Origin: Acidobacteriota bacterium
GTDB lineage: Bacteria; Acidobacteriota; Terriglobia; Terriglobales; Acidobacteriaceae
Assembly (NCBI GenBank): GCA_021778845.1
Contig: JAJYBU010000005.1
Location: forward strand, 62,001-126,000
Reading direction: 5' to 3'
DNA: 64,000 nt
Positions 1 through 64,000 of the stretch are shown here, piece after piece; positions within the stretch are counted from its first letter, which is position 1, and each line of letters begins with the position of its first letter. A program made the position numbers and the translations under genes. A model generated the notes under the pieces. It was not told the DNA's origin. It made no database searches and worked only from the letters and a program-made list of their open reading frames with translations.

Positions 1-2
1 AT

Positions 3-1526
3 GCGCTTGCGCTGCGCGGCCGCCTGGACAGGATCGCGTGGGTGCTGTGGGGGATCTTTGTGGTGTGCCAACTGCTGAATATTCAGATGGGACAGACGGC
101 AACCACGTTCGATCCGACGCAGTTGATACGCTTTCCGCTGCGCAGGGAAACGTATGTTGCGATCCGGTTGTTCTTCGGGATGCTGACGCCGGCCAATGTG
201 ACGGGCACGCTGATGGCGGCGGCGGTGGCGGTGGGGATCGGCGTGGCCGTGCCGGGGCTGTGGCTGTATGCGGTGGTGGTGATGGCGGTGTTTGCTGCGA
301 CCAATGTGCTGTTCTCGCGAATGATCTTTGCGTGGGTCGATCGCTGGCTTTCGACGCGGCGAGCGAGAGAGATTTTTACCGGCGTGATCTTTGCGGTGTC
401 GTTGGGAATCCAGTGGGCGAACTTCACGTTCAATCCGGCGTATAACCACGGCCACTGGGCGCGGGTTCAGGGGATATCGCCGCAACAGATGGAGTTTGCA
501 ACACGACTGCTGGAACGTACGAAGCCGTGGCTGGCGGTGATGCCGCCGGAGCTGGCGGGGACGTCGCTGATGCGGGCCAGACATGCGGAGGTCGCGAGCT
601 TTGCCGGGTATACGCTGGCCGTGGCGATGTATGGAGCGATGTTCCTGCTGGTGTTTGCGCTGCGGATGCGGACCGAGTTTGCGGGGGAGAGCTTGTCGGA
701 TGCGGCTGGCGGCGGGCCTCGGAGGGCGGCGGCAGCGAAGACGGCAAGGCCTGCTGCGAGGGATGGGGCGAATGCGGCGAGTGGCGTCGAGGCGGCGGGC
801 TCGCGGGCTTCGGCGGTGATTGCGACCATGCTGGGTAAGGAGATTCTTTACGTGCGGCGGCACATGGGGATCTTGTATGGACTGGTCATGCCGATCTTTC
901 TGGTGCTGATCTTTGCGGGCAAGTTTGCTGCGCGGTCAAGCTCGGTGTGGATCTTTCCGGGGGCTGTGGCGTATACGCTGCTGGCCATCGCGCCGCTGAG
1001 CTACAACTCGTTTGGGTACGAGGCTGCGGGGTCGCAACTGTACTTTCTTGCGCCGGTGCGGATGCGCGATGTGATGCTGGCGAAGAACCTGCTGAGCTTT
1101 GGGATGGCGCTGGCGGAGGTGCTGCTGATCTTTATGATCATCAGCTACATGGCGGGCGTGCCGTCACTGCCGACGACGCTGGCGGCGGGGCTGTGGGCGG
1201 CGGGAACGCTGGCGATCAACATGATCTTCGGCAACCGGCGATCGATCAGCACGCCGAAGAAGGTCAACCCGCAGCGCATGGCGAACAAGCAGACCTCGCC
1301 ACTGAGCGCATTCATCGCGCTGGGCGTGCTGCTGGCCTCTGCGGGGGTGGCGGCGGGGCTGTTCGGGCTGTGCCTGTGGATGCGCCAGATGTGGGCGATG
1401 GTGCCGGTCTTTGCAATCTTCGCGGCCGTCGGCGTGGGGCTGTATGTGCAGAGCCTGGGGTCGGTGGATCAGTACGCGATGGATCACCGCGAGGAGCTGT
1501 TTTTGGAGCTGTGCAAGCAGAGCTAG
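3..1526 (+). CDS. ABC-2 type transporter permease, 5' end cut by window edge
   Basis: The frame is open from the left edge, so the N-terminus lies outside the window. The visible chain of about 507 residues alternates hydrophobic segments with a soluble Ala/Arg-rich stretch in the middle (near base 720-810). After it comes GKEILYVRRHMGILYGLVMP, a pattern common in ABC-2 exporter permeases at the start of the second membrane half. At least eight membrane segments are visible. It would form the membrane channel of an ATP-driven exporter whose ATPase gene is probably to the left. Its stop codon overlaps the stop of the convergent pgeF gene by two bases. The substrate cannot be read from sequence. 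Confidence 0.7.
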   Translation, partial: ALALRGRLDRIAWVLWGIFVVCQLLNIQMGQTATTFDPTQLIRFPLRRETYVAIRLFFGMLTPANVTGTLMAAAVAVGIGVAVPGLWLYAVVVMAVFAATNVLFSRMIFAWVDRWLSTRRAREIFTGVIFAVSLGIQWANFTFNPAYNHGHWARVQGISPQQMEFATRLLERTKPWLAVMPPELAGTSLMRARHAEVASFAGYTLAVAMYGAMFLLVFALRMRTEFAGESLSDAAGGGPRRAAAAKTARPAARDGANAASGVEAAGSRASAVIATMLGKEILYVRRHMGILYGLVMPIFLVLIFAGKFAARSSSVWIFPGAVAYTLLAIAPLSYNSFGYEAAGSQLYFLAPVRMRDVMLAKNLLSFGMALAEVLLIFMIISYMAGVPSLPTTLAAGLWAAGTLAINMIFGNRRSISTPKKVNPQRMANKQTSPLSAFIALGVLLASAGVAAGLFGLCLWMRQMWAMVPVFAIFAAVGVGLYVQSLGSVDQYAMDHREELFLELCKQS

Positions 1527-2494
1527 TGCGCAGTCGCTCCGATGACGCTGAGCATGCGGCCGGTGAAGCCGTGCTCGGCGCGGTGGCTGAAGTATTTGCG
1601 TCGACCGTCGGGGAGGCGGGTGCAGGCGGTGCACTCGCCGACAAGGTTGATCGACGAGGCTTTGAGGCCGGCGGCGAGGAGTTGGCGGCGGTTGGCCTCC
1701 CATAGGTCGAGGTGAATCTGGGGGCCGAGGTTGGAGTGCCCGGGGGCGCGGGCGGTGAGGAATAGCATGGGATATTTTTCGCGGACGGGGTCGGAGTCGA
1801 AGACCTCGGAGAAGAGTTCGGGGGCGTAGGCGAACTGGCTGTCGAACTCGTGGAGAACCTCCTCGCCGACGGCGAAGCAGCAGGGGCCGATGGAGGGGCC
1901 GATGGAGGCGATGAGGTCTTTGGGATGGGAGCCGAAGTCGCGGCGAAGGGTGCCGATGCCGCGCTCGACGATGCGGGCGAGGGTGCCGCGCCAGCCGGCA
2001 TGGAAGGCGGCGACGGCGTGGGTGCGGGTGTCGGCGAGGAGAATGGGGACGCAGTCGGCGGTGAGGATGCCGAGGAGGAGGTTGGGGTCGCGGGTGTAGA
2101 GGGCGTCGCCGCGAAGCAGGGCCTTGCCGTCGGGAGTGGCGAGCGGGAGGGCTGCGCTGTCAACGCGCTGTAGGATGCCGGTGTGGCACTGGCGAATGGT
2201 GATCAGGTCGGGGGCGGTACGCGGTTTCGATTTGGTGACGGCCGCGAGGAAGCGGCGGCGGTTTTCGGCGACCGTGGCGGGGTCGTCGTCTGGGGTGAAG
2301 CCGAGGTTCAGTTCGGGTGGGCCGTCGGAGGCGTAGGCTGTGGAACGGCCTCCCTGACGGGTGCTGAAACCGGCGAGAAGCCAGGGGAAACGCTGCCATG
2401 CGGCGATGGTGACCACGCCGGGAGTGCGGCGGGCGGCGGAGAGCGGCTGTCTGATGGCTGCGGGTTGGGGGTGGGCTTCCGACCGACGGGGCAT
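1523..2494 (-). CDS. pgeF: Peptidoglycan editing factor PgeF / YfiH-LACC1 family
   Basis: 323 aa. Family hallmarks appear in order: GFSTRQGG near the N-terminus, RQCHTG, ADCVPILL, FHAGWRGT, IGPSIGPCCFAVG and a final CTAC...RKYFSHRAE block. These supply the His and Cys ligands of the metal/active site in this family. Members were once called polyphenol oxidases; they are now linked to correcting misplaced L-Ser in peptidoglycan precursors and to purine nucleoside phosphorylase activity. Length is slightly above the usual 240-280 aa because of an N-terminal extension of about 35 residues. A TAGAAT box ends 6 nt before the ATG and no Shine-Dalgarno is visible, so the message is probably leaderless. 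Confidence 0.92.
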   Translation of the reverse strand: MPRRSEAHPQPAAIRQPLSAARRTPGVVTIAAWQRFPWLLAGFSTRQGGRSTAYASDGPPELNLGFTPDDDPATVAENRRRFLAAVTKSKPRTAPDLITIRQCHTGILQRVDSAALPLATPDGKALLRGDALYTRDPNLLLGILTADCVPILLADTRTHAVAAFHAGWRGTLARIVERGIGTLRRDFGSHPKDLIASIGPSIGPCCFAVGEEVLHEFDSQFAYAPELFSEVFDSDPVREKYPMLFLTARAPGHSNLGPQIHLDLWEANRRQLLAAGLKASSINLVGECTACTRLPDGRRKYFSHRAEHGFTGRMLSVIGATAH

Positions 2495-2500
2495 GGGTTG

Positions 2501-2506
2501 ATTCTA
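2501..2506 (-). promoter_or_regulatory. -10 box of pgeF (leaderless arrangement)
   Basis: TAGAAT on the minus strand, separated by 6 nt (2495-2500) from the ATG of pgeF. The expected transcription start, 7 nt after the last T, falls on the A of the start codon. Confidence 0.6.
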
Positions 2507-2619
2507 CAAACTGGGAGAGAGTGGCGCGGTCGGTGCGGAGAGAAACAACTCGCGCTCGCCGGAGCGCATCCAAGCGACGAGTTAGTTATAGATAGCAGTA
2601 AGCGGAGGATTCCTTTCTT

Positions 2620-3204
2620 ATGAAGTTTCGTTCTGTGTTGATGGCCGCCACATGCGCCACCCTGTTGTTAGCCCCTGCGTACGGATTTGGCGATCAAGTC
2701 AAGACCGATTACAACCATCAGACAAACTTTGGAACGTACCACACGTACTCGTGGGGCAAGGTCAAGGTTACGAATCAACTCGATAGCGATCGCATTAAGC
2801 GAGCGGTCGATGAAAAGCTGCAAAAGGACGGATGGCAGGAGGTTACAACGGGAGGCCAGGTGACAGTAATGGCGACCGACAACATCCACACCGAACAAGA
2901 GGCTGAAACCTACTACAGCGGCATGGGCGACGGCATGGGTATGGGGATGGGCTGGGGCGGCGGCTGGGGCTGGGGCGGTTGGGGTATGGACGGCGGGCTC
3001 GGCGGCGCCGAAGCCATGAGCACCGTCACAAATACCCGCGAGGCACACCTGATCGTCGATCTATTCGACACTAAGTCGAAACAACTGCTTTGGCGTGGCG
3101 TCTCCCGCGGCGAGTTGACCGACAAGCCCGAGGTGAACCGGAAACGGCTGTTCGGCGACATCAACAACATGTTCAAGGACTTTCCGCCCAAGAGCAAGAA
3201 GTAA
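2620..3204 (+). CDS. DUF4136 domain protein, secreted or lipoprotein-like
   Basis: 194 aa with an N-terminal signal peptide (MKFRSVLMAATCATLLLAPA). The rest matches the DUF4136 layout: V.TDY....F..Y.TYSW near residue 28-45, a helix with DRIKRAVDEKL, and a conserved C-terminal half with LIVDLFDTKSKQLLWRG. An insert of about 30 residues rich in Gly, Met and Trp sits near residue 105-130 and is low complexity. GGAGGA lies upstream of the ATG. A strong terminator follows. The domain function is not established; the protein is probably periplasmic or outer-membrane associated. Confidence 0.85.
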   Translation: MKFRSVLMAATCATLLLAPAYGFGDQVKTDYNHQTNFGTYHTYSWGKVKVTNQLDSDRIKRAVDEKLQKDGWQEVTTGGQVTVMATDNIHTEQEAETYYSGMGDGMGMGMGWGGGWGWGGWGMDGGLGGAEAMSTVTNTREAHLIVDLFDTKSKQLLWRGVSRGELTDKPEVNRKRLFGDINNMFKDFPPKSKK

Positions 3205-3224
3205 GGGCATCAGGAAGGTTTGGG

Positions 3225-3254
3225 GAGACGGCGCTATAGCGTCGTCTCTTTTTT
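3225..3254 (+). terminator. Rho-independent terminator after the DUF4136 gene
   Basis: A 12-bp stem (GAGACGGCGCTA pairing with TAGCGTCGTCTC, one G-U pair) followed directly by six T's. Confidence 0.85.
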
Positions 3255-3317
3255 GCACCGGGAGAGTCGGCAGCCTTGTCTCGCCGGCTGTATGAGTTCC
3301 CTGCTGGTCTGACTTAA

Positions 3318-3348
3318 AAAATCCGGGCCCGCTTTCTGGCGGGCCCTG
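3318..3348 (-). terminator. Terminator-like hairpin on the minus strand
   Basis: GGGCCCGC (3327-3334) and GCGGGCCC (3341-3348) flank a 6-nt loop. On the minus strand the stem is followed by GGATTTTTT, the form of an intrinsic terminator. No minus-strand gene reads into it from the right. Confidence 0.6.
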
Positions 3349-3744
3349 GAGAGGCTTTGGGGAGGGGAGTATTACTGAGGATTCATTAGGGGTCGCCCAA
3401 AAAATGGGCCAAAAGGTAGGAACTTACTTCAGGTAGGACAGATTGAATAGCCTCTCAGTTATCAAGTGAGACGCGTGAGAATGGAGAATGGTTGCATTTT
3501 TATTGCGCGGTAATCTGCCACTGACACCCCTGCGTATGCAACCTTCCCGACTTCCGTGCGTCCAATGGCGCAGCATGTGAGACCGGGAAGACTGACGCGA
3601 CCACGGACTGCGATGGAAATCGCCGCAGTACGTGGCGCAGAAAAGGCCCTGCGAGTGCTGGGCATTTTCGACGTTCAACCGGATACTCACAGCCAAGCTA
3701 TTGCATTTCAGGTACATCCGCGTGTATCATCCGCGACGGAAAGC
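3349..3744. other. Non-coding leader upstream of aroDE
   Basis: No convincing gene. It contains a small inverted repeat GCCCAAAAAATGGGC near 3395-3410. The aroDE frame stays open back to about 3556, but that translation has no DHQ-dehydratase similarity, so I start the gene at 3745. A TATCAT box at 3725-3730 could be the -10 of aroDE with a very short leader. Confidence 0.4.
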
Positions 3745-5574
3745 ATGAATAATTCGACCCATATCGCCTCGCACCTTCTTCGCTCCCGCATTGGAAAACT
3801 TTGCGTCGCCATCATCGGCACTACTCCGAACGAGATGATCGATAAGGCTACGGAAGTTCTTAAAGAGTCCACGTTCCTGGAGTTTCGGCTGGATTATCTG
3901 GCCAAACCGGCGGCGGCACTGCCCGCTCTGAAGCACTTTCTGGCCGAAAACGGCGCCGCCACGGCGATCGCCACCTGCCGAGGCAAGGACAACGGTGGAC
4001 GCTTCGACGGGTCGAGAACCGCGGAGCTGGAGATTCTGCTCAAGGCGGCCGCGGCCGGATTCCAGTTGGTGGATATCGAGCTGGAATCAATAGAGAAGCT
4101 GCCCAAGTCGACGATAAGCCAACTGCGCGAGGCGGGCGCAGCAGTGATCCTGAGCCACCACAACTTTCAGGCAACCAAGGACCTGGACGCGGTGTACGAG
4201 CGGATGAAGCCGTATGCACCCGATTTCATGAAGGTGGTTCCGACAGCGCGGTCGCTCTCCGACAACCTTACGCTGATGAAGTTTCTGGAGCGGGTGGAAG
4301 ACGAAACGAACTCCAGCGTGGTGGGCATCTGCATGGGCGAGCCGGGAATTATCTCGCGGGTGCTGGGGCTGCGGGCGGGGTCGGCGTTTACGTTTGCAGC
4401 GACTACCGAGGCCGAAGCAACGGCTCCGGGACAGATTGCAGCGCGCACGCTGATCGAGACCTACCGCGTGGAGCAGGTGGACGCGGCGACGAAGATCTAC
4501 GGCGTGGCCGGCAATCCGATTCGGAGTTCCCTCTCGCCGCTGATGCTGAATACGGCGTTCCGGCGCGAGACGGTGAATGCGGTGTACCTGGGCCTGCAGA
4601 CCTCGAAGGCCGATGACCTGTTCAAGCTGGCGCGCGAGGTGCCGATCCAGGGTATGAGCATCACGATGCCGCTGAAGCAGGATGTGATGCCGCTGCTGGA
4701 ACGGACTGACCCGCTCTCTGCGAAGATTGGCGCGGTGAATACGATTCTGCGGGCGCAGGATGGGAAGTTTTACGGCTTCAATACGGACGTGGCGGGGATT
4801 GTGTCTCCGCTGGAGAGAAGACTCTCGCTGAAGGGCGCGAAGGTGCTGGTGCTGGGCGCTGGCGGAGCGGCCAGGGCGGCGGTGTTTGGCTGCTGCGACA
4901 AGGGCGCGGAGGTGTCGATCCTGAACCGCACGCCGGAGACGGCGCAGAAGCTGGCGCGGCAGGCCGGAGCGAAGGCCATCAAGCGCGAGGCCGTCGCCAA
5001 GATGACGTTCGATGTGATCATCAACGCTACGCCGGTTGGCATGGCAGGCGTGGGGAAACATGCGTCGGGAGGTTCGGCGAAGAGTGCGCCGGCATCGCCG
5101 CTGGAAGCCAACGAGATCAATGCGCGGTACGTGTTCGACCTGGTGTACAACCCGATCGAGACGCCGCTGCTGCGACTGGCACGGCAGAAGGGCATTCCCG
5201 TGATTACGGGCGTGGAGATGTTCGTGCAGCAGGGGGCGCGTCAGTTCGAGATATGGACGGGCAAGCCGGCGCCAGAAGAAGAGATGCTGCGGGTGGTGCT
5301 GCATGCGCTGCGCCAGAGCGGCGAAAGTGCGGCAGCAGCCCCGGCGACGCCTGCCAGTGAGGCCGCGACAGATGCGGCTCCGGCGGAGGTGACACCGAAG
5401 GAGAAACCAGTGGCAGCGGCTGTGCCAAAGGCAAAACCTGCGGTGAAAGCAGTGGCAAAAGCACCGGCGACGAAGGCCGCGACAGTGCGCAAGGCTGCTC
5501 CGGCGAAGCCCGCACGAAGGACCGCGCCGGTAAAGGCTGCGGCAAAACCACAATCGAAGGCAAAGTCGCGCTAA
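3745..5574 (+). CDS. aroDE: Bifunctional 3-dehydroquinate dehydratase (type I) / shikimate dehydrogenase with basic Ala/Lys tail
   Basis: 609 aa from the ATG at 3745 (GGA just upstream). Residues about 15-240 form a type I dehydroquinase: EFRLDYL, the His pair in ILSHHNF (about 138-139) and the Schiff-base Lys in FMKVVPTARS (about 163). Residues about 250-525 form AroE: GNPIRSSLSPLM substrate loop, ITMPLKQD with the catalytic Lys, NTDVAGI with the catalytic Asp, and the Rossmann motif VLGAGGAARAA. Together they carry out steps 3 and 4 of the shikimate pathway. Residues about 527-609 are an Ala/Lys/Pro-rich low-complexity tail resembling histone H1-like tails, not part of either enzyme. Domain order matches plant DHD-SDH. 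Confidence 0.93.
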   Translation: MNNSTHIASHLLRSRIGKLCVAIIGTTPNEMIDKATEVLKESTFLEFRLDYLAKPAAALPALKHFLAENGAATAIATCRGKDNGGRFDGSRTAELEILLKAAAAGFQLVDIELESIEKLPKSTISQLREAGAAVILSHHNFQATKDLDAVYERMKPYAPDFMKVVPTARSLSDNLTLMKFLERVEDETNSSVVGICMGEPGIISRVLGLRAGSAFTFAATTEAEATAPGQIAARTLIETYRVEQVDAATKIYGVAGNPIRSSLSPLMLNTAFRRETVNAVYLGLQTSKADDLFKLAREVPIQGMSITMPLKQDVMPLLERTDPLSAKIGAVNTILRAQDGKFYGFNTDVAGIVSPLERRLSLKGAKVLVLGAGGAARAAVFGCCDKGAEVSILNRTPETAQKLARQAGAKAIKREAVAKMTFDVIINATPVGMAGVGKHASGGSAKSAPASPLEANEINARYVFDLVYNPIETPLLRLARQKGIPVITGVEMFVQQGARQFEIWTGKPAPEEEMLRVVLHALRQSGESAAAAPATPASEAATDAAPAEVTPKEKPVAAAVPKAKPAVKAVAKAPATKAATVRKAAPAKPARRTAPVKAAAKPQSKAKSR

Positions 5575-5576
5575 GC

Positions 5577-5598
5577 GGCGACAGCCGAGGCTGTCGCC
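5577..5598. terminator. Hairpin between convergent aroDE and the M3 peptidase gene
   Basis: Perfect 10-bp inverted repeat GGCGACAGCC / GGCTGTCGCC with a GA centre, 2 nt after the aroDE stop. There is no T-run, so termination would be weak or factor-assisted in either direction. Confidence 0.45.
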
Positions 5599-5626
5599 GA
5601 GTTCAGAGCACAGGCGCGCGAGCGAA

Positions 5627-7696
5627 TTACTTTGAGTCGAACTCGCGGGCGATCCAGTGCTGGAGGGCGGACATGCTGACCTCGCGGCCGAGGAACGCTT
5701 TGACCAATTCACGCGCAGGCTTTGAGCCTCCGGGTTCGAGGACCTCGCGGCGGTAACGCATCGCCGTGGCGCTGTCGATCAAATTCTCCGGATCGGGCTT
5801 TTTGAACTCAGCGAAGAACTCCAACGCCATCACCTTGTCGTAGAGATAGGTGTAATAGTTCGACGTGTAGCCGACGAGGTGGGTGAAGGCTGCGTACATG
5901 CGATTACCCTCGACGAACTCGTAGAGTGAGAAGCGGTCGTAGCCGGAGCGGAGGAGAGCGTCGAGGTCGAGATCGGTGGCGGGCTTGTCGTGGGTGTCGA
6001 GCGAGTAGGTCGCATACATGACCTGGGTAAGCGTACCGAGAGCGCGTCCATGGGCGCTGGCCTGCACCATGCGCGCAAAGATGTCGTGGGGGATGGGCTC
6101 GCCGGTCTGGTAGTGGCGGGCGAAGGTGCGGACGAGTTCGGGGTCCTCGAAGAACTCTTCGAGCATCTGCGAGGGGACCTCGACGAAGTCGCCTTCGGTG
6201 GCGATGCCGGATTGGCCCGCCCAGCGCTGGCGGCCGCCGAGGACCTCGTGCATGAGGTGGCCGAACTCGTGGAAGCAGGTGACGACGTCGGAGTATTGCA
6301 TCAGGCCGGGGTCGGTGGCGGTTGGTTGCGGGAAGTTGCAGACCAGCGAAGCCTCGGGGAGTTGCAGGCCGAGCACACCGCTGATGAGTGAGCACTCGCT
6401 GAACCACTTGCTCTTGCCCTCGCGCGGATGCATGTCGAGATAGATGCGGCCGACGGGCGCGCCATGATACGGCGAGGATGGGTCGCTGTCGATGACGTCG
6501 AAGGCTTTGACGGCGGGGCTCCAGACGATGGCGCTATCGGAACGCACGAAGCTCACGCCGAAGAGCTTGCCTGCGGTGGCGAGGATGCCGGCTTCGACCT
6601 GCTCGTAGGGGAAGTAGGGACGGACGCTCTGCGAGTCGAAGTCGTAACGGGCGCGGCGAAACTGCTCCTCCCAGTAGCGCGCGTCGCTGAGCGTGAGCGG
6701 GAGGGCGCCGGGATCGCGTTCGCGGACGAAGGCTTCGAGCCCTGCGAACTCACGCTGCGCGGTCTCACGCGCGGCGGCTTCGACCTCGCTGAGAAACTTG
6801 CGCATATTCGCGGCTGAACCCATCATCTGATCAACGGTGGCGAGGTCGGCCCAACTGCGGAAGCCGAGCAGCGTGGCCATCTCTTCACGCGCGGCGAGCA
6901 GGTCGAGCAGCACCTGCTTGTTGGCGGGATAGCCACGGTCGTTGTAGGCGAGATACATGCGGCGGCGCAGTTGCGGGCTCGCAGCATAGCTCATGACCGG
7001 CGTCATCTCCGGCGGGTCAGTGGTGAGGACGACGGGGGCATCGGCTTCGAGCTGCGTGATTGGAGATGCTGCGGACTGCGTGATAGCGCGGACACCGTGG
7101 CGAGCGAGGTAGTCCTGGGGGAGGCCGAGGAGATCGTCGACGTTGTCGATGGGAATTTTACGGACGTCGTCCTGGACGGTGCGACTGAAGCTCATGCTGA
7201 GGTGCGTCATGCGGTCGGCCAGCACGCGGATGCGGTTGCGTGTGGGCTCGTCCTTGTCGACACCGGAGAGACGGTAGCTGAGCAGTGCGCGCTCGATGTA
7301 GTACTGCGTGGCAGCGTCGGCTGCGGTGGCGTCGATCGCGCCGAGGGCCTGGTAGACATCGCGATTGAGGCTGAGGGCGACACTCTCGGCTCCGATGACC
7401 TGCGAGAGTTGCTGCGCGGCGTCGCGAACGTCTGCCAGCGGATGCACCATGAACATCACGCCACTCTGGCTGCCGGCCATGCGGAGATGCCAGCCGGCGC
7501 GGTCGTAGGGAAGCAGCGTGTTCTCCGGGGTGCGTGCGCCGGTGACGGCCACGAGTTCGGCGATGCAGGCGCGAGAGGCGGCGAGGTGGTGCTCGACCCA
7601 GGCCTTCGCGTCGTCGGCGCTGACCAGCGCGGTCCAGATATGCAACGGGTCCTGTATGTCCACCGCCGACTTCAGTTGTTCTTCGACACTCTGCAT
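5627..7696 (-). CDS. M3 family zinc oligopeptidase
   Basis: 689 aa, the usual length for thimet-oligopeptidase-like enzymes. The zinc motif HEFGH is at about residues 476-480, inside CFHEFGHLMHEVLGG; the third ligand Glu is expected about 25 residues later, in the EGDFVEVPSQMLEEF block. C-terminal residues include GYTSNYYTYLYDK, typical of the substrate-binding region. No signal peptide, so it probably degrades short peptides in the cytoplasm. AGGAG lies 9 nt before the ATG. It converges with aroDE and shows no operon partner. Confidence 0.9.
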   Translation of the reverse strand: MQSVEEQLKSAVDIQDPLHIWTALVSADDAKAWVEHHLAASRACIAELVAVTGARTPENTLLPYDRAGWHLRMAGSQSGVMFMVHPLADVRDAAQQLSQVIGAESVALSLNRDVYQALGAIDATAADAATQYYIERALLSYRLSGVDKDEPTRNRIRVLADRMTHLSMSFSRTVQDDVRKIPIDNVDDLLGLPQDYLARHGVRAITQSAASPITQLEADAPVVLTTDPPEMTPVMSYAASPQLRRRMYLAYNDRGYPANKQVLLDLLAAREEMATLLGFRSWADLATVDQMMGSAANMRKFLSEVEAAARETAQREFAGLEAFVRERDPGALPLTLSDARYWEEQFRRARYDFDSQSVRPYFPYEQVEAGILATAGKLFGVSFVRSDSAIVWSPAVKAFDVIDSDPSSPYHGAPVGRIYLDMHPREGKSKWFSECSLISGVLGLQLPEASLVCNFPQPTATDPGLMQYSDVVTCFHEFGHLMHEVLGGRQRWAGQSGIATEGDFVEVPSQMLEEFFEDPELVRTFARHYQTGEPIPHDIFARMVQASAHGRALGTLTQVMYATYSLDTHDKPATDLDLDALLRSGYDRFSLYEFVEGNRMYAAFTHLVGYTSNYYTYLYDKVMALEFFAEFKKPDPENLIDSATAMRYRREVLEPGGSKPARELVKAFLGREVSMSALQHWIAREFDSK

Positions 7697-7851
7697 GCTC
7701 TGCTTCTCCTATGTGGCGAGCCCGATGGGGCTCCTCTTCCAATCTACGTGAATCATCTGGGTGAATCTTATGGGCCGCGACGCGGGTGGTCCGGTGCGCG
7801 GGCAGTCGGCTTGCACCGACAGCCTTGCCGGCGCAAGCTTCCAGAATTTTA

Positions 7852-7881
7852 TTGACAGTCGTGCGATTCAAGGAATATACT
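7852..7881 (+). promoter_or_regulatory. Sigma-70-type promoter of the TonB-C gene
   Basis: TTGACA (7852-7857), an 18-nt spacer and TATACT (7876-7881). The predicted transcript starts about 28 nt before the ATG at 7917. Confidence 0.75.
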
Positions 7882-7916
7882 GGTGATGGGTACTCTTACC
7901 CACTGAGGTAAATCTT

Positions 7917-8369
7917 ATGAAGCGTACTATGTTGGCCATCCTTGCGATTGCTCCTGTGATGATGCACGCACAGGTGAAGTCGTCTGCTCAGCCCGGATCT
8001 ACGCCCGTCCTTCAGTCCCGCAACATTCAGCCTGCTGTGTTCGCGGCGGTCGCTTCTGCCGATCGCTCCGCCACGGCCATAACACCGGTTCGCGTCTCAA
8101 CCGGCGTCGTTCCGCCCCAACTTGTCTACACTGAGAACATCAATCCCAACCATATTCTGCAAGGCTTGCCTGGGCAGGACCGCACCGTAACCGTCGATAT
8201 GGTCGTCGATGAGAACGGCAAACCCACGAACCTGAAGGTCATCAAGTCGACGGACCAGTACACCGATGCGGGAATCCTCGCGGCGGTGGGCCAGTACCGT
8301 TACAAGCCCGCAACCCTTGATGGGAGCGCGGTGCCGATGGGCGTGACCCTCAATATCGAACTCCAGTAA
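7917..8369 (+). CDS. TonB C-terminal-domain protein, secreted
   Basis: 150 aa. An N-terminal signal peptide (MKRTMLAILAIAPVMMHAQ) is followed by a variable linker and then a TonB-C type fold: TVTVDMVVDENGKPTNLKV, then DAGILAAVGQYRYKPAT and a last strand VTLNIELQ. The classic TonB membrane anchor plus Pro-rich linker is missing, so it may be a periplasmic TonB-like module and not the energy transducer itself. It has a good promoter and its own terminator, so it is monocistronic. Confidence 0.75.
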   Translation: MKRTMLAILAIAPVMMHAQVKSSAQPGSTPVLQSRNIQPAVFAAVASADRSATAITPVRVSTGVVPPQLVYTENINPNHILQGLPGQDRTVTVDMVVDENGKPTNLKVIKSTDQYTDAGILAAVGQYRYKPATLDGSAVPMGVTLNIELQ

Positions 8370-8407
8370 CCGGGATGTTGCGACGTTGAAACGTGGTGCA
8401 CGAAGGA

Positions 8408-8444
8408 GCGCGGGGCGGATGCGAGAGTGTCCGCCCGCGCTTTT
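8408..8444 (+). terminator. Terminator after the TonB-C gene
   Basis: GCGCGGGGCGGA and TCCGCCCGCGC pair over 11 bp with one bulged G, followed by TTTT. Confidence 0.75.
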
Positions 8445-8533
8445 ATGGTTCCCTGCGCGGTGACATAGCTGTGATCGTCATGCAGCGCGACCGGATGTTC
8501 GCCGCACACGCGGGCGACCTGTTGACGGCGATG

Positions 8534-8562
8534 TTCGAACGAGCGAATTGACCTCTTATAAT
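8534..8562 (+). promoter_or_regulatory. Promoter of the VKOR gene (near-leaderless)
   Basis: TTCGAA (8534-8539), 17-nt spacer, consensus TATAAT (8557-8562). The -10 ends 9 nt before the ATG, leaving a leader of about 3 nt. Confidence 0.65.
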
Positions 8563-8571
8563 CAGATTGCC

Positions 8572-9042
8572 ATGCGCTATCTGATCGCGTTACTCGCCCT
8601 CGCGGGCATCTTCGACTCCGTCCTTGCCCTTCGCATTCACAACCAGAATCCTGCTGACGCACCGCCGTGTGCGGTGACGGAAAAGTTTGACTGCGGCGCG
8701 GTGAACCATGGACGCTACGCAGTGTTCCCGCCAATCGGGTTCGATGAGGAACCGGGTTCGGGCAAGATACATATTCCGGTGGCGATGATTGGAATTGTGG
8801 GCTACGCGCTGATTGCGGGGCTGGCGCTGAGCAAGCAGTATTGGCTGACGCTGCAGGCGGCAGAGATTGGATTTGCGTGCGCCGCGTTTCTATCGTTTCT
8901 CGAAGCATATGTCATCGAAAAGTGGTGCATTTATTGCCTGTGGTCCATGTGCATCATCACGACGATTCTGCTGGTGACGATCGGGAAGCTGTTAACTGAT
9001 TACCTGCGGGGACGAAGATCGGGTGCGCTGCCCTCGGCTTAA
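8572..9042 (+). CDS. Vitamin K epoxide reductase (VKOR) family protein
   Basis: 156 aa from the ATG at 8572. A TTG at 8548 is in frame but lies upstream of the TATAAT box. Four hydrophobic helices. Redox cysteines are placed as in bacterial VKOR: a loop pair at about C33 and C41, and the active-site CIYC at about C119-C122 at the start of the last helices. In bacteria this family reoxidises DsbA-like partners using quinones, driving disulfide formation in the periplasm. No fused thioredoxin domain is present. The next gene follows 18 nt later with its own -10 box. Confidence 0.88.
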   Translation: MRYLIALLALAGIFDSVLALRIHNQNPADAPPCAVTEKFDCGAVNHGRYAVFPPIGFDEEPGSGKIHIPVAMIGIVGYALIAGLALSKQYWLTLQAAEIGFACAAFLSFLEAYVIEKWCIYCLWSMCIITTILLVTIGKLLTDYLRGRRSGALPSA

Positions 9043-9048
9043 TGCCGA

Positions 9049-9054
9049 TACAAT
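9049..9054 (+). promoter_or_regulatory. -10 box of the coiled-coil membrane protein gene (leaderless)
   Basis: TACAAT ending 6 nt before the ATG at 9061. The predicted start site is the A of the ATG. Confidence 0.55.
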
Positions 9055-9060
9055 CTCCGC

Positions 9061-9510
9061 ATGTGGCCTAAGACGCTGGCGCAACTGCTTGAACTCGCTC
9101 CACATATTACGCGACTGGTTCCGATGGCGGACCGGTATCTGCAGTCGAAGACGGACCGCAGAGAAGCTTCGCAGCGCGCGATGGAGCAACTTGCCGATGG
9201 CCTGCGCGGAGACCTTGCGCAGATCGCCGATAACCTTCGTGGAGACATGGGCCAGATGGCCGCAGCGCAGGCGGGGATCTATCACCAACTCAAGGAGCAG
9301 GGCGACACGTTAGCCAGGATTGCCGCGGATGTGCGCGCCACTCGGCTAGCGACCGACGAGATGGAGGCGGGTCTTGCGCGGATTGAGGCGCGGGTGTCGA
9401 AGCTCTGGATCACACTGTTTGCGGGCGTCGTCCTGGTGGGGCTGATCGCCGCGGCGATTCTCTCCGTGTTTGCCGTTCTTCACGTTCACCAGTTCCTGCA
9501 CGGTTCCTAG
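9061..9510 (+). CDS. Hypothetical coiled-coil protein with C-terminal membrane anchor
   Basis: 149 aa, not assigned to a family. Residues about 28-115 are predicted helical with heptad-like repeats (QLADGLRGDL, QIADNLRGDM form an internal near-repeat). Residues about 118-140 are a hydrophobic anchor, followed by a short tail. The shape suggests a membrane-tethered coiled coil. The hydrolase gene begins 7 nt after its stop, so the two probably share a transcript. Confidence 0.65.
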   Translation: MWPKTLAQLLELAPHITRLVPMADRYLQSKTDRREASQRAMEQLADGLRGDLAQIADNLRGDMGQMAAAQAGIYHQLKEQGDTLARIAADVRATRLATDEMEAGLARIEARVSKLWITLFAGVVLVGLIAAAILSVFAVLHVHQFLHGS

Positions 9511-9517
9511 CCCGATC

Positions 9518-10711
9518 ATGTCTGAGTCGCGGCACCCTTTCGCATTCACACACCACCGCCTGCGCCGCGAGTCCCTTATTGCGCACCGGCGCCTTTATGG
9601 CACAATCCTGCTGCTCTGCGTCATAGTGGTGGCATGGCCGTTCGTGCGGGCAGGCCTGCAGGCTCTGGCGGTGCTGGACCGTGTGGCCGACAGCGCCGTT
9701 CCGTTGCCGGTCGCGTGGATTGCGTCTGGCCCCGTAACCACGTCGGAGATGATGCTGCCGCTGCCCAGCGGGGCCGTGCGTGCGCGACTATATACGCCAG
9801 TCCATCATGCTCATGCGCCGGCCATCATGATCATCCACGGGGTGCAATATCTGGGAATCGACGAACCGCGGCTGGTTGCGTTTGCCTCTGCGATGTCGTC
9901 GTGCGGGTTGCGTGTGCTCACGCCGGAGTTGCCGGACATCAAGGATTACCATGTGGGCGCTCACTCGATTGAAAGCATCGGCGATGCGGCGGTGTGGCTG
10001 GCTCATCAAAATGGCGATCGGCCCGTGGGCGTGATGGGGTTGAGCTTTTCGGGCAGCCTGTCACTGATGGCCGCCGCAGAGCCGCAGTACCGGCCAGACA
10101 TTAAATTTGTTGTCGCCGCAGGCTCAGAGGCGGAGATGTCGCGAGTGGCCAACTACTACATCACGGGCAAGGATCCTCGGCCCGATGGCAGCGTCGAAGT
10201 ACTTCCGCCGCATGAGTACGGCGCGCTGGTGCTGGAGTATACGAACCTTCAGGACTTCGTCCTTGCGCCGGACCTCGATGCGGTGCGGAGGGTGCTGCGC
10301 GAACATCTCTACGAGGATGTTTCCGCGGAGCGCGCGGCGCTCGGCAAACTCACGCCCACGCAGGCTGCCGAGGCGAAGCTGCTAATGGACACAACCTCGC
10401 CGATCACGCGGCGCAAGCTGGCGGAGAGCAACGCGCTCCATCGTGGAGCCATGGCCAGCGTGAGTCCACAGGGCCATCTCGCGCAGCTTACGGCACAGGT
10501 CTATCTGCTACATGGCGAGGCCGACAATGTCATTCCCTCAGCAGAGACGTTGTGGCTGGAACGTGAGATACCACGCAAAGACTTGAAGGCGGGCTTGATT
10601 TCGCCGGTGATCTCGCACCTGGATCTCAACGACAAGGGACCAACGTTTGAGGACCAGTGGCGGCTGGTGTGCTTCTTCGCGAAGATTCTGCGCGCGGCGG
10701 AGAGCCGCTGA
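9518..10711 (+). CDS. Alpha/beta hydrolase, membrane-anchored
   Basis: 397 aa from the ATG at 9518. A membrane segment lies near residues 24-46 (LLCVIVVAWPFVRAG). The hydrolase core contains IIHGVQY as the oxyanion strand, the nucleophile elbow GLSFSG (about residues 175-180) and a late His in VISHLDLND. The catalytic serine, acid and histidine order fits a serine hydrolase of the dienelactone hydrolase/esterase type; the substrate is unknown. The gene follows the coiled-coil membrane gene after 7 nt. Confidence 0.75.
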   Translation: MSESRHPFAFTHHRLRRESLIAHRRLYGTILLLCVIVVAWPFVRAGLQALAVLDRVADSAVPLPVAWIASGPVTTSEMMLPLPSGAVRARLYTPVHHAHAPAIMIIHGVQYLGIDEPRLVAFASAMSSCGLRVLTPELPDIKDYHVGAHSIESIGDAAVWLAHQNGDRPVGVMGLSFSGSLSLMAAAEPQYRPDIKFVVAAGSEAEMSRVANYYITGKDPRPDGSVEVLPPHEYGALVLEYTNLQDFVLAPDLDAVRRVLREHLYEDVSAERAALGKLTPTQAAEAKLLMDTTSPITRRKLAESNALHRGAMASVSPQGHLAQLTAQVYLLHGEADNVIPSAETLWLEREIPRKDLKAGLISPVISHLDLNDKGPTFEDQWRLVCFFAKILRAAESR

Positions 10712-10717
10712 GCGCCA

Positions 10718-10723
10718 TAGAAT
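10718..10723 (+). promoter_or_regulatory. -10 box of the threonine dehydratase gene
   Basis: TAGAAT, 10 nt before the ATG at 10734. It overlaps a second in-frame ATG at 10722, which argues for the downstream start. Confidence 0.5.
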
Positions 10724-10733
10724 GGTTGCTGAT

Positions 10734-11765
10734 ATGTCACTGATCACACGTACCGAGATTGAGGAAGCGCGGACACGCATTGCATCCGTTGCTGTACGCA
10801 CACCGCTGGTTCGGTTGAATCGCGCACGGCTGCGAATGGCCGGCTTTCGCGAGTTCGCCCAAACAGCCCCCGCTATCTATCTGAAGGATGAGTCGGCGCA
10901 GCCCATTGGCAGCTTCAAACTTCGCGGCGCGTATAACAAAATCGCGCAACTTTCGGCGGAGGAGTTGAGGCGCGGGGTGATTACGTATTCGTCTGGCAAC
11001 CATGCGCAGGGCGTGGCATATGCGGCGCGCGCGCTGGGCGCGAAGGCCGTGATCGTGATGCCTGAGAATGCGCCGCAGATCAAGCGTGACGCAACAATTG
11101 CGCTGGGCGCCGAGATTGTGATGGTGGGCAACGCGAGCAGCGAACGGCGAGAGAAGGCGGAAGAGCTTGCGGCAGCGCACGGGTACACCATTGTGCCACC
11201 GTATGACGATGCGGCGATCATCGCGGGACAGGCTACGTGCGGGGTGGAGATCTTCGAGCAGCTTCCGGAGGTAGAGCTGGTGCTGTCGCCGGTGTCGGGG
11301 GGAGGACTGCTGTCGGGCGTGGCGACCGGGATCAAGCTGGCCGCGGAGGCGGCGGGGCGTACGGCGGCGCAGGTGTGGGGCTGCGAGCCCGAGCTTGCGG
11401 CAGATGCGGCTGAGTCGTTTCGTACCGGGAAGCTGACGGAGTGGCCGGCGGTACAGACCTCGCGCACGGTGTGTGACGGGCTGCGGACGCAATCGTTGGG
11501 TGCGCTCAACTTTGAGCACATCCTGCACTTTGTCGACGGCATCGTCACCGTAAGCGAAGCCGAGATCCGCACGGCGACGCGGGTGATGCTGGAGGCGACG
11601 AAGATCGTTGCCGAACCGTCGGGAGCGATCACTTTGGCGGCGGCTTTGTTCCACGCGCACGAACTGCCGAAGGTGCGCAAGGTGGTCGCGATTGTGTCGG
11701 GCGGAAACCTTGATCCGGCGCTGCGCGTGGAGCTGGAATCCGAGAGTGCTGACATCGCAGAGTAA
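10734..11765 (+). CDS. ilvA: Threonine/serine dehydratase (PLP fold type II)
   Basis: 343 aa. PLP lysine in GSFKLRGAYN (about K62), the substrate loop SSGNHAQGVA, the phosphate-binding glycine loop SGGGLLSG, and IVSGGNLDP near the C-terminus. There is no C-terminal ACT regulatory domain, so it matches the short catabolic or serine-racemase-like class, not E. coli IlvA. It deaminates threonine to 2-oxobutyrate and may also act on serine. The uppP promoter starts just after its stop. Confidence 0.85.
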   Translation: MSLITRTEIEEARTRIASVAVRTPLVRLNRARLRMAGFREFAQTAPAIYLKDESAQPIGSFKLRGAYNKIAQLSAEELRRGVITYSSGNHAQGVAYAARALGAKAVIVMPENAPQIKRDATIALGAEIVMVGNASSERREKAEELAAAHGYTIVPPYDDAAIIAGQATCGVEIFEQLPEVELVLSPVSGGGLLSGVATGIKLAAEAAGRTAAQVWGCEPELAADAAESFRTGKLTEWPAVQTSRTVCDGLRTQSLGALNFEHILHFVDGIVTVSEAEIRTATRVMLEATKIVAEPSGAITLAAALFHAHELPKVRKVVAIVSGGNLDPALRVELESESADIAE

Positions 11766-11776
11766 TGCGTGCAGGG

Positions 11777-11782
11777 TAGAAT
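11777..11782 (+). promoter_or_regulatory. -10 box of uppP (leaderless)
   Basis: TAGAAT ending 6 nt before the ATG at 11789; the predicted start site is the A of the start codon. Confidence 0.6.
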
Positions 11783-11788
11783 CGTGCT

Positions 11789-12709
11789 ATGCCTTCTTTG
11801 CTGAAAGTGTTGATTCTGGCCGTCGTACAGGGCCTTGCCGAGCTTCTGCCTGTGTCCAGTTCTGCGCACGTTGTGGTCGCTGAAAAGCTGCTGGGCATGG
11901 ACCCATCGTCACCGCAGATGACGCTGGTGCTGGTGATGCTGCATACCGGCACGATGTTCTCCGTTATTGTCTACTTCTGGTCGCAGTGGAAGCATGCCTA
12001 CTTCACCACTGCCTATGCCTTCAAGCGGTTCGTGGTGCGTGCGGCGTGGGCCACCGTGCTGACCGGCGTGGTTGGCTACCCCATTATCGAAATCATCGAA
12101 CACACTGCCTTCAAGGGCCACTCGAAGGGCGAGATTGAGATGCTCTTCTCGCGGCTGGATTTGATTGCGCCGGCGCTCCTGGCCGCCGGCCTGCTGATTC
12201 TGATTTCTGGGCTCAGGGAACGCGCGGAGGCGCAGCACGGCGTCGAGTCGGCTCGGCTCGACTACGAGCGATCCATTGTCCTCACGGGCGAGAACGTAAC
12301 CTTCGCACAGGCCGGATGGATGGGCGCGGTGCAAGGCTTGTGCCTTCCCTTCCGCGGCTTCTCACGCTCCGGCGCGACCATCTCCGTAGGGCTGATGATG
12401 AGCGCGGCACGGCGACGCGCTGAACAGTTCAGCTTCGCGCTGGCGGTCATCCTCACACCTCTGGCCATCGCTCGCGAGGCCGAGCGAATGTTGAAGGCTG
12501 CCCATGCCGCCAGCCTCGCCGGCCAGCCGCTGGATCTGCATGGCAGCGTGATGGCCGCGCTGCTGGGGATGGTGTTCTCGTTCTTCGCGGGGCTGGCTGC
12601 GTTGCGCTGGCTAAGCTCCTGGCTCGAGCACGGCCGCTGGTACCTCTTTGGCATCTACTGCCTGGCCGCCAGCGTCGCCGTCTTCTACCTGCACCACATC
12701 GGCTACTAG
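11789..12709 (+). CDS. uppP: Undecaprenyl-diphosphatase UppP (BacA)
   Basis: 306 aa, polytopic membrane protein. The first family signature appears as QGLAELLPVSSSAHVVV, a variant of the usual EFLPISSSGH; the second is LPFRGFSRSGATIS, with the catalytic Arg and Ser. It removes a phosphate from undecaprenyl diphosphate so the lipid carrier can be reused in peptidoglycan and glycan export. Loss of the usual Gly in SSSGH (here Ala) is a minor oddity. Confidence 0.92.
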   Translation: MPSLLKVLILAVVQGLAELLPVSSSAHVVVAEKLLGMDPSSPQMTLVLVMLHTGTMFSVIVYFWSQWKHAYFTTAYAFKRFVVRAAWATVLTGVVGYPIIEIIEHTAFKGHSKGEIEMLFSRLDLIAPALLAAGLLILISGLRERAEAQHGVESARLDYERSIVLTGENVTFAQAGWMGAVQGLCLPFRGFSRSGATISVGLMMSAARRRAEQFSFALAVILTPLAIAREAERMLKAAHAASLAGQPLDLHGSVMAALLGMVFSFFAGLAALRWLSSWLEHGRWYLFGIYCLAASVAVFYLHHIGY

Positions 12710-12760
12710 AGCAGTTCCCTGTTGCTGTGGCCGCTCGGGGGCACGGCGTTGCGGCAGCCT

Positions 12761-13237
12761 CTATTTTGCCGCCAGCGCGTCGCGGTGGGTCTTGACGAAG
12801 TCGTGCGAGGAGAGGACATGCGACTGCTGTTTGGCGAGTAGTTCGCGGATGGGGATGGGAAGCTCGTGTTTGAGGGCCTTGCGATAGGCGTGGACGGCCT
12901 CGTCCTCGCCGGACTCGGCGGTCTCGAGCAGGGCGTGATCGCCCGCGCCAAGTTTGGCTTTGAGGTCGCCCCAGACGCGGCGAATGGTGCCGGCGATGGT
13001 GCCCGGCTCCTTGATGTCGGCCATTCCGGCACGGTGCAGCTCGGCCTCGAGATCGGCGCGGAAGCTGGCGCGCTTCAGGCTCTCGGCAAGACAGTAGCGC
13101 TTGAGCGCTGGGTCCTTGACGTGTTCGCCGATATCGGCAAAACCGTGTTGACCGTCTTCAAGCGCGCGGATGAGGTCAAGCAGAACGACCTCCATCTCCT
13201 GATTTTTGGTCGATCCTTCCAATGTATTGACTGACAT
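12761..13237 (-). CDS. PA2169/DUF2383-like four-helix-bundle protein
   Basis: 158 aa from the ATG at 13237, which has AGGAGG 5 nt upstream. The sequence is helical throughout: NTLEGSTKNQEMEVVLLDLI, then GFADIGEHVKDPALKRY, then HELPIPIRELLAKQQ. This layout matches the ferritin-like PA2169 family, often stress-induced. Candidate metal-binding Glu and His residues occur in each helix, but I did not confirm a di-iron motif. Confidence 0.7.
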   Translation of the reverse strand: MSVNTLEGSTKNQEMEVVLLDLIRALEDGQHGFADIGEHVKDPALKRYCLAESLKRASFRADLEAELHRAGMADIKEPGTIAGTIRRVWGDLKAKLGAGDHALLETAESGEDEAVHAYRKALKHELPIPIRELLAKQQSHVLSSHDFVKTHRDALAAK

Positions 13238-13641
13238 ACGTTCCTCCTGGCCAAGGGCCATCTGTCTTTGCGTAGGTGCGGTCAGCCGATTGGGTGCGAC
13301 TCTCCTTCATCAACGGCGAGCTGGAGAAATCGCGAAGATCCTCTTCCCTGCACCTTTGGTCTCCATACTTGGCGCCACACGCGCCACTCGGCTTATAGAA
13401 CTAGATGCACAAAGCGGCTACCTGCGTTGACTGCGGCGTTAAACCTCCGGAAACGGGCGATCCGGATGGCGATTTCGGAGGACCGGCAGGACGTCACCAG
13501 TCTGGTTCCACCCTGCGAGGCACGGCACCACGCTGCTGGCTATGGAACAATGAATGTGCTCTGGTTGTTCGGTCTTTGCAGCAGCACGCCCGCGCGGTAC
13601 GACCCGCAGGCGGTTCGCTCGACCGCGCCCGTACACCCTTT
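13238..13641. other. Intergenic region upstream of ftsK
   Basis: The ftsK frame stays open back to an ATG at 13405, but this 79-residue extension is Cys/Gly/Arg-rich and not FtsK-like. A TATAGA box (13394-13399) could be the -10 of ftsK, giving either a leader of about 240 nt or a leaderless start at 13405. No other gene is seen. Confidence 0.35.
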
Positions 13642-16377
13642 ATGAAGCCCCAGAGACTGATGTACTCGCCAACCCGGAGCCGGCGCCTCAATGAGATGCT
13701 CGGCCTGATTGTGCTGGTCGCCGCCGGCCTGCTTCTCCTCGCCCTGATGAGCTATACGCCGTCAGACCCATCGTTCAACACCGTTGCCGGCGGAGCGGGG
13801 GCTCGCCCGGCGCACAACTGGACGGGGATGGTCGGAGCGTATACGTCCGATCTTCTGCTGCAGACACTGGGGATTGCGATCTTTTTTGTACCGCTGGCGC
13901 TGCTGCGGATTGGCGCCGCGTGGATGCGGTCGCGGCGGGTGGGATCGACGTCCGCGAAGGTTGCAGGGATCGTGGTGTGGCTGATCTTTGCGCCGGCGGC
14001 AATCGCGCTGCTGCCGGGCCATGCGCTGTGGCGGAATGCACTGCCGATTGCTGGTATCGAGGGAACAATCCTGGCGAGCGGGTTGATTCACTTCATGAAC
14101 TATCCCGGCGCCGTGATAGTGTGCGGGCTGATGGTTGCGATTTCGCTGTACCTTACGACGACGTTCCTGCTGGCGACAGCGCATGCGTGGTTTGCGTCGC
14201 ACTTCGGGTTTGTCCGCAACATGAGCGATCGCTATATGGCGTGGAAGAACCGCCGTGGGGTTGGATCGGGAGACGAGATCGACGAGGAGTTTGCTTCCAG
14301 GCGCGAGATTGCGGCCGCCAAGGCGCGGAGACAGAGAGAGGCGTCGGGCGGTGGCGCAGAGGCGCGCAATAACTCGCTGCTCTCCAGCTTCTTTGGCTGG
14401 TTTGGTCGGCGGAAGCGTGCGCACGAGGACGAGGAGCAAACGAGCGCGGGCGAGGCGTCCGGCCAGAGCGAGGAGCCGGTGTCGGTGTGGCAGACGATGC
14501 CGCGCACACTGGTGGATGCGGCGCCGGTGACAGGGTTGCACGTCGCGGAAGCAGCAGCGGCTCCGTTCGCTGCGCAGTTGGCGGCCGCCGCGGCTCCGCT
14601 GCGCGGTGCGACGGGCGAACCGGGGTTGCCGTTTGCGGATGGAAACGAGCAGGCGAACGTGGAGGCAGCGGACGATGGGTGGCTGGATGCACCAGAGCGC
14701 CGCGCGCCAGCGCCGATCCTGTCGATGCCCAAGGCTTCGCATGTTGCGATGCCGGAGCCACCGCCTGCGCGACTTCCGGCGGCGCGACCAATGCTGGCGG
14801 CGGAGATTCCGCCCATGCCTTCGCCGATGCAGGATATTGCGGCGCAGAATATTGCGTTTGGCAAGCGCGCCGATGCGGACATGAGGGCTGTGGCGATTAC
14901 GCCAAAGTCGGTGCGCGGATATAAGCTGCCGCCGAGTTCGCTGCTGTATCGCTCAGAGGAACATGCGCAGGTGCGGGAGAACGAGCTGCGCGAAGAGGCA
15001 CGCGTGCTGGTGCAGAAGTGCGCGGAGTTTGGCGTCGATGGATCCGTCGAGCAGATCAATCCGGGGCCGGTTGTGACGACGTTCGAGTTTCGTCCGGACG
15101 CGGGGGTGAAGTACTCGCGCGTGACGGGACTGGCGGATGATCTTTGCCTAGCTATGGCGGCAGAGTCGATCCTGATTGAGCGCATGCCGGGCAAGTCAAC
15201 GGTGGGCATCCAGGTGCCGAACCATGAGCGCGAGACGATCTGGCTGCGCGATGTTGTGGAGTGCGAGAGCTTTGCTCAGAGCAAGAGCAAGCTGGCAATT
15301 GCGCTGGGCAAAGATATCAGCGGACGGATTGTGATTGGCGATCTGGCGAGCATGCCCCATGTGTTAATCGCTGGCTCGACGGGTTCGGGCAAGTCGGTCG
15401 CGATCAACGCGATGATCATGAGCGTGCTGTACAAGTCGACGCCGGAACAGGTGCGCATGATTCTGGTTGATCCGAAGCGCGTGGAGCTGGGGATGTATGA
15501 GGGGATTCCTCATCTGTTCACGCCGATCATTACGGAGGCCAAGCTGGCGGCGAATGCGCTGCGCAATGCGGTACGCGAGATGGAGCGGCGACTGAAGCTG
15601 CTGGCGGCGAATCATGTGCGGAATATCGACCAGTTCAACAAACTGTTCGAGCATGGCAGCGAGTATTTATTTGAGGATGTGAACCAGGAGCCGTTGCCGT
15701 ACATCATGATCATCATTGATGAACTCGCGGATTTGATGATGCTTGATCGGGCCAACGTGGAAGAGGCGATTACACGGCTGGCGCAGATGGCGCGCGCGGT
15801 GGGGATTCACCTGGTGCTCGCGACGCAGCGGCCTTCGGTGGACGTCATCACGGGGTTGATCAAGGCCAATGTGCCGACGCGTATGAGCTTCAGGCTGGCG
15901 ACCAAGGTGGACTCGCGCACCATCATCGATTCGAATGGCGCGGAGAGCCTGCTGGGACGCGGCGATATGCTGTTTCTGCCACCGGGCACCTCGCGGCTGC
16001 AACGCGTGCATGCACCGTTCGTAACCGAGAAGGAGATCTCAGCGGTCACCGAGTTCTGGAAGGCGCAGGGCGAGGCAGAATATGTGCATGGGTTCCTCGA
16101 AGGGCCCAAGGATGAGAAGAGCAGCGAGAGTGGAAGCTCGAATGATGGCGATGAAAACGATGCGCTGTTCGACGATGCAGTGCGACTGGTGTTCGAGTTT
16201 GGGAAGGCTTCGACGTCGCTGCTCCAGCGGCGGCTGAGGATCGGCTATGGACGAGCTGCACACCTGATCGACATGATGGAACGCGATGGGCTGGTGGGGC
16301 CGGCGGATGGGTCGAAGCCGCGCGAGATTTTGAAGTCGCCGGGATATTTTGCGGAGATCGATGCAGCGATGAAGTAG
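13642..16377 (+). CDS. ftsK: DNA translocase FtsK/SpoIIIE
   Basis: About 911 aa from the ATG at 13642; the next ATG, 13660, is equally possible. Four N-terminal membrane helices are followed by an Ala/Pro/Glu-rich linker (about residues 210-420), the alpha/beta motor with Walker A GSTGSGKS and Walker B IIIDELADLM, and the C-terminal gamma winged helix (DDAVRLVFEFGKAS...LQRRLRIGYGRAAHLIDMM) that reads KOPS-type sites. It pumps chromosome termini through the closing septum and activates XerCD. The translation shows no frameshift. Confidence 0.93.
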   Translation: MKPQRLMYSPTRSRRLNEMLGLIVLVAAGLLLLALMSYTPSDPSFNTVAGGAGARPAHNWTGMVGAYTSDLLLQTLGIAIFFVPLALLRIGAAWMRSRRVGSTSAKVAGIVVWLIFAPAAIALLPGHALWRNALPIAGIEGTILASGLIHFMNYPGAVIVCGLMVAISLYLTTTFLLATAHAWFASHFGFVRNMSDRYMAWKNRRGVGSGDEIDEEFASRREIAAAKARRQREASGGGAEARNNSLLSSFFGWFGRRKRAHEDEEQTSAGEASGQSEEPVSVWQTMPRTLVDAAPVTGLHVAEAAAAPFAAQLAAAAAPLRGATGEPGLPFADGNEQANVEAADDGWLDAPERRAPAPILSMPKASHVAMPEPPPARLPAARPMLAAEIPPMPSPMQDIAAQNIAFGKRADADMRAVAITPKSVRGYKLPPSSLLYRSEEHAQVRENELREEARVLVQKCAEFGVDGSVEQINPGPVVTTFEFRPDAGVKYSRVTGLADDLCLAMAAESILIERMPGKSTVGIQVPNHERETIWLRDVVECESFAQSKSKLAIALGKDISGRIVIGDLASMPHVLIAGSTGSGKSVAINAMIMSVLYKSTPEQVRMILVDPKRVELGMYEGIPHLFTPIITEAKLAANALRNAVREMERRLKLLAANHVRNIDQFNKLFEHGSEYLFEDVNQEPLPYIMIIIDELADLMMLDRANVEEAITRLAQMARAVGIHLVLATQRPSVDVITGLIKANVPTRMSFRLATKVDSRTIIDSNGAESLLGRGDMLFLPPGTSRLQRVHAPFVTEKEISAVTEFWKAQGEAEYVHGFLEGPKDEKSSESGSSNDGDENDALFDDAVRLVFEFGKASTSLLQRRLRIGYGRAAHLIDMMERDGLVGPADGSKPREILKSPGYFAEIDAAMK

Positions 16378-16389
16378 CGCAATTGAGGA

Positions 16390-17199
16390 TTACGGCTTGG
16401 GGTTCGTGCGCCGCAGCCAATGCAGAACGTCCGCGCGGACACGCTCATAGGTTGGTTCGCCGTTTGGATAGAGCCTGATGGGGCCGTGGGATTTGCCGGT
16501 GTAGTAGTTGAGGGCGAAGTCTTTGATGACGGGGAGGGTGGCTGGGTCGACGCCGATGAGGACGTCGGGGCTGGGAGTGAGGGCTCGGCGCGCTGCCTCG
16601 GCGGACTCAAGCGAGACGTACTCGCGGACGCGGCCGTCGGGACCGAAGTACTCGAAGTTGTAGCGGGTGAGCGAGCGGCCGACGGGCTCGTAGTATTCGC
16701 GCACGATCCAGTGTTCGCCGCGCACGTCGAAGGAGTCGATGACGTCGCTTTCGCGCGCGCTGATGCCGGGTGCGCCGCGCTCACGGGCGGCGCGTAGAAC
16801 AGCTCGTTCGCGATCGAACTCGTCCCAGCGCCCGAGGGCGGCTTCGACGATGACCAGATTCTTGTGGGCCAGCCAGAACTCGGGCTGCGCGGCGACGACG
16901 GCGCGGTATTGCAACTCCGCAGCCTCGTACTCGTGCAGGCCGAGTTCTGCGTCGCCGATGCCCTCTTCAGCATCGATATTGCCGGGATGGCTTTTAACGT
17001 AGGCAGAGAAGAGTTCCTCGGCGCGATGGTAGTTTCGAGCTGCCAGTTCCTTGCGCGCTGCGAGAATCTCGCGCGGTACGGGGGTCTGAGCGCAAAGGAG
17101 CTGCGAGGACACGAAGGCGACGACTGCTGCGAGCAGGATGCTGCGTGTTATTGCCTTGCGATTCTGCGTGATGGCATTGCCGTCTGCGGGGCTCTTCAA
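16390..17199 (-). CDS. TPR-containing secreted protein
   Basis: 269 aa starting at a TTG 5 nt after the stop of the upstream DUF3999-like gene, so translation is probably coupled. The N-terminus has a hydrophobic signal (ILLAAVVAFVSSQLLCAQ). Residues about 45-130 contain two to three TPR-like helical repeats (ARNYHRAEELFSAYVKSHPG, LHEYEAAELQYRAVVAAQPE). The C-terminal half is unassigned. Probably periplasmic; partner unknown. Confidence 0.7.
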   Translation of the reverse strand: MKSPADGNAITQNRKAITRSILLAAVVAFVSSQLLCAQTPVPREILAARKELAARNYHRAEELFSAYVKSHPGNIDAEEGIGDAELGLHEYEAAELQYRAVVAAQPEFWLAHKNLVIVEAALGRWDEFDRERAVLRAARERGAPGISARESDVIDSFDVRGEHWIVREYYEPVGRSLTRYNFEYFGPDGRVREYVSLESAEAARRALTPSPDVLIGVDPATLPVIKDFALNYYTGKSHGPIRLYPNGEPTYERVRADVLHWLRRTNPKP

Positions 17200-17204
17200 A
17201 CGTT

Positions 17205-18542
17205 CTACCTGTGCCTTCCTCGGCGTTTGGTGTGGCTGGCTGCAAAGGCCCCGACGACGGCCAGGGCGGCGAGGAGTTCCACCCAGCGCTGTTCTGGATT
17301 ACGTTCCCTATAGGTTATCGTTACCTTGCGCTGGAGGTATTGTCGAGAGAACTCCTCACGCCCGAGCGTTGCAACGATGGGCCTGCTGGGCAACACAGCC
17401 AGACGACTCAGGTCATAGACGGTTGCGCGCAGAGCATTGTCACCATAACGAAGCGTGTAGGTCGAGCCGCGTGCGGCATCGAAGCAAAGGGTTCGCTGCC
17501 GCATCTCAAGCTGAACGGCCTTGAGGCGCAGGGGCGGATATGCGGAGTTGTTCACCTCGACGCGTATGGTCGCGGGGGCGTGCAGATTGGATGCGATGAC
17601 GGCAGGGAGCGTCAGTTCTGCGGCGTGGATGGCAGGGTCTCCGCTGGCGCTTGCGGCACGTGTCACACGCCATATCTCGCCGTCGATGACCTCCTGCGGC
17701 TGCGGCGAGATGTGGAAATCGCTTTCCGCGCGGATCGAGACGCTGCGCAGAAAATCCGATGTATCGGCGGGTTGGAGGACGAAGTGGACGCGCTCGATAG
17801 GGACGTGGGCAGGGGCGTTGAGTTGTGCGAGCGATGCACTTCCCTGCTGGATGATACTGCGGGTCGAGGCGACTACGGTGTAGAGTGTCTGAGCTTCGCG
17901 GCTGGCTGGGACGGTGGCTCCCTCGATGATGGCCGTGGAGACGTTGGGGAATCGGCCACCGTCGATGCGATGGAGATGCAGTTGGATGTGGAGTTGCGCG
18001 AAGGTGGACTCCTGTAACGGGAGGGAGGTGGAGCGCGCGAGCTGCTGCTGCGTCAGGTCGAAGAGGGTGAAGGTGCCGAGGGGCCTGGACGGAGCCGATG
18101 GACCGTCGGAGCCGGAGACGTCGGCGGTGGCGATGAAGTTCTGCGCCGCGAGTTGGAGATCGACGAGGGTGTAGGCGCGGGGCGGCATGGCGAGATCGAA
18201 GACGAGAATGCCGTTGCGGAGGCTGAGGTTGTGAACGGTCGCGGTGGTGGCGTCGGTGGGCTGGGCTTCGCTGTAGCTGACGACGAAGGGGATCTCCTGC
18301 TGCTTGCCGGAAGACACGGTGCGAAAGACGCGGAGATCGTCAGCGGAGGCGCTGGCGGAGTGTGCGTAGACGGTCGCATCGAGTATGGCGCAGGCGATGC
18401 CAGAGGCGTTTGCGGGGAGAGCAAGTGCTCGCTCGTAACGAAGGTGCAGCGGGTCGGCCTGCGGCGTTGGGGCGGATTCGGATAGATGGATGGTCCCTGC
18501 CTGCCAGAAGAACGCTGCCAGAAATGCGAGGGCGAGCTTCAC
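17205..18542 (-). CDS. DUF3999-like exported protein
   Basis: 445 aa from a GTG start. Signal peptide (LALAFLAAFFWQAGTIHL), a long beta-rich periplasmic part, then a C-terminal membrane helix (WVELLAALAVVGAFAASHT) and a basic tail. The pattern with LHLRYERALALP and a late YxLRYGDNALRATVYDL block resembles DUF3999. Function unknown. It heads a two-gene operon with the TPR gene. Confidence 0.6.
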   Translation of the reverse strand: MKLALAFLAAFFWQAGTIHLSESAPTPQADPLHLRYERALALPANASGIACAILDATVYAHSASASADDLRVFRTVSSGKQQEIPFVVSYSEAQPTDATTATVHNLSLRNGILVFDLAMPPRAYTLVDLQLAAQNFIATADVSGSDGPSAPSRPLGTFTLFDLTQQQLARSTSLPLQESTFAQLHIQLHLHRIDGGRFPNVSTAIIEGATVPASREAQTLYTVVASTRSIIQQGSASLAQLNAPAHVPIERVHFVLQPADTSDFLRSVSIRAESDFHISPQPQEVIDGEIWRVTRAASASGDPAIHAAELTLPAVIASNLHAPATIRVEVNNSAYPPLRLKAVQLEMRQRTLCFDAARGSTYTLRYGDNALRATVYDLSRLAVLPSRPIVATLGREEFSRQYLQRKVTITYRERNPEQRWVELLAALAVVGAFAASHTKRRGRHR

Positions 18543-18677
18543 ACGCGGACCTCGCTGCGAAGATCACGCTCGGCACTGGTTGGAGGCATGAGCTTCCCCA
18601 TGGCCTAACTTTACCCTTTCGGAGAAGAGCGTGGCACACCAATTTGCATGCACCCGGCGATGGGGAAGGAGCATCCA

Positions 18678-18683
18678 TACAAT
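18678..18683 (+). promoter_or_regulatory. -10 box of the Bdr-type gene (leaderless)
   Basis: TACAAT ending 6 nt before the ATG at 18690, which selects that start over the in-frame ATG at 18648. Confidence 0.6.
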
Positions 18684-18689
18684 GGGAGA

Positions 18690-19697
18690 ATGATGCAGGC
18701 TATGAGCGACACGGTGCAACAAGATGTTTTGGTGATTGGGGCAGGTCCGACGGGGCTGGCCTGTGGCATTGCTGCGCAGCGCGCCGGATTGCGAGTGCTG
18801 CTGGTGGATAAGGGCTGCGTCACCAATTCTTTGTTTCACTATCCTGCGCACATGACGTTTTTTACGACGCCGGAGTTGCTGGAGATCGGCGATGTGCCGT
18901 TCTCTTCGCCAAACCAGAAACCAACGCGCTCGGAGGCGTTGGAGTACTACCGCAAGGTCGCCGAGTACTATAAGCTCGACATCCGGCAGTATGAAACGGT
19001 GGAGAGCGTGAGTGGATCAGATGGCGCGTTCAGCGTACATACGACAGACAAGTTTGGGCGCAAGCTGGAGCATCGTGCGCGCAAGTTGATCGTGTCGACG
19101 GGCTACTACGATCTGCCTAATTATCTTGAGATTCCGGGCGAGAGTCTGCCTAAGGTGAAGCATTATTATCATGAGCCGCATCCCTACTTTGGGCAGGATG
19201 TGCTGGTGATTGGCGGCAAGAACTCGGCGGCGATCGCGGCGCTGGACCTGTGGCGTCATGGGGCGAGGGTAACGCTGGTGCATCGCGGCGCGGAGCTTCA
19301 TCGGCATATAAAGTACTGGATCAAGCCGGACATCGAGAATCGCATCAAGGACGGCGAGATCGTTGCGCACTTCAACACAGTGGTGAGCGAGATCACGGAG
19401 GACTCGGTGACGCTGCTGACGCCGGGAGGGCCGAAGGTGCTGCCGAATCAGTTCGTCTTTGCACTGACGGGATATCATCCGGACTTTGATTTTATTGAGG
19501 CGCTGGGAGTGCGACTGGATGAGACTAATGCCCGGTGCCCGGTGTGTGATCCAGCTACGCTGGAGTCGAACGTGGCGGGGATTTATCTGGCTGGCGTGGT
19601 GGTGGCAGGCGAGCGAACTAATGAAATCTTCATCGAGAATGGCCGTTTCCATGGCGAGTTGATCGCGAAGGACCTGGCCGCGAAGATGAAGCGGTGA
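18690..19697 (+). CDS. bdr: YpdA/Bdr-type FAD/NAD(P)H-dependent disulfide reductase
   Basis: 335 aa. FAD-binding VIGAGPTGLACGIAAQRAG at the N-terminus, the NADPH site VIGGKNSAAIAALDL near the middle, and a C-terminal GVVVAGERTNEIFIENGRFHG. FFTTPELLEIGDVPF is typical of the YpdA group. In Firmicutes YpdA reduces bacillithiol disulfide; the redox-active CxxC of thioredoxin reductase is absent, as expected. In this lineage it suggests bacillithiol-like thiol metabolism, an inference. Confidence 0.85.
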   Translation: MMQAMSDTVQQDVLVIGAGPTGLACGIAAQRAGLRVLLVDKGCVTNSLFHYPAHMTFFTTPELLEIGDVPFSSPNQKPTRSEALEYYRKVAEYYKLDIRQYETVESVSGSDGAFSVHTTDKFGRKLEHRARKLIVSTGYYDLPNYLEIPGESLPKVKHYYHEPHPYFGQDVLVIGGKNSAAIAALDLWRHGARVTLVHRGAELHRHIKYWIKPDIENRIKDGEIVAHFNTVVSEITEDSVTLLTPGGPKVLPNQFVFALTGYHPDFDFIEALGVRLDETNARCPVCDPATLESNVAGIYLAGVVVAGERTNEIFIENGRFHGELIAKDLAAKMKR

Positions 19698-19721
19698 GAT
19701 GGGACAACCCAGGGTGCGCAG

Positions 19722-20573
19722 CTAGCTGATAACGCGATTAGCAAAACCGCGCAGGCCTATCCAAGTTAAGAGAGCGAGGAAGACGACCAGCATGGTGAGG
19801 ATCATCGCCGCTGGCATATGACCCGTGCTGGGAGTGAGCGCGGCGCGAAGTCCTTCGCTGATGTAAACGATCGGATTGACCAGGACGCAGAGTTGCAGCC
19901 ACTTGATGCTCTTGAGCGCGGCCCATGGGTAGTACACGCAACCGAGGAAGGTGATGGGCACAATCACTACGCCGAAGATGAGACCGATCTGCTTGGGTTG
20001 CACGAGCGTCCCAATGGTGAGGCCGAGAGCGCCCGCGAGCAGACTAGCCAACACGAGCACCACGGCGAGGAACCACCAGCTCGATACGTGCGCGAGTACC
20101 GGCGTGCTGGGGATGAAGTAGGCCAGAGGGAAAACGACAGCGGCTGCAACGATGCTTTGGATCGCGGAGAAGATGATCTTCTCAATGGCAACGGCCCCGA
20201 TGGGCAGCGGACACATTACGCGATCATCAATCTCACGGGTGACGCCGAACTCCTGCGCGAGCGGCAGTGCAACGGCGGCGATCCCGGAGAACATGATGGC
20301 CACAGCCATGAGACCGGGGAGCAACACGGTTCCAAATCCGCCCCCTCCTGCGGCGGCCATGCCCGCGACGGGGCTCATCTTCGAACCGCCGGTCATGTGC
20401 GGCATGACATAGGTGAAGACGAAGAGGAAGAGCAACGGGTTCATTGCTACGCGAATGACGAAAGGCACGATCTCGCGGGTAAGGACGCGCAGATCGCGCT
20501 GCATCAAGCCGAAAAAGGCACGCGAATAGATTGCCCACCTCACATGACTGGGTTTACCGACAGCATTGCTCAT
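19722..20573 (-). CDS. ABC-2 exporter permease (DrrB-like)
   Basis: 283 aa from the ATG at 20573 (AGGAAG upstream). Six membrane segments and a central ALPLAQEFGVTREIDDRVMCPLP region, the conserved ABC-2 motif of drug and polysaccharide exporters. It directly follows the ATPase gene on the same strand (gap 21 nt) and forms the channel of that exporter. Confidence 0.85.
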   Translation of the reverse strand: MSNAVGKPSHVRWAIYSRAFFGLMQRDLRVLTREIVPFVIRVAMNPLLFLFVFTYVMPHMTGGSKMSPVAGMAAAGGGGFGTVLLPGLMAVAIMFSGIAAVALPLAQEFGVTREIDDRVMCPLPIGAVAIEKIIFSAIQSIVAAAVVFPLAYFIPSTPVLAHVSSWWFLAVVLVLASLLAGALGLTIGTLVQPKQIGLIFGVVIVPITFLGCVYYPWAALKSIKWLQLCVLVNPIVYISEGLRAALTPSTGHMPAAMILTMLVVFLALLTWIGLRGFANRVIS

Positions 20574-20594
20574 GGTCGCTTCCTGTTCCATGCG

Positions 20595-21545
20595 CTACTC
20601 GCGCAAATCTCTGCCGGTAAGGCGAATGAAGACGGTTTCAAGACTGGGCTCGGTGGTGGTCAGGTCTCGCAAGCCAAATTCATTGGCCATGGTGACGACC
20701 TTCGCCAGCAAACCATCCTTGGCCCGGGCGAGAACACGCAGGCCGCCGTCGATGACCTCAACGCGCGTGACCCCCTCAATGGTTTGCAGGTTGCGTTTGA
20801 GGATGCCGCTGTCGCGGACACCCCGCATGCGGAGGTCGTAGATCTTGTCGCCGCCAATGCTTGCCTTCAACGCCGCCGGGGTATCTTCGATGAGAATTTT
20901 TCCGTGGTCGATGATGGCGAGGCGGTCGCAGAGCTCGTCGGCCTCTTCCATGTAGTGGGTGGTGAGGACGACAGTGATGCCTTCACCGCGCAGGCCCTGC
21001 ACGGCCTCCCACATGGCGATACGGCTCTGAGGATCGAGGCCAGCGCTCGGTTCATCGAGAAATAAAACACGGGGACGGTGCGCGATGGCACGCGCAATCT
21101 GCAGACGCTGGGCGAGCCCGCCGCTGAGCGCCTGGGGATAGGCTGCGGCGCGGTCGCTGAGGCGGAACTGATCGAGTAGCTGGGCCGTGCGCGCGGTCGC
21201 CTCTGTCTTGGTGAGGCCAAAGTAGCGGCAATGAAAATAGATATTTTCGGCAACGGTGCAGGAACGGTCCAGGGTGTTGAACTGCGGAACTACGCCGATG
21301 GAGCGACGCGCCAGAGCCGGGTGTGCGACGACATCGACACCTGCGATCTTCACCGAACCGGCGGTGGGAATCGCACGCGTGGTGGCGATGGAGATCGTAG
21401 TGGTCTTGCCAGCCCCGTTAGGGCCGAGCAAGCCGTAGATCAATCCCGCGGGGACATGCAGGTCGATACCATCGACCGCGGTCACGGAATTCTTGCCGTT
21501 GTAGACCTTGCGCAGCCCTAGAATTTCGACGATTGATTCACTCAC
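20595..21545 (-). CDS. ABC exporter ATP-binding protein (DrrA-like)
   Basis: 316 aa from a GTG start. Walker A GLLGPNGAGKTTT, signature LSGGLAQRL, Walker B RVLFLDEPSAGLD, and the switch His in TTHYMEEADELCD. The C-terminal extension of about 80 residues is typical of DrrA-type ATPases. It pairs with the downstream permease for ATP-driven export of an unidentified substrate. A TATAAT box (21569-21574, minus strand) precedes it with a leader of about 17 nt. Confidence 0.88.
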   Translation of the reverse strand: MSESIVEILGLRKVYNGKNSVTAVDGIDLHVPAGLIYGLLGPNGAGKTTTISIATTRAIPTAGSVKIAGVDVVAHPALARRSIGVVPQFNTLDRSCTVAENIYFHCRYFGLTKTEATARTAQLLDQFRLSDRAAAYPQALSGGLAQRLQIARAIAHRPRVLFLDEPSAGLDPQSRIAMWEAVQGLRGEGITVVLTTHYMEEADELCDRLAIIDHGKILIEDTPAALKASIGGDKIYDLRMRGVRDSGILKRNLQTIEGVTRVEVIDGGLRVLARAKDGLLAKVVTMANEFGLRDLTTTEPSLETVFIRLTGRDLRE

Positions 21546-21568
21546 GCGCTTGCACTCTCAACAGGTTG

Positions 21569-21574
21569 ATTATA
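21569..21574 (-). promoter_or_regulatory. -10 box of the ABC exporter operon
   Basis: Consensus TATAAT on the minus strand; the predicted start is about 17 nt before the GTG. The -35 is weak. Confidence 0.5.
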
Positions 21575-21855
21575 GGGACGATTCGTGGGCTTTGGCACGG
21601 AGCGGAGCGAGTTCATCTATTTTATGCTACTCAATCACAAGTGCCGAGTGTTGGCCATTTTCATGCTGGGCAACTGAACGGTGACTCTCAATACACGACA
21701 TGGATTTCGTTGTGCAGTGGAGGTGAGCAGGTTCACTCTAACGAGCATTTGACAGAGTGCACCCTTTGATCCGGGCGAAGCATCGCACTAGCTTAAGCAG
21801 CATGCCAATGCAATTGCATTATGGATGCGACGAGAGTCGCAAGGAGAATTAGACA
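21575..21855 (+). promoter_or_regulatory. Intergenic region with promoter and palindrome before the OmpA-family gene
   Basis: TTGATC (21766-21771), 17-nt spacer and TAGCTT (21789-21794) form a plausible promoter. A perfect 14-bp palindrome AATGCAATTGCATT (21807-21820) lies just downstream of it and could be an operator. No gene is seen in the rest. Confidence 0.45.
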
Positions 21856-23052
21856 ATGTATGGAACGTGGAGGAAGTTTGGGGTCGCAGGGCCTGTTGCT
21901 ATAGTATTGACCGGATTTTGTTTCCTGGCCGCGGCGCAAGTTCCTGACCCGGCGAACGTTGACTCGGGGGCCAAGTCAGCCGAGGTCATCGCCCAAGGCC
22001 CAAATGAAGTGTATCTGTACCACGTGAAGGTGGCCGGGCGGCGACTGGACGCAGTGAATTACTTCAATGGGAGCGGCACAACGGACGTGCGCTTCGTTGG
22101 AACAGATCTGATGCCGGACGCGCACGGTGAAGCTAAGATACGCTCTGTGGAGGGCAAGACGGGAATTTCTGCGCGCGTTGAAGGCCTGACGCCAGCGATT
22201 GGGCTGTGGGCAATTTCGTCGGATGGGCACCCGCAGAATCTTGGCGAATTCAAGTTGGCAGGAAACAAAGCCAGCATGGAGGTCAGCAGTTCGTTCCAGG
22301 CGTTTGGCATGATTGTCACGGCCGAGCCGTATGATGCGGTCTCGCAACTCAGCGATGTCGCCGTACTCAAGAATGCGATTACGGATAAGACGAATGGTGT
22401 GCTGCAGCAGGCAGCGCAATCACAACTGCAGACGCAGGAATCGCAGGAGCGGGCAGCCAATGCACAGGCGCAGGCCGATAACGCCGCGGCAGCACAGGCA
22501 CAGGCCGAAGCGGCCAAGGCGAAAGCTGATGCTGAAGCGGCGAGCGCTCGCACCCAGGTGAATGAGGCTCAGCAGGAGGCGGCAGCGACGCGCGAGAAGC
22601 TGCGTGCGCAACTGAACGCCGTGCTGGCGACCACGGAGAGCGCACGGGGTCTGATCGTCAACCTGGGGGATGTGCTCTTCAATACTGCGCAGATCACACT
22701 GAAGCAACCGGCGCAGATTGCACTAGCAAAGATTGCTACAATTTTGCAGCTGTATCCGGGCTTGCACGTGCAGGTCGAGTGCTACACGGATTCGGTGGGT
22801 AGCGATGCGTATAACCAGAAGCTGAGCGAGAACCGCGCCAATGTCGTGCGTGACTTCCTGATCCAGAATGGGGTTCCAGCAGCCAATGTAACCGCGGTTG
22901 GATATGGCAAAGCGGATCCAATGGCGGACAATGGCAGGGCGGCCGGACACGCACTAAACCATCGCGTGAATCTGGTCGTATCAGGCCAGGCGATTGGGGT
23001 GAAGACGAGCCACCCCAAAGGCACGACGACACCAGCATCGGCTCCGCAGTAG
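21856..23052 (+). CDS. OmpA-family outer-membrane protein with periplasmic coiled coil
   Basis: 398 aa; AAGGAGAA upstream. Signal peptide up to about residue 25. Residues about 180-265 are an Ala/Gln/Glu-rich coiled coil (AQAQADNAAAAQAQAEAAKA type). The C-terminal OmpA domain (about 270-375) carries VLFNTAQITLK and the peptidoglycan-binding signature YTDSVGSDAYNQKLSENRA. It probably tethers the envelope to the cell wall. The N-terminal third is a beta-rich domain I could not assign. Confidence 0.85.
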   Translation: MYGTWRKFGVAGPVAIVLTGFCFLAAAQVPDPANVDSGAKSAEVIAQGPNEVYLYHVKVAGRRLDAVNYFNGSGTTDVRFVGTDLMPDAHGEAKIRSVEGKTGISARVEGLTPAIGLWAISSDGHPQNLGEFKLAGNKASMEVSSSFQAFGMIVTAEPYDAVSQLSDVAVLKNAITDKTNGVLQQAAQSQLQTQESQERAANAQAQADNAAAAQAQAEAAKAKADAEAASARTQVNEAQQEAAATREKLRAQLNAVLATTESARGLIVNLGDVLFNTAQITLKQPAQIALAKIATILQLYPGLHVQVECYTDSVGSDAYNQKLSENRANVVRDFLIQNGVPAANVTAVGYGKADPMADNGRAAGHALNHRVNLVVSGQAIGVKTSHPKGTTTPASAPQ

Positions 23053-23146
23053 GACTGTACTCTGGTAATGACTGCTAGGAACCCGCAAAGGACGCGAGTT
23101 GCTAGCGGGATGCAACAATAATCATGAGCAGGAAAGCGAGGAGAAC

Positions 23147-23923
23147 GTGAGCACTTCGATGAAAGGCAAGATCGTATTTGTTACGGGCGCGAGCGCGGGG
23201 ATTGGGGCGGCAACCGCGATGGAGTTTGCGCGCCACGGAGCGAAGCTGCTGCTGTGCGCACGGCGGTTGGAACGTCTACAGGCCATGGAGTCCGAGTTGC
23301 GCGATGCTGGCGCTGCGGACGTCTTCAACATGGAGATCGATGTGCGCAGTCGCGAGGCGGTGGAGGCTGCGTTGAGCAAACTGCCGGAGGCCTGGCGCTC
23401 GATTGATGTGCTGGTGAATAATGCTGGCCTTAGCCGCGGCCTTACCAAGTTCTACCAGGACGACATTGAGAACTGGGAGGAGATGATCGACACGAACGTG
23501 AAGGGGTTGCTGTATGTGACGCGCGCGATTGTGCCGGGAATGGTGGAGCGCAATCACGGGCATGTGATCAATCTCGGCTCGATCGCCGGGCATGCTGCCT
23601 ATGCGAACGGCGGGGTGTACTGCGCCAGCAAGGCCGCCGAGAGATTTATCACGGATGGTCTGCGTATCGATGTGAATGGAACGGCGGTGCGCGTGACGTC
23701 GATCGATCCGGGGATGGTGGAGACCGACTTCAGCAAGGTTCGCTTTCGCGGAGATGAGGAGCGGGCGGCGAAGACGTATGAGAACGTTGACCCGTTGCAG
23801 CCTGAGGACGTGGCAGATGCCATCGTGTGGGCTGCGACGCGGCCACTGCATGTGTGCATTCAGACAGTGCTGTTGACCCCGGTGGCGCAGGCCAACGCCT
23901 TCGTGCTGACACGCAGGAACTAA
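23147..23923 (+). CDS. Short-chain dehydrogenase/reductase (YdfG-like)
   Basis: 258 aa from a GTG at 23147 with GAGGAGA just upstream; an in-frame ATG at 23159 is the alternative. Cofactor motif TGASAGIGAATA, NNAGLSRG, the active-site YCASK (GGVYCASKAAERF) and the downstream SIDPGMVETDFS are all intact, so it is catalytically complete. The sequence most resembles the YdfG group acting on 3-hydroxy acids such as serine or allo-threonine, an inference. It converges with the small gene at 23930. Confidence 0.85.
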   Translation: MSTSMKGKIVFVTGASAGIGAATAMEFARHGAKLLLCARRLERLQAMESELRDAGAADVFNMEIDVRSREAVEAALSKLPEAWRSIDVLVNNAGLSRGLTKFYQDDIENWEEMIDTNVKGLLYVTRAIVPGMVERNHGHVINLGSIAGHAAYANGGVYCASKAAERFITDGLRIDVNGTAVRVTSIDPGMVETDFSKVRFRGDEERAAKTYENVDPLQPEDVADAIVWAATRPLHVCIQTVLLTPVAQANAFVLTRRN

Positions 23924-23929
23924 GCTCCG

Positions 23930-24190
23930 CTACAGCTTGATGGACCAGCCGAGCTGTTCGAGTTCGCGCTCGATAGTGGCCAGGGCTAACTCCAGTGCGC
24001 TGCGACGATGAGGGCTTGAGGTCCGCTCCGAGAGGACACGCTCGCGCTGCAACTCGAGGGACTGGATGCGGCGCTTGCGCTCGGCTTCTGCACGCTTTGC
24101 CTCCGGGGTCACCTCGGAGGTGGAAGCCTTGGGGGCGGAAGCCTCAGCTTGTTGCTCATCGACGCTCTTCGATTCCCAACCTTTGGACAT
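23930..24190 (-). CDS. Small charged hypothetical protein
   Basis: 86 aa, rich in Glu, Arg, Lys and Ser, predicted to be largely one long helix (AKRAEAERKRRIQSLELQRE...). No family recognised. The start is supported by a TAAAAT box 6 nt upstream (24197-24202), the same arrangement as other genes here. Confidence 0.55.
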   Translation of the reverse strand: MSKGWESKSVDEQQAEASAPKASTSEVTPEAKRAEAERKRRIQSLELQRERVLSERTSSPHRRSALELALATIERELEQLGWSIKL

Positions 24191-24196
24191 TCTTCT

Positions 24197-24202
24197 ATTT
24201 TA
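24197..24202 (-). promoter_or_regulatory. -10 box of the small hypothetical gene (leaderless)
   Basis: TAAAAT on the minus strand, 6 nt before the ATG at 24190. Confidence 0.5.
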
Positions 24203-24245
24203 CCCCTCAGGCCGCTGGCCTGCCCGCCCTGCCGGCGAGCGGAGG

Positions 24246-25004
24246 CTACCGTCTGCCAAAGCGATAGACTATGCCGGCGTTGACGCCCAGGTTGCTTTGC
24301 AGTGAACTCCCGTTGGCGCCGACAAAGTCCGTTCCGACCCAGGTTGGGGTAATCCGCACGGCAAGACTGGGGTAGATGTTGTAGTCGGCACTGACGCCCA
24401 GAGAGAAGGCGGGGCGAATTCCATCGCTCCAAAGGCCAAGGAGTGGGCCGGGAATCTGCTTGCTTCCGCCGGAGAAGATGCCCCAGCCAATACCACCAAG
24501 CGCCTGCGCACTGACGGCGACCTTCTCCTTGGCATAGAACCTGTAGCTCGCGCCACCCATGAAGGTGTACTCATTGATCTGCGGCTTGTAGACGCCGTAT
24601 GGATTATTGATAAGCGCGCGCGCGCGACCAAAGGAACCACGCGCATCCCCGACAATCGCCAGTTTGGGATTGAGGTAATAGTTGAGTGCTGCGGCCCAGG
24701 TGACTTCGTTGTTCTTCTTGGTGTAATCGCCGCTGCGGAAACGCAGGTAGCCACCGCCGCCAATGACCTCGTAGCGGTGCGAGTAAGTATCCTCGATGGT
24801 TTGATGGATGCGCGCAAGACGCGTGGCATTGGTCTCGTGATGAACGTGGGTCTCTTGCGTTCTCTTCTTCTTATTCTTCTGGGTCTGAGTCGTCTGGATC
24901 GTCTGAGTCGTCTGAGCATTTGCTGGGGCAAGGGCTCCAGCAAGCAGACCTACGGCCAACCCCACGAGAACAAAACGTACTGCCAATTTCCGCACATCAC
25001 ACAT
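24246..25004 (-). CDS. Outer-membrane beta-barrel protein
   Basis: 252 aa from the ATG at 25004, chosen because AGGAG lies about 10 nt upstream and a signal peptide (FVLVGLAVGLLAGALAPANAQ) follows. After a Thr/Gln/Lys-rich linker come alternating amphipathic strands (YEVIGGGGYLRFRSGD, EVTWAAALNYYLNPKLA, YTFMGGASYRFYAKEKVA) ending in NAGIVYRFGRR, the pattern of a small 8-strand barrel. Function is unknown; probably structural or adhesion-related. Confidence 0.75.
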   Translation of the reverse strand: MCDVRKLAVRFVLVGLAVGLLAGALAPANAQTTQTIQTTQTQKNKKKRTQETHVHHETNATRLARIHQTIEDTYSHRYEVIGGGGYLRFRSGDYTKKNNEVTWAAALNYYLNPKLAIVGDARGSFGRARALINNPYGVYKPQINEYTFMGGASYRFYAKEKVAVSAQALGGIGWGIFSGGSKQIPGPLLGLWSDGIRPAFSLGVSADYNIYPSLAVRITPTWVGTDFVGANGSSLQSNLGVNAGIVYRFGRR

Positions 25005-25115
25005 CAAATCCGAACTCCTGAGCATACACTTACGGACCGTCACGGTCGCATCTATCCATTAGAACATCTCGGGCCGTTTCGAACATCTTTGGAGGGCTAA
25101 AAGCCCAAGGTCGCA

Positions 25116-26300
25116 TCAGGGGAGCATGTAGGTGACGCCGGTGATGAACTGGAATGAGTTCTTCTTGAAGTACTGCGCGGGGTCATTGAGGAAGTTGTCG
25201 GTGATGGAGACCGAGGCGCTAAGACGCTTGAAGACTGGCATCGCGAGGGACGCGGCAACGTTGGCCGAATAGTCCGAGAAGTTGTTCCACGCTGGCAGAA
25301 TGGTTGCCGTCTCTGTGAAGAGCATCTTGCGGGGCAGGTTGCGGCGGTAGGCCTCGAAGATCGTGGTTCCGATGATGTTGACGGGGGGGGTGGTGGTGGA
25401 GACGCCGTTGACGATGGTGGAGATGTACTGCTGCTTCTCGTAGTGAACGTCGACCTTGAGGTCGAGTTCCTGTTTAGGGGTCTGGAAAGCCGTCCAACCG
25501 ATGCCGCCGCCGTAGACCTGCTGCAACTGGAGGCCCTGGCCAAAGTTGTGATCGAAAGAGGCATCCCCCAGGGCGAAGAAACGGGGGCTGAAGTACTCAT
25601 CGCGTTCGGCGTCGGCGTGGAAGATGCTGGTGATGACCACGCTGGGCGGAGACGCGGGGGTGGTCGGAGGAATGATGGGCGTGGAAAGGTTGCCATAGCT
25701 TTCGCTGACGTCAAAACTAGTGCGGTTCCGCGCCGGCAGCCACGGAACGGTGGGAATGGCTCGGACGAGGGCGGCAGCCGCATTGAAGGTTGTACCGCTG
25801 GTGGTGGATCGCTCGATGCTGGCACCGCCGCTGAGGGTGCCGGTCCAGCCACTCAGGAAGCTCGTGTGATGAAACATCTGCTGGTCAAAGGCCGCGCGGT
25901 CAATCAGATAATTAACGTCCGCTGTGGGGACGATGGCGGGTGGCTGACCAGCAGGCGGCGTCAGCGTAAGGCTACCCGCGGCGACCATCACTGAACCTTC
26001 GGGGGTGGGGGTCTTGCCGGGATGATCTCCCTTGCGGAGGAGTGCAAACTCGCCGCCTGAACGCAGTTCCTTGATCTTGTCGATGGAGATAGTGAGGGTA
26101 CCGGCCATGTCGCTGGCGAAGATGACATTGCCTGCAGTGACGCTCTGGAGTTTGCCGGTGAGGCGGTCGCCGTTGGCGAAGATCAGGACGTCCGACGGCT
26201 TGGCGGCGGGCTTGGCTTGAGCGGAAGCAGCGGGGGCCTGGGGACGGGCGATCTGGGTGAAGGCGAGGAGCGAGAGGATCAGGAGGATGTGTCGAGGCAC
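25116..26300 (-). CDS. DUF481 outer-membrane protein
   Basis: 394 aa from a GTG start with AAGGAG upstream. Signal peptide, then an N-terminal domain ANGDRLTGKLQSVTAGNVIF...DKIKELRS, followed by a long barrel-like C-terminal domain of the DUF481 (YdiY-like) family ending QFITGVTYMLP. Expected in the outer membrane; role unknown. The next barrel gene downstream on the same strand may be co-transcribed. Confidence 0.8.
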   Translation of the reverse strand: MPRHILLILSLLAFTQIARPQAPAASAQAKPAAKPSDVLIFANGDRLTGKLQSVTAGNVIFASDMAGTLTISIDKIKELRSGGEFALLRKGDHPGKTPTPEGSVMVAAGSLTLTPPAGQPPAIVPTADVNYLIDRAAFDQQMFHHTSFLSGWTGTLSGGASIERSTTSGTTFNAAAALVRAIPTVPWLPARNRTSFDVSESYGNLSTPIIPPTTPASPPSVVITSIFHADAERDEYFSPRFFALGDASFDHNFGQGLQLQQVYGGGIGWTAFQTPKQELDLKVDVHYEKQQYISTIVNGVSTTTPPVNIIGTTIFEAYRRNLPRKMLFTETATILPAWNNFSDYSANVAASLAMPVFKRLSASVSITDNFLNDPAQYFKKNSFQFITGVTYMLP

Positions 26301-26462
26301 GGGAATCTCCTTAGCGAAGTGGGTCCGGTGATGCGGTTAAGCAATTTCTGCTGGACTTTCCTCAGAGCTAGGGTAAATCAGAATGGGTTAACGGGTATAC
26401 CTGAGAAATTTGGGGGCCAACCGCTTGCTTCGGTGGCACGCTGCGGCTACCCTGAGAGAACC

Positions 26463-26909
26463 ATGTATGAAGACTTTGTAGCGACCGACCGCTGGACCGC
26501 AGAGAAGCTGCACTGTGTGTGGAAGGGTACCGTGGTAGCCATCGCGACCCGCCATGCCGATGCCACAGATATTCGGTTCGCCGTGAATGGCAAGCCTCTT
26601 TGGATTGCGATGCCGAACCTGGCCTGGGTGGAGCAGAAGCGGCGCAACGGTAAGGTGATCACCGATTACCTCGCGGCGCAGGCGGCTGGACGCTATCTGA
26701 AGCAGGCTATCGAGAGCGGCTATGACAACGGTCGCGAGATGTACACGATGAGCGTCGATGAAGTGCTGAACGAAGTGGCAGCGGTGGTGGCCGAGGCAGG
26801 CCATACGGCCAATCTTCCCAGCTTGCCGGTAATCGATCGCAGCACGCATCCCGCGCCACTCGACTTCAAACTCCCCGGCGAACCTCATACTGTTGCCGAG
26901 TCCCTCTAG
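26463..26909 (+). CDS. Hypothetical protein
   Basis: 148 aa, soluble, no signal peptide, no family recognised. The N-terminal half looks beta-rich (LHCVWKGTVVAIATRHADAT, IRFAVNGKPLWIAMPNLAWV), the second half helical (YLAAQAAGRYLKQAIESGYD, SVDEVLNEVAAVVAEAG). A TACCCT box ends 9 nt before the ATG. It ends 5 nt before the lactonase ATG, so the two genes are probably co-expressed. Confidence 0.6.
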   Translation: MYEDFVATDRWTAEKLHCVWKGTVVAIATRHADATDIRFAVNGKPLWIAMPNLAWVEQKRRNGKVITDYLAAQAAGRYLKQAIESGYDNGREMYTMSVDEVLNEVAAVVAEAGHTANLPSLPVIDRSTHPAPLDFKLPGEPHTVAESL

Positions 26910-26914
26910 GCTTG

Positions 26915-28081
26915 ATGCGATTGCTGACGACCCGGCGAGAGTTTCTCGCGTCCGCTGCGACGCTGCCGCTTGCGCTGCGCGCGCTTGCCAGCCCGGTGGC
27001 CGCGAGTCCCCGGTGGGTTCTGCTGGGAACGGGTACCGACAAAGGAATTTTCCGCGCTGCGTGGAATGCGGCCACGGGCGAGTTGCGCAACATAGAAGCC
27101 GTGGCGGCAGCCAGGCACCCGAGCTTTCTTGCGATGCACCCCCGTCTTCCGCTGATTTATGCCGTGAATGAGGCTCCCGAGGGGGACGGTGCACTTTCAA
27201 GCTTCCTGCTGGATCGGGAGAGCGCGGCAATGAAGCCGCTGGCGCAGGTGAGCAGTGGAGGCAATGGGCCGTGTTTTGTCTCGATTGATCAGACGGGGAA
27301 GGATGCGTTCGTGGCGAACTACGGAGGAGGTAGTCTTGCCACATTCAGCCTTGATGAAGACGGTGCGCTGCACCACGCTTCCGCGTTTTTCGACTGCAAC
27401 CACAACCCGGCATGCGGCACCACCGGGCCAAACACGGTTCGCCAGAACGCAGCGCACCTGCACTGCGCGGTGATCTCGCCAGATAACCGGTTTGTGCTGG
27501 CCTGTAACTTAGGCGAAGATGCGATCGAGATTTTCCGGATCCATCCGGGGGCTGAGCATCCGATCGAAGCTCCGGTGCGCGTGGCTGCGCGGGCTGGTTC
27601 GGGGCCGCGCCATCTTGCGTTCCATCCGAATGGGCTGTGGCTGTATTGCATTCACGAGCTCGACTGCACGATTGACCTATACGACTGGAACGTGAGCAAT
27701 GGACAGCCTGCGCCGGTGCTGCGGAAAGACAGCGTGATGTCAACGCTGGCGACGAACGCCGACCTTCCCGGCAGCACGGGCTGCGAGATTGTGGTGAGTC
27801 CGGATGGACGGTTTGCCTATGCCAATACGCGCGGCGAGAACTCGCTGGTTGTCTACCGCGTGAATGCGTCAAGCGGCCTGCTGACAGAGCAGCAACGCAT
27901 CTTTACCGGCGGCGGCATCACGCGCCACTTCGCCTTTGATCCATCGCGGCGATGGCTACTGTGCGCCAATCAAGGGACATCTACGGTCACCGTCTTCGCG
28001 CACGATCCTGCGACGGGCCGCCTGGCGGAGACGCCGAAGGCATTTGTCGTCGACACCCCCATGTTTGTGCAGTTCGTTTAG
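26915..28081 (+). CDS. Tat-exported 6-phosphogluconolactonase-like (YbhE/CMLE) beta-propeller
   Basis: 388 aa from the ATG at 26915. The N-terminus has a twin-arginine signal (TTRREFLAS followed by a hydrophobic stretch and ASPVAA). The rest is a seven-bladed propeller of the lactonase family: HPSFLAMHPRLPLIYAVNE, NGPCFVSIDQTGKDAFVANY, AHLHCAVISPDNRFVLACNLG, GPRHLAFHPNGLWLYCIHEL. Cytoplasmic relatives hydrolyse 6-phosphogluconolactone; export makes a role on extracellular sugar lactones more likely, an inference. Confidence 0.85.
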   Translation: MRLLTTRREFLASAATLPLALRALASPVAASPRWVLLGTGTDKGIFRAAWNAATGELRNIEAVAAARHPSFLAMHPRLPLIYAVNEAPEGDGALSSFLLDRESAAMKPLAQVSSGGNGPCFVSIDQTGKDAFVANYGGGSLATFSLDEDGALHHASAFFDCNHNPACGTTGPNTVRQNAAHLHCAVISPDNRFVLACNLGEDAIEIFRIHPGAEHPIEAPVRVAARAGSGPRHLAFHPNGLWLYCIHELDCTIDLYDWNVSNGQPAPVLRKDSVMSTLATNADLPGSTGCEIVVSPDGRFAYANTRGENSLVVYRVNASSGLLTEQQRIFTGGGITRHFAFDPSRRWLLCANQGTSTVTVFAHDPATGRLAETPKAFVVDTPMFVQFV

Positions 28082-28091
28082 GGACAACGCG

Positions 28092-28352
28092 ATGTTTCAA
28101 CATAAGGTAACGGTGGAGTACGTGGGTAGCGAAAGCGCGGCGATGCCCTGCCCTATCAAGTGGCTCGATAACTTTGCCATGCGCAACTTTACGAACGACG
28201 CGGTCTTCGACGATACGCTTCCTGTGGCCGATGGCGCGTTGGAGATCGGCAACCGCGTGCCGCTGGATCGGCTGAGCGCTGCGATGGAAGACTGGTTCCG
28301 GCGGAAGGGATATCTCAAGAAAGATGAAGGGCTCCGCGTCACGCTTTCGTGA
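28092..28352 (+). CDS. Small hypothetical protein
   Basis: 86 aa, mixed alpha/beta, no family recognised. It starts 10 nt after the lactonase stop and so is probably the last gene of that operon. A hairpin overlaps its stop codon. Confidence 0.5.
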   Translation: MFQHKVTVEYVGSESAAMPCPIKWLDNFAMRNFTNDAVFDDTLPVADGALEIGNRVPLDRLSAAMEDWFRRKGYLKKDEGLRVTLS

Positions 28353-28363
28353 AGTGGAGCCCT
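28328..28363. terminator. Hairpin between convergent genes
   Basis: AGGGCTCC (28328-28335) pairs with GGAGCCCT (28356-28363), with an inner TCACG/CGTGA stem. No T-run; it may serve both directions. Confidence 0.5.
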
Positions 28364-28381
28364 CGGGATATTCTGCGGACG

Positions 28382-29425
28382 CTAGGCCTTCAGCGTCTTG
28401 CCGTCCAGAACGAAACGGTACTTCACATCGCCTTTGATGACGCGAGTGTAGGCCTCTTCGATCCGGTCATAGCCGATGAGTTCGATCTCCGAGACGATGT
28501 TCTTCTCGGCGCAGTAGTCGAGCATCTCCTGCGTCTCTTTCATGCCGCCGATCATTGAACCAGAAAGTGAGCGTCGGTTCGTCACCAGTGAAAACGGGGC
28601 GACGGGCAGAGGCTGATCAGGCAGGCCGACGAGGCAGATGGCGCCGTCCAGTCGCAGCAGGCTGAGGTAGGCGTTGATGTCGTGCTGCGCAGCTACACAA
28701 TCGAGGATGAAGTCGAAGCTGCCAGCATGTCTGGCCATCGCGTCGGCGTCTTTGCTGATCACGACCTCATCGGCTCCGAGCTTTTTGGCGTCGGCAATCT
28801 TGCTCTCGGAGGTGGTGAACTGGACGACGTGGGCGCCGAAGCTGTGGGCAAACTTCAGGCCCATGTGACCGAGTCCGCCCAGACCTACGACACCGACTTT
28901 CTTGTTGGGGCCGACGTTCCAGTGGCGCAGCGGCGAGTAGGTGGTGATGCCGGCGCAGAGCAGGGGCGCAACGGCGGCGAGATTGAGTTTGGGGGAGATG
29001 GAAAAGACATAGTGCTCGGGTGCGACGATGGTGTCCGAGTAGCCACCATAGGTCATTTCGCCAGCGTAGTCTTTGGCGTTGTAGGTTCCGACCATGCCCT
29101 TGGTGCAGTAGGGCTCCGCGCCGGCTTTGCAGTTGTCGCAGACCATGCAGGTCTCGACTGTGACGCCGACGCCGGCCAGATCGCCGGGCTTGAACTTCGT
29201 CACCGCGCTGCCAACGGCCGTCACGCGACCGACAATCTCGTGGCCTGGCACCATGGGATAGATGGACCCACCCCACTCGTCGCGGGCCTGGTGAATGTCC
29301 GAGTGGCAGATGCCGCAGTAGTCGATCGCAACGACAACATCGTTGGCGGCTGGCTCGCGGCGGTCAAAGTGAAAGGGGGTCAGGGGTGAGGTCTTGGTTT
29401 GAGCGGCGTAGCCGAACGATTTCAT
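28382..29425 (-). CDS. Zinc-dependent NAD(P) alcohol dehydrogenase (YahK/CAD-like)
   Basis: 347 aa; GGAG upstream of the ATG. Catalytic zinc motif CGICHSDIHQARDEW and GHEIVGRV; structural zinc cysteines in CMVCDNCKAGAEPYC; cofactor motif VGLGGLGHMGLKFA. Length and motifs match the cinnamyl-alcohol dehydrogenase-like group that reduces broad-range aldehydes. A role in aldehyde detoxification is inferred. Confidence 0.9.
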   Translation of the reverse strand: MKSFGYAAQTKTSPLTPFHFDRREPAANDVVVAIDYCGICHSDIHQARDEWGGSIYPMVPGHEIVGRVTAVGSAVTKFKPGDLAGVGVTVETCMVCDNCKAGAEPYCTKGMVGTYNAKDYAGEMTYGGYSDTIVAPEHYVFSISPKLNLAAVAPLLCAGITTYSPLRHWNVGPNKKVGVVGLGGLGHMGLKFAHSFGAHVVQFTTSESKIADAKKLGADEVVISKDADAMARHAGSFDFILDCVAAQHDINAYLSLLRLDGAICLVGLPDQPLPVAPFSLVTNRRSLSGSMIGGMKETQEMLDYCAEKNIVSEIELIGYDRIEEAYTRVIKGDVKYRFVLDGKTLKA

Positions 29426-29556
29426 GTGTAATGGATCTCCTGTTCGATTCGATGCGACAGGCCTGCGATGGACGCATCCTCCATCACGGTAAACTGTCAG
29501 GCCCGCTCAACTCAAAGCAAGATCGCTCGACGACGGGAGATGAGCCCCACACGCCG

Positions 29557-30015
29557 ATGACAACTGGCCAGAAATTTACGAAACATACCGAGAAGTTTGA
29601 CGTGATCAATACTCAACGCCTCCGCGTCATCTATATGCTGCTGATGATGACTATCCCTCTGGGTCTCGCATGGCGGATGGTACCGCTGGGACTTTCGCCT
29701 TTCTTTTTCAAGTACGGCGGATCGATGCTGTGGGCTGCGGCGCTGTACTGGTTTCTTGCCGCGTGCCTGCCAAGGCTCGGCAGCCTCGCAGTTGCATGGA
29801 TGGCCGCGGCTGCAGCGGTTTCACTTGAGTTCAGCCGCCGATGGCACCCAGCGACGATAGACGCTTTTCGCGTCTCGCTCGCCGGCCGCATTCTTCTGGG
29901 GCGCTATTTTTCTCTCAGGAATATTGTTGCCTACTTGCTGGCAATCGCCCTGGTGGCGTTGATCGACGAGATGCTTCTGAGGCGAGTCATGGCACATCGC
30001 TCGGCTTCGCGGTGA
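29557..30015 (+). CDS. DUF2809-like membrane protein
   Basis: About 152 aa from the ATG at 29557; the frame is open upstream to near 29386, so the start is uncertain. Four to five membrane helices with the family-like block LEFSRRWHPATIDAFRVSLAGRILLGRYFSLRNI, resembling DUF2809 (YjgA-type) or VanZ-like proteins. Function unknown. Confidence 0.55.
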   Translation: MTTGQKFTKHTEKFDVINTQRLRVIYMLLMMTIPLGLAWRMVPLGLSPFFFKYGGSMLWAAALYWFLAACLPRLGSLAVAWMAAAAAVSLEFSRRWHPATIDAFRVSLAGRILLGRYFSLRNIVAYLLAIALVALIDEMLLRRVMAHRSASR

Positions 30016-30264
30016 TGACGTTTGGATTGGCGTCAGGGATTGCTCACCTGAGAGACTTGGCGATAACGCACTCATCCTGACAGACTGCCGAGGATCTATG
30101 GCGTGAGCCCGTTTATCCGCGTGACGCCTCTTCGTTCGGTCCGTGTTTCTCCGCCACGACACCATGCCAACGTTCGAAGGGCTTCCGTTGCAGATTGGCG
30201 AAGCAAGCTTCGATTCCTGCATCAATCCACAGAGCCACGACGACGACGCTGTCGTCCCCCACGG

Positions 30265-31650
30265 TCAGTTAACAGGCCTGTCTGCCGGTTGCGAAAGAGG
30301 CATTCCTTTTGTGCCCGCGTAAAAAACAATGAAGGTCGCCGGTCCATCACCCACGATACCGCGATGCACGGTATGAACCGTCTCCGGCATGACCTGACCT
30401 GCCATGAAATGCGCCTTATTACCCTTGCCGTCTTCTACGGTGATCTCTCCGGAAAGAACGTAGGCAAAGCTCGGCATGGGATGAGAATGCCAAGGAAGCT
30501 CGCCGTGGGCAGGGATTGTGACCCTTGCCACGACTGGTTCTGCTGTGCCCTTGGGGTACGCGCCGTACAGCACACCATTCCACGAGGTTTCTACCCGCAT
30601 CAACTCCTTGATATCAATCTGGCTGTCAGTTTGCTGGCTGCCATTCACGTCCCCGCCGCTCTCCAGGAACGCCCGCAGGTCGCCGGCAAACTTGAACGGG
30701 TTCTTGAATGCCAGAAAGTGATCGCCCTGCTCTGCCTTCGAGTAAACGTAGAGAGTCGAGTCGGGTATCACCGACTTCATCCACTGTTGGCTCGGAACGT
30801 TCGCGCTGTATTCGCCGGTAAAGATGGCTGTCGGCACATTGATCTTGGTCCGTATCACGTCGCGCCAATCGATGCTAGCGTGGTCGTGCATGATGCGATT
30901 TACGGCTGCGGTGTCTACCGGAATCAACGCGCGCGCAAATGCTTCCGAGTTCGCATAGGCAGGTGAATCCATGGCGTTATACCGCTCCATGAGCGATGTT
31001 CCTGTGTGCGCGGACATGGCCGGGCCAACGCCTTCGACCGAGTCCGCGATGGCTCCGGATTGGAGGCGATCTTCCGGTGTCATCCCTGGCCGACTGAGGA
31101 TCGATGGCGGCTCGTCGATGAGGACCAGCTTTTCAATCCCCTTGGTTCCGAAGAGATCGATATACCCGTAGAGGATCGACACGCCCATCGACCAACCGCA
31201 GTAGTAGGCAGACTTCACCCCAATGTGCTCGTTAAACTCGCGGAGATCCATTGCATATCTGTAGATCCGATTTCCGAAGCTCACCTTCTGGGACAGTCCC
31301 TGATTGCGCTCGTCGAGCACGTAGACGTGATAGTGCTTGCTCAACAGATAAAGCACATTGATGTAATTCGCCCCATTTGCCGACCATGCCGGAACAAAGA
31401 TGAGCGGCTTTCCTGATCCCGCTTCCCAATACGCGAGCTTCACATCGTCGCTCGTCTGAAAGAAATTAATCTGCAGCCCTTTGAAGTCAGATAGCTTCTG
31501 AGGCAGGCCATCGATTCTGTTTGGAAATGTAAAATCCCGGCCAAGCACAGAGAGCGCAGGCGCGGCAAGCACATGGTTTGTTGATGCGGTGAGGAGTGCG
31601 GCTGCAAGCGTGCTGAATTTAGATTTTCGAAACTGCATTGATGTTTTCAC
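30265..31650 (-). CDS. Secreted alpha/beta hydrolase fused to a C-terminal cupin
   Basis: 461 aa from a GTG; an ATG at 31638 is an alternative. Signal peptide (FSTLAAALLTASTNHVLAA). Residues about 60-335 are an alpha/beta hydrolase: VPAWSANG, LDERNQGLS, nucleophile elbow GWSMGV, and late His in GDHFLAFKNP. Residues about 350-461 are a cupin: HGELPWHSHPMPSFAYVLSGEITVEDGKG with the two metal His and the Glu-like position, then PETVHTVHRG. The two domains are normally separate. A second, free-standing cupin and an ECF sigma factor gene lie next to it. Confidence 0.8.
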   Translation of the reverse strand: MKTSMQFRKSKFSTLAAALLTASTNHVLAAPALSVLGRDFTFPNRIDGLPQKLSDFKGLQINFFQTSDDVKLAYWEAGSGKPLIFVPAWSANGANYINVLYLLSKHYHVYVLDERNQGLSQKVSFGNRIYRYAMDLREFNEHIGVKSAYYCGWSMGVSILYGYIDLFGTKGIEKLVLIDEPPSILSRPGMTPEDRLQSGAIADSVEGVGPAMSAHTGTSLMERYNAMDSPAYANSEAFARALIPVDTAAVNRIMHDHASIDWRDVIRTKINVPTAIFTGEYSANVPSQQWMKSVIPDSTLYVYSKAEQGDHFLAFKNPFKFAGDLRAFLESGGDVNGSQQTDSQIDIKELMRVETSWNGVLYGAYPKGTAEPVVARVTIPAHGELPWHSHPMPSFAYVLSGEITVEDGKGNKAHFMAGQVMPETVHTVHRGIVGDGPATFIVFYAGTKGMPLSQPADRPVN

Positions 31651-31727
31651 TCGCTGATTAGACGAGGCGCAGGCCGCCGGTGTGAAACTACCTTTACGGC
31701 CCCTTGCACCCGTCTTTTAAGGTTAGT

Positions 31728-32120
31728 TCAGAGCCAGCTCGGCTTCCCATCCACCGGTACGCCGTCGTTTTCCGTGAACTGGATAAGGCTCTTCGCCTCA
31801 GTTTGGATGCACATATAACGCAGCGGTCCCTGAATCCCTGCCTTGATGCATCGCGCAGCCGCCGGATCAAGCCTCAGCACGCTGCCCTCCTCGACGTCAA
31901 ACTCTTCGCCGTCGACGTAGAACTGCCCCTTGCCGGCAAGCACAACGTACACCTCTTCGTTCCGCTTATGCGCATGCACAAAAGGTACGCTGACACCTGC
32001 AGGCAGGTTGTTGATGGAGATCTCTGAACCCGTCAATATGAGCTCGTCATGCAGCGTTACGCGCCCAACCTTGTTGATTTCACCGAAGGATGAAGCCTTG
32101 TAGTTCTTTCCTGTTTTCAC
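31728..32120 (-). CDS. Single-domain cupin
   Basis: 130 aa from the GTG at 32120, supported by AAGGAG 9 nt upstream. The cupin core shows PFVHAHKRNEEVYVVLAGKGQFYVDGEEF with His and Glu metal ligands, then LRLDPAAARCIKAG where the fourth ligand His is replaced. It probably binds a metal or a small ligand. It is read towards the hydrolase-cupin gene and divergently from the sigma factor gene. Confidence 0.75.
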   Translation of the reverse strand: MKTGKNYKASSFGEINKVGRVTLHDELILTGSEISINNLPAGVSVPFVHAHKRNEEVYVVLAGKGQFYVDGEEFDVEEGSVLRLDPAAARCIKAGIQGPLRYMCIQTEAKSLIQFTENDGVPVDGKPSWL

Positions 32121-32348
32121 TTTGTCTTTCTCCTTGAATTCAACTCGCCGCGTTCGATGAGGCTTGTTCTGGACACAGTCTGGATTTGGCCACCCCAACC
32201 GGGATGCAACGGACGTTGTTTCACTCCTTTGACGAGGAAAAGATAACGAGTGTGAAATTTATGGCTGAAGTGAGATAACTTCACACTATCTGCGGTCACG
32301 TCGTCGAACGAGAGCAGGCGGACCACCCGAGCCCAAAGGAGGAAAATC

Positions 32349-33161
32349 ATGACGCTTGAAGATGCGGCGAAGCTGGCAATTGCAGGAGACAAGGGCGCAC
32401 TGAATCGGCTGGTTGCTTCATTGCAGAGTGATCTATATGGGCTTGCGCTCCGTATGCTGTGCAACCAGGAGGACGCCGAAGATGCAACGCAGGAGATCCT
32501 TATTCGCATCGTAACCCGGCTTTCCCAATTTGATTTTCGCAGCAAGCTGAAGACCTGGGCGTATCGAGTGGCGGTGAACTACATCCTGGATGTGAAAAAG
32601 AGTGCAGTGGAACGACTGCACATGACCTTTGAGCAACTTGCGGAAGACATTACCAGCGGATTGGGTGAGGCTACTTTGCCCGAAGCTGAGCAATCGCTTC
32701 TTATAGAGGAGGTCAAGATTGGTTGCAGCTTTGGAATGTTGCAATGCCTTGATCGTGACCATCGTCTCGCATACATCCTGGGGGAGGTGATGGAGATGCA
32801 GGGGCCTGAGGCGGCTGGGATCCTCAACGTTTCGCCTGAGTTGTTTCGTAAGCGACTGCAACTCGCCCGGAAGGAGATGCTGCGCTTTATGAAGAGTTAT
32901 TGCGGGTTGGCCTCGGACGAGGCGCCATGCCGCTGCAACCGGCAGGTTTCGTCAGGCCTTCAATCGGGAAGGATCAGCGGCGAGAGGTGCACGTACGCGG
33001 CTGCGCCTTTATCGTTTGCACAAATCCGAGCGACGGTAAGACAGGTGGAAGAGGCGCGATGGGCGCTCCAGGTGCACCGCACCAATCATCCACACGAGGC
33101 GTCCGTTGATTTCGCTCAGAGATTAGTTGAAATGCTTGAAACTTATCGCACCTCGGATTAG
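32349..33161 (+). CDS. ECF-type RNA polymerase sigma factor with Cys-containing C-terminal extension
   Basis: 270 aa; AGGAGG 6-7 nt upstream of the ATG. Region 2 is clear: EDAEDATQEILIRIVTRLSQFDFRSKLKTWAYRVAVNY. Region 4 is shorter but recognisable: YILGEVMEMQGPEAAGILNVSPELFRKRLQLARKEM. About 80 residues follow, beginning with CGLASDEAPCRC, which could bind metal or sense redox. No anti-sigma gene is seen beside it; the adjacent cupin genes are plausible targets (inference). Confidence 0.85.
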   Translation: MTLEDAAKLAIAGDKGALNRLVASLQSDLYGLALRMLCNQEDAEDATQEILIRIVTRLSQFDFRSKLKTWAYRVAVNYILDVKKSAVERLHMTFEQLAEDITSGLGEATLPEAEQSLLIEEVKIGCSFGMLQCLDRDHRLAYILGEVMEMQGPEAAGILNVSPELFRKRLQLARKEMLRFMKSYCGLASDEAPCRCNRQVSSGLQSGRISGERCTYAAAPLSFAQIRATVRQVEEARWALQVHRTNHPHEASVDFAQRLVEMLETYRTSD

Positions 33162-33208
33162 ATAGAATTCATCTCCGATGAGAGACAACGCGTTAGGCAG
33201 TGGGCGAT

Positions 33209-33787
33209 TTCTGGGCGTCTGTTTACGCATTCGACGCTCGCGTCACCTTCAGGTTTCGTCGGCACCGGTCGGCAGGACGCAGTCTATTGGAATCGGCGTG
33301 AGCCTTCGATGCGGCGGTGAAGGAGTTGACGGCGCGCGGCGTAAACTCTTCCGTGGTGCGGCTGGCGCAGATTCATGACACACGCAAGCAGGGGCTGATT
33401 CCCTACGTCACATCTGTAGCTCGACAAAAGCGTGTATCGGCCTATATCGGCGACGGCACCAATCGCTGGCCGGCAGCTCACGTTTCCGATGTAGCACGGC
33501 TTTATCGACTGGCCTTCGCGAAAGCGGAACGGGGCGCGATCTCTCACGCGGTCGACGAGGAGGGCATGTCGATGAAGTCCATCGCCGAGGCGCTGGGCCG
33601 GGGATTGAAGGTGCCGATAGTCAGCATCAGGCCCGAGGAGGCTGAGGCGCATTTTGGCTGGCTTGCCCTCTTCGTCGGACACGATATGCCTGCCTCAAGC
33701 TCGCTCACGCAACAGAAGCTGAACTGGAAGCCAACGGGACCGGGCCTGATCTCCGATCTGGACGGCATGGACTACGAGCAAGTCTGA
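33209..33787 (+). pseudogene. NAD-dependent epimerase/SDR remnant lacking the N-terminus
   Basis: From 33317 the sequence reads like the C-terminal half of an extended-SDR epimerase (SSVVRLAQIHDTRKQGLIPY, WPAAHVSDVARLYRLAFAKA, LTQQKLNWKPTGPGLISDL). The Rossmann GxxGxxG half is missing and an in-frame stop lies just before AFDAAVKEL at about 33300. A 156-aa ORF could still be expressed but would not bind NAD. Confidence 0.7.
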
Positions 33788-33879
33788 ACAAAGCGACGAA
33801 GACGCTGCGCTCACGCCAAACTCAGCACAGCTAATGAAAGAGGAAGGGGCTGAAGTAGCTAAACATTAGTGCTTTGCTG

Positions 33880-34180
33880 ATTTATACCAGTGCTTAAGCT
33901 GGTGTAGACCGTATTGGAGACCTTCAACATGGAAGCGCCACTCGCACTCTTTCAATAACCAGTAAAAGTTTCCTTTGGGTGGCCGTTGTATCGATGCAGA
34001 TGACGCTTGGCCTGGCTCCAAACGTTCTCGATGCCGTTGGTGTGCCTTAGCTACTTCTGACCCAAAACATGTTCGCCATGGATCGAGCAGTTAGCCGATG
34101 GAACTCCGAAACAACCATAAGTCTGCGGATTGAGCTCCGCGGCCATCACGGCAGTCTCATGAAGCTGGTGCAGTGCTCGC
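33880..34180 (-). pseudogene. IS1595/ISXO2-type transposase remnant
   Basis: On the minus strand the translation gives HTNGIENVWSQAKRHLHRYN and, after a frameshift, FYWLLKECEWRFHVEGL. These are the two C-terminal blocks of ISXO2-like DDE transposases (NGIE.fW..KR..., hlkEceFRfn). An in-frame stop and a frameshift interrupt it, and no intact ends were seen. It sits between two accessory gene clusters. Confidence 0.7.
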
Positions 34181-34181
34181 A

Positions 34182-34225
34182 TTGACAGCACAACTGTACA
34201 GGTAAACTGTATATGTGTAATAGTA
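34182..34225 (+). promoter_or_regulatory. Promoter/operator region of the MarR operon
   Basis: TTGACA (34182-34187) is followed by a self-complementary CTGTACAG and a related CTGTATA about 10 nt later, just before the MarR ATG. The repeats are a candidate autoregulatory operator. Confidence 0.4.
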
Positions 34226-34231
34226 AATCTC

Positions 34232-34684
34232 ATGAATGATCGATCCCGACTTCCTCGGACCGACCAGGCTGCCGCGCTTGCAGTCGAAATTCGCGCAGTT
34301 TTCGGCAAACTTAAGCGGAAGCTGCGCGAACTGGGCGGAGTCAACGATTGGACGCCTTCACAGGTCTCCGTTCTGCTTCTTCTTGAGAAGGACGGCCCTG
34401 CGGCGGTGTCAAGCCTGGCCCGAGCCGAGGGCATGCGCCCTCAGTCGATGAGCGCTATCATCGCATCGTTACTGGAAGCAGGACTAGTCAGCGGCGCTCC
34501 GGACCCGAATGATGGAAGGCAAACTTTGATTTCGCTCTCTCGGAAATGCCGCAAGCTGCTCAACGACGGTCGTGCCGCAAGGCAGGATTGGCTTACGACC
34601 ACAATCCAGAAAAAGCTCTCCGCTCAGGATCGGGAAAAGCTTGCGGCAGCCGTAGACTTGCTCGCACAACTCATCGAAGACTGA
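34232..34684 (+). CDS. MarR-family transcriptional regulator
   Basis: 150 aa with a winged helix: WTPSQVSVLLLLEKDGPAAV, then VSSLARAEGMRPQSMSAIIA as recognition helix, then the wing SGAPDPNDGRQTLISLS. Helical ends provide dimerisation. It is the first gene of a run with a hydrolase, a small membrane protein and an MFS exporter, so it probably controls that efflux or detoxification set by derepression. Confidence 0.88.
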   Translation: MNDRSRLPRTDQAAALAVEIRAVFGKLKRKLRELGGVNDWTPSQVSVLLLLEKDGPAAVSSLARAEGMRPQSMSAIIASLLEAGLVSGAPDPNDGRQTLISLSRKCRKLLNDGRAARQDWLTTTIQKKLSAQDREKLAAAVDLLAQLIED

Positions 34685-34737
34685 AGTCTTCGTATCCAGC
34701 CACTCTCATTCCAATCAGTGTCGAGGAGATACACCGA

Positions 34738-35301
34738 ATGTCCATTACAACGCTTGATGCGACAACCGCCCTCATTGTCGTTGATCTTCAGAAAGGCATT
34801 ATCAACTCGCCCTTTGTACATCCCATCGCTGGAGTCATTGAGCGAACCTGCGCTTTGCTGGCTGCCTTTCGCCAGTACGATCTGCCGGTCGTTCTTGTAA
34901 ACGTAGCCGGAGGCGCGCCAGGACGAGCAGAGCAGCCAGGCCGTTTCTCGACTTTCCGAGAAGGCTTCAGCGATCTGATTCCGGAGCTGGATCGTCAGAC
35001 CACCGATATCCTCGTCACGAAGCGAACATGGGGTGCGTTTGCGAGCACGGATATTGAAGTACAACTGAAGACGCGCAAGGTTACGCAGGTCGTCGTCACT
35101 GGAGTGGCGACAGGAACGGGTGTTGAAGCGACGGCTCGACAGGCATACGAGGCAGGATTCAACGTCACGCTTGCGCTCGATGCCATGACCGATGTACGCC
35201 CGGAAGCACACGCCTACAGCCTGGCAAGCGTCTTTCCCAGGCTCGGAGAGACAGGCTCAACCCAGGACATCCTTCACCTGTTGGCGCAGAGGAGCGCATA
35301 A
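34738..35301 (+). CDS. Isochorismatase-family hydrolase lacking the usual catalytic Cys
   Basis: 187 aa; GGAG upstream of the ATG. Family features: ALIVVDLQKGI with the catalytic Asp, KRTWGAF with the Lys, and VVVTGVATGTGVEATARQAYEAGF. In nicotinamidase-type members a Cys stands in this last block (SxCV); here it is Gly, as in isochorismatase proper or inactive relatives. It lies between marR and the MFS gene. Confidence 0.82.
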   Translation: MSITTLDATTALIVVDLQKGIINSPFVHPIAGVIERTCALLAAFRQYDLPVVLVNVAGGAPGRAEQPGRFSTFREGFSDLIPELDRQTTDILVTKRTWGAFASTDIEVQLKTRKVTQVVVTGVATGTGVEATARQAYEAGFNVTLALDAMTDVRPEAHAYSLASVFPRLGETGSTQDILHLLAQRSA

Positions 35302-35303
35302 CC

Positions 35304-35633
35304 ATGAACTGGCTCCAGTGTGTGTCCTGGTTCTTTGGAGGCATGTTTTTGGCCAATGCCGTGCCACATTTCGTCAGCGGCATGATGGGAAATCCCTTTC
35401 AGACGCCGTTCGCAAAGCCTCCGGGAAAGGGTCTTTCGTCGCCGCCAGTGAATGTTCTTTGGGGTTTTGCAAATTTTGTCTTTGCGTATGTGTTTCTGCT
35501 GCGCGTCGGACACTTCGATACGAGATCCCTTAGCAACCTCGTGCCCTTTGCATCCGGAACACTCCTCATCAGCCTGCTCTCGGCACGGCATTTCGGTCAG
35601 TTTCACGGAGGCAACACCGCGGAGCGCTCATGA
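35304..35633 (+). CDS. Small membrane protein of unknown function
   Basis: 109 aa, with about three hydrophobic segments (WFFGGMFLANAVPHFVSGMM, VLWGFANFVFAYVFLLRV, LVPFASGTLLISLLSA). It starts 2 nt after the hydrolase stop and overlaps the MFS start by ATGA, so it is translationally coupled in the marR operon. No family name recognised. Confidence 0.65.
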   Translation: MNWLQCVSWFFGGMFLANAVPHFVSGMMGNPFQTPFAKPPGKGLSSPPVNVLWGFANFVFAYVFLLRVGHFDTRSLSNLVPFASGTLLISLLSARHFGQFHGGNTAERS

Positions 35634-36883
35634 GAAATCCGATTGTCAAAGCCTTCCGCGCTCTGGAGAACTTCAACTTCCGCTTGTGGACGGCAGGCAG
35701 TCTGATCTCCAACATCGGGACGTGGATGCAGCGCGTTGCGCAAGACTGGATTGTGCTGACGCAACTGACCCGCCATGACGCGACTGCCCTCGGCATCGTT
35801 ACCGGCTTGCAGTTCGCTCCGCAGTTGCTGTTGCTGCCCTGGAGCGGTTTGGCCGCGGACCGTTTCAACCAGCGCAAGTTGCTGATGCTGACGCAGGCAT
35901 CCATGGGTGTGCTTGCAAGCGCACTGGGCATCCTGACGATCTTCGGCTATGTGCGACTTTGGCATGTGTACGTCTTTGCGTTTGTCTTCGGCGCCGCTGC
36001 CGCGCTGGACGCTCCGGTGCGCCAGACCTTTGTCGGCGAACTGGTGGGGGACGATCACCTGCCCAATGCCGTCGCGCTCAACTCGACCTCGTTCTTCGCC
36101 GGCCAGATGATCGGTCCGGCTGTGGCCGGTTTGTGCATCGCGAAGATCGGAACCGGCTGGGCATTTCTCCTCAACGGGCTGTCCTTCGGCGCTGTTCTGC
36201 TCTCCATGATTCTGCTACGTGTCCATCATCTCAGGAAAAGCGCGCGTGCTTCCCGAGGTTCGAGTAGCTTCATCGAAGGACTCCGGTATGTGTGGTCCAG
36301 GCCGGATCTGCGATCCATCGTAGTCATGCTCTTTCTGATTGGGGCATTCGGCCTCAATTTTCCGATCTTCATTTCCACCATGGCGGTCAGTGCCTTCCAT
36401 ACCAATGCGCGCGGCTTCGGTTTGCTTTCGTCGATCATGGCCGTCGGTACCATAAGCGGAGCGCTGCTTGCAGCCGGACGCGACAAACCTAATTTTGGAT
36501 CGCTGTTCCTCGGAGCAGCGGTCTTTGGCATCGGTTGCACGCTTGCTGCCTTCTCTCCGGGATACTGGTGGTTCGCCGCGACCCTCGCGATGATCGGAGT
36601 GGCGGCACTCACCTTCACCAACGCAACCAACAGCATCATGCAGCTTTCCACCAGGCCCGAAATGCGCGGTCGTGTGATGGCGATTCGTGTCGGTGTGGCG
36701 CTCGGCGGAACAGCCATCGGAGCGCCCATCATCGGTTGGGTAGCAAATCATTTCGGTCCGCGATGGTCGCTTGGCATCGCCGCGATCTCCGCATTCCTCG
36801 CAGCCCTTGTCGCAGCCCTGACAATGGCGAATTCTGAAGCTGCGCCAATAAAAGATTGCATGGATACCCTAGAGAGAAGATGA
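35630..36883 (+). CDS. MFS exporter (enterobactin-exporter-like)
   Basis: 417 aa, about 12 membrane segments. N-terminal FNFRLWTAGSLISNIGTWMQ and VPD-like RQTFVGELVGDDHLPNAVAL are typical of the MFS_3/EntS-like group; the A-motif appears as GLAADRFNQRKLL. It is the last gene of the marR operon and probably expels a toxic compound or small product. Confidence 0.85.
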   Translation: MRNPIVKAFRALENFNFRLWTAGSLISNIGTWMQRVAQDWIVLTQLTRHDATALGIVTGLQFAPQLLLLPWSGLAADRFNQRKLLMLTQASMGVLASALGILTIFGYVRLWHVYVFAFVFGAAAALDAPVRQTFVGELVGDDHLPNAVALNSTSFFAGQMIGPAVAGLCIAKIGTGWAFLLNGLSFGAVLLSMILLRVHHLRKSARASRGSSSFIEGLRYVWSRPDLRSIVVMLFLIGAFGLNFPIFISTMAVSAFHTNARGFGLLSSIMAVGTISGALLAAGRDKPNFGSLFLGAAVFGIGCTLAAFSPGYWWFAATLAMIGVAALTFTNATNSIMQLSTRPEMRGRVMAIRVGVALGGTAIGAPIIGWVANHFGPRWSLGIAAISAFLAALVAALTMANSEAAPIKDCMDTLERR

Positions 36884-36909
36884 TCGAACAGGACTACAGC
36901 AATATACGG

Positions 36910-37212
36910 ACACGGATTGTCGCACTTCTCCATTTGAACTAGGAGATGACTTTGCGTTCCTTGGACGTCAGCGGCGCCTGTGGCTGGATGATACATGGTT
37001 CCGCATCGACCTCATTTTCATTCACCGCCGCTTACGTTGCCTGGTCATCCTCGACCTGAAGATGGGCACGTTCGGATATGCAGACGCGGGCCAGATGCAC
37101 CTTTATCTCAACTATGCCCGCGAGCACTGGATGAAGGAAGGCGCCCCCGGTCGGTCTGATCCTTTGCGCGAGTAAAGGTGTGGCCGAAGCCCGCTATTCC
37201 TTCGACAACTTC
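36910..37212 (+). pseudogene. DUF1016 (YhcG) nuclease remnant, C-terminal part
   Basis: Reads ELGDDFAFLGRQRRLWLDDT, then FRIDLIFIHRRLRCLVILDL with the PD-(D/E)xK-like core (D...LDLK), then after a frameshift PVGLILCASKGVAEARY. This corresponds to the C-terminal domain of the intact gene at 49082-50170. The N-terminal part is absent before it. Confidence 0.7.
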
Positions 37213-37244
37213 CCCAACCTGGATGGTGGACGCACATCTTTCGA

Positions 37245-37485
37245 GCAAGGCCACGAAGTCCGGCTGGAGTAAAGGGGTGGTGCAGAAACTGGCGAGTTGG
37301 CTGGTTGCACAGGTTCCGGATCTGAAGGGCTTCTCCGCGTCCAATCTTTGACGGATGAGGCAGTTCTACAACGTGAACCGAGACGACGCAATTCTCGCAA
37401 CACTGGTGCGAGAGTTTCCATGAACACACGACCTCCTCAGCCTCGGCCAGTCCAAACAGCGGGAGGAACGCGTATCGTCCTGTGA
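37245..37485 (+). pseudogene. DUF1016 (YhcG) nuclease remnant, N-terminal part
   Basis: Reads SGWSKGVVQKLASWLVAQ, DLKGFSASNL, an in-frame stop, then RMRQFYN and AILATLVREFPW, matching the N-terminal DUF1016 block. It lies after the C-terminal remnant, so the order is reversed and two former gene copies are implied. Confidence 0.65.
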
Positions 37486-37559
37486 TAGCCTTTCGAGATT
37501 CATTGCCCTGGTAAAGAGCAATTAACAGGCGGAGCAACGTCATTGCTAAGCTGTGCGGT

Positions 37560-38639
37560 TCAGAAGAGCGCGGGATAGCTTGTGTAGCCGGCAGCGTCTC
37601 CTCCGTAGAAGGTCGTTGGGTCCGGTTCGTTCAGAGCGGCTCCGAGCTGTAACCGCCTTGGCAGGTCGGGGTTGGCCAGAAAGGCGCGACCGTATGCGAC
37701 AGCGTCGGCATGTCCGGTGCTTAATGCATTCCCTCCCCTGAGCCCGTCATATCCGCCATTCACTACGTAGAGACTTTTCCAAAGTGTTCTCAGGTGAGCC
37801 GACATGGCGAGATCCTGCTCGTTGCTTCCTTTGCTGTTCTGCGCCGTTTCAACGACGTGGAGGTACCCAAGCCCATAGTCGTTGAGTCTTGCAACTGCGA
37901 CGGAGAAGGTTTCGACTGGGTTGTTGTCCGTCATATCGTTGAAGCTTCCCGTCGGGGAGATTCGAACACCCACATGCCCGCTGTCCCAGACTTGCAGGAT
38001 GCGTTCATCTGTTTCCATGAGAAAGCGGACTCGATTGATCGCAACGCCTCCATACTCATCGGTTCGCCGATTCGATCCTGTTTTCAGAAATTGATCGATC
38101 AAGTATCCATTTGCCGCATGAATCTCGACACCGTCAAATCCGGCTACTTTTGCGTTGCGGGCTGCGCGCAGATAGTCGTCCAATGTCTCTTTGATTCCGC
38201 TTGCTGTCAAGGCAGCAGGCTCCGAAACAGGTGCCAGACCCGCGGCAATGAGCGTCTGGCTATTGGCGCGAATGGCGGAGGGAGCTACAGGCTGTGCATT
38301 GTTCGGCAACAAGGACGTATGAGAAATTCGGCCAACATGCCACAACTGAAGGAAGATTCGGCCTCCACTCTGATGAACAGCTTCCACGACACGGCTCCAT
38401 GCCCGCACCTGTTCGTTGGAATGAATCCCTGGGGTATTGATGTACCCTTTGCCCATCGACGAGATCTGTGTCGCCTCGGTCACGATAAGTCCAGCGGAAG
38501 CGCGTTGTGAGTAGTAGGTCGCCGCAAGTTCGCCCGGCACGCCATCGGCGTGTGCGCGGTTGCGCGTAAGGGGTGCCATGAAAACACGATTTGCCAGGAC
38601 CAAAGATCCAAGCCGGACGGGGTCGAAGAGGGTAACCAT
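37560..38639 (-). CDS. Old yellow enzyme family FMN ene-reductase (NemA-like)
   Basis: 359 aa; GGAG before the ATG. N-terminal LFDPVRLGSLVLANRVFMAP, LQLWHVGRISH with the FMN/substrate residues, FDGVEIHAANGYLIDQFLK, and the phosphate site near GRAFLANPDLPRRL. Reduces activated C=C bonds (enones, maleimides, nitro-compounds) with NAD(P)H. It lies downstream of the DoxX-like gene, and both are probably controlled by the divergent TetR regulator, as in nemRA. Confidence 0.9.
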   Translation of the reverse strand: MVTLFDPVRLGSLVLANRVFMAPLTRNRAHADGVPGELAATYYSQRASAGLIVTEATQISSMGKGYINTPGIHSNEQVRAWSRVVEAVHQSGGRIFLQLWHVGRISHTSLLPNNAQPVAPSAIRANSQTLIAAGLAPVSEPAALTASGIKETLDDYLRAARNAKVAGFDGVEIHAANGYLIDQFLKTGSNRRTDEYGGVAINRVRFLMETDERILQVWDSGHVGVRISPTGSFNDMTDNNPVETFSVAVARLNDYGLGYLHVVETAQNSKGSNEQDLAMSAHLRTLWKSLYVVNGGYDGLRGGNALSTGHADAVAYGRAFLANPDLPRRLQLGAALNEPDPTTFYGGDAAGYTSYPALF

Positions 38640-38758
38640 TTATGTGCTCCAGTTGTTTTGCGACGCAGTGAATTGTTGCTGAGACGGCAGCGGTAAAGAA
38701 CTCATCGGGTTCGGCACGGCCGCTCCACACTCTGACGGAATATGGTTGGGCTCGAGCT

Positions 38759-39199
38759 CTATTGATTCGGCATGTCGCCAGCCTTCTCCGCCCGCCACTC
38801 CTTCCAAACACCGAAGGCGGTGAGCAATCCGAGGAGCAGAACGACAACAGGAATCACAGGCGGCTTGATGCCGAGAGGAAGAACGCTGGCAGGCACCCCG
38901 GGCTGCAGGTGGACATAGATTGCCACGCACATCTGAGTAAACAGGATCAAACACGCGAGCAGCAGGAGCTGATCTCTATTTTTTGCGCTCAACGTTTTCC
39001 AGAGCCAGGGAAGTAAGAAGAGGGTGCCAGTAAGCATTTCCGTCACTTTCCCCGCAATGATAGCCTCGTGAGGCAGATGACTCTGTTGAATCTGGATATC
39101 AAACCATCCACGGATTGGCTGAAAGAATTTCAGGAATCCAAACAGGAACATCCAAACTCCCAGGAGCAGCGATAAAGGTTTGATGAGGCGACGAGCCAT
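38759..39199 (-). CDS. DoxX-like membrane protein
   Basis: 146 aa from the ATG at 39199 (GGAGG upstream). Four hydrophobic helices: PLSLLLGVWMFLFGFLKF, EMLTGTLFLLPWLW, LLLLACLILFTQMCVAIYVH, VIPVVVLLLGLLTAFGVW. Best fit is the DoxX/DoxD-like group. It is divergent from the TetR gene and shares a double-operator region with it; the ene-reductase follows on the same strand. Confidence 0.65.
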   Translation of the reverse strand: MARRLIKPLSLLLGVWMFLFGFLKFFQPIRGWFDIQIQQSHLPHEAIIAGKVTEMLTGTLFLLPWLWKTLSAKNRDQLLLLACLILFTQMCVAIYVHLQPGVPASVLPLGIKPPVIPVVVLLLGLLTAFGVWKEWRAEKAGDMPNQ

Positions 39200-39235
39200 T
39201 TTCTTCCTCCACTTTCGATATTTTGCAGTTTGCTT

Positions 39236-39261
39236 ATCAAGACAGACAGGTCTGTCTTGAT
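39236..39261. promoter_or_regulatory. TetR operator 1 (26-bp perfect palindrome)
   Basis: Arms ATCAAGACAGAC (39236-39247) and GTCTGTCTTGAT (39250-39261) flank the central AG. It lies between the divergent DoxX-like and TetR genes. Confidence 0.8.
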
Positions 39262-39274
39262 CTTCTCTGAGTAT

Positions 39275-39292
39275 AGACAGACCAGTCTGTCT
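39275..39292. promoter_or_regulatory. TetR operator 2 (18-bp palindrome)
   Basis: AGACAGAC, CA, GTCTGTCT: the same core as operator 1, with centres 35 bp apart. It overlaps a TATAGA -10-like box (39272-39277) of the TetR gene, consistent with autorepression. Confidence 0.75.
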
Positions 39293-39301
39293 TCTGTCAA
39301 G

Positions 39302-39883
39302 ATGAATCTGATGGAAACTCAAAAACAATCCGATCCGCGAAAGAGAATTCTGGAGGTGGCGGACCGGCTCTTCTACACCGAGGGCGTCCGCGCGACAGGC
39401 ACCGAGAAGATCATGTCCGTCGCCGAAGTCGCAAAGGCAACGTTTTATCGGCATTTCGAAAGCAAGGATGCCCTCGTGCTCGCGTACCTTGCAAACCGCG
39501 ATCAAGCGCTTTGGGACTACCTCTCTCAGCCCACGCCCCCAAAGAATCTGCGTGAGGCTCTGACCAAATTCGAACAAATGGTGAACTGGCCCGAAATTAT
39601 CGGCTGCCCCTTCCTGCGGATTGCATCCGAATACCCGGATACTGCCCATCCGTTCCATCACCTGGCGATCCAACACCAAAACAAAATTGTTGACTATCTA
39701 ACCGACCTGCTTGAGCCCCGGGCAATTGACAAAAGAGCGGCGGCAGTGGCGATACTGAACGTCATCGACGGTGCCTTCTCCCTTCGAATGCTCTATGGAA
39801 CTTCGAAGGTGGTTTCGATTCTCTCTCCCGCAGAGGCCGTACTCAAAAGCTTTCAGAACACGCGAGCTCAGCGCCGCAGATGA
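39302..39883 (+). CDS. TetR-family regulator
   Basis: 193 aa from ATG 39302; ATG 39311 is also possible. N-terminal HTH: RKRILEVADRLFYTEGVRAT, GTEKIMSVAEVAKATFYRHF, ESKDALVLAYL. C-terminal ligand domain of TetR_C type. The two palindromes just upstream and the divergent DoxX/ene-reductase genes point to local repression relieved by an electrophile or a similar ligand. Confidence 0.9.
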   Translation: MNLMETQKQSDPRKRILEVADRLFYTEGVRATGTEKIMSVAEVAKATFYRHFESKDALVLAYLANRDQALWDYLSQPTPPKNLREALTKFEQMVNWPEIIGCPFLRIASEYPDTAHPFHHLAIQHQNKIVDYLTDLLEPRAIDKRAAAVAILNVIDGAFSLRMLYGTSKVVSILSPAEAVLKSFQNTRAQRRR

Positions 39884-39945
39884 TTCGGCTGTCCTTATGT
39901 GGTCCAAATCTTCTCATAGGCGCATTACGCAGCAATGGCCGGGAT

Positions 39946-40179
39946 TCATGCAATATCGCCGAGGAACTCATTGTGTAGCAGTCCAGAGGAAGGCGTCCAA
40001 TCCTTTGTGGATGCCCGGCGCGCTGCGGCTCCATCGTGAAAGAGGAAGTGCGCGAAGCCTTTGCCATCCACAACCCATGCGCCTCCGCCTTCTATGCTGA
40101 TGCCTGCATTGCCAAGTGCTGTTCCCATCACGGAAAGCGAACCCGGCGTATCCGCCAGGCGAATCTCCAAATCGTCCAT
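39946..40179 (-). pseudogene. ACT-domain protein, truncated (copy 1)
   Basis: 77 codons. Residues 1-54 match the intact copy at 50390-50806 (EIRLADTPGSLSVMGTALGN, WVVDGKGFAHFLFHDGAAAR), then the sequence switches to unrelated residues at about 40012 and stops. The second half of the double ACT unit is lost. It follows the monooxygenase gene on the same strand. Confidence 0.75.
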
Positions 40180-40181
40180 TC

Positions 40182-40538
40182 TTATTCCCCCTTTGAGTCG
40201 TGCGCCAGCCTGCTGTCTTCGGGAGCATTCTCGCGGTCGGACATCGTGTAGTCGCGAATCACAGAGGCTATGCGCAGGCGATAGTTCTTGAAGAGCCTGG
40301 TACGGCCGAGCTGCTGGGCATGCCGATGCTCGGGCAGGTTCCTCCATTCCCGTAACGCGTTCTCATCCTCGAAGAACCCAATGGAGACGAATTTACCCGG
40401 AGTTATCTTGCTTTCGAAGCGTTCGACCGAGATGAATCCCCTAATACCTGACAATAGAGGGCGTAAAGCCGCGGCCTCGTGCATATACTCGTCGAAGTAT
40501 TCACCGCTTGCAGTGAACTCAAAGATCATGGCGATCAT
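40182..40538 (-). CDS. Antibiotic-biosynthesis-monooxygenase (ABM) domain protein, copy 1
   Basis: 118 aa. The ferredoxin-like ABM fold shows IFEFTASGEYFDEYMHEAAA, GIRGFISVERFES and FVSIGFFEDENALREWRNLPEHRHAQQLG. Small cofactor-free oxygenases or heme-related enzymes share this fold; substrate unknown. By my alignment 108 of 118 residues equal the copy at 50809-51165. Divergent from the ArsR gene. Confidence 0.82.
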   Translation of the reverse strand: MIAMIFEFTASGEYFDEYMHEAAALRPLLSGIRGFISVERFESKITPGKFVSIGFFEDENALREWRNLPEHRHAQQLGRTRLFKNYRLRIASVIRDYTMSDRENAPEDSRLAHDSKGE

Positions 40539-40627
40539 CGTATCGGCGCCTCCGCGATTCCACCTCCATGATGAAGTGATCGTCTGAGAAATGCTTCGGT
40601 GGAGAACGAAGTGCTCATAGCCCGGTG

Positions 40628-41368
40628 ATGTTCCGTTTGAAATATGATGTGGCTGTGGATAGGAACTCTATCGACTCAGGATTGGCGTCGGCCGCCACCG
40701 CGGTTGCGGATCACACACGGGCGCGAATGCTATGCGCGTTGATGGATGGGCGCGCTTACACCGCCACGGAGATGAGTCTTGTGGGCGGGGTATCACCTTC
40801 GACGGCGAGCGCACATTTGCGAGTCCTCGTCGAGAAGGGGATGGTCGACTGCGCTGTTCAAGGGAGGCATCGCTACTTTCGTATCGCGAGCCATGAAGTT
40901 GCTGATACTTTGGAATCGATCATGGGGCTGGCTGCGAAGCAGCCGGGGCTCCAAAGCAGGGTTCCCACGAAGCTGCGCTTTGCGCGCACGTGTTACGACC
41001 ATATGGCTGGCGTGGTGGCTGTGGCCCTGCACGACAGGCTGGTAGCACTGAAATGGCTTACTGACGACAGTTCGTCTGTGACCGACATCGGACGGGCGGA
41101 ACTGAGCCGCATCGGCATCCACCTCGTCCGCTCAACCTCGCGCCGCCGACTTGCATTTGGTTGTCTCGACTGGAGCGAGCGCAGACCGCACTCGGGTGGT
41201 CTGCTTGGTGCGGCGATCCTGACTACATTTGAGACGAAGCGCTGGGTGATACGCCAACCCGATAGCCGAGAGCTAATGTTGACGCTTAAGGGAAGTAAGG
41301 CGCTCAACGATCATTTTGGCTTGAGTCAGTTTCAAGGACAAATGGAGTCAGGGATCGACAGATTCTAA
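40628..41368 (+). CDS. ArsR-type HTH regulator with C-terminal extension, copy 1 (intact)
   Basis: 246 aa from ATG 40628. Winged helix: TRARMLCALMDGRAYTATEM, VSPSTASAHLRVLVEKGMVD, RHRYFRIASHEVADTLESIM. The remaining 130 residues are a second domain found in long ArsR regulators (HDRLVALKWL, LDWSERRPHSGGLLGAAI). No paired-Cys metal site is evident. It reads away from the ABM/ACT genes and probably regulates them. Confidence 0.85.
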   Translation: MFRLKYDVAVDRNSIDSGLASAATAVADHTRARMLCALMDGRAYTATEMSLVGGVSPSTASAHLRVLVEKGMVDCAVQGRHRYFRIASHEVADTLESIMGLAAKQPGLQSRVPTKLRFARTCYDHMAGVVAVALHDRLVALKWLTDDSSSVTDIGRAELSRIGIHLVRSTSRRRLAFGCLDWSERRPHSGGLLGAAILTTFETKRWVIRQPDSRELMLTLKGSKALNDHFGLSQFQGQMESGIDRF

Positions 41369-41739
41369 TTGTTGGTGCGCTAAAGCTATCTAAATGCGGC
41401 GGGAGCTGCACGCATCATGGAACAAAGGGTACATCAATGTTTCACGAACCATCTTGAAACATTGGCATTGGCGTTGGCGTTACCGCCAGTTGATGCCAAA
41501 TCGTCAAGGCACCCACCGAGATCCGATTGGTAATCAACTGTTGACTTGACGCATGGAATCTTACGACCTGTCTTCGGGTGACGACCGCCGTCGCAATTGG
41601 CGTATATCGTTACCTACCGGCTTACCGCATCGCAAGACAGAAAAGATAAACACGTACTTTCTACGAAAGCTCGTCAACGACGATGTAGGCTGGCCGAATA
41701 ATGAGAGTTGAGTGCACGGCAAGCGTTGTCGGAGGATGA
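41369..41739. other. Intergenic region containing a repeated segment
   Basis: No gene. It contains 41599-41658, a repeat also found at 50225-50285. GGAGG near 41731 is the ribosome-binding site of the next gene. Confidence 0.5.
41599..41658 (+). repeat. About 60-bp direct repeat, copy A
   Basis: Begins GGCGTATATCGTTACCTACC and ends CACGTACT; matches 50225-50285 with three differences (one substitution, one insertion and one further substitution). Copy A lies beyond the ArsR end of module copy 1. Confidence 0.8.
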
Positions 41740-42114
41740 ATGGCAGACACTAAGACTCTTATCGAGCAGGCGTACTCCGCATTCAACAAGCGGGACATCG
41801 ACGGTGCATTAGCACTGATGACGCAGGACGTGAGTTGGCCCAAGGCATCGGAGGGCGGCAAGGTCGTCGGGAAGGAAGAGATTCGTGCCTATTGGACTCG
41901 ACAATGGGCTGAGTTCGATCCGTATGTCGAACCGCTTGCGGTGACCGAGAAAGATGGAGGCAAGACCCGCGTCAGGGTAACTTATGCATCGTCCCGCTTC
42001 ATTACATCTATGCGCCGAGTTGAAGGCGCAACTCGGCGGCCGCTTTGCACATATTTTCAAGAGCCGAGATGGTTTCAGGCCATGTCCGGGTCTTTAAACC
42101 GCAATCAGGATTGA
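41740..42114 (+). pseudogene. SnoaL/NTF2-like protein, 3' truncated
   Basis: 124 codons. Residues 1-80 are SnoaL-like (YSAFNKRDIDGALALMTQDV, YWTRQWAEFDPYVEPL). After KTRVRV the similarity ends and the frame runs for about 107 bp antisense into the 3' end of metE. The family normally continues with another 40-50 residues, so the gene was cut when the metE segment arrived. Confidence 0.65.
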
Positions 42115-44290
42115 CCCAAAGTTGTTCCGGGGTCAGCACTTCAAGCGCCAGCTTCAACAACTCATGCATCTCTTCGGAAGATGGCACGCGCGGAGAGTGA
42201 ATATCGTAGACTCCCGGCCCGATCTCATTGGGATACTTATGTGCGCGGAAGGCGTCAAGCAGATCCATCCGCGAGCGGGCCGATTCCATTGAGATGACGT
42301 CGGCGTCGAGCGCCGCGATCGAGGGGAGAATGTCCTCAAACTCGCAGTAGCACATGTGCGTGTGAATCTGCGTCCCATTCGAAACTGCGCTGGTGGCGAG
42401 CTTGAATGCCTCGATCGCCCAGTCCAGATAAGCTGGCCAGTCTGCATGACGAAGCGGCAATCCTTCGCGCAGTGCAGGCTCGTCCACCTGAATGATGTCG
42501 ATCCCAGCGCTTTCGAGATCCTTGACCTCATCGCGCAGAGCGAGTGCAATCTGCCACGCCGTCTGCTGCCTGGGGATGTCATTCCTGACGAAAGACCACT
42601 GAAGGACAGTGATTGGACCGGTGAGCATTCCCTTCATCAGACGTGTCATCAGCGAACGTGCGTACTCCGACCATTTCACGGTCATCGGCTTCGGACGCGC
42701 TACATCTCCGTAGATGACAGGCGGCTTTACACAGCGGGAGCCGTAGCTCTGGACCCAGCCGCTTTCAGTGAAGGCGAAGCCGTCCAGAAACTCGGCAAAG
42801 TACTCGACCATATCGTTGCGCTCGAATTCTCCATGAACCAGAACGTCGAGACCAATTCTCTCCTGCTCCCGGACGCACTCGGCGATTGCTTTGCGCAGAA
42901 ACGCATCATATTGCTCGGCTGTTTCACGCCCGTTCTTCCGCGCCGCGCGGTGCTTGCGGACCTCAGGAGTCTGGGGAAATGAACCGATAGTCGTTGTCGG
43001 AAACAGAGGAAGTCCCAACTTCCTTCGCTGCATGGCGGCGCGCTCTGGATACGGCGACGTACGTTTGAAGTCCTTTTCTTCCAGCACCGCAAGAGCCGCT
43101 CTTACGCGCGGATTGGTCGTTGATTCTGCAGCCGCGCGGTCGGCGATGGCCTCCGCGTTTGCCTTATACTCAGCCTGATCTCCACGGCCAAGAGCGACAA
43201 TTTCGGCAAGTTTCTCTTCTGCGAAACGTAGCCAACTCTTGACGCGTGCGTCGAGATTGGTTTCAGCGCACAGATCGTGGGGTACATGCAGCAGCGAGCT
43301 GGATGACGCTACGATCACGCGCTCCGGCCCAAGCTTGGCAATGGCCGTGTTGATCTTGGAAGCGGCAGCCGAAAAGTCCGTCAACCAAATGTTCCGTCCT
43401 TCCACGCATCCGACGCTCAATAGCTGCTCCGGCCTCAAAGCCGGAAGGATGTCGTCAAGTTGATTCGGTCCGCGAACGAGATCGACGTGAATGCCTGCCG
43501 TATTCAAGTCCACCGCCAGGTGCAGGTTGTCGGCCAGCGAATCGAAGTATGTAGTGAGCATCAGCTTGACCGGCAGCTTTGCCAGTTGTGCATAGACATG
43601 GCGATAGGCTTCGTCTACGCCGTCCTCCAGATCGGTCACGAGCATTGGTTCGTCAATCTGGACCCACGGAACATCCGCTGCGATGAGCGCCTGGAGAACC
43701 TCTTCATAGGCCTTGGTTAACTTCGGCAGCAGTGTCATTGGGTCGAACCCATCCACGCCTTTGCCAAGCAGCAGGAGAGTCAACGGCCCAATCAGGACGG
43801 GGCGCGTTTCGATGCCGAGAGCGCGGGCCTCAGCTAATTCGCCGAGCAGTTTCGTGGTGTCGATGTTGAAGGAAAGGCCGTCGGACCATTCGGGCACAAG
43901 ATAGTGGTAGTTGGTATCGAACCACTTCGTCATCTCCATGGCCGTCTGCTCGCGGCTATTCCGCGCCATGGCGAAGTAGCGGTCGAACGTAACCGTGCCG
44001 GCGCCGAATCGTTCAGGCGTCGCGCCGATCAAAACCAGCGCATCGAGGATCTGATCGTAAAAGGAAAAATCATTGGATGGGACGAAATCAATCCCAGCGG
44101 CGTGCTGCAGCGTCCAATGCTTCTTACGCAGTGCCGAAGCAACATCCAATAGCTCTTTCTCTGCGTGTTTGCCTGTCCAGAAACCTTCGAGCGCAAACTT
44201 CAGTTCACGCTGACGGCCCATCCTCGGGAAACCCAAATTTGCGGTTTTCAGCTTTTCAGTGACGGGTGACGAAACACTTTCTGCAGCCAT
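42008..44290 (-). CDS. metE: Cobalamin-independent methionine synthase MetE
   Basis: 760 aa, normal length. N-terminal NLGFPRMGRQRELKFALEGFW, C-terminal catalytic barrel with the zinc ligands in HTHMCYCEF (His, Cys), the later Glu region and NPDCGLKTRTW (last Cys). Transfers methyl from 5-methyl-THF-polyglutamate to homocysteine without B12. AGGAG precedes the ATG. A cobalamin riboswitch lies in the leader (44450-44628), so the gene should be off when B12 is present. A 9-bp hairpin (44331-44351) between aptamer and start may be the expression platform. Confidence 0.96.
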   Translation of the reverse strand: MAAESVSSPVTEKLKTANLGFPRMGRQRELKFALEGFWTGKHAEKELLDVASALRKKHWTLQHAAGIDFVPSNDFSFYDQILDALVLIGATPERFGAGTVTFDRYFAMARNSREQTAMEMTKWFDTNYHYLVPEWSDGLSFNIDTTKLLGELAEARALGIETRPVLIGPLTLLLLGKGVDGFDPMTLLPKLTKAYEEVLQALIAADVPWVQIDEPMLVTDLEDGVDEAYRHVYAQLAKLPVKLMLTTYFDSLADNLHLAVDLNTAGIHVDLVRGPNQLDDILPALRPEQLLSVGCVEGRNIWLTDFSAAASKINTAIAKLGPERVIVASSSSLLHVPHDLCAETNLDARVKSWLRFAEEKLAEIVALGRGDQAEYKANAEAIADRAAAESTTNPRVRAALAVLEEKDFKRTSPYPERAAMQRRKLGLPLFPTTTIGSFPQTPEVRKHRAARKNGRETAEQYDAFLRKAIAECVREQERIGLDVLVHGEFERNDMVEYFAEFLDGFAFTESGWVQSYGSRCVKPPVIYGDVARPKPMTVKWSEYARSLMTRLMKGMLTGPITVLQWSFVRNDIPRQQTAWQIALALRDEVKDLESAGIDIIQVDEPALREGLPLRHADWPAYLDWAIEAFKLATSAVSNGTQIHTHMCYCEFEDILPSIAALDADVISMESARSRMDLLDAFRAHKYPNEIGPGVYDIHSPRVPSSEEMHELLKLALEVLTPEQLWVNPDCGLKTRTWPETISALENMCKAAAELRLQLGA

Positions 44291-44330
44291 CCAGGTTTTC
44301 TCCTAATCCTCGGGAAGAACCACCTATGCG

Positions 44331-44351
44331 CAGGCATGGCCGCCATACCTG
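44331..44351 (-). promoter_or_regulatory. Hairpin in the metE leader
   Basis: CAGGCATGG (44331-44339) and CCATACCTG (44343-44351) pair over 9 bp with a 3-nt loop, between the aptamer and the metE ribosome-binding site. No T-run follows, so translational control is more likely than termination. Confidence 0.4.
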
Positions 44352-44449
44352 AGCATGGCGAGCATTGCAGTGTCTACCGGTTCTACTCCACGAGAACGGC
44401 ATCCTCAAACGCACCCATGGTCAGCGACCAGCGCTTCCATGGTGGTGGT

Positions 44450-44628
44450 GGCAGGCCGGTCTTCGGACTTTGGGCTGCCTACTCTGTTGCCGCTTCCCAT
44501 CTCTATCAAGACAGTGCGTTGGCTTGCGCCATGCAACATTTCGTTCCCATCACCGCTGCGGGACAGCGCCGGAATTACACCAGCTTCCCGTTTAACAGAC
44601 CCCTTCGCAGAGGCCTGACCTGCACATG
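44450..44628 (-). ncRNA. Cobalamin riboswitch of metE
   Basis: On the minus strand the aptamer shows the conserved order: GGGAAGCTGGTGTAATTCCG, GCGCTGTCCCGCAGCGGTGA, a CGCACTG segment, GATGGGAAGC, then AGCCCAAAGTCCGAAGACCG. The GCAGG near 44622 pairs with CCTGC near 44451 as P1. A TAAGAT -10 box (44632-44637) puts the transcript start at the aptamer edge. Confidence 0.93.
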
Positions 44629-44758
44629 GGTATCTTACACGGGGAAGGATGGACCAGCCGTCCGTCCCAACCGCGCGCGTGAGGCTGGAAGGTGACGTTG
44701 GGGAGTGCAAGTACAGGGTCGCCCTGTTGCTGATTTCCACACATGCCTTGCAGGCTTC

Positions 44759-44787
44759 TTGACACGGAAGTGCGACCTATCTACATT
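44759..44787 (+). promoter_or_regulatory. Promoter of the nrdD riboswitch/operon
   Basis: TTGACA (44759-44764), 17-nt spacer, TACATT (44782-44787). Predicted start about 44794, immediately before the aptamer. Confidence 0.75.
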
Positions 44788-44795
44788 TAGTAGCG

Positions 44796-44964
44796 CAACG
44801 GTCCCCCGGATGCACAACATCTGGGGCTAAGAGGGAAGTTGGTTCAAGCCAACGCTGCCCCCGCAACTGTAAGCGAAGAGCCGCCATCCGCGCATGCCAC
44901 TGCCCCATTTGGGTGGGAAGGCTGGATGGTTGCAGCGACCCGCGAGCCAGGATATCTGCCGTTG
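44796..44964 (+). ncRNA. Cobalamin riboswitch of the nrdD operon
   Basis: Conserved blocks in order: AGAGGGAAGTTGGTTCAAGC, CGCTGCCCCCGCAACTGTAA, GCCACTG, GGGTGGGAAGGC, and CGCGAGCCAGGATATCTGCC. CAACGG (44796-44801) pairs with CCGTTG (44959-44964) as P1. It is read away from the metE riboswitch and lies 122 nt before the nrdD start. Confidence 0.93.
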
Positions 44965-44981
44965 TCATTTGAACGTCCACG

Positions 44982-45029
44982 GGCGGGGTGCACCGGCGGG
45001 TCGCTTGCTAGGTTCCTTGGCACTCCGCC
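44982..45029 (+). promoter_or_regulatory. Putative expression-platform hairpin before nrdD
   Basis: GGCGGGGTGC (44982-44991) pairs with GCACTCCGCC (45020-45029) over 10 bp with one G-U pair, just after the aptamer. Only a weak T-rich stretch follows. Confidence 0.4.
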
Positions 45030-45086
45030 ATTTCCTCTGCGCAAAGCGTCCTTCTGCGGCATCGCCGGTCCAGTCACGGAGCATCG

Positions 45087-47105
45087 ATGTCCAGTACGAC
45101 GATTCACCAGCCCTCATCCGTTATCAAGCGCAGCGGCGCCACTGTATCCTTTGACGGCGATAAGATTCGTTCGGCCGTTGAGCGCGCCGGCAAGGCAACG
45201 GGAGCTTTCGACGCTGCGGAAGCCCAGCTTCTTACGAGCCAGGCCCTAAAGGTGATCGCTCACCGCTTCCACGACCGCTCGCCTCATATCGAGCAAGTAC
45301 AGGACGTCGTTGAGCAGGTGCTAATTTCGGCCAATCACTTTTCTACAGCTCGTGCTTACATCGTCTACCGCGAGCAACGCTCCCGACTCCGCAGCGACCA
45401 GAGAACGATCATCGATGTGGCTGCGTCGATCAACGAGTATCTGGACCGCGCTGACTGGCGTGTCAGCGCCAATGCCAATCAGGGATATTCGCTCGGCGGG
45501 CTGATCCTGAATATCAGCGGCAAAGTCGTTGCCAACTACTGGCTCTCGCACGTTTACACGCCCGAGATCGGCCGCGCTCATCGCGAGGGCGATCTGCATA
45601 TCCACGACTTGGACATACTGGCCGGCTACTGTGCCGGGTGGTCCTTGCGAACGTTATTGCTCGAAGGCCTCAATGGCGTCCCCGGAAAGGTTGAAGCCGG
45701 GCCGCCGAAGCACCTTTCCAGTGCCATCGGCCAGATCGTCAACTTTCTTGGCACGCTACAGAACGAGTGGGCCGGAGCACAGGCCTTCAGCTCCTTTGAC
45801 ACCTACATGGCTCCGTTCCTCCGCAAAGACAACCTGTCCTATGAAGAGGTGCGCCAGAGTATCCAGGAGCTGATCTACAACCTGAACGTGCCTTCGCGCT
45901 GGGGAACGCAGACGCCCTTTACGAATCTGACCTTCGACTGGACCTGTCCTGAGGACCTACGCGAGCAGCAACCGGTTATCGGCGGCGAGGCCATGCCGTT
46001 CACCTACGGAGACCTGCAGGCGGAGATGGATACGATCAATCGCGCATACATTGAAGTGATGACGGCCGGAGACGCCAAGGGGCGCGTCTTTACCTTTCCG
46101 ATCCCCACCTACAACATCACGCCTGATTTTCCATGGGAGAGCGAAAACACCGATCTACTGTTCGAGATGACCGCCAAGTACGGCCTGCCCTACTTCCAGA
46201 ACTTCATCAACTCCGATCTAAAGCCCAACATGGTGCGCTCGATGTGCTGCCGCCTGCAGCTCGATCTGACGGAGCTGCTCAAACGTGGCAACGGTCTATT
46301 CGGTTCGGCCGAACAGACTGGCTCTGTTGGCGTAGTCACGATCAACTGCGCGCGTCTTGGCTATCTGCACCGTGGCGATGAGGAGGCACTGCTCTGCCGT
46401 CTCGACGAGTTGCTGGAGATTGCTCGCGCCAGCCTTGAAATCAAGCGCAAGGCCATTCAGCGCCACATGGACAATGGCTTGTTTCCCTATACCAGGCGGT
46501 ATCTCGGGACGTTGCGCAACTTCTTCTCCACGATTGGCGTGAACGGCCTCAACGAGATGATTCGGAATTTCACTTCCGATGCTGAGGACATCACAACCGA
46601 ACGCGGTAGCGCGCTCGCCCTGCGGTTCCTCGATCACGTGCGGACGCGCATTGTCCTTTTCCAGGAAGAGACAGGTCATATGTATAACCTGGAGGCGACG
46701 CCCGCCGAAGGCACAACCTATCGCTTCGCACGCGAAGACCGCAAACGCTTCCCGGACATTTTGCAAGCCGGTACAACCGACGAGCCCTACTACACCAATT
46801 CCAGCCAGCTTCCTGTCGGCTTTACTGACGACCCTTTCGAGGCCCTAGCGATGCAGGAAGCACTGCAGCAGAAGTACACCGGCGGAACCGTGCTCCACCT
46901 CTACATGGGCGAGCGCATCAGCACGGCTGCGGCATGCAAAAAACTTGTACGCCGTGCTCTTGAGAATTTCCGCCTTCCATACATCACTGTCACGCCCACA
47001 TTTTCTATCTGTCCCAAACACGGCTATCTCTCTGGCGAGCATGTCTTTTGCCCAAAGTGCGATAGCGAAATTCTGGCTCGAAAAGAACTAGTAGCCCAGG
47101 CATAG
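45087..47105 (+). CDS. nrdD: Anaerobic (class III) ribonucleoside-triphosphate reductase, large chain without glycyl-radical tail
   Basis: 672 aa. N-terminal ATP-cone (VIKRSGATVSFDGDKIRSAV), then the reductase barrel with the RSMCCRLQL cysteines, and FFSTIGVNGLNEMIRNFTSD typical of NrdD. The C-terminus has FSICPKHGYLSGEHVFCPKC, the zinc-site region, and then stops. In ordinary NrdD this is followed by the RVxGY loop bearing the radical glycine; here that loop is encoded by the next gene at 47132. GGAG precedes the ATG. Expression should be blocked by B12 through the riboswitch. Confidence 0.92.
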   Translation: MSSTTIHQPSSVIKRSGATVSFDGDKIRSAVERAGKATGAFDAAEAQLLTSQALKVIAHRFHDRSPHIEQVQDVVEQVLISANHFSTARAYIVYREQRSRLRSDQRTIIDVAASINEYLDRADWRVSANANQGYSLGGLILNISGKVVANYWLSHVYTPEIGRAHREGDLHIHDLDILAGYCAGWSLRTLLLEGLNGVPGKVEAGPPKHLSSAIGQIVNFLGTLQNEWAGAQAFSSFDTYMAPFLRKDNLSYEEVRQSIQELIYNLNVPSRWGTQTPFTNLTFDWTCPEDLREQQPVIGGEAMPFTYGDLQAEMDTINRAYIEVMTAGDAKGRVFTFPIPTYNITPDFPWESENTDLLFEMTAKYGLPYFQNFINSDLKPNMVRSMCCRLQLDLTELLKRGNGLFGSAEQTGSVGVVTINCARLGYLHRGDEEALLCRLDELLEIARASLEIKRKAIQRHMDNGLFPYTRRYLGTLRNFFSTIGVNGLNEMIRNFTSDAEDITTERGSALALRFLDHVRTRIVLFQEETGHMYNLEATPAEGTTYRFAREDRKRFPDILQAGTTDEPYYTNSSQLPVGFTDDPFEALAMQEALQQKYTGGTVLHLYMGERISTAAACKKLVRRALENFRLPYITVTPTFSICPKHGYLSGEHVFCPKCDSEILARKELVAQA

Positions 47106-47131
47106 CCCACGGACTCACCGAAAGGAACCTC

Positions 47132-47314
47132 ATGCAAACTGCATCTTCCACGCTTGTCGAACAAAAAACCATCACTCTCGTTGACTCGGAGCGCCAGCCC
47201 TGCGAGGTCTGGACTCGTGTCATGGGATACTTCCGTCCGGTCTCCTCCTTCAATCGCGGCAAGCAGGGTGAGCATCATGAGCGGACGTGCTTCCTTGAAT
47301 CAAAGTGCAACTAG
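47132..47314 (+). CDS. Stand-alone glycyl-radical subunit of NrdD
   Basis: 60 aa with its own ribosome-binding site (AAAGGA, 5 nt before the ATG), 26 nt after the nrdD stop. Residues 24-55 read CEVWTRVMGYFRPVSSFNRG then KQGEHHERTCF, which is the missing C-terminal glycyl-radical loop of NrdD; the radical glycine would be Gly32 in RVMGY. The first 23 residues are unlike NrdD and may dock onto the large chain. It overlaps nrdG by 38 nt in another frame. Comparable in idea to the spare-part protein GrcA of pyruvate formate-lyase. Confidence 0.85.
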   Translation: MQTASSTLVEQKTITLVDSERQPCEVWTRVMGYFRPVSSFNRGKQGEHHERTCFLESKCN

Positions 47315-47984
47315 GCTGAAGGTGGGCGGCCTCACACATCTTTCTACTTGTGACTGGCCGGGCGAGCTCACTGCGACCGTCTTCTGCCAGGGCTGCGCCT
47401 GGGATTGTCCTTACTGCCACAATCCCGGGTTGCGTCCAGCGACGGCTGAAGGCCTGATCTCGTGGTCTTCGGTCCTTGACTTTTTGGGTAGCCGGAGAAA
47501 TCTGCTCGACGCCGTCGTTTTCTCTGGCGGCGAACCTACGCTCCAGTCAGCCTTGCTCGATGCTATCGGTGAGGTTCGCGCACTCGGTTTCCGCGTGGGG
47601 CTGCACACGACCGGCATGGCGCCCGACCGCTTCGCAGCTTTGCTGCCCTTGCTTGATTGGGTCGGCTTTGATGTTAAGGCACCGTTCGCTACCTATCCAC
47701 GCATCACCAACGTCGAGCGAAGTGGAGACAACGCTCTGAAAAGCCTACGGAGTTTACTTGCCAGCTGTGTTTCCTATGAGGTCCGCACGACAGTACACCC
47801 TTCACTGCTCAGCCCCGCCGACATGCTTGAGCTAAAAGCACAGTTGCTCGAACTCGGAGTAAAACATTTCGTCGTCCAGCAATTTCGCATGCAAGGCGCA
47901 CTTCCCGGCCGGCTTCCTGCTGCCGCAGGAATCGTACTTCCTCAGGACTATTGCAGCGGGTTCGTGCACTTCGACACGCGCTAG
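47277..47984 (+). CDS. nrdG: Anaerobic ribonucleotide reductase activating protein NrdG (radical SAM)
   Basis: 235 aa from the ATG at 47277. The radical-SAM motif is CAWDCPYC (C40, C44, C47), preceded by TCDWPGELTATVFCQG. VVFSGGEPTLQ binds SAM, and DVKAPFATYPRITN follows. It places the radical on the glycine of its partner, here the separate 60-aa protein. The start lies inside that small gene, so translation is coupled. An IS481 remnant begins directly after the stop. Confidence 0.9.
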   Translation: MSGRASLNQSATRLKVGGLTHLSTCDWPGELTATVFCQGCAWDCPYCHNPGLRPATAEGLISWSSVLDFLGSRRNLLDAVVFSGGEPTLQSALLDAIGEVRALGFRVGLHTTGMAPDRFAALLPLLDWVGFDVKAPFATYPRITNVERSGDNALKSLRSLLASCVSYEVRTTVHPSLLSPADMLELKAQLLELGVKHFVVQQFRMQGALPGRLPAAAGIVLPQDYCSGFVHFDTR

Positions 47985-47985
47985 G

Positions 47986-48518
47986 TGTGAAGTTGCAATA
48001 GGTTGTTGTCCATCTGACAGAGAACGGAGAAGCTGATTGTGTCGAGCAATCTGTATTCTCTGGAGGTCAGATGGACTATCACCATCATGCCCGTTTGACG
48101 GTTCACGGTCGAGAGCTTCTTTGCCGTGCTGTTATGGAGGACCGGCTGAGGCTGAGCGAGGCGGCCGTCACGCACAGCCTCAGCCGGCAGAGCGCGGCCA
48201 AGTGAGTGCGACGCTATCGGGAGCAGGGCGTGGACGGCATCATGGATCGCAATTCGCGTCCCCGGCGGCTGCGTCAGCCCCTCTCGCCGGAGCGGGTTGC
48301 GCTGGTGGAGACCTTGCGCCGCGAGCGCTGGACCGGAGCCCCTCTCGCCCTAAGAGAGTGGGCCTACGCTCAGGCCTTCCAGAACTCAGAGCAACGTGAA
48401 CAACACCTCGCACCTTGGATATACCAGTACAACTGGCACAGACCCCATGCTAGCCCTAGGCTGTCGCCGCCCATCAGCCGATCAGGCCTCGATGTCAACT
48501 ACCTGTTGAGACTCCACC
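47986..48518 (+). mobile_element. IS481-family element with internal deletion
   Basis: Ends are visible: TGAAGTTGCAATAGGTTGTTG at the left (47988) and, inverted at the right (48496-48516), TGGAGTCTCAACAGGTAGTTG, 16 of 21 matching. The transposase inside lacks its central catalytic part, so the copy is dead. It sits 1 nt after the nrdG stop. Confidence 0.75.
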
Positions 48519-48523
48519 CCTAG
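48071..48523 (+). pseudogene. IS481 transposase, broken
   Basis: N-terminal part reads MDYHHHARLTVHGRELLCRA and SEAAVTHSLSRQSAAK, then an in-frame TGA, then RRYREQGVDGIMDRNSRPRR. It jumps after RWTGAPLAL to the extreme C-terminus WIYQYNWHRPHASPRLSPPI. The DDE core is deleted. Confidence 0.8.
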
Positions 48524-48733
48524 GGTTGCGAGCTCTAAAACGAAGAAAGAAGCATCCAGACCCATCGGTAAAAGATGGCGTTCGGGGGCAGAAAAGCCTG
48601 AATCTCGGGAGGTCGCAAAGTTCAGGAGAGAAGGAGCGCAAGCTATTTCGAAAACCCTTTTGCAGAAGGGTCTTGAAATTTGATCCCAAATGCTACCAAG
48701 CCGGGAGAGGAGGAGGCGCTAAGTTGAATTTAT
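48519..48733. other. Non-coding spacer
   Basis: No gene supported. A frame at 48526-48804 ending in LIGIEPMTSS is the familiar artefact from reading a tRNA antisense. Confidence 0.5.
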
Positions 48734-48796
48734 TGGTGGACCTGATCGGGATCGAACCGATGACCTCTTCCATGCCATGGAGCGAGTCGCCAGCTA
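48734..48796 (-). other. tRNA-Ala(GGC) 3' fragment, integration-site-like
   Basis: On the minus strand: TCCATGGCATGGAAGAGGTC, then the T-arm GGTTCGATCCCGATC and AGGTCCACCA with an encoded CCA. This is the anticodon-to-3' end of an alanine tRNA. The acceptor 5' strand is replaced by unrelated AT-rich sequence and the D arm is degraded. Such a 3' half-tRNA is the usual scar left by an integrase-driven island. Confidence 0.8.
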
Positions 48797-49081
48797 AAAT
48801 ATAGACGGTAAAGGACTTATGGATCGGCTGAGTCGGCAAAACCGGCCCAATTGGCGGTATTTGCGACAAAGATGCGACAAACTTTTACCAAGCGGAGCAC
48901 AGGGCTGAACCCGTGGGGGGAGCAGCCCATCACCCCGACAATCGTGCAATACTCTGTTGCACAATTGCCGGGAAGACCTTCTAACGAAAAGCCGGAAGGC
49001 TCCCCTCCCAGGCCATCGCAGCCGTGCGATCCAATATCCCATGGGCAACCGTGATTGGATGAACATAGTAAAAGGGTAAAT
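48797..49081. other. Leader upstream of the DUF1016 gene
   Basis: No gene supported. AGTAAAAGGGTAAAT precedes the ATG at 49082, a weak ribosome-binding site. Confidence 0.4.
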
Positions 49082-50170
49082 ATGACGCAAACAGATTTGG
49101 ATCGGAAGAGCCGAGCCCCCCAAGAATTGTTGGTCGAGATCCGTACCTTGATCGAGGAGGCACGCAGGCAAACCGCCGCTGCGGTCAACATAGGGCTCAC
49201 GGTCCTCTATTGGCGTGTTGGCAGGCGCATCCGTCGGGAGGTGCTGGACAGCGAACGCGCCGCCTATGGGGAACAAATTGTCGTGACAGCGTCGCGACAA
49301 TTGGTTGCGGAGTACGGCAGAGGCTATTCCGAGAAGAATCTACGCCGCATGGTACAGTTTGCCGAAACCTTTCCTGATGAGGAGATTGTCGTGACGCTGT
49401 CACGACAATTGAGCTGGTCTCACTTCAGCGCGCTTTTGCCACTCAATCAACCTTTCCAGCGCGAATTTTATGCTGAAATGTGCCGCATTGAGGGCTGGAG
49501 CGTGCGCACCCTGCGCGAGCGTATCGACTCCATGCTCTACGAGCGCACCGCGCTCTCGAAGAAGCCCGACTCACTGATCCGACAGGAGCTAGCGCTTCTC
49601 CGCAGCCAAAGCGACATGACACCTGCGCTTGTTCTCAAAGACCCTTATGTCTTGGATTTTCTGGGGCTGACCGACCGCTTTCTGGAGCGGGATCTGGAGG
49701 ACGCGATCCTGCGTGAGCTTGAGACCTTCCTTCTTGAATTGGGTGCCGGATTTTCTTTCGTCGCCCGACAAAAACGTATCCAACTTGACGGAGACGACTT
49801 CTACATCGACTTACTGTTCTACAACCGCAAACTCAAACGGTTAGTTGTCGTGGAGTTGAAGCAGGGGAGCTTCAAGCCCGAATACAAGGGCCAGATGGAA
49901 CTCTATCTCCGCTGGCTGTCTCAGAACGAGCAGGAACCCGGAGAGAACCTGCCCCTCGGCATCATCCTCTGTGCCGGCAAGAATACAGAGCAGATCGAAC
50001 TGTTGGAACTCGGTGCTGCAGGTATTCACGTGGCCGAATACCTGACGGTTCTGCCCCCACCCAACGTATTGCGAGTGAAGCTGCATGAAGCCATTGAGAT
50101 GGCGAGGACCCGGATTCAATCACGAGAAGAGGAGAATATGCGGGAGCTGCCGGAGAAAGATCACCCATAA
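49082..50170 (+). CDS. DUF1016/YhcG-type PDDEXK nuclease
   Basis: 362 aa from ATG 49082. N-terminal DUF1016 helical domain (VGRRIRREVLDSERAAYGEQ, GRGYSEKNLRRMVQFAETFP, LSWSHFSALLPL) and C-terminal nuclease domain with FYIDLLFYNRKLKRLVVVEL then KQGSFKPEYKGQMELYLRWL, which gives the D...ExK core. Linked in other bacteria to phage defence, restriction or mobile elements. It stands beside a tRNA scar and has two decayed relatives at 36.9-37.5 kb. Confidence 0.88.
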   Translation: MTQTDLDRKSRAPQELLVEIRTLIEEARRQTAAAVNIGLTVLYWRVGRRIRREVLDSERAAYGEQIVVTASRQLVAEYGRGYSEKNLRRMVQFAETFPDEEIVVTLSRQLSWSHFSALLPLNQPFQREFYAEMCRIEGWSVRTLRERIDSMLYERTALSKKPDSLIRQELALLRSQSDMTPALVLKDPYVLDFLGLTDRFLERDLEDAILRELETFLLELGAGFSFVARQKRIQLDGDDFYIDLLFYNRKLKRLVVVELKQGSFKPEYKGQMELYLRWLSQNEQEPGENLPLGIILCAGKNTEQIELLELGAAGIHVAEYLTVLPPPNVLRVKLHEAIEMARTRIQSREEENMRELPEKDHP

Positions 50171-50224
50171 ATACAAACGGAGACCCGGCGCAACCTTGCA
50201 ACACGCCGTCCTTCTTTCTCCAAC

Positions 50225-50285
50225 GGCGTATATCGTTACCTACCGGCTTACCGCATCGCAGGACAGAAAAGGATTAACACGTACT
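50225..50285 (+). repeat. About 60-bp direct repeat, copy B
   Basis: Matches 41599-41658. Here it lies before the ACT end of module copy 2, on the opposite side of the module from copy A. Confidence 0.8.
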
Positions 50286-50389
50286 CCCCTCCTGGGAGAG
50301 TGCCTCGGCCTGCTTTCGTCAACTGAGCTGAGTATGGCCGAAGGGTGTTTGCAGCCTCTGTATTTGAGGATGCCCAGTTCCTGTGGGCT

Positions 50390-50806
50390 TCATTGACTTC
50401 TCCGCCTCGATTCTGCCATTTGCGTGCTGCTCCACTCTGCGGCCGCTGCTTTACCTTTCTCAAGGTCGTCAACCACGAGGATGAGGTGATTCGCATGGTC
50501 GCTGTAGAGCACCTTGATGCTGACATTGGCTTGCGCCATGCGGCTTGTAACTAACCCCAGCTGCCCCGGAGTTTCCTGCTGGAGACGCAGGCGCAATACC
50601 TGGCTGCATGAGGCCACTTCAATTCCAGCAGATTCGAGTGCCCGGCGTGCTGCGGCCCCATCGTGAAAGAGGAAGTGCGCAAAGCCTTTGCCATCCACAA
50701 CCCATGCGCCGCCTCCTTCTATGCTGATGCCTGCATTGCCCAGTGCTGTTCCCATTAGGGAGAGCGAACCCGGCGTATCAGTCAGACGAATCTCCACATC
50801 GTCCAT
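50390..50806 (-). CDS. Double ACT-domain protein (copy 2, intact)
   Basis: 138 aa. Two ACT-like units: EIRLTDTPGSLSLMGTALGN...WVVDGKGFAHFLF and LRLRLQQETPGQLGLVTSRM...KVLYSDHANHLILVVDDLEK. Glycines for amino-acid binding are present in both. A small ligand-sensing protein, probably working with the ABM gene 2 nt upstream. Confidence 0.8.
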   Translation of the reverse strand: MDDVEIRLTDTPGSLSLMGTALGNAGISIEGGGAWVVDGKGFAHFLFHDGAAARRALESAGIEVASCSQVLRLRLQQETPGQLGLVTSRMAQANVSIKVLYSDHANHLILVVDDLEKGKAAAAEWSSTQMAESRRRSQ

Positions 50807-50808
50807 TC

Positions 50809-51165
50809 TCATTCCTCCCTTGAATCGTGCTCCAGCCTGCTGTCTTCGGGTGCTTGCTCCCGGTCGGACATCGTGTAGTCGCGAATCACAGAGGCTATGC
50901 GCAGGCGATAGTTCTTGAAGAGCCTGGTGCGGCCGAGTTGTTGGGCACGTCGGTGCTCGGGAAGATTCCTCCATTCCCGTAAAGCGCTCTCATCCTCGAA
51001 GAACCCAATGGATACAAACTTACCCGGAGTTGTCTTGCTTTCAAATCGTTCGACCGAGATGAATCCCCTAATGCCTGACAACAGCGGGCGTAAAGCCGCG
51101 GCCTCGCGCATGTACTCGTCGAAGTGTTCATGGCTTGCAGTGAACTCAAAGATCATGGCGATCAT
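50809..51165 (-). CDS. ABM-domain protein, copy 2
   Basis: 118 aa, near-identical to the product at 40182-40538 (10 differences by my count). Same fold and same gene order: divergent from an ArsR gene and followed by an ACT gene. Confidence 0.82.
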   Translation of the reverse strand: MIAMIFEFTASHEHFDEYMREAAALRPLLSGIRGFISVERFESKTTPGKFVSIGFFEDESALREWRNLPEHRRAQQLGRTRLFKNYRLRIASVIRDYTMSDREQAPEDSRLEHDSREE

Positions 51166-51253
51166 CGTTTTGGTGCCTCCGCGACTCCAACTCCATGATG
51201 AAGTGAGCGTCTGAGGAATGCTTCGGTGCAGAACGAAGTGTTACTACCACGTG

Positions 51254-51442
51254 ATGTTCCGTCTGAAATATGATGAGGCTGTGGATCGGAGATCTATCGA
51301 CGCAGGATTGGCGTCGGCCGCCTCCGCGGTTGCGGATCGCACGCGGGCGCGGATGCTTTGCGCGTTGATGGATGGGCGCGCTTACACCGCCACGGAAATG
51401 TATGAGCGCCGGTGCAAAACTAGGCCACAGTGCGCCGCGTGA
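51254..51442 (+). pseudogene. ArsR-type regulator, truncated by IS21 (copy 2)
   Basis: The first 49 residues match copy 1 (ARMLCALMDGRAYTATEM); the reading frame then enters the IS21 left end at 51399 and stops at 51442. The winged helix is lost. Confidence 0.88.
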
Positions 51443-51537
51443 GCGGCGTTCTGCGGCGGAGTAAAAGTAGGCCACCCGCCGGATCTTGTCTTCGTGAGCC
51501 GTTGCTTTGATGGCATGGTTCATGGAACACCGGAGGG

Positions 51538-53037
51538 ATGTTCCATGTGGAGATATATGGGCGGGTACGTCGTGCGGTTCGAGTTGAGGGCCGGAGTCAG
51601 CGAGCGGTAGCCAGAGAGTTTGGGTTGTCGCGGGATACGGTACGGAAGATGCTGCAGTACGCTGTGCCGCCAGGCTACCAGCGGCAGCAGCCGATCAAGC
51701 GGCCCAAGCTGGGGCCGTGGCTGGGCGTGATCGACGCCATTCTGAACGATGACAAGCAGAGGCCAGCCAAGCAGCGGAACACGGCCAAGCGTATCTTCGA
51801 TCGTCTAAAAGACGAGCACCAGTTCCCCGGTGGCTACAGCATCGTGAAGGACTACGTGCGCTCGGCGATGCTACGCGGTCAGGAGATGTTCGTTCCGCTG
51901 ACGCATCCGCCGGGCGAGGCGCAGGCGGACTTCGGCGAAGCCGTGGTCGTGATCGCTGGCGTTGAGCAGAAGGCGCACTATCTGGCCATGGACCTGCCGC
52001 ATTCGGATGATTGCTTCGTTATGGCGTTTCCGGCGGAGACGACGGAGGCATTTCTGGAAGGCCATGTGCGAGCCTTTGCGTATTTCGGCGGGGTTCCCAC
52101 GCGGATTCTCTACGACAACACGAAGATCGCCGTGGCGAAGATTCCAGGTGGCGATGAGCGACAGCGTACACGGGCCTTCTCGGAGTTGCAGAGCTATTAT
52201 CTCTTCGCCGATAAGTTCGGACGACCAGCCAAGGGCAACGATAAGGGCAAGGTCGAGGGCCTGGTCGGTTATGCACGACGCAACTTCATGGTTCCGATTC
52301 CTCGCTTCAACAGTTGGGACGAGTTCAACGCATACCTCGAAGTGCAGTGCCGCAAGCGACGCGAGCGGCGGCTGCGCGGGCACTCGGAGACGATCGGCGA
52401 ACGCTTCGAGCGCGATCGCGCGGCCATGTTGCCGCTGCCCGCGACTCCGTACGAAGCCTGCGAGAAGATCACGGTGCGCGTTACTTCGCTGTCGCTGGTT
52501 CGTTATCGCGGCAACGACTACTCGGTGCCAACCGAGTACGGACACCGTCAGGTTCTGGTGAAGGGCTTCGTGCATGAAGTAGTGATTGCCTGCGCCAGCG
52601 AGGTCATCGCTCGACACCAGCGCAGTTATGAACGCGAGACGGTAGTCTTCGATCCGCTGCACTATCTGGCGCTGCTCGAACAGAAGACGCGGGCGCTCGA
52701 TCAGGCCGCTCCACTCGCCGGCTGGAAGTTGCCGGACTGCTTCGCCGAACTGCGCCGTCTGCTCGAAGCCCGGCTCAACAAGCACGGCAGCCGCGAGTAT
52801 GTGCAGGTGCTGCGGCTGATGGAGACCTTCGCGCTCTCCGAAGTAACGCACGCCATCGAAGATGCCTTGAAGTTGGGCACGATCAGCTTCGACGCAGTGC
52901 GTCATCTCATGCTGTGCCGCATCGAACGAAGGCCGCCGCGGCTGGATATGCAGAACTATCCACACCTGCCGCTGGCCCAGGTGCACACCACGCAGGCCGC
53001 CGACTACATGAGCCTGCTGGTCGAGGTGTGCGCATGA
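51538..53037 (+). CDS. istA: IS21 transposase IstA
   Basis: 499 aa. N-terminal HTH (RAVAREFGLSRDTVRKMLQY). DDE triad positions: QADFGEA, ILYDNTKIAV and KGKVEGLVGY. C-terminal part binds DNA ends and IstB. The stop overlaps the istB ATG (ATGA), the standard IS21 coupling. Confidence 0.95.
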   Translation: MFHVEIYGRVRRAVRVEGRSQRAVAREFGLSRDTVRKMLQYAVPPGYQRQQPIKRPKLGPWLGVIDAILNDDKQRPAKQRNTAKRIFDRLKDEHQFPGGYSIVKDYVRSAMLRGQEMFVPLTHPPGEAQADFGEAVVVIAGVEQKAHYLAMDLPHSDDCFVMAFPAETTEAFLEGHVRAFAYFGGVPTRILYDNTKIAVAKIPGGDERQRTRAFSELQSYYLFADKFGRPAKGNDKGKVEGLVGYARRNFMVPIPRFNSWDEFNAYLEVQCRKRRERRLRGHSETIGERFERDRAAMLPLPATPYEACEKITVRVTSLSLVRYRGNDYSVPTEYGHRQVLVKGFVHEVVIACASEVIARHQRSYERETVVFDPLHYLALLEQKTRALDQAAPLAGWKLPDCFAELRRLLEARLNKHGSREYVQVLRLMETFALSEVTHAIEDALKLGTISFDAVRHLMLCRIERRPPRLDMQNYPHLPLAQVHTTQAADYMSLLVEVCA

Positions 53038-53834
53038 GCGACGATACTTTGAGCACCGCCGCTCATACCTCCGACACGCCGCAGTTGCTGTTGGAACATC
53101 ACCTGAAGGAACTGCGTCTGCCCACCATGCTGCGCGAGTACGATCACATCGCACGGCAGTGCGCGGTCGAGCAGGTCGACTATCAACGTTACCTGCTGCG
53201 CATGACCGAGCTGGAGTTGCTGGACCGCGAACGCCGCGCCACCGATCGCCGCATCCGGCAGGCGAAGTTCCCGGTCGTCAAGACGCTGGACAGCTTCGAT
53301 TTCCTCGCCATGCCTTCAGTCAACAAAACCCTGGTGCTCGAACTGGCGCGTTGCGAGTTCCTCGCCCGCCGCGAGAACGTGCTGCTGCTGGGCAACAGCG
53401 GCACCGGCAAGACCCACATCGCGCTCGCGCTCGGCCTGGCTGCATGCCAACAGGGACATCGCGTACGCTTCACCACCACAGCCGCTCTGGTCAGCGAGCT
53501 GATCGAGGCCCGCGACGACAAGAAGCTGCTCCGTTTTCAGAAGCAGATCGCCAGCTACGAACTGCTCATCGTCGACGAGCTGGGCTTCGTGCCTCTGTCC
53601 AAGACCGGAGCCGAACTGCTCTTCGAGATGCTCAGCCAACGCTATGAACGCGGCTACACCCTGATCACTTCGAACCTGCCATTTCAAGAGTGGACCGAGA
53701 TACTCGGCTCGGAACGGCTCACCGGAGCCCTGCTCGACCGCCTCACCCACCACGTCCACATCCTGGAGATGAACGGCGACAGCTACCGCCTCAAGCAAAG
53801 CCGCCGTAAACGAAACCCGCCTTCAAGACGCTGA
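53034..53834 (+). CDS. istB: IS21 helper ATPase IstB
   Basis: 266 aa. AAA+ ATPase related to DnaC: Walker A GNSGTGKTHIA, Walker B LLIVDELGF, sensor TSNLPFQEW. It selects targets and stimulates the transposase. Complete and coupled to istA. Confidence 0.95.
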   Translation: MSDDTLSTAAHTSDTPQLLLEHHLKELRLPTMLREYDHIARQCAVEQVDYQRYLLRMTELELLDRERRATDRRIRQAKFPVVKTLDSFDFLAMPSVNKTLVLELARCEFLARRENVLLLGNSGTGKTHIALALGLAACQQGHRVRFTTTAALVSELIEARDDKKLLRFQKQIASYELLIVDELGFVPLSKTGAELLFEMLSQRYERGYTLITSNLPFQEWTEILGSERLTGALLDRLTHHVHILEMNGDSYRLKQSRRKRNPPSRR

Positions 53835-53849
53835 TCCTCAAGACGCCTC

Positions 53850-53900
53850 TCAGGGGCGAAGAGCCTCTTCCGCTACGCTCCAGAGCCCCTTCGCCCCTGA
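53850..53900 (+). terminator. Hairpin after istB
   Basis: TCAGGGGCGAAG (53850-53861) and CTTCGCCCCTGA (53889-53900), a 12-bp perfect stem with a 27-nt loop and no T-run. Confidence 0.5.
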
Positions 53901-53980
53901 ATACTCAACAACCTGACTGCCTACTACTGGCCTACTTTTACTCCGCCCCACTGGCCTGGTTTTACTCCGCCCTTGACAGC

Positions 53981-54217
53981 GCGTTGCGCGTCGTAGCGCT
54001 TGGACGAAAAAACTACCTCTTCTGTGGATCGAACGCGGGCGGAGATCGCGCCGCTGCCATCTACTCGCTGCTCGGATCAGCCAAGCTCAACGGCCTTGAT
54101 CCGGAACTCTATCTCCATCAGGTGCTCGAACGCATCGCCGACCACCCCATCAGCAGGATCGCGGATCTGTTGCCTTGGAACCTCACCCTCAACAGGACAC
54201 AGGACACACCTAAATAG
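53981..54217 (+). pseudogene. IS66 transposase TnpC, C-terminal fragment
   Basis: 78 codons: LGRKNYLFCGSNAGGDRAAA, IYSLLGSAKLNGLDPELYLH, ISRIADLLPWN. This is the highly conserved C-terminus of IS66 TnpC. The rest is absent; the fragment begins 2 nt after the IS21 end. Confidence 0.88.
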
Positions 54218-54241
54218 GTGTCCACCTATTTAGGTGGACAC
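54207..54241. repeat. Overlapping palindromes at the IS66 end
   Basis: CACCTAAATAGGTG (54207-54220, 14 bp) overlaps a 24-bp palindrome with arms GTGTCCACCTA and TAGGTGGACAC (54218-54241). A candidate IS66 end structure or terminator. Confidence 0.6.
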
Positions 54242-54367
54242 TTATTCCAGCCACACCCTACGCGGACGGTTCAGACCACGCGCTTACCCTAGACTGTGAC
54301 TCTTGGAAAAAGGTTTATCAGAAGGTATCGTCCTCGCGATGCCTTTCATCCGATGCGGAAGGCTCAC

Positions 54368-55966
54368 CTATCCCTTTGCGTCAGCACTCCAAATCCCATC
54401 CCAAAGTCGCAGGATACGGAGCGGATTCGCGCTCTGCAACGCTGCCGGAAGTGCTGATTCCGGCAATCCTTGATAAGCTACCGGCCGAGCAAAGCGATAG
54501 ATCGCCTGGCTTCCTACAGAGGTGGAACGTCCATCAGACGTCGCCGGATAAGGCCCTCCATGCACCATTGCATGGCAGACTTCCACACCCGTAGGAAAGC
54601 CATTGAAGATTACTCGCCCCACTTTTGTTTCCAAGACCCGCAGCAGTTCCGCATTCTGCTCGATATCCCTCTTCGTACCGAGAATGGTTGCGGTGAGATG
54701 GCCCTGGAGCGAATGGGCCACTTGCAGCATGTCCACAGGCCCATCGCAGTGAACAACCAGCGTGGTAGGCCCAAAAACTTCTTCGGAAAGTGAGGTGTCG
54801 TTGAAGAACTCCGCTGCCGTCGCCTCCAGAAGAACCGACGGCACTGAGAAACCGCTCCCAACAGTCTCCCCTTTGGCTGTTCTCAGCATCTCTCGACATG
54901 TCAATGCGCTCTTGTATGCCGAGGCCATTCCGCCCGTCAGCATCGGGAACGCAGAACTGCTCTCAGTCGCCTTCCTGAGCCGTTCAACGAACGTTCCCGC
55001 CAGAGGCTTTGTAACAAAGACAAGTCCCGGTTTGGTGCAGAATTGACCGCCGCCTAGAGTGAAAGATGCATGCAGACCATCTGCCAACTCCGCACTGCGC
55101 TCCTGGAGTGCGCCGGGAAGAATAAACACTGGGTTTGTGCTTCCCATCTCTGCGTAGACCGGGATTGGATCAGGCCGAGCGTTGGCAAGGTCCATCAATG
55201 CGCGTCCACCACGGAAGGATCCTGTGAACCCCACGGCGCGAATTCCCGGATGCTGCACAAGCGCCGCGCCCACCTCATATCCCACATCGAAGAGCAGCGA
55301 GAACAAGCCCGCAGGCAGACTGCAAGCCGCAATCGCCGCCACGATAATATGCCCCACCAACTCACTCGTTCCCGGATGCGCCGGATGCGCCTTCACGATC
55401 ACCGGATTGCCAGCCGCCAGTGCCGACGCTGTATCGCCGCCCGCCACCGAAAACGCCAGCGGAAAATTGCTCGCACCAAACGCTGCTACTGGTCCGAGTG
55501 GCCGCAGCATGGATCGAACGTCCGGCTTTGGTGGCGTCCGCCCTGGCTCAGCAGTATCAATCCGGGCCATCACCCACGAACCCTCTTCTACAGTGCTCGC
55601 GAACAACCGCAATTGACCGCTCGTGCGCGCCACCTCGCCCGTCAACCGCGGACGGGGCAGCGCCGTTTCACGATGCGCTTGCTCAATCAACACCGCAGCC
55701 GCCGCATCGATCCCATCCGCAATAGCACGCAGCAGCCTCCCGCGCTCCTTCCCGGAAGACGAGGAAGCCGCTACAAATGCATCCGTCGCCTCAGCCACTG
55801 CGCGATCCACGTCCTCAATCGTCGCAGAGCAAAACCTCGTCTCCAACTGCTGGCCGTGGCTCGGGTCATAACCGTAAAACACTGTTCCGTTACTATCGGC
55901 TGAAACTCTCCCCGCAATAAGAGAACGACCTTGGAGCCTTACGTTTGCTGATACTTCAACACTCAT
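54368..55966 (-). CDS. Alpha-ketoglutaric-semialdehyde-type aldehyde dehydrogenase (NADP+)
   Basis: 532 aa from ATG 55966 (AGGAG upstream). The nucleophile Cys in GGGQFCTKPG and the Glu in AEMGSTNPVF are present; the cofactor-binding region is FGASNFPLAFSVAGGDTASA. These match KGSADH of oxidative sugar-acid pathways (arabinose, xylose, glucarate), which makes alpha-ketoglutarate. Neighbouring TonB receptor and glycoside hydrolase genes support a carbohydrate role; that link is inference. Confidence 0.85.
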   Translation of the reverse strand: MSVEVSANVRLQGRSLIAGRVSADSNGTVFYGYDPSHGQQLETRFCSATIEDVDRAVAEATDAFVAASSSSGKERGRLLRAIADGIDAAAAVLIEQAHRETALPRPRLTGEVARTSGQLRLFASTVEEGSWVMARIDTAEPGRTPPKPDVRSMLRPLGPVAAFGASNFPLAFSVAGGDTASALAAGNPVIVKAHPAHPGTSELVGHIIVAAIAACSLPAGLFSLLFDVGYEVGAALVQHPGIRAVGFTGSFRGGRALMDLANARPDPIPVYAEMGSTNPVFILPGALQERSAELADGLHASFTLGGGQFCTKPGLVFVTKPLAGTFVERLRKATESSSAFPMLTGGMASAYKSALTCREMLRTAKGETVGSGFSVPSVLLEATAAEFFNDTSLSEEVFGPTTLVVHCDGPVDMLQVAHSLQGHLTATILGTKRDIEQNAELLRVLETKVGRVIFNGFPTGVEVCHAMVHGGPYPATSDGRSTSVGSQAIYRFARPVAYQGLPESALPAALQSANPLRILRLWDGIWSADAKG

Positions 55967-56591
55967 CGATGACGTCTCCTGCAAGATAGACAATGGGCGA
56001 GGATCTCTGGAAAGCTCCATGCAAGCCGCATTGGTGTATTTCAAATTGTATTCCTAAGAACGATTTCATCGATGGGAGCATGTCCTTCTACGCCTCTCCG
56101 CACGCTTCTTCGGTCCTTCGCCGCAATCTGCCGTTCCGCTGTAACATCGTCCCTCCTGAATGCTTGAGTTCATCAATGATCCTATGATTCCCAAGCCGTT
56201 TAGCTGAATGAAATCAACCGGACGCTGCTTCATCGTTGTCAAATCGTCATTAAACCTCAGGTGAGGCACTGAAAGCACCGAGTTCAAATTTCGCGCTTGG
56301 GTACCTATCGCTTCTCAACTTCTCCCCTACTGTATAAAGCATTCGCAAGCTACTGATTTTGAGTGGTTTATCCATTTGGATCCAGGAGAATGAAATGGCC
56401 AGCCTAATCGAGCGGCTTTGCGTATTTCTCGAAGGTTTATAAATTCTCAGCAAATGTTTTCTTGACAATGCGGACAATAACGGATACAACTTCCCATACA
56501 TTCTCAGTGCGTATCGTTTACCGAGCTGGTTCGGCTTGACCAGCGGACTGTCCAAACGATCCCAAAAAGAGAGCCTGGAGGAACCAAGGAT
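55967..56591. other. Intergenic regulatory region between the dehydrogenase and the TonB receptor
   Basis: No gene supported over about 620 bp between divergent genes. TTGACA (56462-56467), 17-nt spacer and TACAAC (56485-56490) form a promoter for the receptor gene. No clear operator found. Confidence 0.5.
56462..56490 (+). promoter_or_regulatory. Promoter of the TonB-dependent receptor gene
   Basis: TTGACA, 17-nt spacer, TACAAC. Start predicted near 56497, a leader of about 95 nt. Confidence 0.65.
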
Positions 56592-59500
56592 ATGAAAAAT
56601 ACAGATCAGGTGATGATGTCGGGTCGATGGCAGGGCGCAGTCTCTCGCGGATGGTCGATTGCGATATTAGCGTTTTGCTGCCTGCTGATAGCCAGCGATC
56701 GTTGCATAGCGCAGGATATGTCTACCGGTTCGCTAAACGTAACAGTTGAGGACACACAGGGAGCGTTGATCCCGGGGGCGCAACTCGTGTTGAGGGATCT
56801 TGGAACCAGCGATGTGCATAGTGCGACCAGTCGCACAACTGGTATCTCGGTCATCCCATTTCTCAACCCTGCGACCTACAGTCTCACCGTCAGCAGGCCC
56901 GGCTTCAGTACCAGCAAGTTCGATAAGATCACGATTCAAACCAATCAGGTCACCAACCTGACGGTAAAGCTCAAGGTGGGCGCAACGAGCGAGACTGTGA
57001 CAGTGAACGGTGACAACAGCCCCATCTTCGACACCACGGGGAATACCCTCTCGACAACCTTGGATATGAAACAGGTACAGGATCTGCCGACTGCCGCACG
57101 CGATGTTTTCTCGCTTGCCTTCCTGGTCCCGGGTGCCGTTGACGACAACTTCAACAACCTACCTGGTGGCGCGGTCGATACGAGTACGAACGGATTCTCG
57201 ACGATGATCAATCGGAATAAGAGCGGCGGCTTCGATACCGACGGCCCGAGCACCACCCAGCGTCTCGAGGATACCCAGGAGATGACAGTCGAGACCAGCG
57301 AACTAGATGCATCCAAGGGCGGTACGTCAGCCATGGACATCGGCTTTCTAACCCGTCGCGGCACAAACAAGTTCCATGGAGAGGTGTTTGAGGACTACCG
57401 CAGTGAAGCAATGAATGCCAATGGGTGGAACAATAATAATGCGGGGCTACCCCGAAATCTGCTGATCATCAATGACTTTGGCGGTGATCTGGCTGGACCA
57501 CTGCTCAAAGATAAGATCTTCTTCTTCGCGAGCCTTGGCAACTATCGTCAGCCACAGGAAGCCTTGGTGCAGACATCAATTGCCACCCCACTGGCTCTCT
57601 CTGGTATCTATACGTATGCGAACGCAACGACCAACGCAATCGAGACAAGAAATGTGCTGCAGACGGGAGCGAGCGCGGGATGCTCGACCTGCACAGCGAA
57701 CATCAACTCCATCATCGCAACTGATCTAGCGAATATTCAGAGCGCGTCCGGGCTGTCTGGCACAAGCATCTCGCCTCTCGATCTGAACCACAACCTGCTG
57801 AACTTTGAGAATAAGGGATCGATCATCGAACGGTTCCCAACTTTGCGGCTCGACTACAACGTATCGCAGAAGTTTCGGCTGACAGGCGCAGTGAACGAAT
57901 CGAACTTCTACTACATTAATACGGGGGCTCCGCCCTATCCTGGCCCGCTGTTCGCCAACCAGGCATTCAGTGACAAAGCCCGAAACTACCAGGTAGTTGC
58001 CGGTTTTGACTGGACAATCAAGCCCACGCTCGTAAGTGCCTTTCGCGTGGGGTATCTATATACAGGCCTTGTGTACAACTCGCAGGGCATCGGCACTCCC
58101 ACCGCAAGCATGATGCAGCAGGGCGACCTTGCGTTTGGTTTCGGACTCAACAGCGGGGTTAATGGTTTCGCTCAGCTCAAAGGCGGCTACCTTTATCCTG
58201 TGACGAGCATTAAGGATGACAATACGTGGTCGCATGGCTTGCATAACATTTCCTTCGGCGCTTCTGGCGCTACCGAGGTTGACCACTACTACAACAACCA
58301 GTTTGTTCCCTATGTAGGCGTGAGTGCGATTGCGCAAGGCGATCCGGTGCAGACGTCGCTCGATAATTCGGTCGCAGACGGCCCGACTAGTGCAGCTCCG
58401 GATGTTGAAGGCCTCTACGCAACGCTGACTGGCCGAATGAATTACTACAGCCTCGGCGAGTTCGTAAACATTGCCACGCAGCAGTTTCAACCCGGAGTAA
58501 CGTTCGATCTGCATGAGCGGCTGACGCAGGCAGCGGTATTCGTGCAGGACGCTTGGCGTGCGATGCCCACTCTGACTTTGAACTACGGCCTGCGCTGGGA
58601 CTTTACAGGTGCATCCAAAGATGAAACCGGCTACTACACACACCCAACCATCAACGCTCTATGGGGGCCTTCCGGTGTAGGGAACATCTTTCAGCCCGGG
58701 GTGTTGACTGGCGACCAGAATCCGGTCGAGGGTCCGCACGCGGAGGCGTACGCGCCGACCTATGTTCACCCTGAACCCACCGTAGGCTTCGCGTGGAATC
58801 CACGCGATGTGAGTTCTATGTGGGGTAGGCTACTGGGACAAGGTAGGACGGTGATCCGCGGTAGCTTCACACTGAAGAACTATACCGAAGGCGCGCAGAA
58901 CTTCTGGAGCATAGGCTCGAACAGTGGCGCAAACTTCAATACTTACTACTATGCAGACCCGGTCGCTCCACAACCTGGTACCACTCCTTCGCCGGGCTTC
59001 TACAACGCGGGATCAGTTGTCCTCGGCGGAGCACTTCCAGCCCTGCAATCCACTTCGCCCTCGCCGTTCCAGCCCATCATTCCTGAGTCCTACCAGACCT
59101 TCAGCGGAACGGGCTACACGACCTTCAACCCTAACATCAAGCAGCCCTATGTTGAATCGTGGTCGTTTGGCATCCAGCGCAAATTAACTTCCAACGACGT
59201 TCTCGAAGTCCGCTATGTAGGCAACGTGGCGAAGGATCAATGGCTCCTCGAAAACTTCAATGAGGTTAATATCTTTGAAAACGGCTTTTTGAAGGAGTTC
59301 CAAGGAGCACAAGCAAACCTCGCTGCCTCTGGAGGATCGACTTTCCAAGGCGCGAATCCGACGCCGATCATGGACCAGGCTTTCCAGACCTCTGGCCTCG
59401 CGGCAAACTACACCAATGGTACGTTCATCAACTATGTGAAGGAGGGACAAGCTGGTGCCTTCGCCAGTGCGCTGGCTGGGAACTCCACGTATCTCTGCTC

Positions 59501-60458
59501 GCTGATCGGTGCTAACTTCGGTCCGTGCGCAGCGCAGGGAATTCCCGGAAATGGAAGCTATCCCATCAACTTCTTTCAGGAGAACCCATATGCTGCCGGT
59601 GCGGGCAATTCGGAGTTGACCAACGCTGGCTACTCAAACTACAACGGGCTTCAGGTAGACTTTCGTCAGAACTCCGTGCATGGTCTTCAGTTCGACGCTA
59701 ATTACACGTACTCGAAGTCGCTAGGTGTTAGCGTTCAGGGCAGCACGGCACCCGGCTACTATGGCGGACGTAGCAATAGTGCACCCGGTTTTTACACCTT
59801 ACGCGACAAAGGGCTGAACTACTTCCCGAGTGCCTTCGATGTTCGCCACGTCTTCCACGCCAGCGGTACATATGACTTTCCATTCGGTCATGGCAGGGCG
59901 TTCCTGAATCAGAACCCGATCGCCAACTCGATCGTAGGTGGTTGGACCCTAGGTGCGATTGTAACGTGGCAGAGCGGCGAACCACATCTGTTCACAGGTG
60001 GTACCAGCACCTTCAATGGCAACGATTCAGGAATCACACTCACGGGCGTAACCCCGAAGCAATTGCAGCGACAACTGCGGCCGCGAGTTGTGCCCGGCAA
60101 GCCCTATGTGAGTCTGTTTGATCCGAAGTACATCAATCAGAGTAACGGGCAGGCAAACACCGCATATATCAGTCCTGCATCTACGCCAGGCCAGTTCGGT
60201 CGGCTGCTCTGGCTTCATGATCCCAGCAACTTCAATGCAGACCTTTCCCTCACGAAGCTGGTCCCAATTGCGAAATCTATCAATCTGAAGTTCCAGGGAG
60301 TGTTTCTGAATGCGTTCAATCATGTGGCCTGGGTAGGTATGGATACCGGAGTGCAAGACTATACATTCGGAACGACATCGACGACGTCTGAAAATGCAAT
60401 ACTTAACTCGAGTAACGGGGGAAGGCAGATCGAGTTGCGCGCGAACGTGATGTTCTAA
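56592..60458 (+). CDS. Oar-like TonB-dependent receptor with carboxypeptidase-regulatory N-domain
   Basis: 1288 aa; GGAGGAACCAAGGAT before the ATG. Signal peptide (about 1-40, SIAILAFCCLLIASDRCIAQ). Residues about 45-125 form the CarbopepD_reg domain (GSLNVTVEDTQGALIPGAQL). Plug domain about 130-270, then a large barrel ending in a C-terminal Phe (IELRANVMF). This is the Acidobacteriota-type receptor, usually for glycans or other large substrates. A strong terminator follows, so it is monocistronic. Confidence 0.92.
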   Translation: MKNTDQVMMSGRWQGAVSRGWSIAILAFCCLLIASDRCIAQDMSTGSLNVTVEDTQGALIPGAQLVLRDLGTSDVHSATSRTTGISVIPFLNPATYSLTVSRPGFSTSKFDKITIQTNQVTNLTVKLKVGATSETVTVNGDNSPIFDTTGNTLSTTLDMKQVQDLPTAARDVFSLAFLVPGAVDDNFNNLPGGAVDTSTNGFSTMINRNKSGGFDTDGPSTTQRLEDTQEMTVETSELDASKGGTSAMDIGFLTRRGTNKFHGEVFEDYRSEAMNANGWNNNNAGLPRNLLIINDFGGDLAGPLLKDKIFFFASLGNYRQPQEALVQTSIATPLALSGIYTYANATTNAIETRNVLQTGASAGCSTCTANINSIIATDLANIQSASGLSGTSISPLDLNHNLLNFENKGSIIERFPTLRLDYNVSQKFRLTGAVNESNFYYINTGAPPYPGPLFANQAFSDKARNYQVVAGFDWTIKPTLVSAFRVGYLYTGLVYNSQGIGTPTASMMQQGDLAFGFGLNSGVNGFAQLKGGYLYPVTSIKDDNTWSHGLHNISFGASGATEVDHYYNNQFVPYVGVSAIAQGDPVQTSLDNSVADGPTSAAPDVEGLYATLTGRMNYYSLGEFVNIATQQFQPGVTFDLHERLTQAAVFVQDAWRAMPTLTLNYGLRWDFTGASKDETGYYTHPTINALWGPSGVGNIFQPGVLTGDQNPVEGPHAEAYAPTYVHPEPTVGFAWNPRDVSSMWGRLLGQGRTVIRGSFTLKNYTEGAQNFWSIGSNSGANFNTYYYADPVAPQPGTTPSPGFYNAGSVVLGGALPALQSTSPSPFQPIIPESYQTFSGTGYTTFNPNIKQPYVESWSFGIQRKLTSNDVLEVRYVGNVAKDQWLLENFNEVNIFENGFLKEFQGAQANLAASGGSTFQGANPTPIMDQAFQTSGLAANYTNGTFINYVKEGQAGAFASALAGNSTYLCSLIGANFGPCAAQGIPGNGSYPINFFQENPYAAGAGNSELTNAGYSNYNGLQVDFRQNSVHGLQFDANYTYSKSLGVSVQGSTAPGYYGGRSNSAPGFYTLRDKGLNYFPSAFDVRHVFHASGTYDFPFGHGRAFLNQNPIANSIVGGWTLGAIVTWQSGEPHLFTGGTSTFNGNDSGITLTGVTPKQLQRQLRPRVVPGKPYVSLFDPKYINQSNGQANTAYISPASTPGQFGRLLWLHDPSNFNADLSLTKLVPIAKSINLKFQGVFLNAFNHVAWVGMDTGVQDYTFGTTSTTSENAILNSSNGGRQIELRANVMF

Positions 60459-60486
60459 ACGGAAGCATCCAGGACACTACCAACAC

Positions 60487-60526
60487 AACGATGAGTCGCC
60501 TGCAAACTAGCAGGCGACTCATCGTT
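60487..60526. terminator. Strong bidirectional terminator
   Basis: Arms AACGATGAGTCGCCTGC (60487-60503) and GCAGGCGACTCATCGTT (60510-60526), 17 bp perfect, 6-nt loop, followed by TTAATATTT. It separates the convergent receptor and glycosidase genes. Confidence 0.9.
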
Positions 60527-60579
60527 TAATATTTCGATCGAGACAGAAGGATATTACTTTGATGCTCAGTACGACTGCT

Positions 60580-62931
60580 CTATGCAAGTTGAGCGATTGC
60601 CTCAAAGCGTCGCTCGCTGCCTGGTCGTATGATGATCGCATCGTGATGCGGCCCTTCAAATTGCGCTGCGACACCATTGACCGCACAACTGCGGAGCGTA
60701 CGATCACGCTCTGCGCGGAACGTAATGTGTACGAAGTCAGGATGACCGCCGCGTTCCGGCAAGGTAATCGTGGCCACCAGCGTTTTAGGATCGCGACGTT
60801 CCAATCGATAATCTACACGTCCCCAGCGTGTCGGTGCGCTTGTGATCTCAATCGGTTTGCCAATCGCTATCCAATCGCGCGGAATCGCCCTTCCAAAGTG
60901 CAGACGATCTTCATCGAACTCCTCAAAGACCAGCATCCAGCGGACCAGCAGCGGAATGGTCTGCTGTGCTGGAATACAAAACAGCGAACCACGGCCTGTG
61001 ATCCCCGCGACCTCGCCTGCCGTCCAACTCCCGCGCGAGTGATTGTGATAGCGATGCGCATAGAGAAAAAGGATGTACTCTTCAATGCGGTTCAGTCGCA
61101 GCAACGTATGCGCATAGCCATACGAGATGAAGCCGAGAATATCGCGGCCATATGGGTTTGGCGGCTCTACGTTCGCTACAACGCCGAGCGTGGTAGCACC
61201 GTACGCACGCATACAGTCGATCACAGCATTTGCGTCCGCCTCCGGTAGCACATCCGGATGCAGCAACTCGATGTAGCAGCGATGGGCCCATGCCTGTTCG
61301 CTTGGATGATCCTTCATTAGCGATTCGCGAAAGGTAAGCTTCGCTCCAGGCAGCGGCGTAACATATGCCGGGGTTCGATCGCGCCAGGTGTTTGCCCGCA
61401 CGCTTTGCACAAGCGTCGCATGTAGCTGCTCGCTACGACGCATCCATTCTTCAATGAGCGGCTCAGCGCCCGCGAGCTTCATCTTCTTCCATGTAGCCGC
61501 GATCGCACGCCAACCGCGCACGGCGAACGCACTGTTGGCGAAGTACGGCTTATCCCACACAGCCGGATTCGGCATGAGGCAGGAATCAGACTCGCACCAG
61601 CCATGCAGGAGGCCATATCCGGCATCAGACGAAGGCAGATGCAGACTCTCGTCGTGCAGTCCTGCCAGTAGCGCCGCGGTCGCTTCGATCTTCTCACGAT
61701 GGCGAAATAGTAATGCTGTGTCGCCCGTGAGTTGCGCATAGCGAGCCACAAGAAAAAGCGTGAGGCCGAACTGAGCCGTTTCCGGGCCACGCATATTAAC
61801 CATGCCGACCGCGTTGGTGAAGTATGTAAAGTAATTGTCGAAAACCTCGCGTGCCTGTACGAAGCGGCCGCATTCGAGATTTGAATAAAGCGACATCGTG
61901 AAGGTATCCTGAAACCCGTCGTACTCCGAACCGTAATAGTCACGGTCTACGGCACCATACTTCGGGTACACGCCTCCTGGACGCACTAACTGCTCCTTCA
62001 CAAACGCATATCGAACCATATCGGCCCAGCTGGTGTCGGGCAGTGTCATCGACGCAAGATCATGCGTCTGCTGCTCCCAATACTCTGCGAACGCGAGCAT
62101 GCCGCGATAGAAATCTACAGCCTTCGGCTCCTGTCTGCGCCGCGTATATTCAGGATAGCTGTAGCCATACTGCACGCTAAGAATCGCCCCGTCGCGTATG
62201 TGTGCAGTTCGATGCCACGTCTGAACGATAAAGCGATCATGCGCGAGGACGTCACCAAATACAACAACCTCGAGGTAATCTCCGCCTTCGCTTGGAATTA
62301 CCTTGCGCACCCCTGGCATCCAGCCGCCGATAAGTCCTTCTTGGCGTTGATTCGCATTTTGCAAGTTGAGTTCTTTAAAATATTGCTGCGGATGATACGT
62401 GCGGGTGTTGCCTGCGGGAAACACAGGCATGGTGTCGCTACACTCACGTGTACCGACGATTGTGTTCCAGTCGGGACGAAAGCCCGGCTGATGTTCTTCG
62501 CTGTGGTCAGAATTCATCGGTGGAGCTGCGCGACGCACCTCGTCCTCGAGAGGATCGCCATGCGCTAGCAGTTTATCGGCGAGTAGATCCGCATCAGCCA
62601 TGCCAATTTCTTTTAACTCTAGGCCAAGATGTTGCGGGTCATCGTCGGAGAACGTAGCTTCTGCTGTCTTGCGCAGCACGCGTGCCGTACCCTTCGAGTT
62701 GACGTAGGTGAGCACGCCGTCACGTACGCGCAAGTCTTCATATACCGTCCAGGCCACCCCATCCTGGGTGAATGATGCAAGCCGCGTATGCCCCTCAATG
62801 GACACCACATCGGCAGCGATTAGCCCGCCGGTCGATGTCATCGAATCTATTGAAGCAACCCGGGCCGCCAGTGTATGCAGAGTCACCGTACTGGCCGTGA
62901 CACTCTTGATAAAGTCGCGCCTGTCCATCAT
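60580..62931 (-). CDS. Tat-exported (alpha/alpha)6-barrel glycoside hydrolase (MGH1-like)
   Basis: 783 aa; AAAGGA upstream of the ATG. Twin-arginine signal DRRDFIKSVTAS followed by a hydrophobic stretch. The middle is an (alpha/alpha)6 toroid with Trp/Tyr-rich loops: YYGSEYDGFQDTFTMSLYSN, GWCESDSCLMPNPAVWDKPY, HRYHNHSRGSWTAGEVAG. Acidic catalytic candidates lie in these loops. Best fit is the MGH1/GH63-like group; exact family not fixed. Probably acts outside the cytoplasm on glycans linked to the adjacent receptor. Confidence 0.75.
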   Translation of the reverse strand: MMDRRDFIKSVTASTVTLHTLAARVASIDSMTSTGGLIAADVVSIEGHTRLASFTQDGVAWTVYEDLRVRDGVLTYVNSKGTARVLRKTAEATFSDDDPQHLGLELKEIGMADADLLADKLLAHGDPLEDEVRRAAPPMNSDHSEEHQPGFRPDWNTIVGTRECSDTMPVFPAGNTRTYHPQQYFKELNLQNANQRQEGLIGGWMPGVRKVIPSEGGDYLEVVVFGDVLAHDRFIVQTWHRTAHIRDGAILSVQYGYSYPEYTRRRQEPKAVDFYRGMLAFAEYWEQQTHDLASMTLPDTSWADMVRYAFVKEQLVRPGGVYPKYGAVDRDYYGSEYDGFQDTFTMSLYSNLECGRFVQAREVFDNYFTYFTNAVGMVNMRGPETAQFGLTLFLVARYAQLTGDTALLFRHREKIEATAALLAGLHDESLHLPSSDAGYGLLHGWCESDSCLMPNPAVWDKPYFANSAFAVRGWRAIAATWKKMKLAGAEPLIEEWMRRSEQLHATLVQSVRANTWRDRTPAYVTPLPGAKLTFRESLMKDHPSEQAWAHRCYIELLHPDVLPEADANAVIDCMRAYGATTLGVVANVEPPNPYGRDILGFISYGYAHTLLRLNRIEEYILFLYAHRYHNHSRGSWTAGEVAGITGRGSLFCIPAQQTIPLLVRWMLVFEEFDEDRLHFGRAIPRDWIAIGKPIEITSAPTRWGRVDYRLERRDPKTLVATITLPERGGHPDFVHITFRAERDRTLRSCAVNGVAAQFEGPHHDAIIIRPGSERRFEAIAQLA

Positions 62932-62970
62932 GTTTCATCCTTTCGACCTTTTCGTTCGGCGGCACATAGC

Positions 62971-64000
62971 TTACGGATGTATTGGATGATCGCCATAGAA
63001 TTTCCAAGAGGCATGGAAATCAGCCGTCAACGTGCCATTCTCCATTTCCGCACGCAGCAGTTCGATGGGCATTGGACCCTCGTGCAAAATGGTGTCATGG
63101 AACTGACGATCGGTCATCTTGTGAGAATCAACAAGTTCATGATGTAGCTGCCGGAACTGCAATGCGCCCATCAGATATGCGCACTGATACAGCGGGCCTA
63201 CGGAGCCATCGAACGAGCGGCGTACTTCCGCAAGGTCATTCTCAGATTCGAAGCCCACATGGTCGATGAGATATTGCACGCACTGCTGCGCTGTCCATTT
63301 GCCGAGATGAAAGTTTATGGTGAAGATCACTCGCGCCGACCTGTGCATGCGCCATACCAGCGCGCCAATTCGCTCTTCAGGTGTCTTGTCGAAACCTTTG
63401 TCGTAATACAGCATCTCCCACCAGAACGCATTGCCTTCTCCCCAGAACGGCGTGTCGAACCGCAGCCGGTATGGACGATAGCGCGCATTCATATAGAACT
63501 GCAGAAAGTGGCCGGGGATCATCTCATGGAAAGCTGTCGCCCGTGCGAACGGGATATTGTTGCCACGCATACTCATCTCGCGCTGCTCATACGTCATGGT
63601 GTCGGTCGGGTAAGACACGCTGATCTCATCGCCTCCAGTGAAGAACGGATTCACTAATTGACGTTGAGGTGTCATCATCACCATCGTCCACGTCTCGTCT
63701 GCGAGTGGCGGTACGGTGACAAGATTGTTCTCCTTCGCGAAATTACTGCCTTCCACGACAAGCTTGCGGATGAGTTCGGGCTGCTCTCCGGGGGGCACAT
63801 GCATCTCCTTCACCTTCTCCACAGCCGCTTGCCAGTTGTCACCATAGCCCATCTCATGCGAGGCCTTCAGCATCTCCTTCAGACACCAGTCGTACTCGGT
63901 TTGCGCAATGGCAATGAGTTCTTCCGGCGTGTACGAAATCATGTTGTCAGCAAGCTCGTTCGTCAATGCCTGTCGACCCACCGGATCGCCGATGATCGTG
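62971..64000 (-). CDS. DUF885 metallopeptidase-like protein, 5' end cut by window edge
   Basis: At least 342 codons; the frame is open at the right edge so the N-terminus is missing. HEMIPGH in ATAFHEMIPGHFLQFYMNAR is a HExxxGH zinc-type motif; GEGNAFWWEMLYYDKG and the final GPMPIELLRAEM are typical of DUF885. Related proteins are secreted peptidases. It lies about 40 nt upstream of the glycosidase gene on the same strand, probably in one operon. Confidence 0.85.
   Translation of the reverse strand, partial: TIIGDPVGRQALTNELADNMISYTPEELIAIAQTEYDWCLKEMLKASHEMGYGDNWQAAVEKVKEMHVPPGEQPELIRKLVVEGSNFAKENNLVTVPPLADETWTMVMMTPQRQLVNPFFTGGDEISVSYPTDTMTYEQREMSMRGNNIPFARATAFHEMIPGHFLQFYMNARYRPYRLRFDTPFWGEGNAFWWEMLYYDKGFDKTPEERIGALVWRMHRSARVIFTINFHLGKWTAQQCVQYLIDHVGFESENDLAEVRRSFDGSVGPLYQCAYLMGALQFRQLHHELVDSHKMTDRQFHDTILHEGPMPIELLRAEMENGTLTADFHASWKFYGDHPIHP

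Follow-up and report, generated by a model that had tools for sequence, protein, structure and literature searches.

A probable two-chain class III ribonucleotide reductase whose small glycyl-radical protein also occurs alone in bacteria and phages

The nrdD locus and its large chain

The window analysed here, a stretch of 64,000 nucleotides, contains nrdD, a small gene and nrdG on the forward strand, preceded by a cobalamin riboswitch aptamer (Table 1). The original prediction held that NrdD ends past its zinc site without a glycyl-radical loop, that a separate 60-codon gene with its own ribosome-binding site carries this loop, and that nrdG starts within the small gene. All three points were confirmed. 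The NrdD frame terminates in CPKHGYLSGEHVFCPKCDSEILARKELVAQA, followed by the stop codon TAG at 47103-47105. The small frame lies 26 nt past this stop in a different frame (offset 2) and encodes RVMGY...NxGK...E. The most likely start of nrdG is ATG 47277, a choice that rests on AGGGTGAG upstream of it, and nrdG overlaps the small gene by 38 nt.

Table 1. Features of the nrdD operon in the window
Feature	Position	Strand	Remarks
Cobalamin riboswitch aptamer, leader of nrdD operon	44782..44977	+	Rfam RF00174, 124.6 bits, E 7.4e-31
NrdD catalytic chain, 672 aa	45087..47105	+	ATP-cone, barrel and zinc site, without glycyl-radical loop
Finger-loop cysteines C387-C388 (SMCCRL), candidate thiyl-radical site	46245..46250	+	unchanged across 34 aligned NrdD chains
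Zinc-site region CPKHGY...CPKC, residues 642-658	47010..47060	+	no conserved element follows it in the large chain
AAGGA, ribosome-binding site of the small gene	47122..47126	+	read from the sequence
Small gene, free-standing glycyl-radical protein, 60 aa	47132..47314	+	PF13597 profile positions 531-561 of 562, E 1.7e-8; phrog_4132, E 2.6e-9
Gly32 codon in RVMGY, putative radical residue	47225..47227	+	chemistry deduced from homology to NrdD
nrdG, radical-SAM activase, 235 aa	47277..47984	+	TIGR02495 (NrdG2), 199.2 bits; PF04055

Of 18 relatives scanned, nine likewise have a cobalamin riboswitch ahead of nrdD. When an FNR-type box was sought near nrdD, none of the 26 matches with two mismatches fell within the leader; about 19 such matches are expected by chance in the window.

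Profile searches identify the large chain as a class III ribonucleotide reductase (PF13597, 583.7 bits with a cut-off of 26.2; NF006126, 1139.6 with a cut-off of 548), and PF03477 covers its residues 11-99. The PF13597 (NRDD) profile of 562 positions is divided over two reading frames. Positions 2-529 fall on NrdD, where the match stops and the RVxGY loop is absent, and the end of the profile falls on the small frame (34.0 bits, cut-off 26.2). Judged by this tiling, NrdD and the small frame together are one full NrdD. The activase likewise scores above the TIGR02495 cut-off of 131.15 bits. The fold of the large chain matches the solved NrdD structures 8p28, 4u3e and 4coj, and C387, C388, C642, H645, G646, C655 and C658, as well as N129/N131, are invariant in 34 aligned split large chains. 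We infer that C387-C388 in SMCCRL is equivalent to the SCCR motif described for T. maritima NrdD (PMC4493059). In solved NrdD, as described in PMC11226230, the zinc site and the radical loop belong to a single C-terminal domain, and the split point would therefore lie inside this mobile domain.

Distribution of the split and of fused relatives

Of 83 relatives fetched, 72 show this split and none has the fused form. This set is biased to the split lineage because it was retrieved with the small protein itself. Scans of whole genomes with family profiles, read by profile coordinates, give fairer counts: among genomes with NRDD, 9 of 51 in the window's phylum and 11 of 34 in the Parasutterella phylum have the split, many of the genomes surveyed being metagenome bins. 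Eleven of the 83 loci were counted without an NrdD neighbour, less firmly so for L119 and L051, which start only 44 nt and about 250 nt before the small gene. In L065 the large chain ends early, probably by a frameshift. In a wider table of loci, which is redundant, 119 are split, 38 are fused and five are without the small gene. These five resolve into one split locus (L201), one fragment at an assembly gap (L148) and three loci from which the small gene has been relocated (L164, L166 and L168), L164 and L166 being 99.8% identical. A tree, quickly built from 110 of 152 rows after removal of near-copies and carrying long-branch warnings for L176, L192, L202 and L201, requires two relocations, of which the starred branches force just one. 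The fused relatives L037, L015 and L029, whose zinc site is joined directly to the loop, are nested within the split clade.

The split is also found in Cupriavidus necator (Alcaligenes eutrophus) H16, whose pHG1 nrdDG has the identical three-gene order with a large chain of 676 aa (76.19 kDa), a small protein of 66 aa encoded by H16_RS32675 and an NrdG of 239 aa. In the parts of the literature covered, the H16 genes are called only nrdD and nrdG (PMC2864759). It had been foreseen that short NRDD proteins might already be in databases, and the small pHG1 gene is indeed there, annotated 'nrdD' with no stated role (WP_011154154.1).

Neither of the two sequence-based objections raised with the original prediction stood up, and its claim that the enzyme works as two chains is supported as far as sequences go. 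A sequencing error is ruled out by the split in four other genomes of the same genus and far beyond it. The fused form as the rule is ruled out as well, being found at none of the 83 loci and in three of the 77 main-clade rows. It might also be argued, the window being from a single draft genome, that the pair is decaying and that the split marks a frameshifted or truncated pseudogene. We give this practically no chance: the split is shared by those 72 relatives, the motifs are invariant and dN is below dS in all pairs compared, and such conservation, on comparison of the genes, is already a refutation.

Could a single fused protein still be produced, by read-through of the stop codon or by programmed frameshifting? 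The small gene of some relatives does share the frame of nrdD, with one stop between the two. However, among 70 relatives measured all three stop codons end nrdD (TAA 27, TGA 31, TAG 12) and all three frame offsets to the small gene are present (30, 17 and 23). Most small-gene copies (135 of 139) have an ATG accompanied by a stretch resembling a ribosome-binding site, the start being picked to maximise such a match. Moreover, the small gene has been relocated in the genomes G665, G701 and G678. In all three an nrdG-like frame directly follows nrdD with no loop nearby, and the sole short match (profile about 530-562) is on another contig in G665 and G678 and on the same contig, 1.3 Mb from nrdD, in G701. 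This excludes a fusion by read-through or frameshifting in these three genomes. With stops and frames mixed and the gene relocated, read-through, frameshifting and selenocysteine were rejected as candidates, and we hold a single fused product to be extremely improbable.

The small protein and its unlinked and viral copies

Relatives of the 60-aa protein are encoded by at least 479 of 581 candidate stretches of genome contigs, among the matches listed. Conservation was read from 83 loci (L041-L123, 79 distinct sequences) chosen by plain alignment with no motif. The residues C24, E25, W27, R29, G32, Y33, R35, P36, N41, G43, K44, E47, R51 and F54 are kept in 79/79 distinct sequences. For 80 of the 83 loci, candidates were admitted only if they held at least one of six short query peptides, some of them within the conserved stretch. 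Every small-gene pair compared has dN below dS. L058 and L061 do not differ in any amino acid over 56 codons, while their synonymous distance is about 1.4, and the window gene and five relatives give dN of 0.07-0.30 and dS of at least 0.63. This substitution pattern shows the small gene to be under purifying selection. An AlphaFold2 model of the small chain alone is of low confidence (mean pLDDT 55.1), and a search of solved structures by sequence with the 60-aa query gave no true match.

The glycine of the zinc site needs to be considered here. For the H16 enzyme, work of 1999 reportedly assigned the radical to Gly-650 in the large chain. Residue 650 of H16 is the zinc-site glycine and equals G646 by position, a residue invariant in the 34 chains. 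If right, this assignment would contradict the two-chain reading: the large chain would be self-sufficient, with its radical on Gly646 (CPKHGY), and the small protein would have some other role. But the one-chain relatives L037, L015 and L029 have both CPxHGY and the RVMGY loop, which makes Gly646 part of a zinc knuckle common to both forms, and the small proteins retain the loop residues (79/79 distinct). A self-sufficient large chain is thus, in our view, very unlikely, and we prefer a radical on the small chain.

The small protein matches PF13597 alone and not PF01228 (Gly_radical), and the same is true of four unlinked or relocated copies. A search of the source genome for a PF01228 protein found none, by which a spare part for pyruvate formate-lyase (PFL) is ruled out. 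The draft genome of the source organism (89% complete) holds exactly one NRDD pair and one small copy. Elsewhere, 11 of 61 genomes of one family and 8 of 49 of another hold unlinked extra copies beside their complete split pair, and in the pairs compared these copies have dN below dS. Among genomes with the split, 24 of 35 in the first family and 39 of 47 in the second have no extra copy, so exchange is not a general requirement. In 10 of the 47 cores of the second family, and in G679 and G698 of the first, both profile matches lie in a single reading frame; in G729, the sole such case translated, a stop separates them. The idea of a replaceable radical part gains support from unlinked and phage copies in other genomes and finds no extra copy in the window's own.

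Eighty IMG/VR records were found with the small protein, and 77 of them show no NrdD core (two of the 77 end at the gene). Neighbouring genes on viral contigs include those for portal protein, endolysin and integrase. G32 is present in 68/68 distinct viral-contig sequences by a pattern-free count, and Y33, N41, G43, K44, E47 and R51 are kept in all 68 too. In the pairs of phage copies compared, amino-acid change is lower than synonymous change. The window protein and nine phage copies match the PHROG family phrog_4132, whose function PHROG lists as unknown. In INPHARED the window protein has two weak matches, MT835493.1, which is a full-length fused NrdD, and a free-standing 144-aa protein of ANMV-1. 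The similarities between one phage copy and helicases of Bacillus phages (E 0.03-0.08) seem fortuitous.

The occurrence of the small protein alone in bacterial genomes and phages suggests a swappable spare part. A different possibility is that the extra and phage copies serve host takeover, as inhibitors or decoys that would fill the radical site or engage the activase. They do lie close to lysis, tail and integration genes in phages, and nearly all the IMG/VR records show no NrdD core. Yet in the viral copies the radical glycine is preserved together with residues of the loop and tail, for which a decoy would have no need, and the known phage spare part, T4 Y06I, serves PFL (PMC8683613). We find a decoy role rather unlikely. 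Most likely, the unlinked and phage-borne copies would furnish large chains of this same kind with spare radical subunits.

A probable radical subunit supplied in trans

Ribonucleotide reductase occurs universally, and its class III form is described as a single catalytic chain that bears its own glycyl radical. One-chain NrdD (T4, E. coli, T. maritima, Prevotella copri) has in common with the present system the ATP-cone (in many), the barrel, the finger-loop cysteine, the zinc site, the RVxGY-type loop and NrdG; here, in contrast, the product of another gene bears the loop and tail. Very probably this is a class III reductase of two obligate chains, the small one being the rest of the glycyl-radical domain. 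The large chain would provide the ATP-cone, catalytic barrel, finger-loop cysteines and zinc knuckle. Docked on it, the small chain of 60 aa would insert its RVMGY loop into the barrel, and NrdG, made from the overlapping gene, would put the radical on Gly32, which would oxidise the finger-loop cysteine in the manner of one-chain NrdD. Once cleaved by oxygen, a small chain might then be exchanged for a fresh one.

The radical subunit probably acts in trans as a replaceable spare, like GrcA/YfiD but from a different family. GrcA/YfiD and T4 Y06I are likewise small free-standing glycyl-radical proteins, of a bacterium and a phage (PMC8683613). Unlike them, the small chain is the NRDD end of PF13597 without PF01228, measures about 60 aa as against about 14 kDa, and serves split NrdD as its sole radical part and not as a backup. 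In the class II reductase NrdJa/NrdJb the catalytic chain is also divided in two (PMC9669993), but that enzyme is B12-dependent. Reports of split phage nrdD genes, in the parts seen of PMC3653736, concern introns, inteins and fragmentation. The titles and abstract openings covered, from few subscription journals, contain no account of such a split or of an NrdD spare part.

On balance we favour, with some reserve, a diffusible and exchangeable class III radical subunit with unlinked spares in bacteria, carried as a lone gene by many phages and an archaeal virus, which would re-arm the oxygen-damaged reductase of an infected cell without a new catalytic chain. If true, it would be the ribonucleotide reductase counterpart of T4 Y06I for PFL. 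A 2021 paper counts only two validated spare-part proteins, both for PFL, and deems spare parts for other glycyl-radical enzymes possible (PMC8683613). The split reductase with its unlinked and phage copies makes this possibility directly testable, and it offers a simple system to study a radical domain supplied in trans. The reported Gly-650 assignment in H16, residue 650 being the zinc-site glycine, merits re-examination for that reason. Finally, the present reading proposes a putative function for the unassigned phage family phrog_4132.

The reductase genes of the window

The Pfam NRDD profile (562 positions) is divided between the large chain and the small protein, each of which takes one portion, so that the two open reading frames tile a single NrdD. 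The original observation, that an NrdD lacking its loop is accompanied by a separate small gene carrying it, is thus borne out. The genome (a 3.77-Mb draft in 79 contigs, 89% complete) contains neither a second NRDD match nor a PF01228 glycyl-radical protein; its two PF02867 reductases are of class I or II.

Features of the window (coordinates in nucleotides of the window)
Feature	Position	Strand	Evidence
Cobalamin riboswitch ahead of metE (metE by eye), divergent	within 44437-44977	-	97.8 bits
Cobalamin riboswitch ahead of nrdD	44782-44977	+	124.6 bits
nrdD, large chain, 672 aa	45087-47105	+	ORF; Pfam NRDD positions 2-529; NF006126, 1139.6 bits
Small gene, 60 codons	47132-47314	+	ORF; Pfam NRDD positions 531-561
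nrdG, activase	47277-47984	+	TIGR02495 NrdG2 (NCBIfam)
Putative transposase and helper ATPase of an IS21-type element (two ORFs, by eye)	51538-53834		

One intergenic region holds both riboswitches. A cobalamin riboswitch also lies upstream of nrdD in nine of 18 split relatives scanned (loci L043, L045, L049, L055, L064, L069, L071, L094 and L123), and two loci have a second one downstream of the small gene (L055, 4853-5052; L094, 4833-5049). For P. acnes, PMC3848588 already records such a riboswitch on nrdDG.

Distribution and history of the split

A sequencing error could produce the same picture if it placed a stop inside one frame. NRDD is present in five of 61 related genomes (the window's and 27 others of its genus included), all five in that genus; the other four are split as well, their small gene following a single stop in the frame of nrdD and having its own ATG codons. 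The error explanation fails on this recurrence and on that in a wider set of 83 loci (L041-L123), made up of the best 80 loci from a one-genome-per-species scan and three plasmid loci. Having been searched for with the small protein, this set is biased towards split loci. An NrdD core lies within 900 nt upstream of the small gene in 70 of the 83 loci, always as a separate reading frame (70 of 70). The large chains end in TAA (27), TGA (31) or TAG (12), and the frame offset to the small gene is 0, 1 or 2 in 30, 17 and 23 loci. L101 and L123 are split too, though the pattern search overlooked both; in the surrounding sequence of 11 loci no NrdD was found, two of these (L119, L051) beginning near a contig edge. 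Nor are relatives always fused: in this set, chosen with the small protein, the fused form occurs in none of the 83 loci. Among its 79 distinct small sequences, picked by plain alignment, all 14 examined positions are invariant, Gly32 included.

Fairer counts come from whole-genome scans with family profiles, in which split and fused were judged by profile coordinates. In the window's phylum, which the closest named NrdD relatives identify as Acidobacteriota, 51 of 297 genomes have NRDD and nine are clearly split (G000, G079, G115, G160, G176, G182, G268, G304, G308); G138 is ambiguous, and G077 and G284 have NRDD in pieces. In the phylum of G357 (Parasutterella secunda, Pseudomonadota) the match occurs in 34 of 299 genomes and is split in 11 (G357, G369, G389, G416, G488, G512, G545, G577, G636, G661, G664), the others being one-chain judging by coordinates. 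Within the family of G357, 37 of 61 genomes have NRDD, and 35 have a split-type core with a small gene. Many genomes of this family (G352-G358, G363, G365 and G366 among them) carry in addition a one-chain NrdD from a different lineage, which matches profile positions 1-560 at about 347-377 bits. G359 is an alphaproteobacterium sampled from roe deer reticulum; in its family NRDD occurs in 48 of 49 genomes and the core in 47; where the junction is visible no core runs stop-free into the loop, ten of the 47 having both matches in one frame, of which one was translated.

A quick tree was built from 110 large chains, with long-branch warnings for some rows; its main split clade (SH-aLRT 99) comprises 77 rows: 72 split, two relocated and three fused. 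The fused members (L037; L015 with L029) join the zinc site straight to the loop (CPTCEGEGRRQPCEVWTRVMGY in L037), and such relatives offer a Rosetta-stone argument that the two chains may dock. Further splits are found in L184/L185/L188, in L189 and, within the E. coli-type lineage, in L176 and (judged from its sequence) L177, and the starred branches force at least four changes between fused and split, with the same long-branch warnings on some rows. The small protein accompanying the split E. coli-type NrdD (L176, L177) is a different one (RRITGYLVGTLDRFN...). Acidobacteriota, Actinomycetota, Verrucomicrobiota and Deinococcota contribute rows, for the most part from metagenome bins, that are nested among Pseudomonadota, a pattern suggestive of horizontal transfer.

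The classical enzyme of C. necator H16 is of this kind. Its plasmid pHG1 encodes a 676-aa NrdD (76.19 kDa), a 66-aa 'nrdD' (WP_011154154.1) and a 239-aa NrdG. In metallidurans a skipped gene number is consistent with a small gene in between, and the split itself is visible in locus L122. A 1999 abstract on the H16 enzyme reportedly gave '76.2 kDa' and 'Gly-650'. Residue 650 of the large chain is the glycine of CPTHGY, in the zinc site. If the abstract did name this residue as the radical site, that assignment probably confused the glycine of the zinc knuckle with the radical-bearing one, because, we propose, the small gene had been overlooked.

Relocated, extra and viral copies

In three genomes (G665, G701, G678) an nrdG-like frame comes immediately after nrdD, and near nrdD there is no RVxGY. 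Their sole short NRDD match (profile about 530-562) lies on another contig in G665 and G678, and in G701 1.3 Mb from nrdD on the same 2.33-Mb contig. Here the small product must act from a different locus and cannot arise by read-through or frameshifting, an explanation we therefore reject for these genomes. G665 and G701 are nearly identical in this respect (99.8%), so relocation amounts to one or two events.

In all 11 genomes behind the NrdD-less loci there is also a split large chain next to which a small gene lies (the core of G353 is interrupted by an assembly gap). No extra copy is present in G363-G366, four genomes chosen for comparison because their small gene adjoins nrdD. The G357 family has unlinked extra copies in 11 of its 61 genomes (G352-G358, known as carriers beforehand, G669, G676, G688, G711) and the G359 family in eight of its 49 (G359, likewise known beforehand and having three, G717, G719, G729, G732, G744, G754, G761); among genomes with the split, 24 of 35 in the first family and 39 of 47 in the second have none. 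At L046, L051, L058 and L059 the copy adjoins the same gene, an amidohydrolase by eye. For all small-gene pairs compared dN is below dS; between L058 and L061 the synonymous distance is about 1.4, and none of 56 codons has changed its amino acid. PF13597 is the only family matched by the four unlinked or relocated copies that were tested.

The window's protein matched 32 IMG/VR records, none with an NrdD core within 3 kb either side of the small gene or, by PF13597, elsewhere, except for a partial match of 11.5 bits in G771. Phage copies served as queries in two more scans, which added 48 records, 45 of them without a core (G841 shows a partial match of 15.1 bits, G837 no PF13597 match at E 0.001). 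The three with one are G804, a bacterial-type split pair, G825, and G799, where the match itself forms the end of a core that lies at the edge of the record. Altogether no core was seen in 77 of the 80 records (L204-L235, L240-L308), which are often fragments and may include host DNA, so that a core may have been missed; in two of the 77 (G767 and G794, at L207 and L234) the gene stands at the record's end and a neighbour may be cut off. G825, a 145-kb viral contig (L290), has two NRDD matches, 59258-60655 and 62723-63127, with about 2 kb between them, and at 103133 a small glycyl-radical gene standing apart from both.

In 68 distinct viral-contig sequences, picked by plain alignment, G32, Y33, N41, G43, K44, E47 and R51 are always kept, and C24 in 57. 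In one phage group (L223, L226, L230, L231) CEVW becomes VECW, the cysteine staying near the radical glycine. Eleven chosen phage pairs show a lower proportion of amino-acid than of synonymous changes. Twenty neighbours scanned against PHROGs matched portal, endolysin, holin, integrase, tail and helicase families; that of L307 matched none, and those of L291 and L303 only families labelled unknown function. A free-standing 144-aa protein annotated as the reductase, with a zinc-finger-like part and YSRIVGYLRPV...NKGK, is encoded by ANMV-1 (KP703175.1; L237, 2186-2620), a virus of an uncultured archaeon, two genes from a prohead protease gene.

The two-chain reading and proposed spare parts

From the sequences we regard a two-chain class III reductase as nearly certain. 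PMC11226230 describes residues 676-739 of P. copri NrdD as a glycyl-radical domain of zinc site, buried loop with Gly711 and surface tail, mobile and, with dATP, disordered; compared with that protein, the window's cut falls between zinc site and loop. The modelled large chain keeps the NrdD fold (pLDDT 76.7; best PDB match 8p28, E 6.7e-27), and N129 and N131 (the presumed NxN flap) and the finger-loop cysteines C387-C388 are invariant in 34 large chains. For the small chain alone no confident fold is predicted (pLDDT 55.1), which is compatible with folding upon docking.

The small chain would dock on the large one, NrdG would place the radical on Gly32, and a finger-loop cysteine would lose its hydrogen to that radical; after oxygen attack the small chain would be lost and a fresh one could take its place. 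That unlinked and phage copies serve as such spare parts seems to us likely. Among the titles and abstract openings searched, none presented these short proteins as a radical subunit in their own right or as spare parts for NrdD. The caution that short NRDD-only proteins might sit in databases was well placed: they are already there, either named NrdD or placed in a phage family of no assigned function, phrog_4132, labelled 'unknown function', which the window's protein and nine phage copies match.
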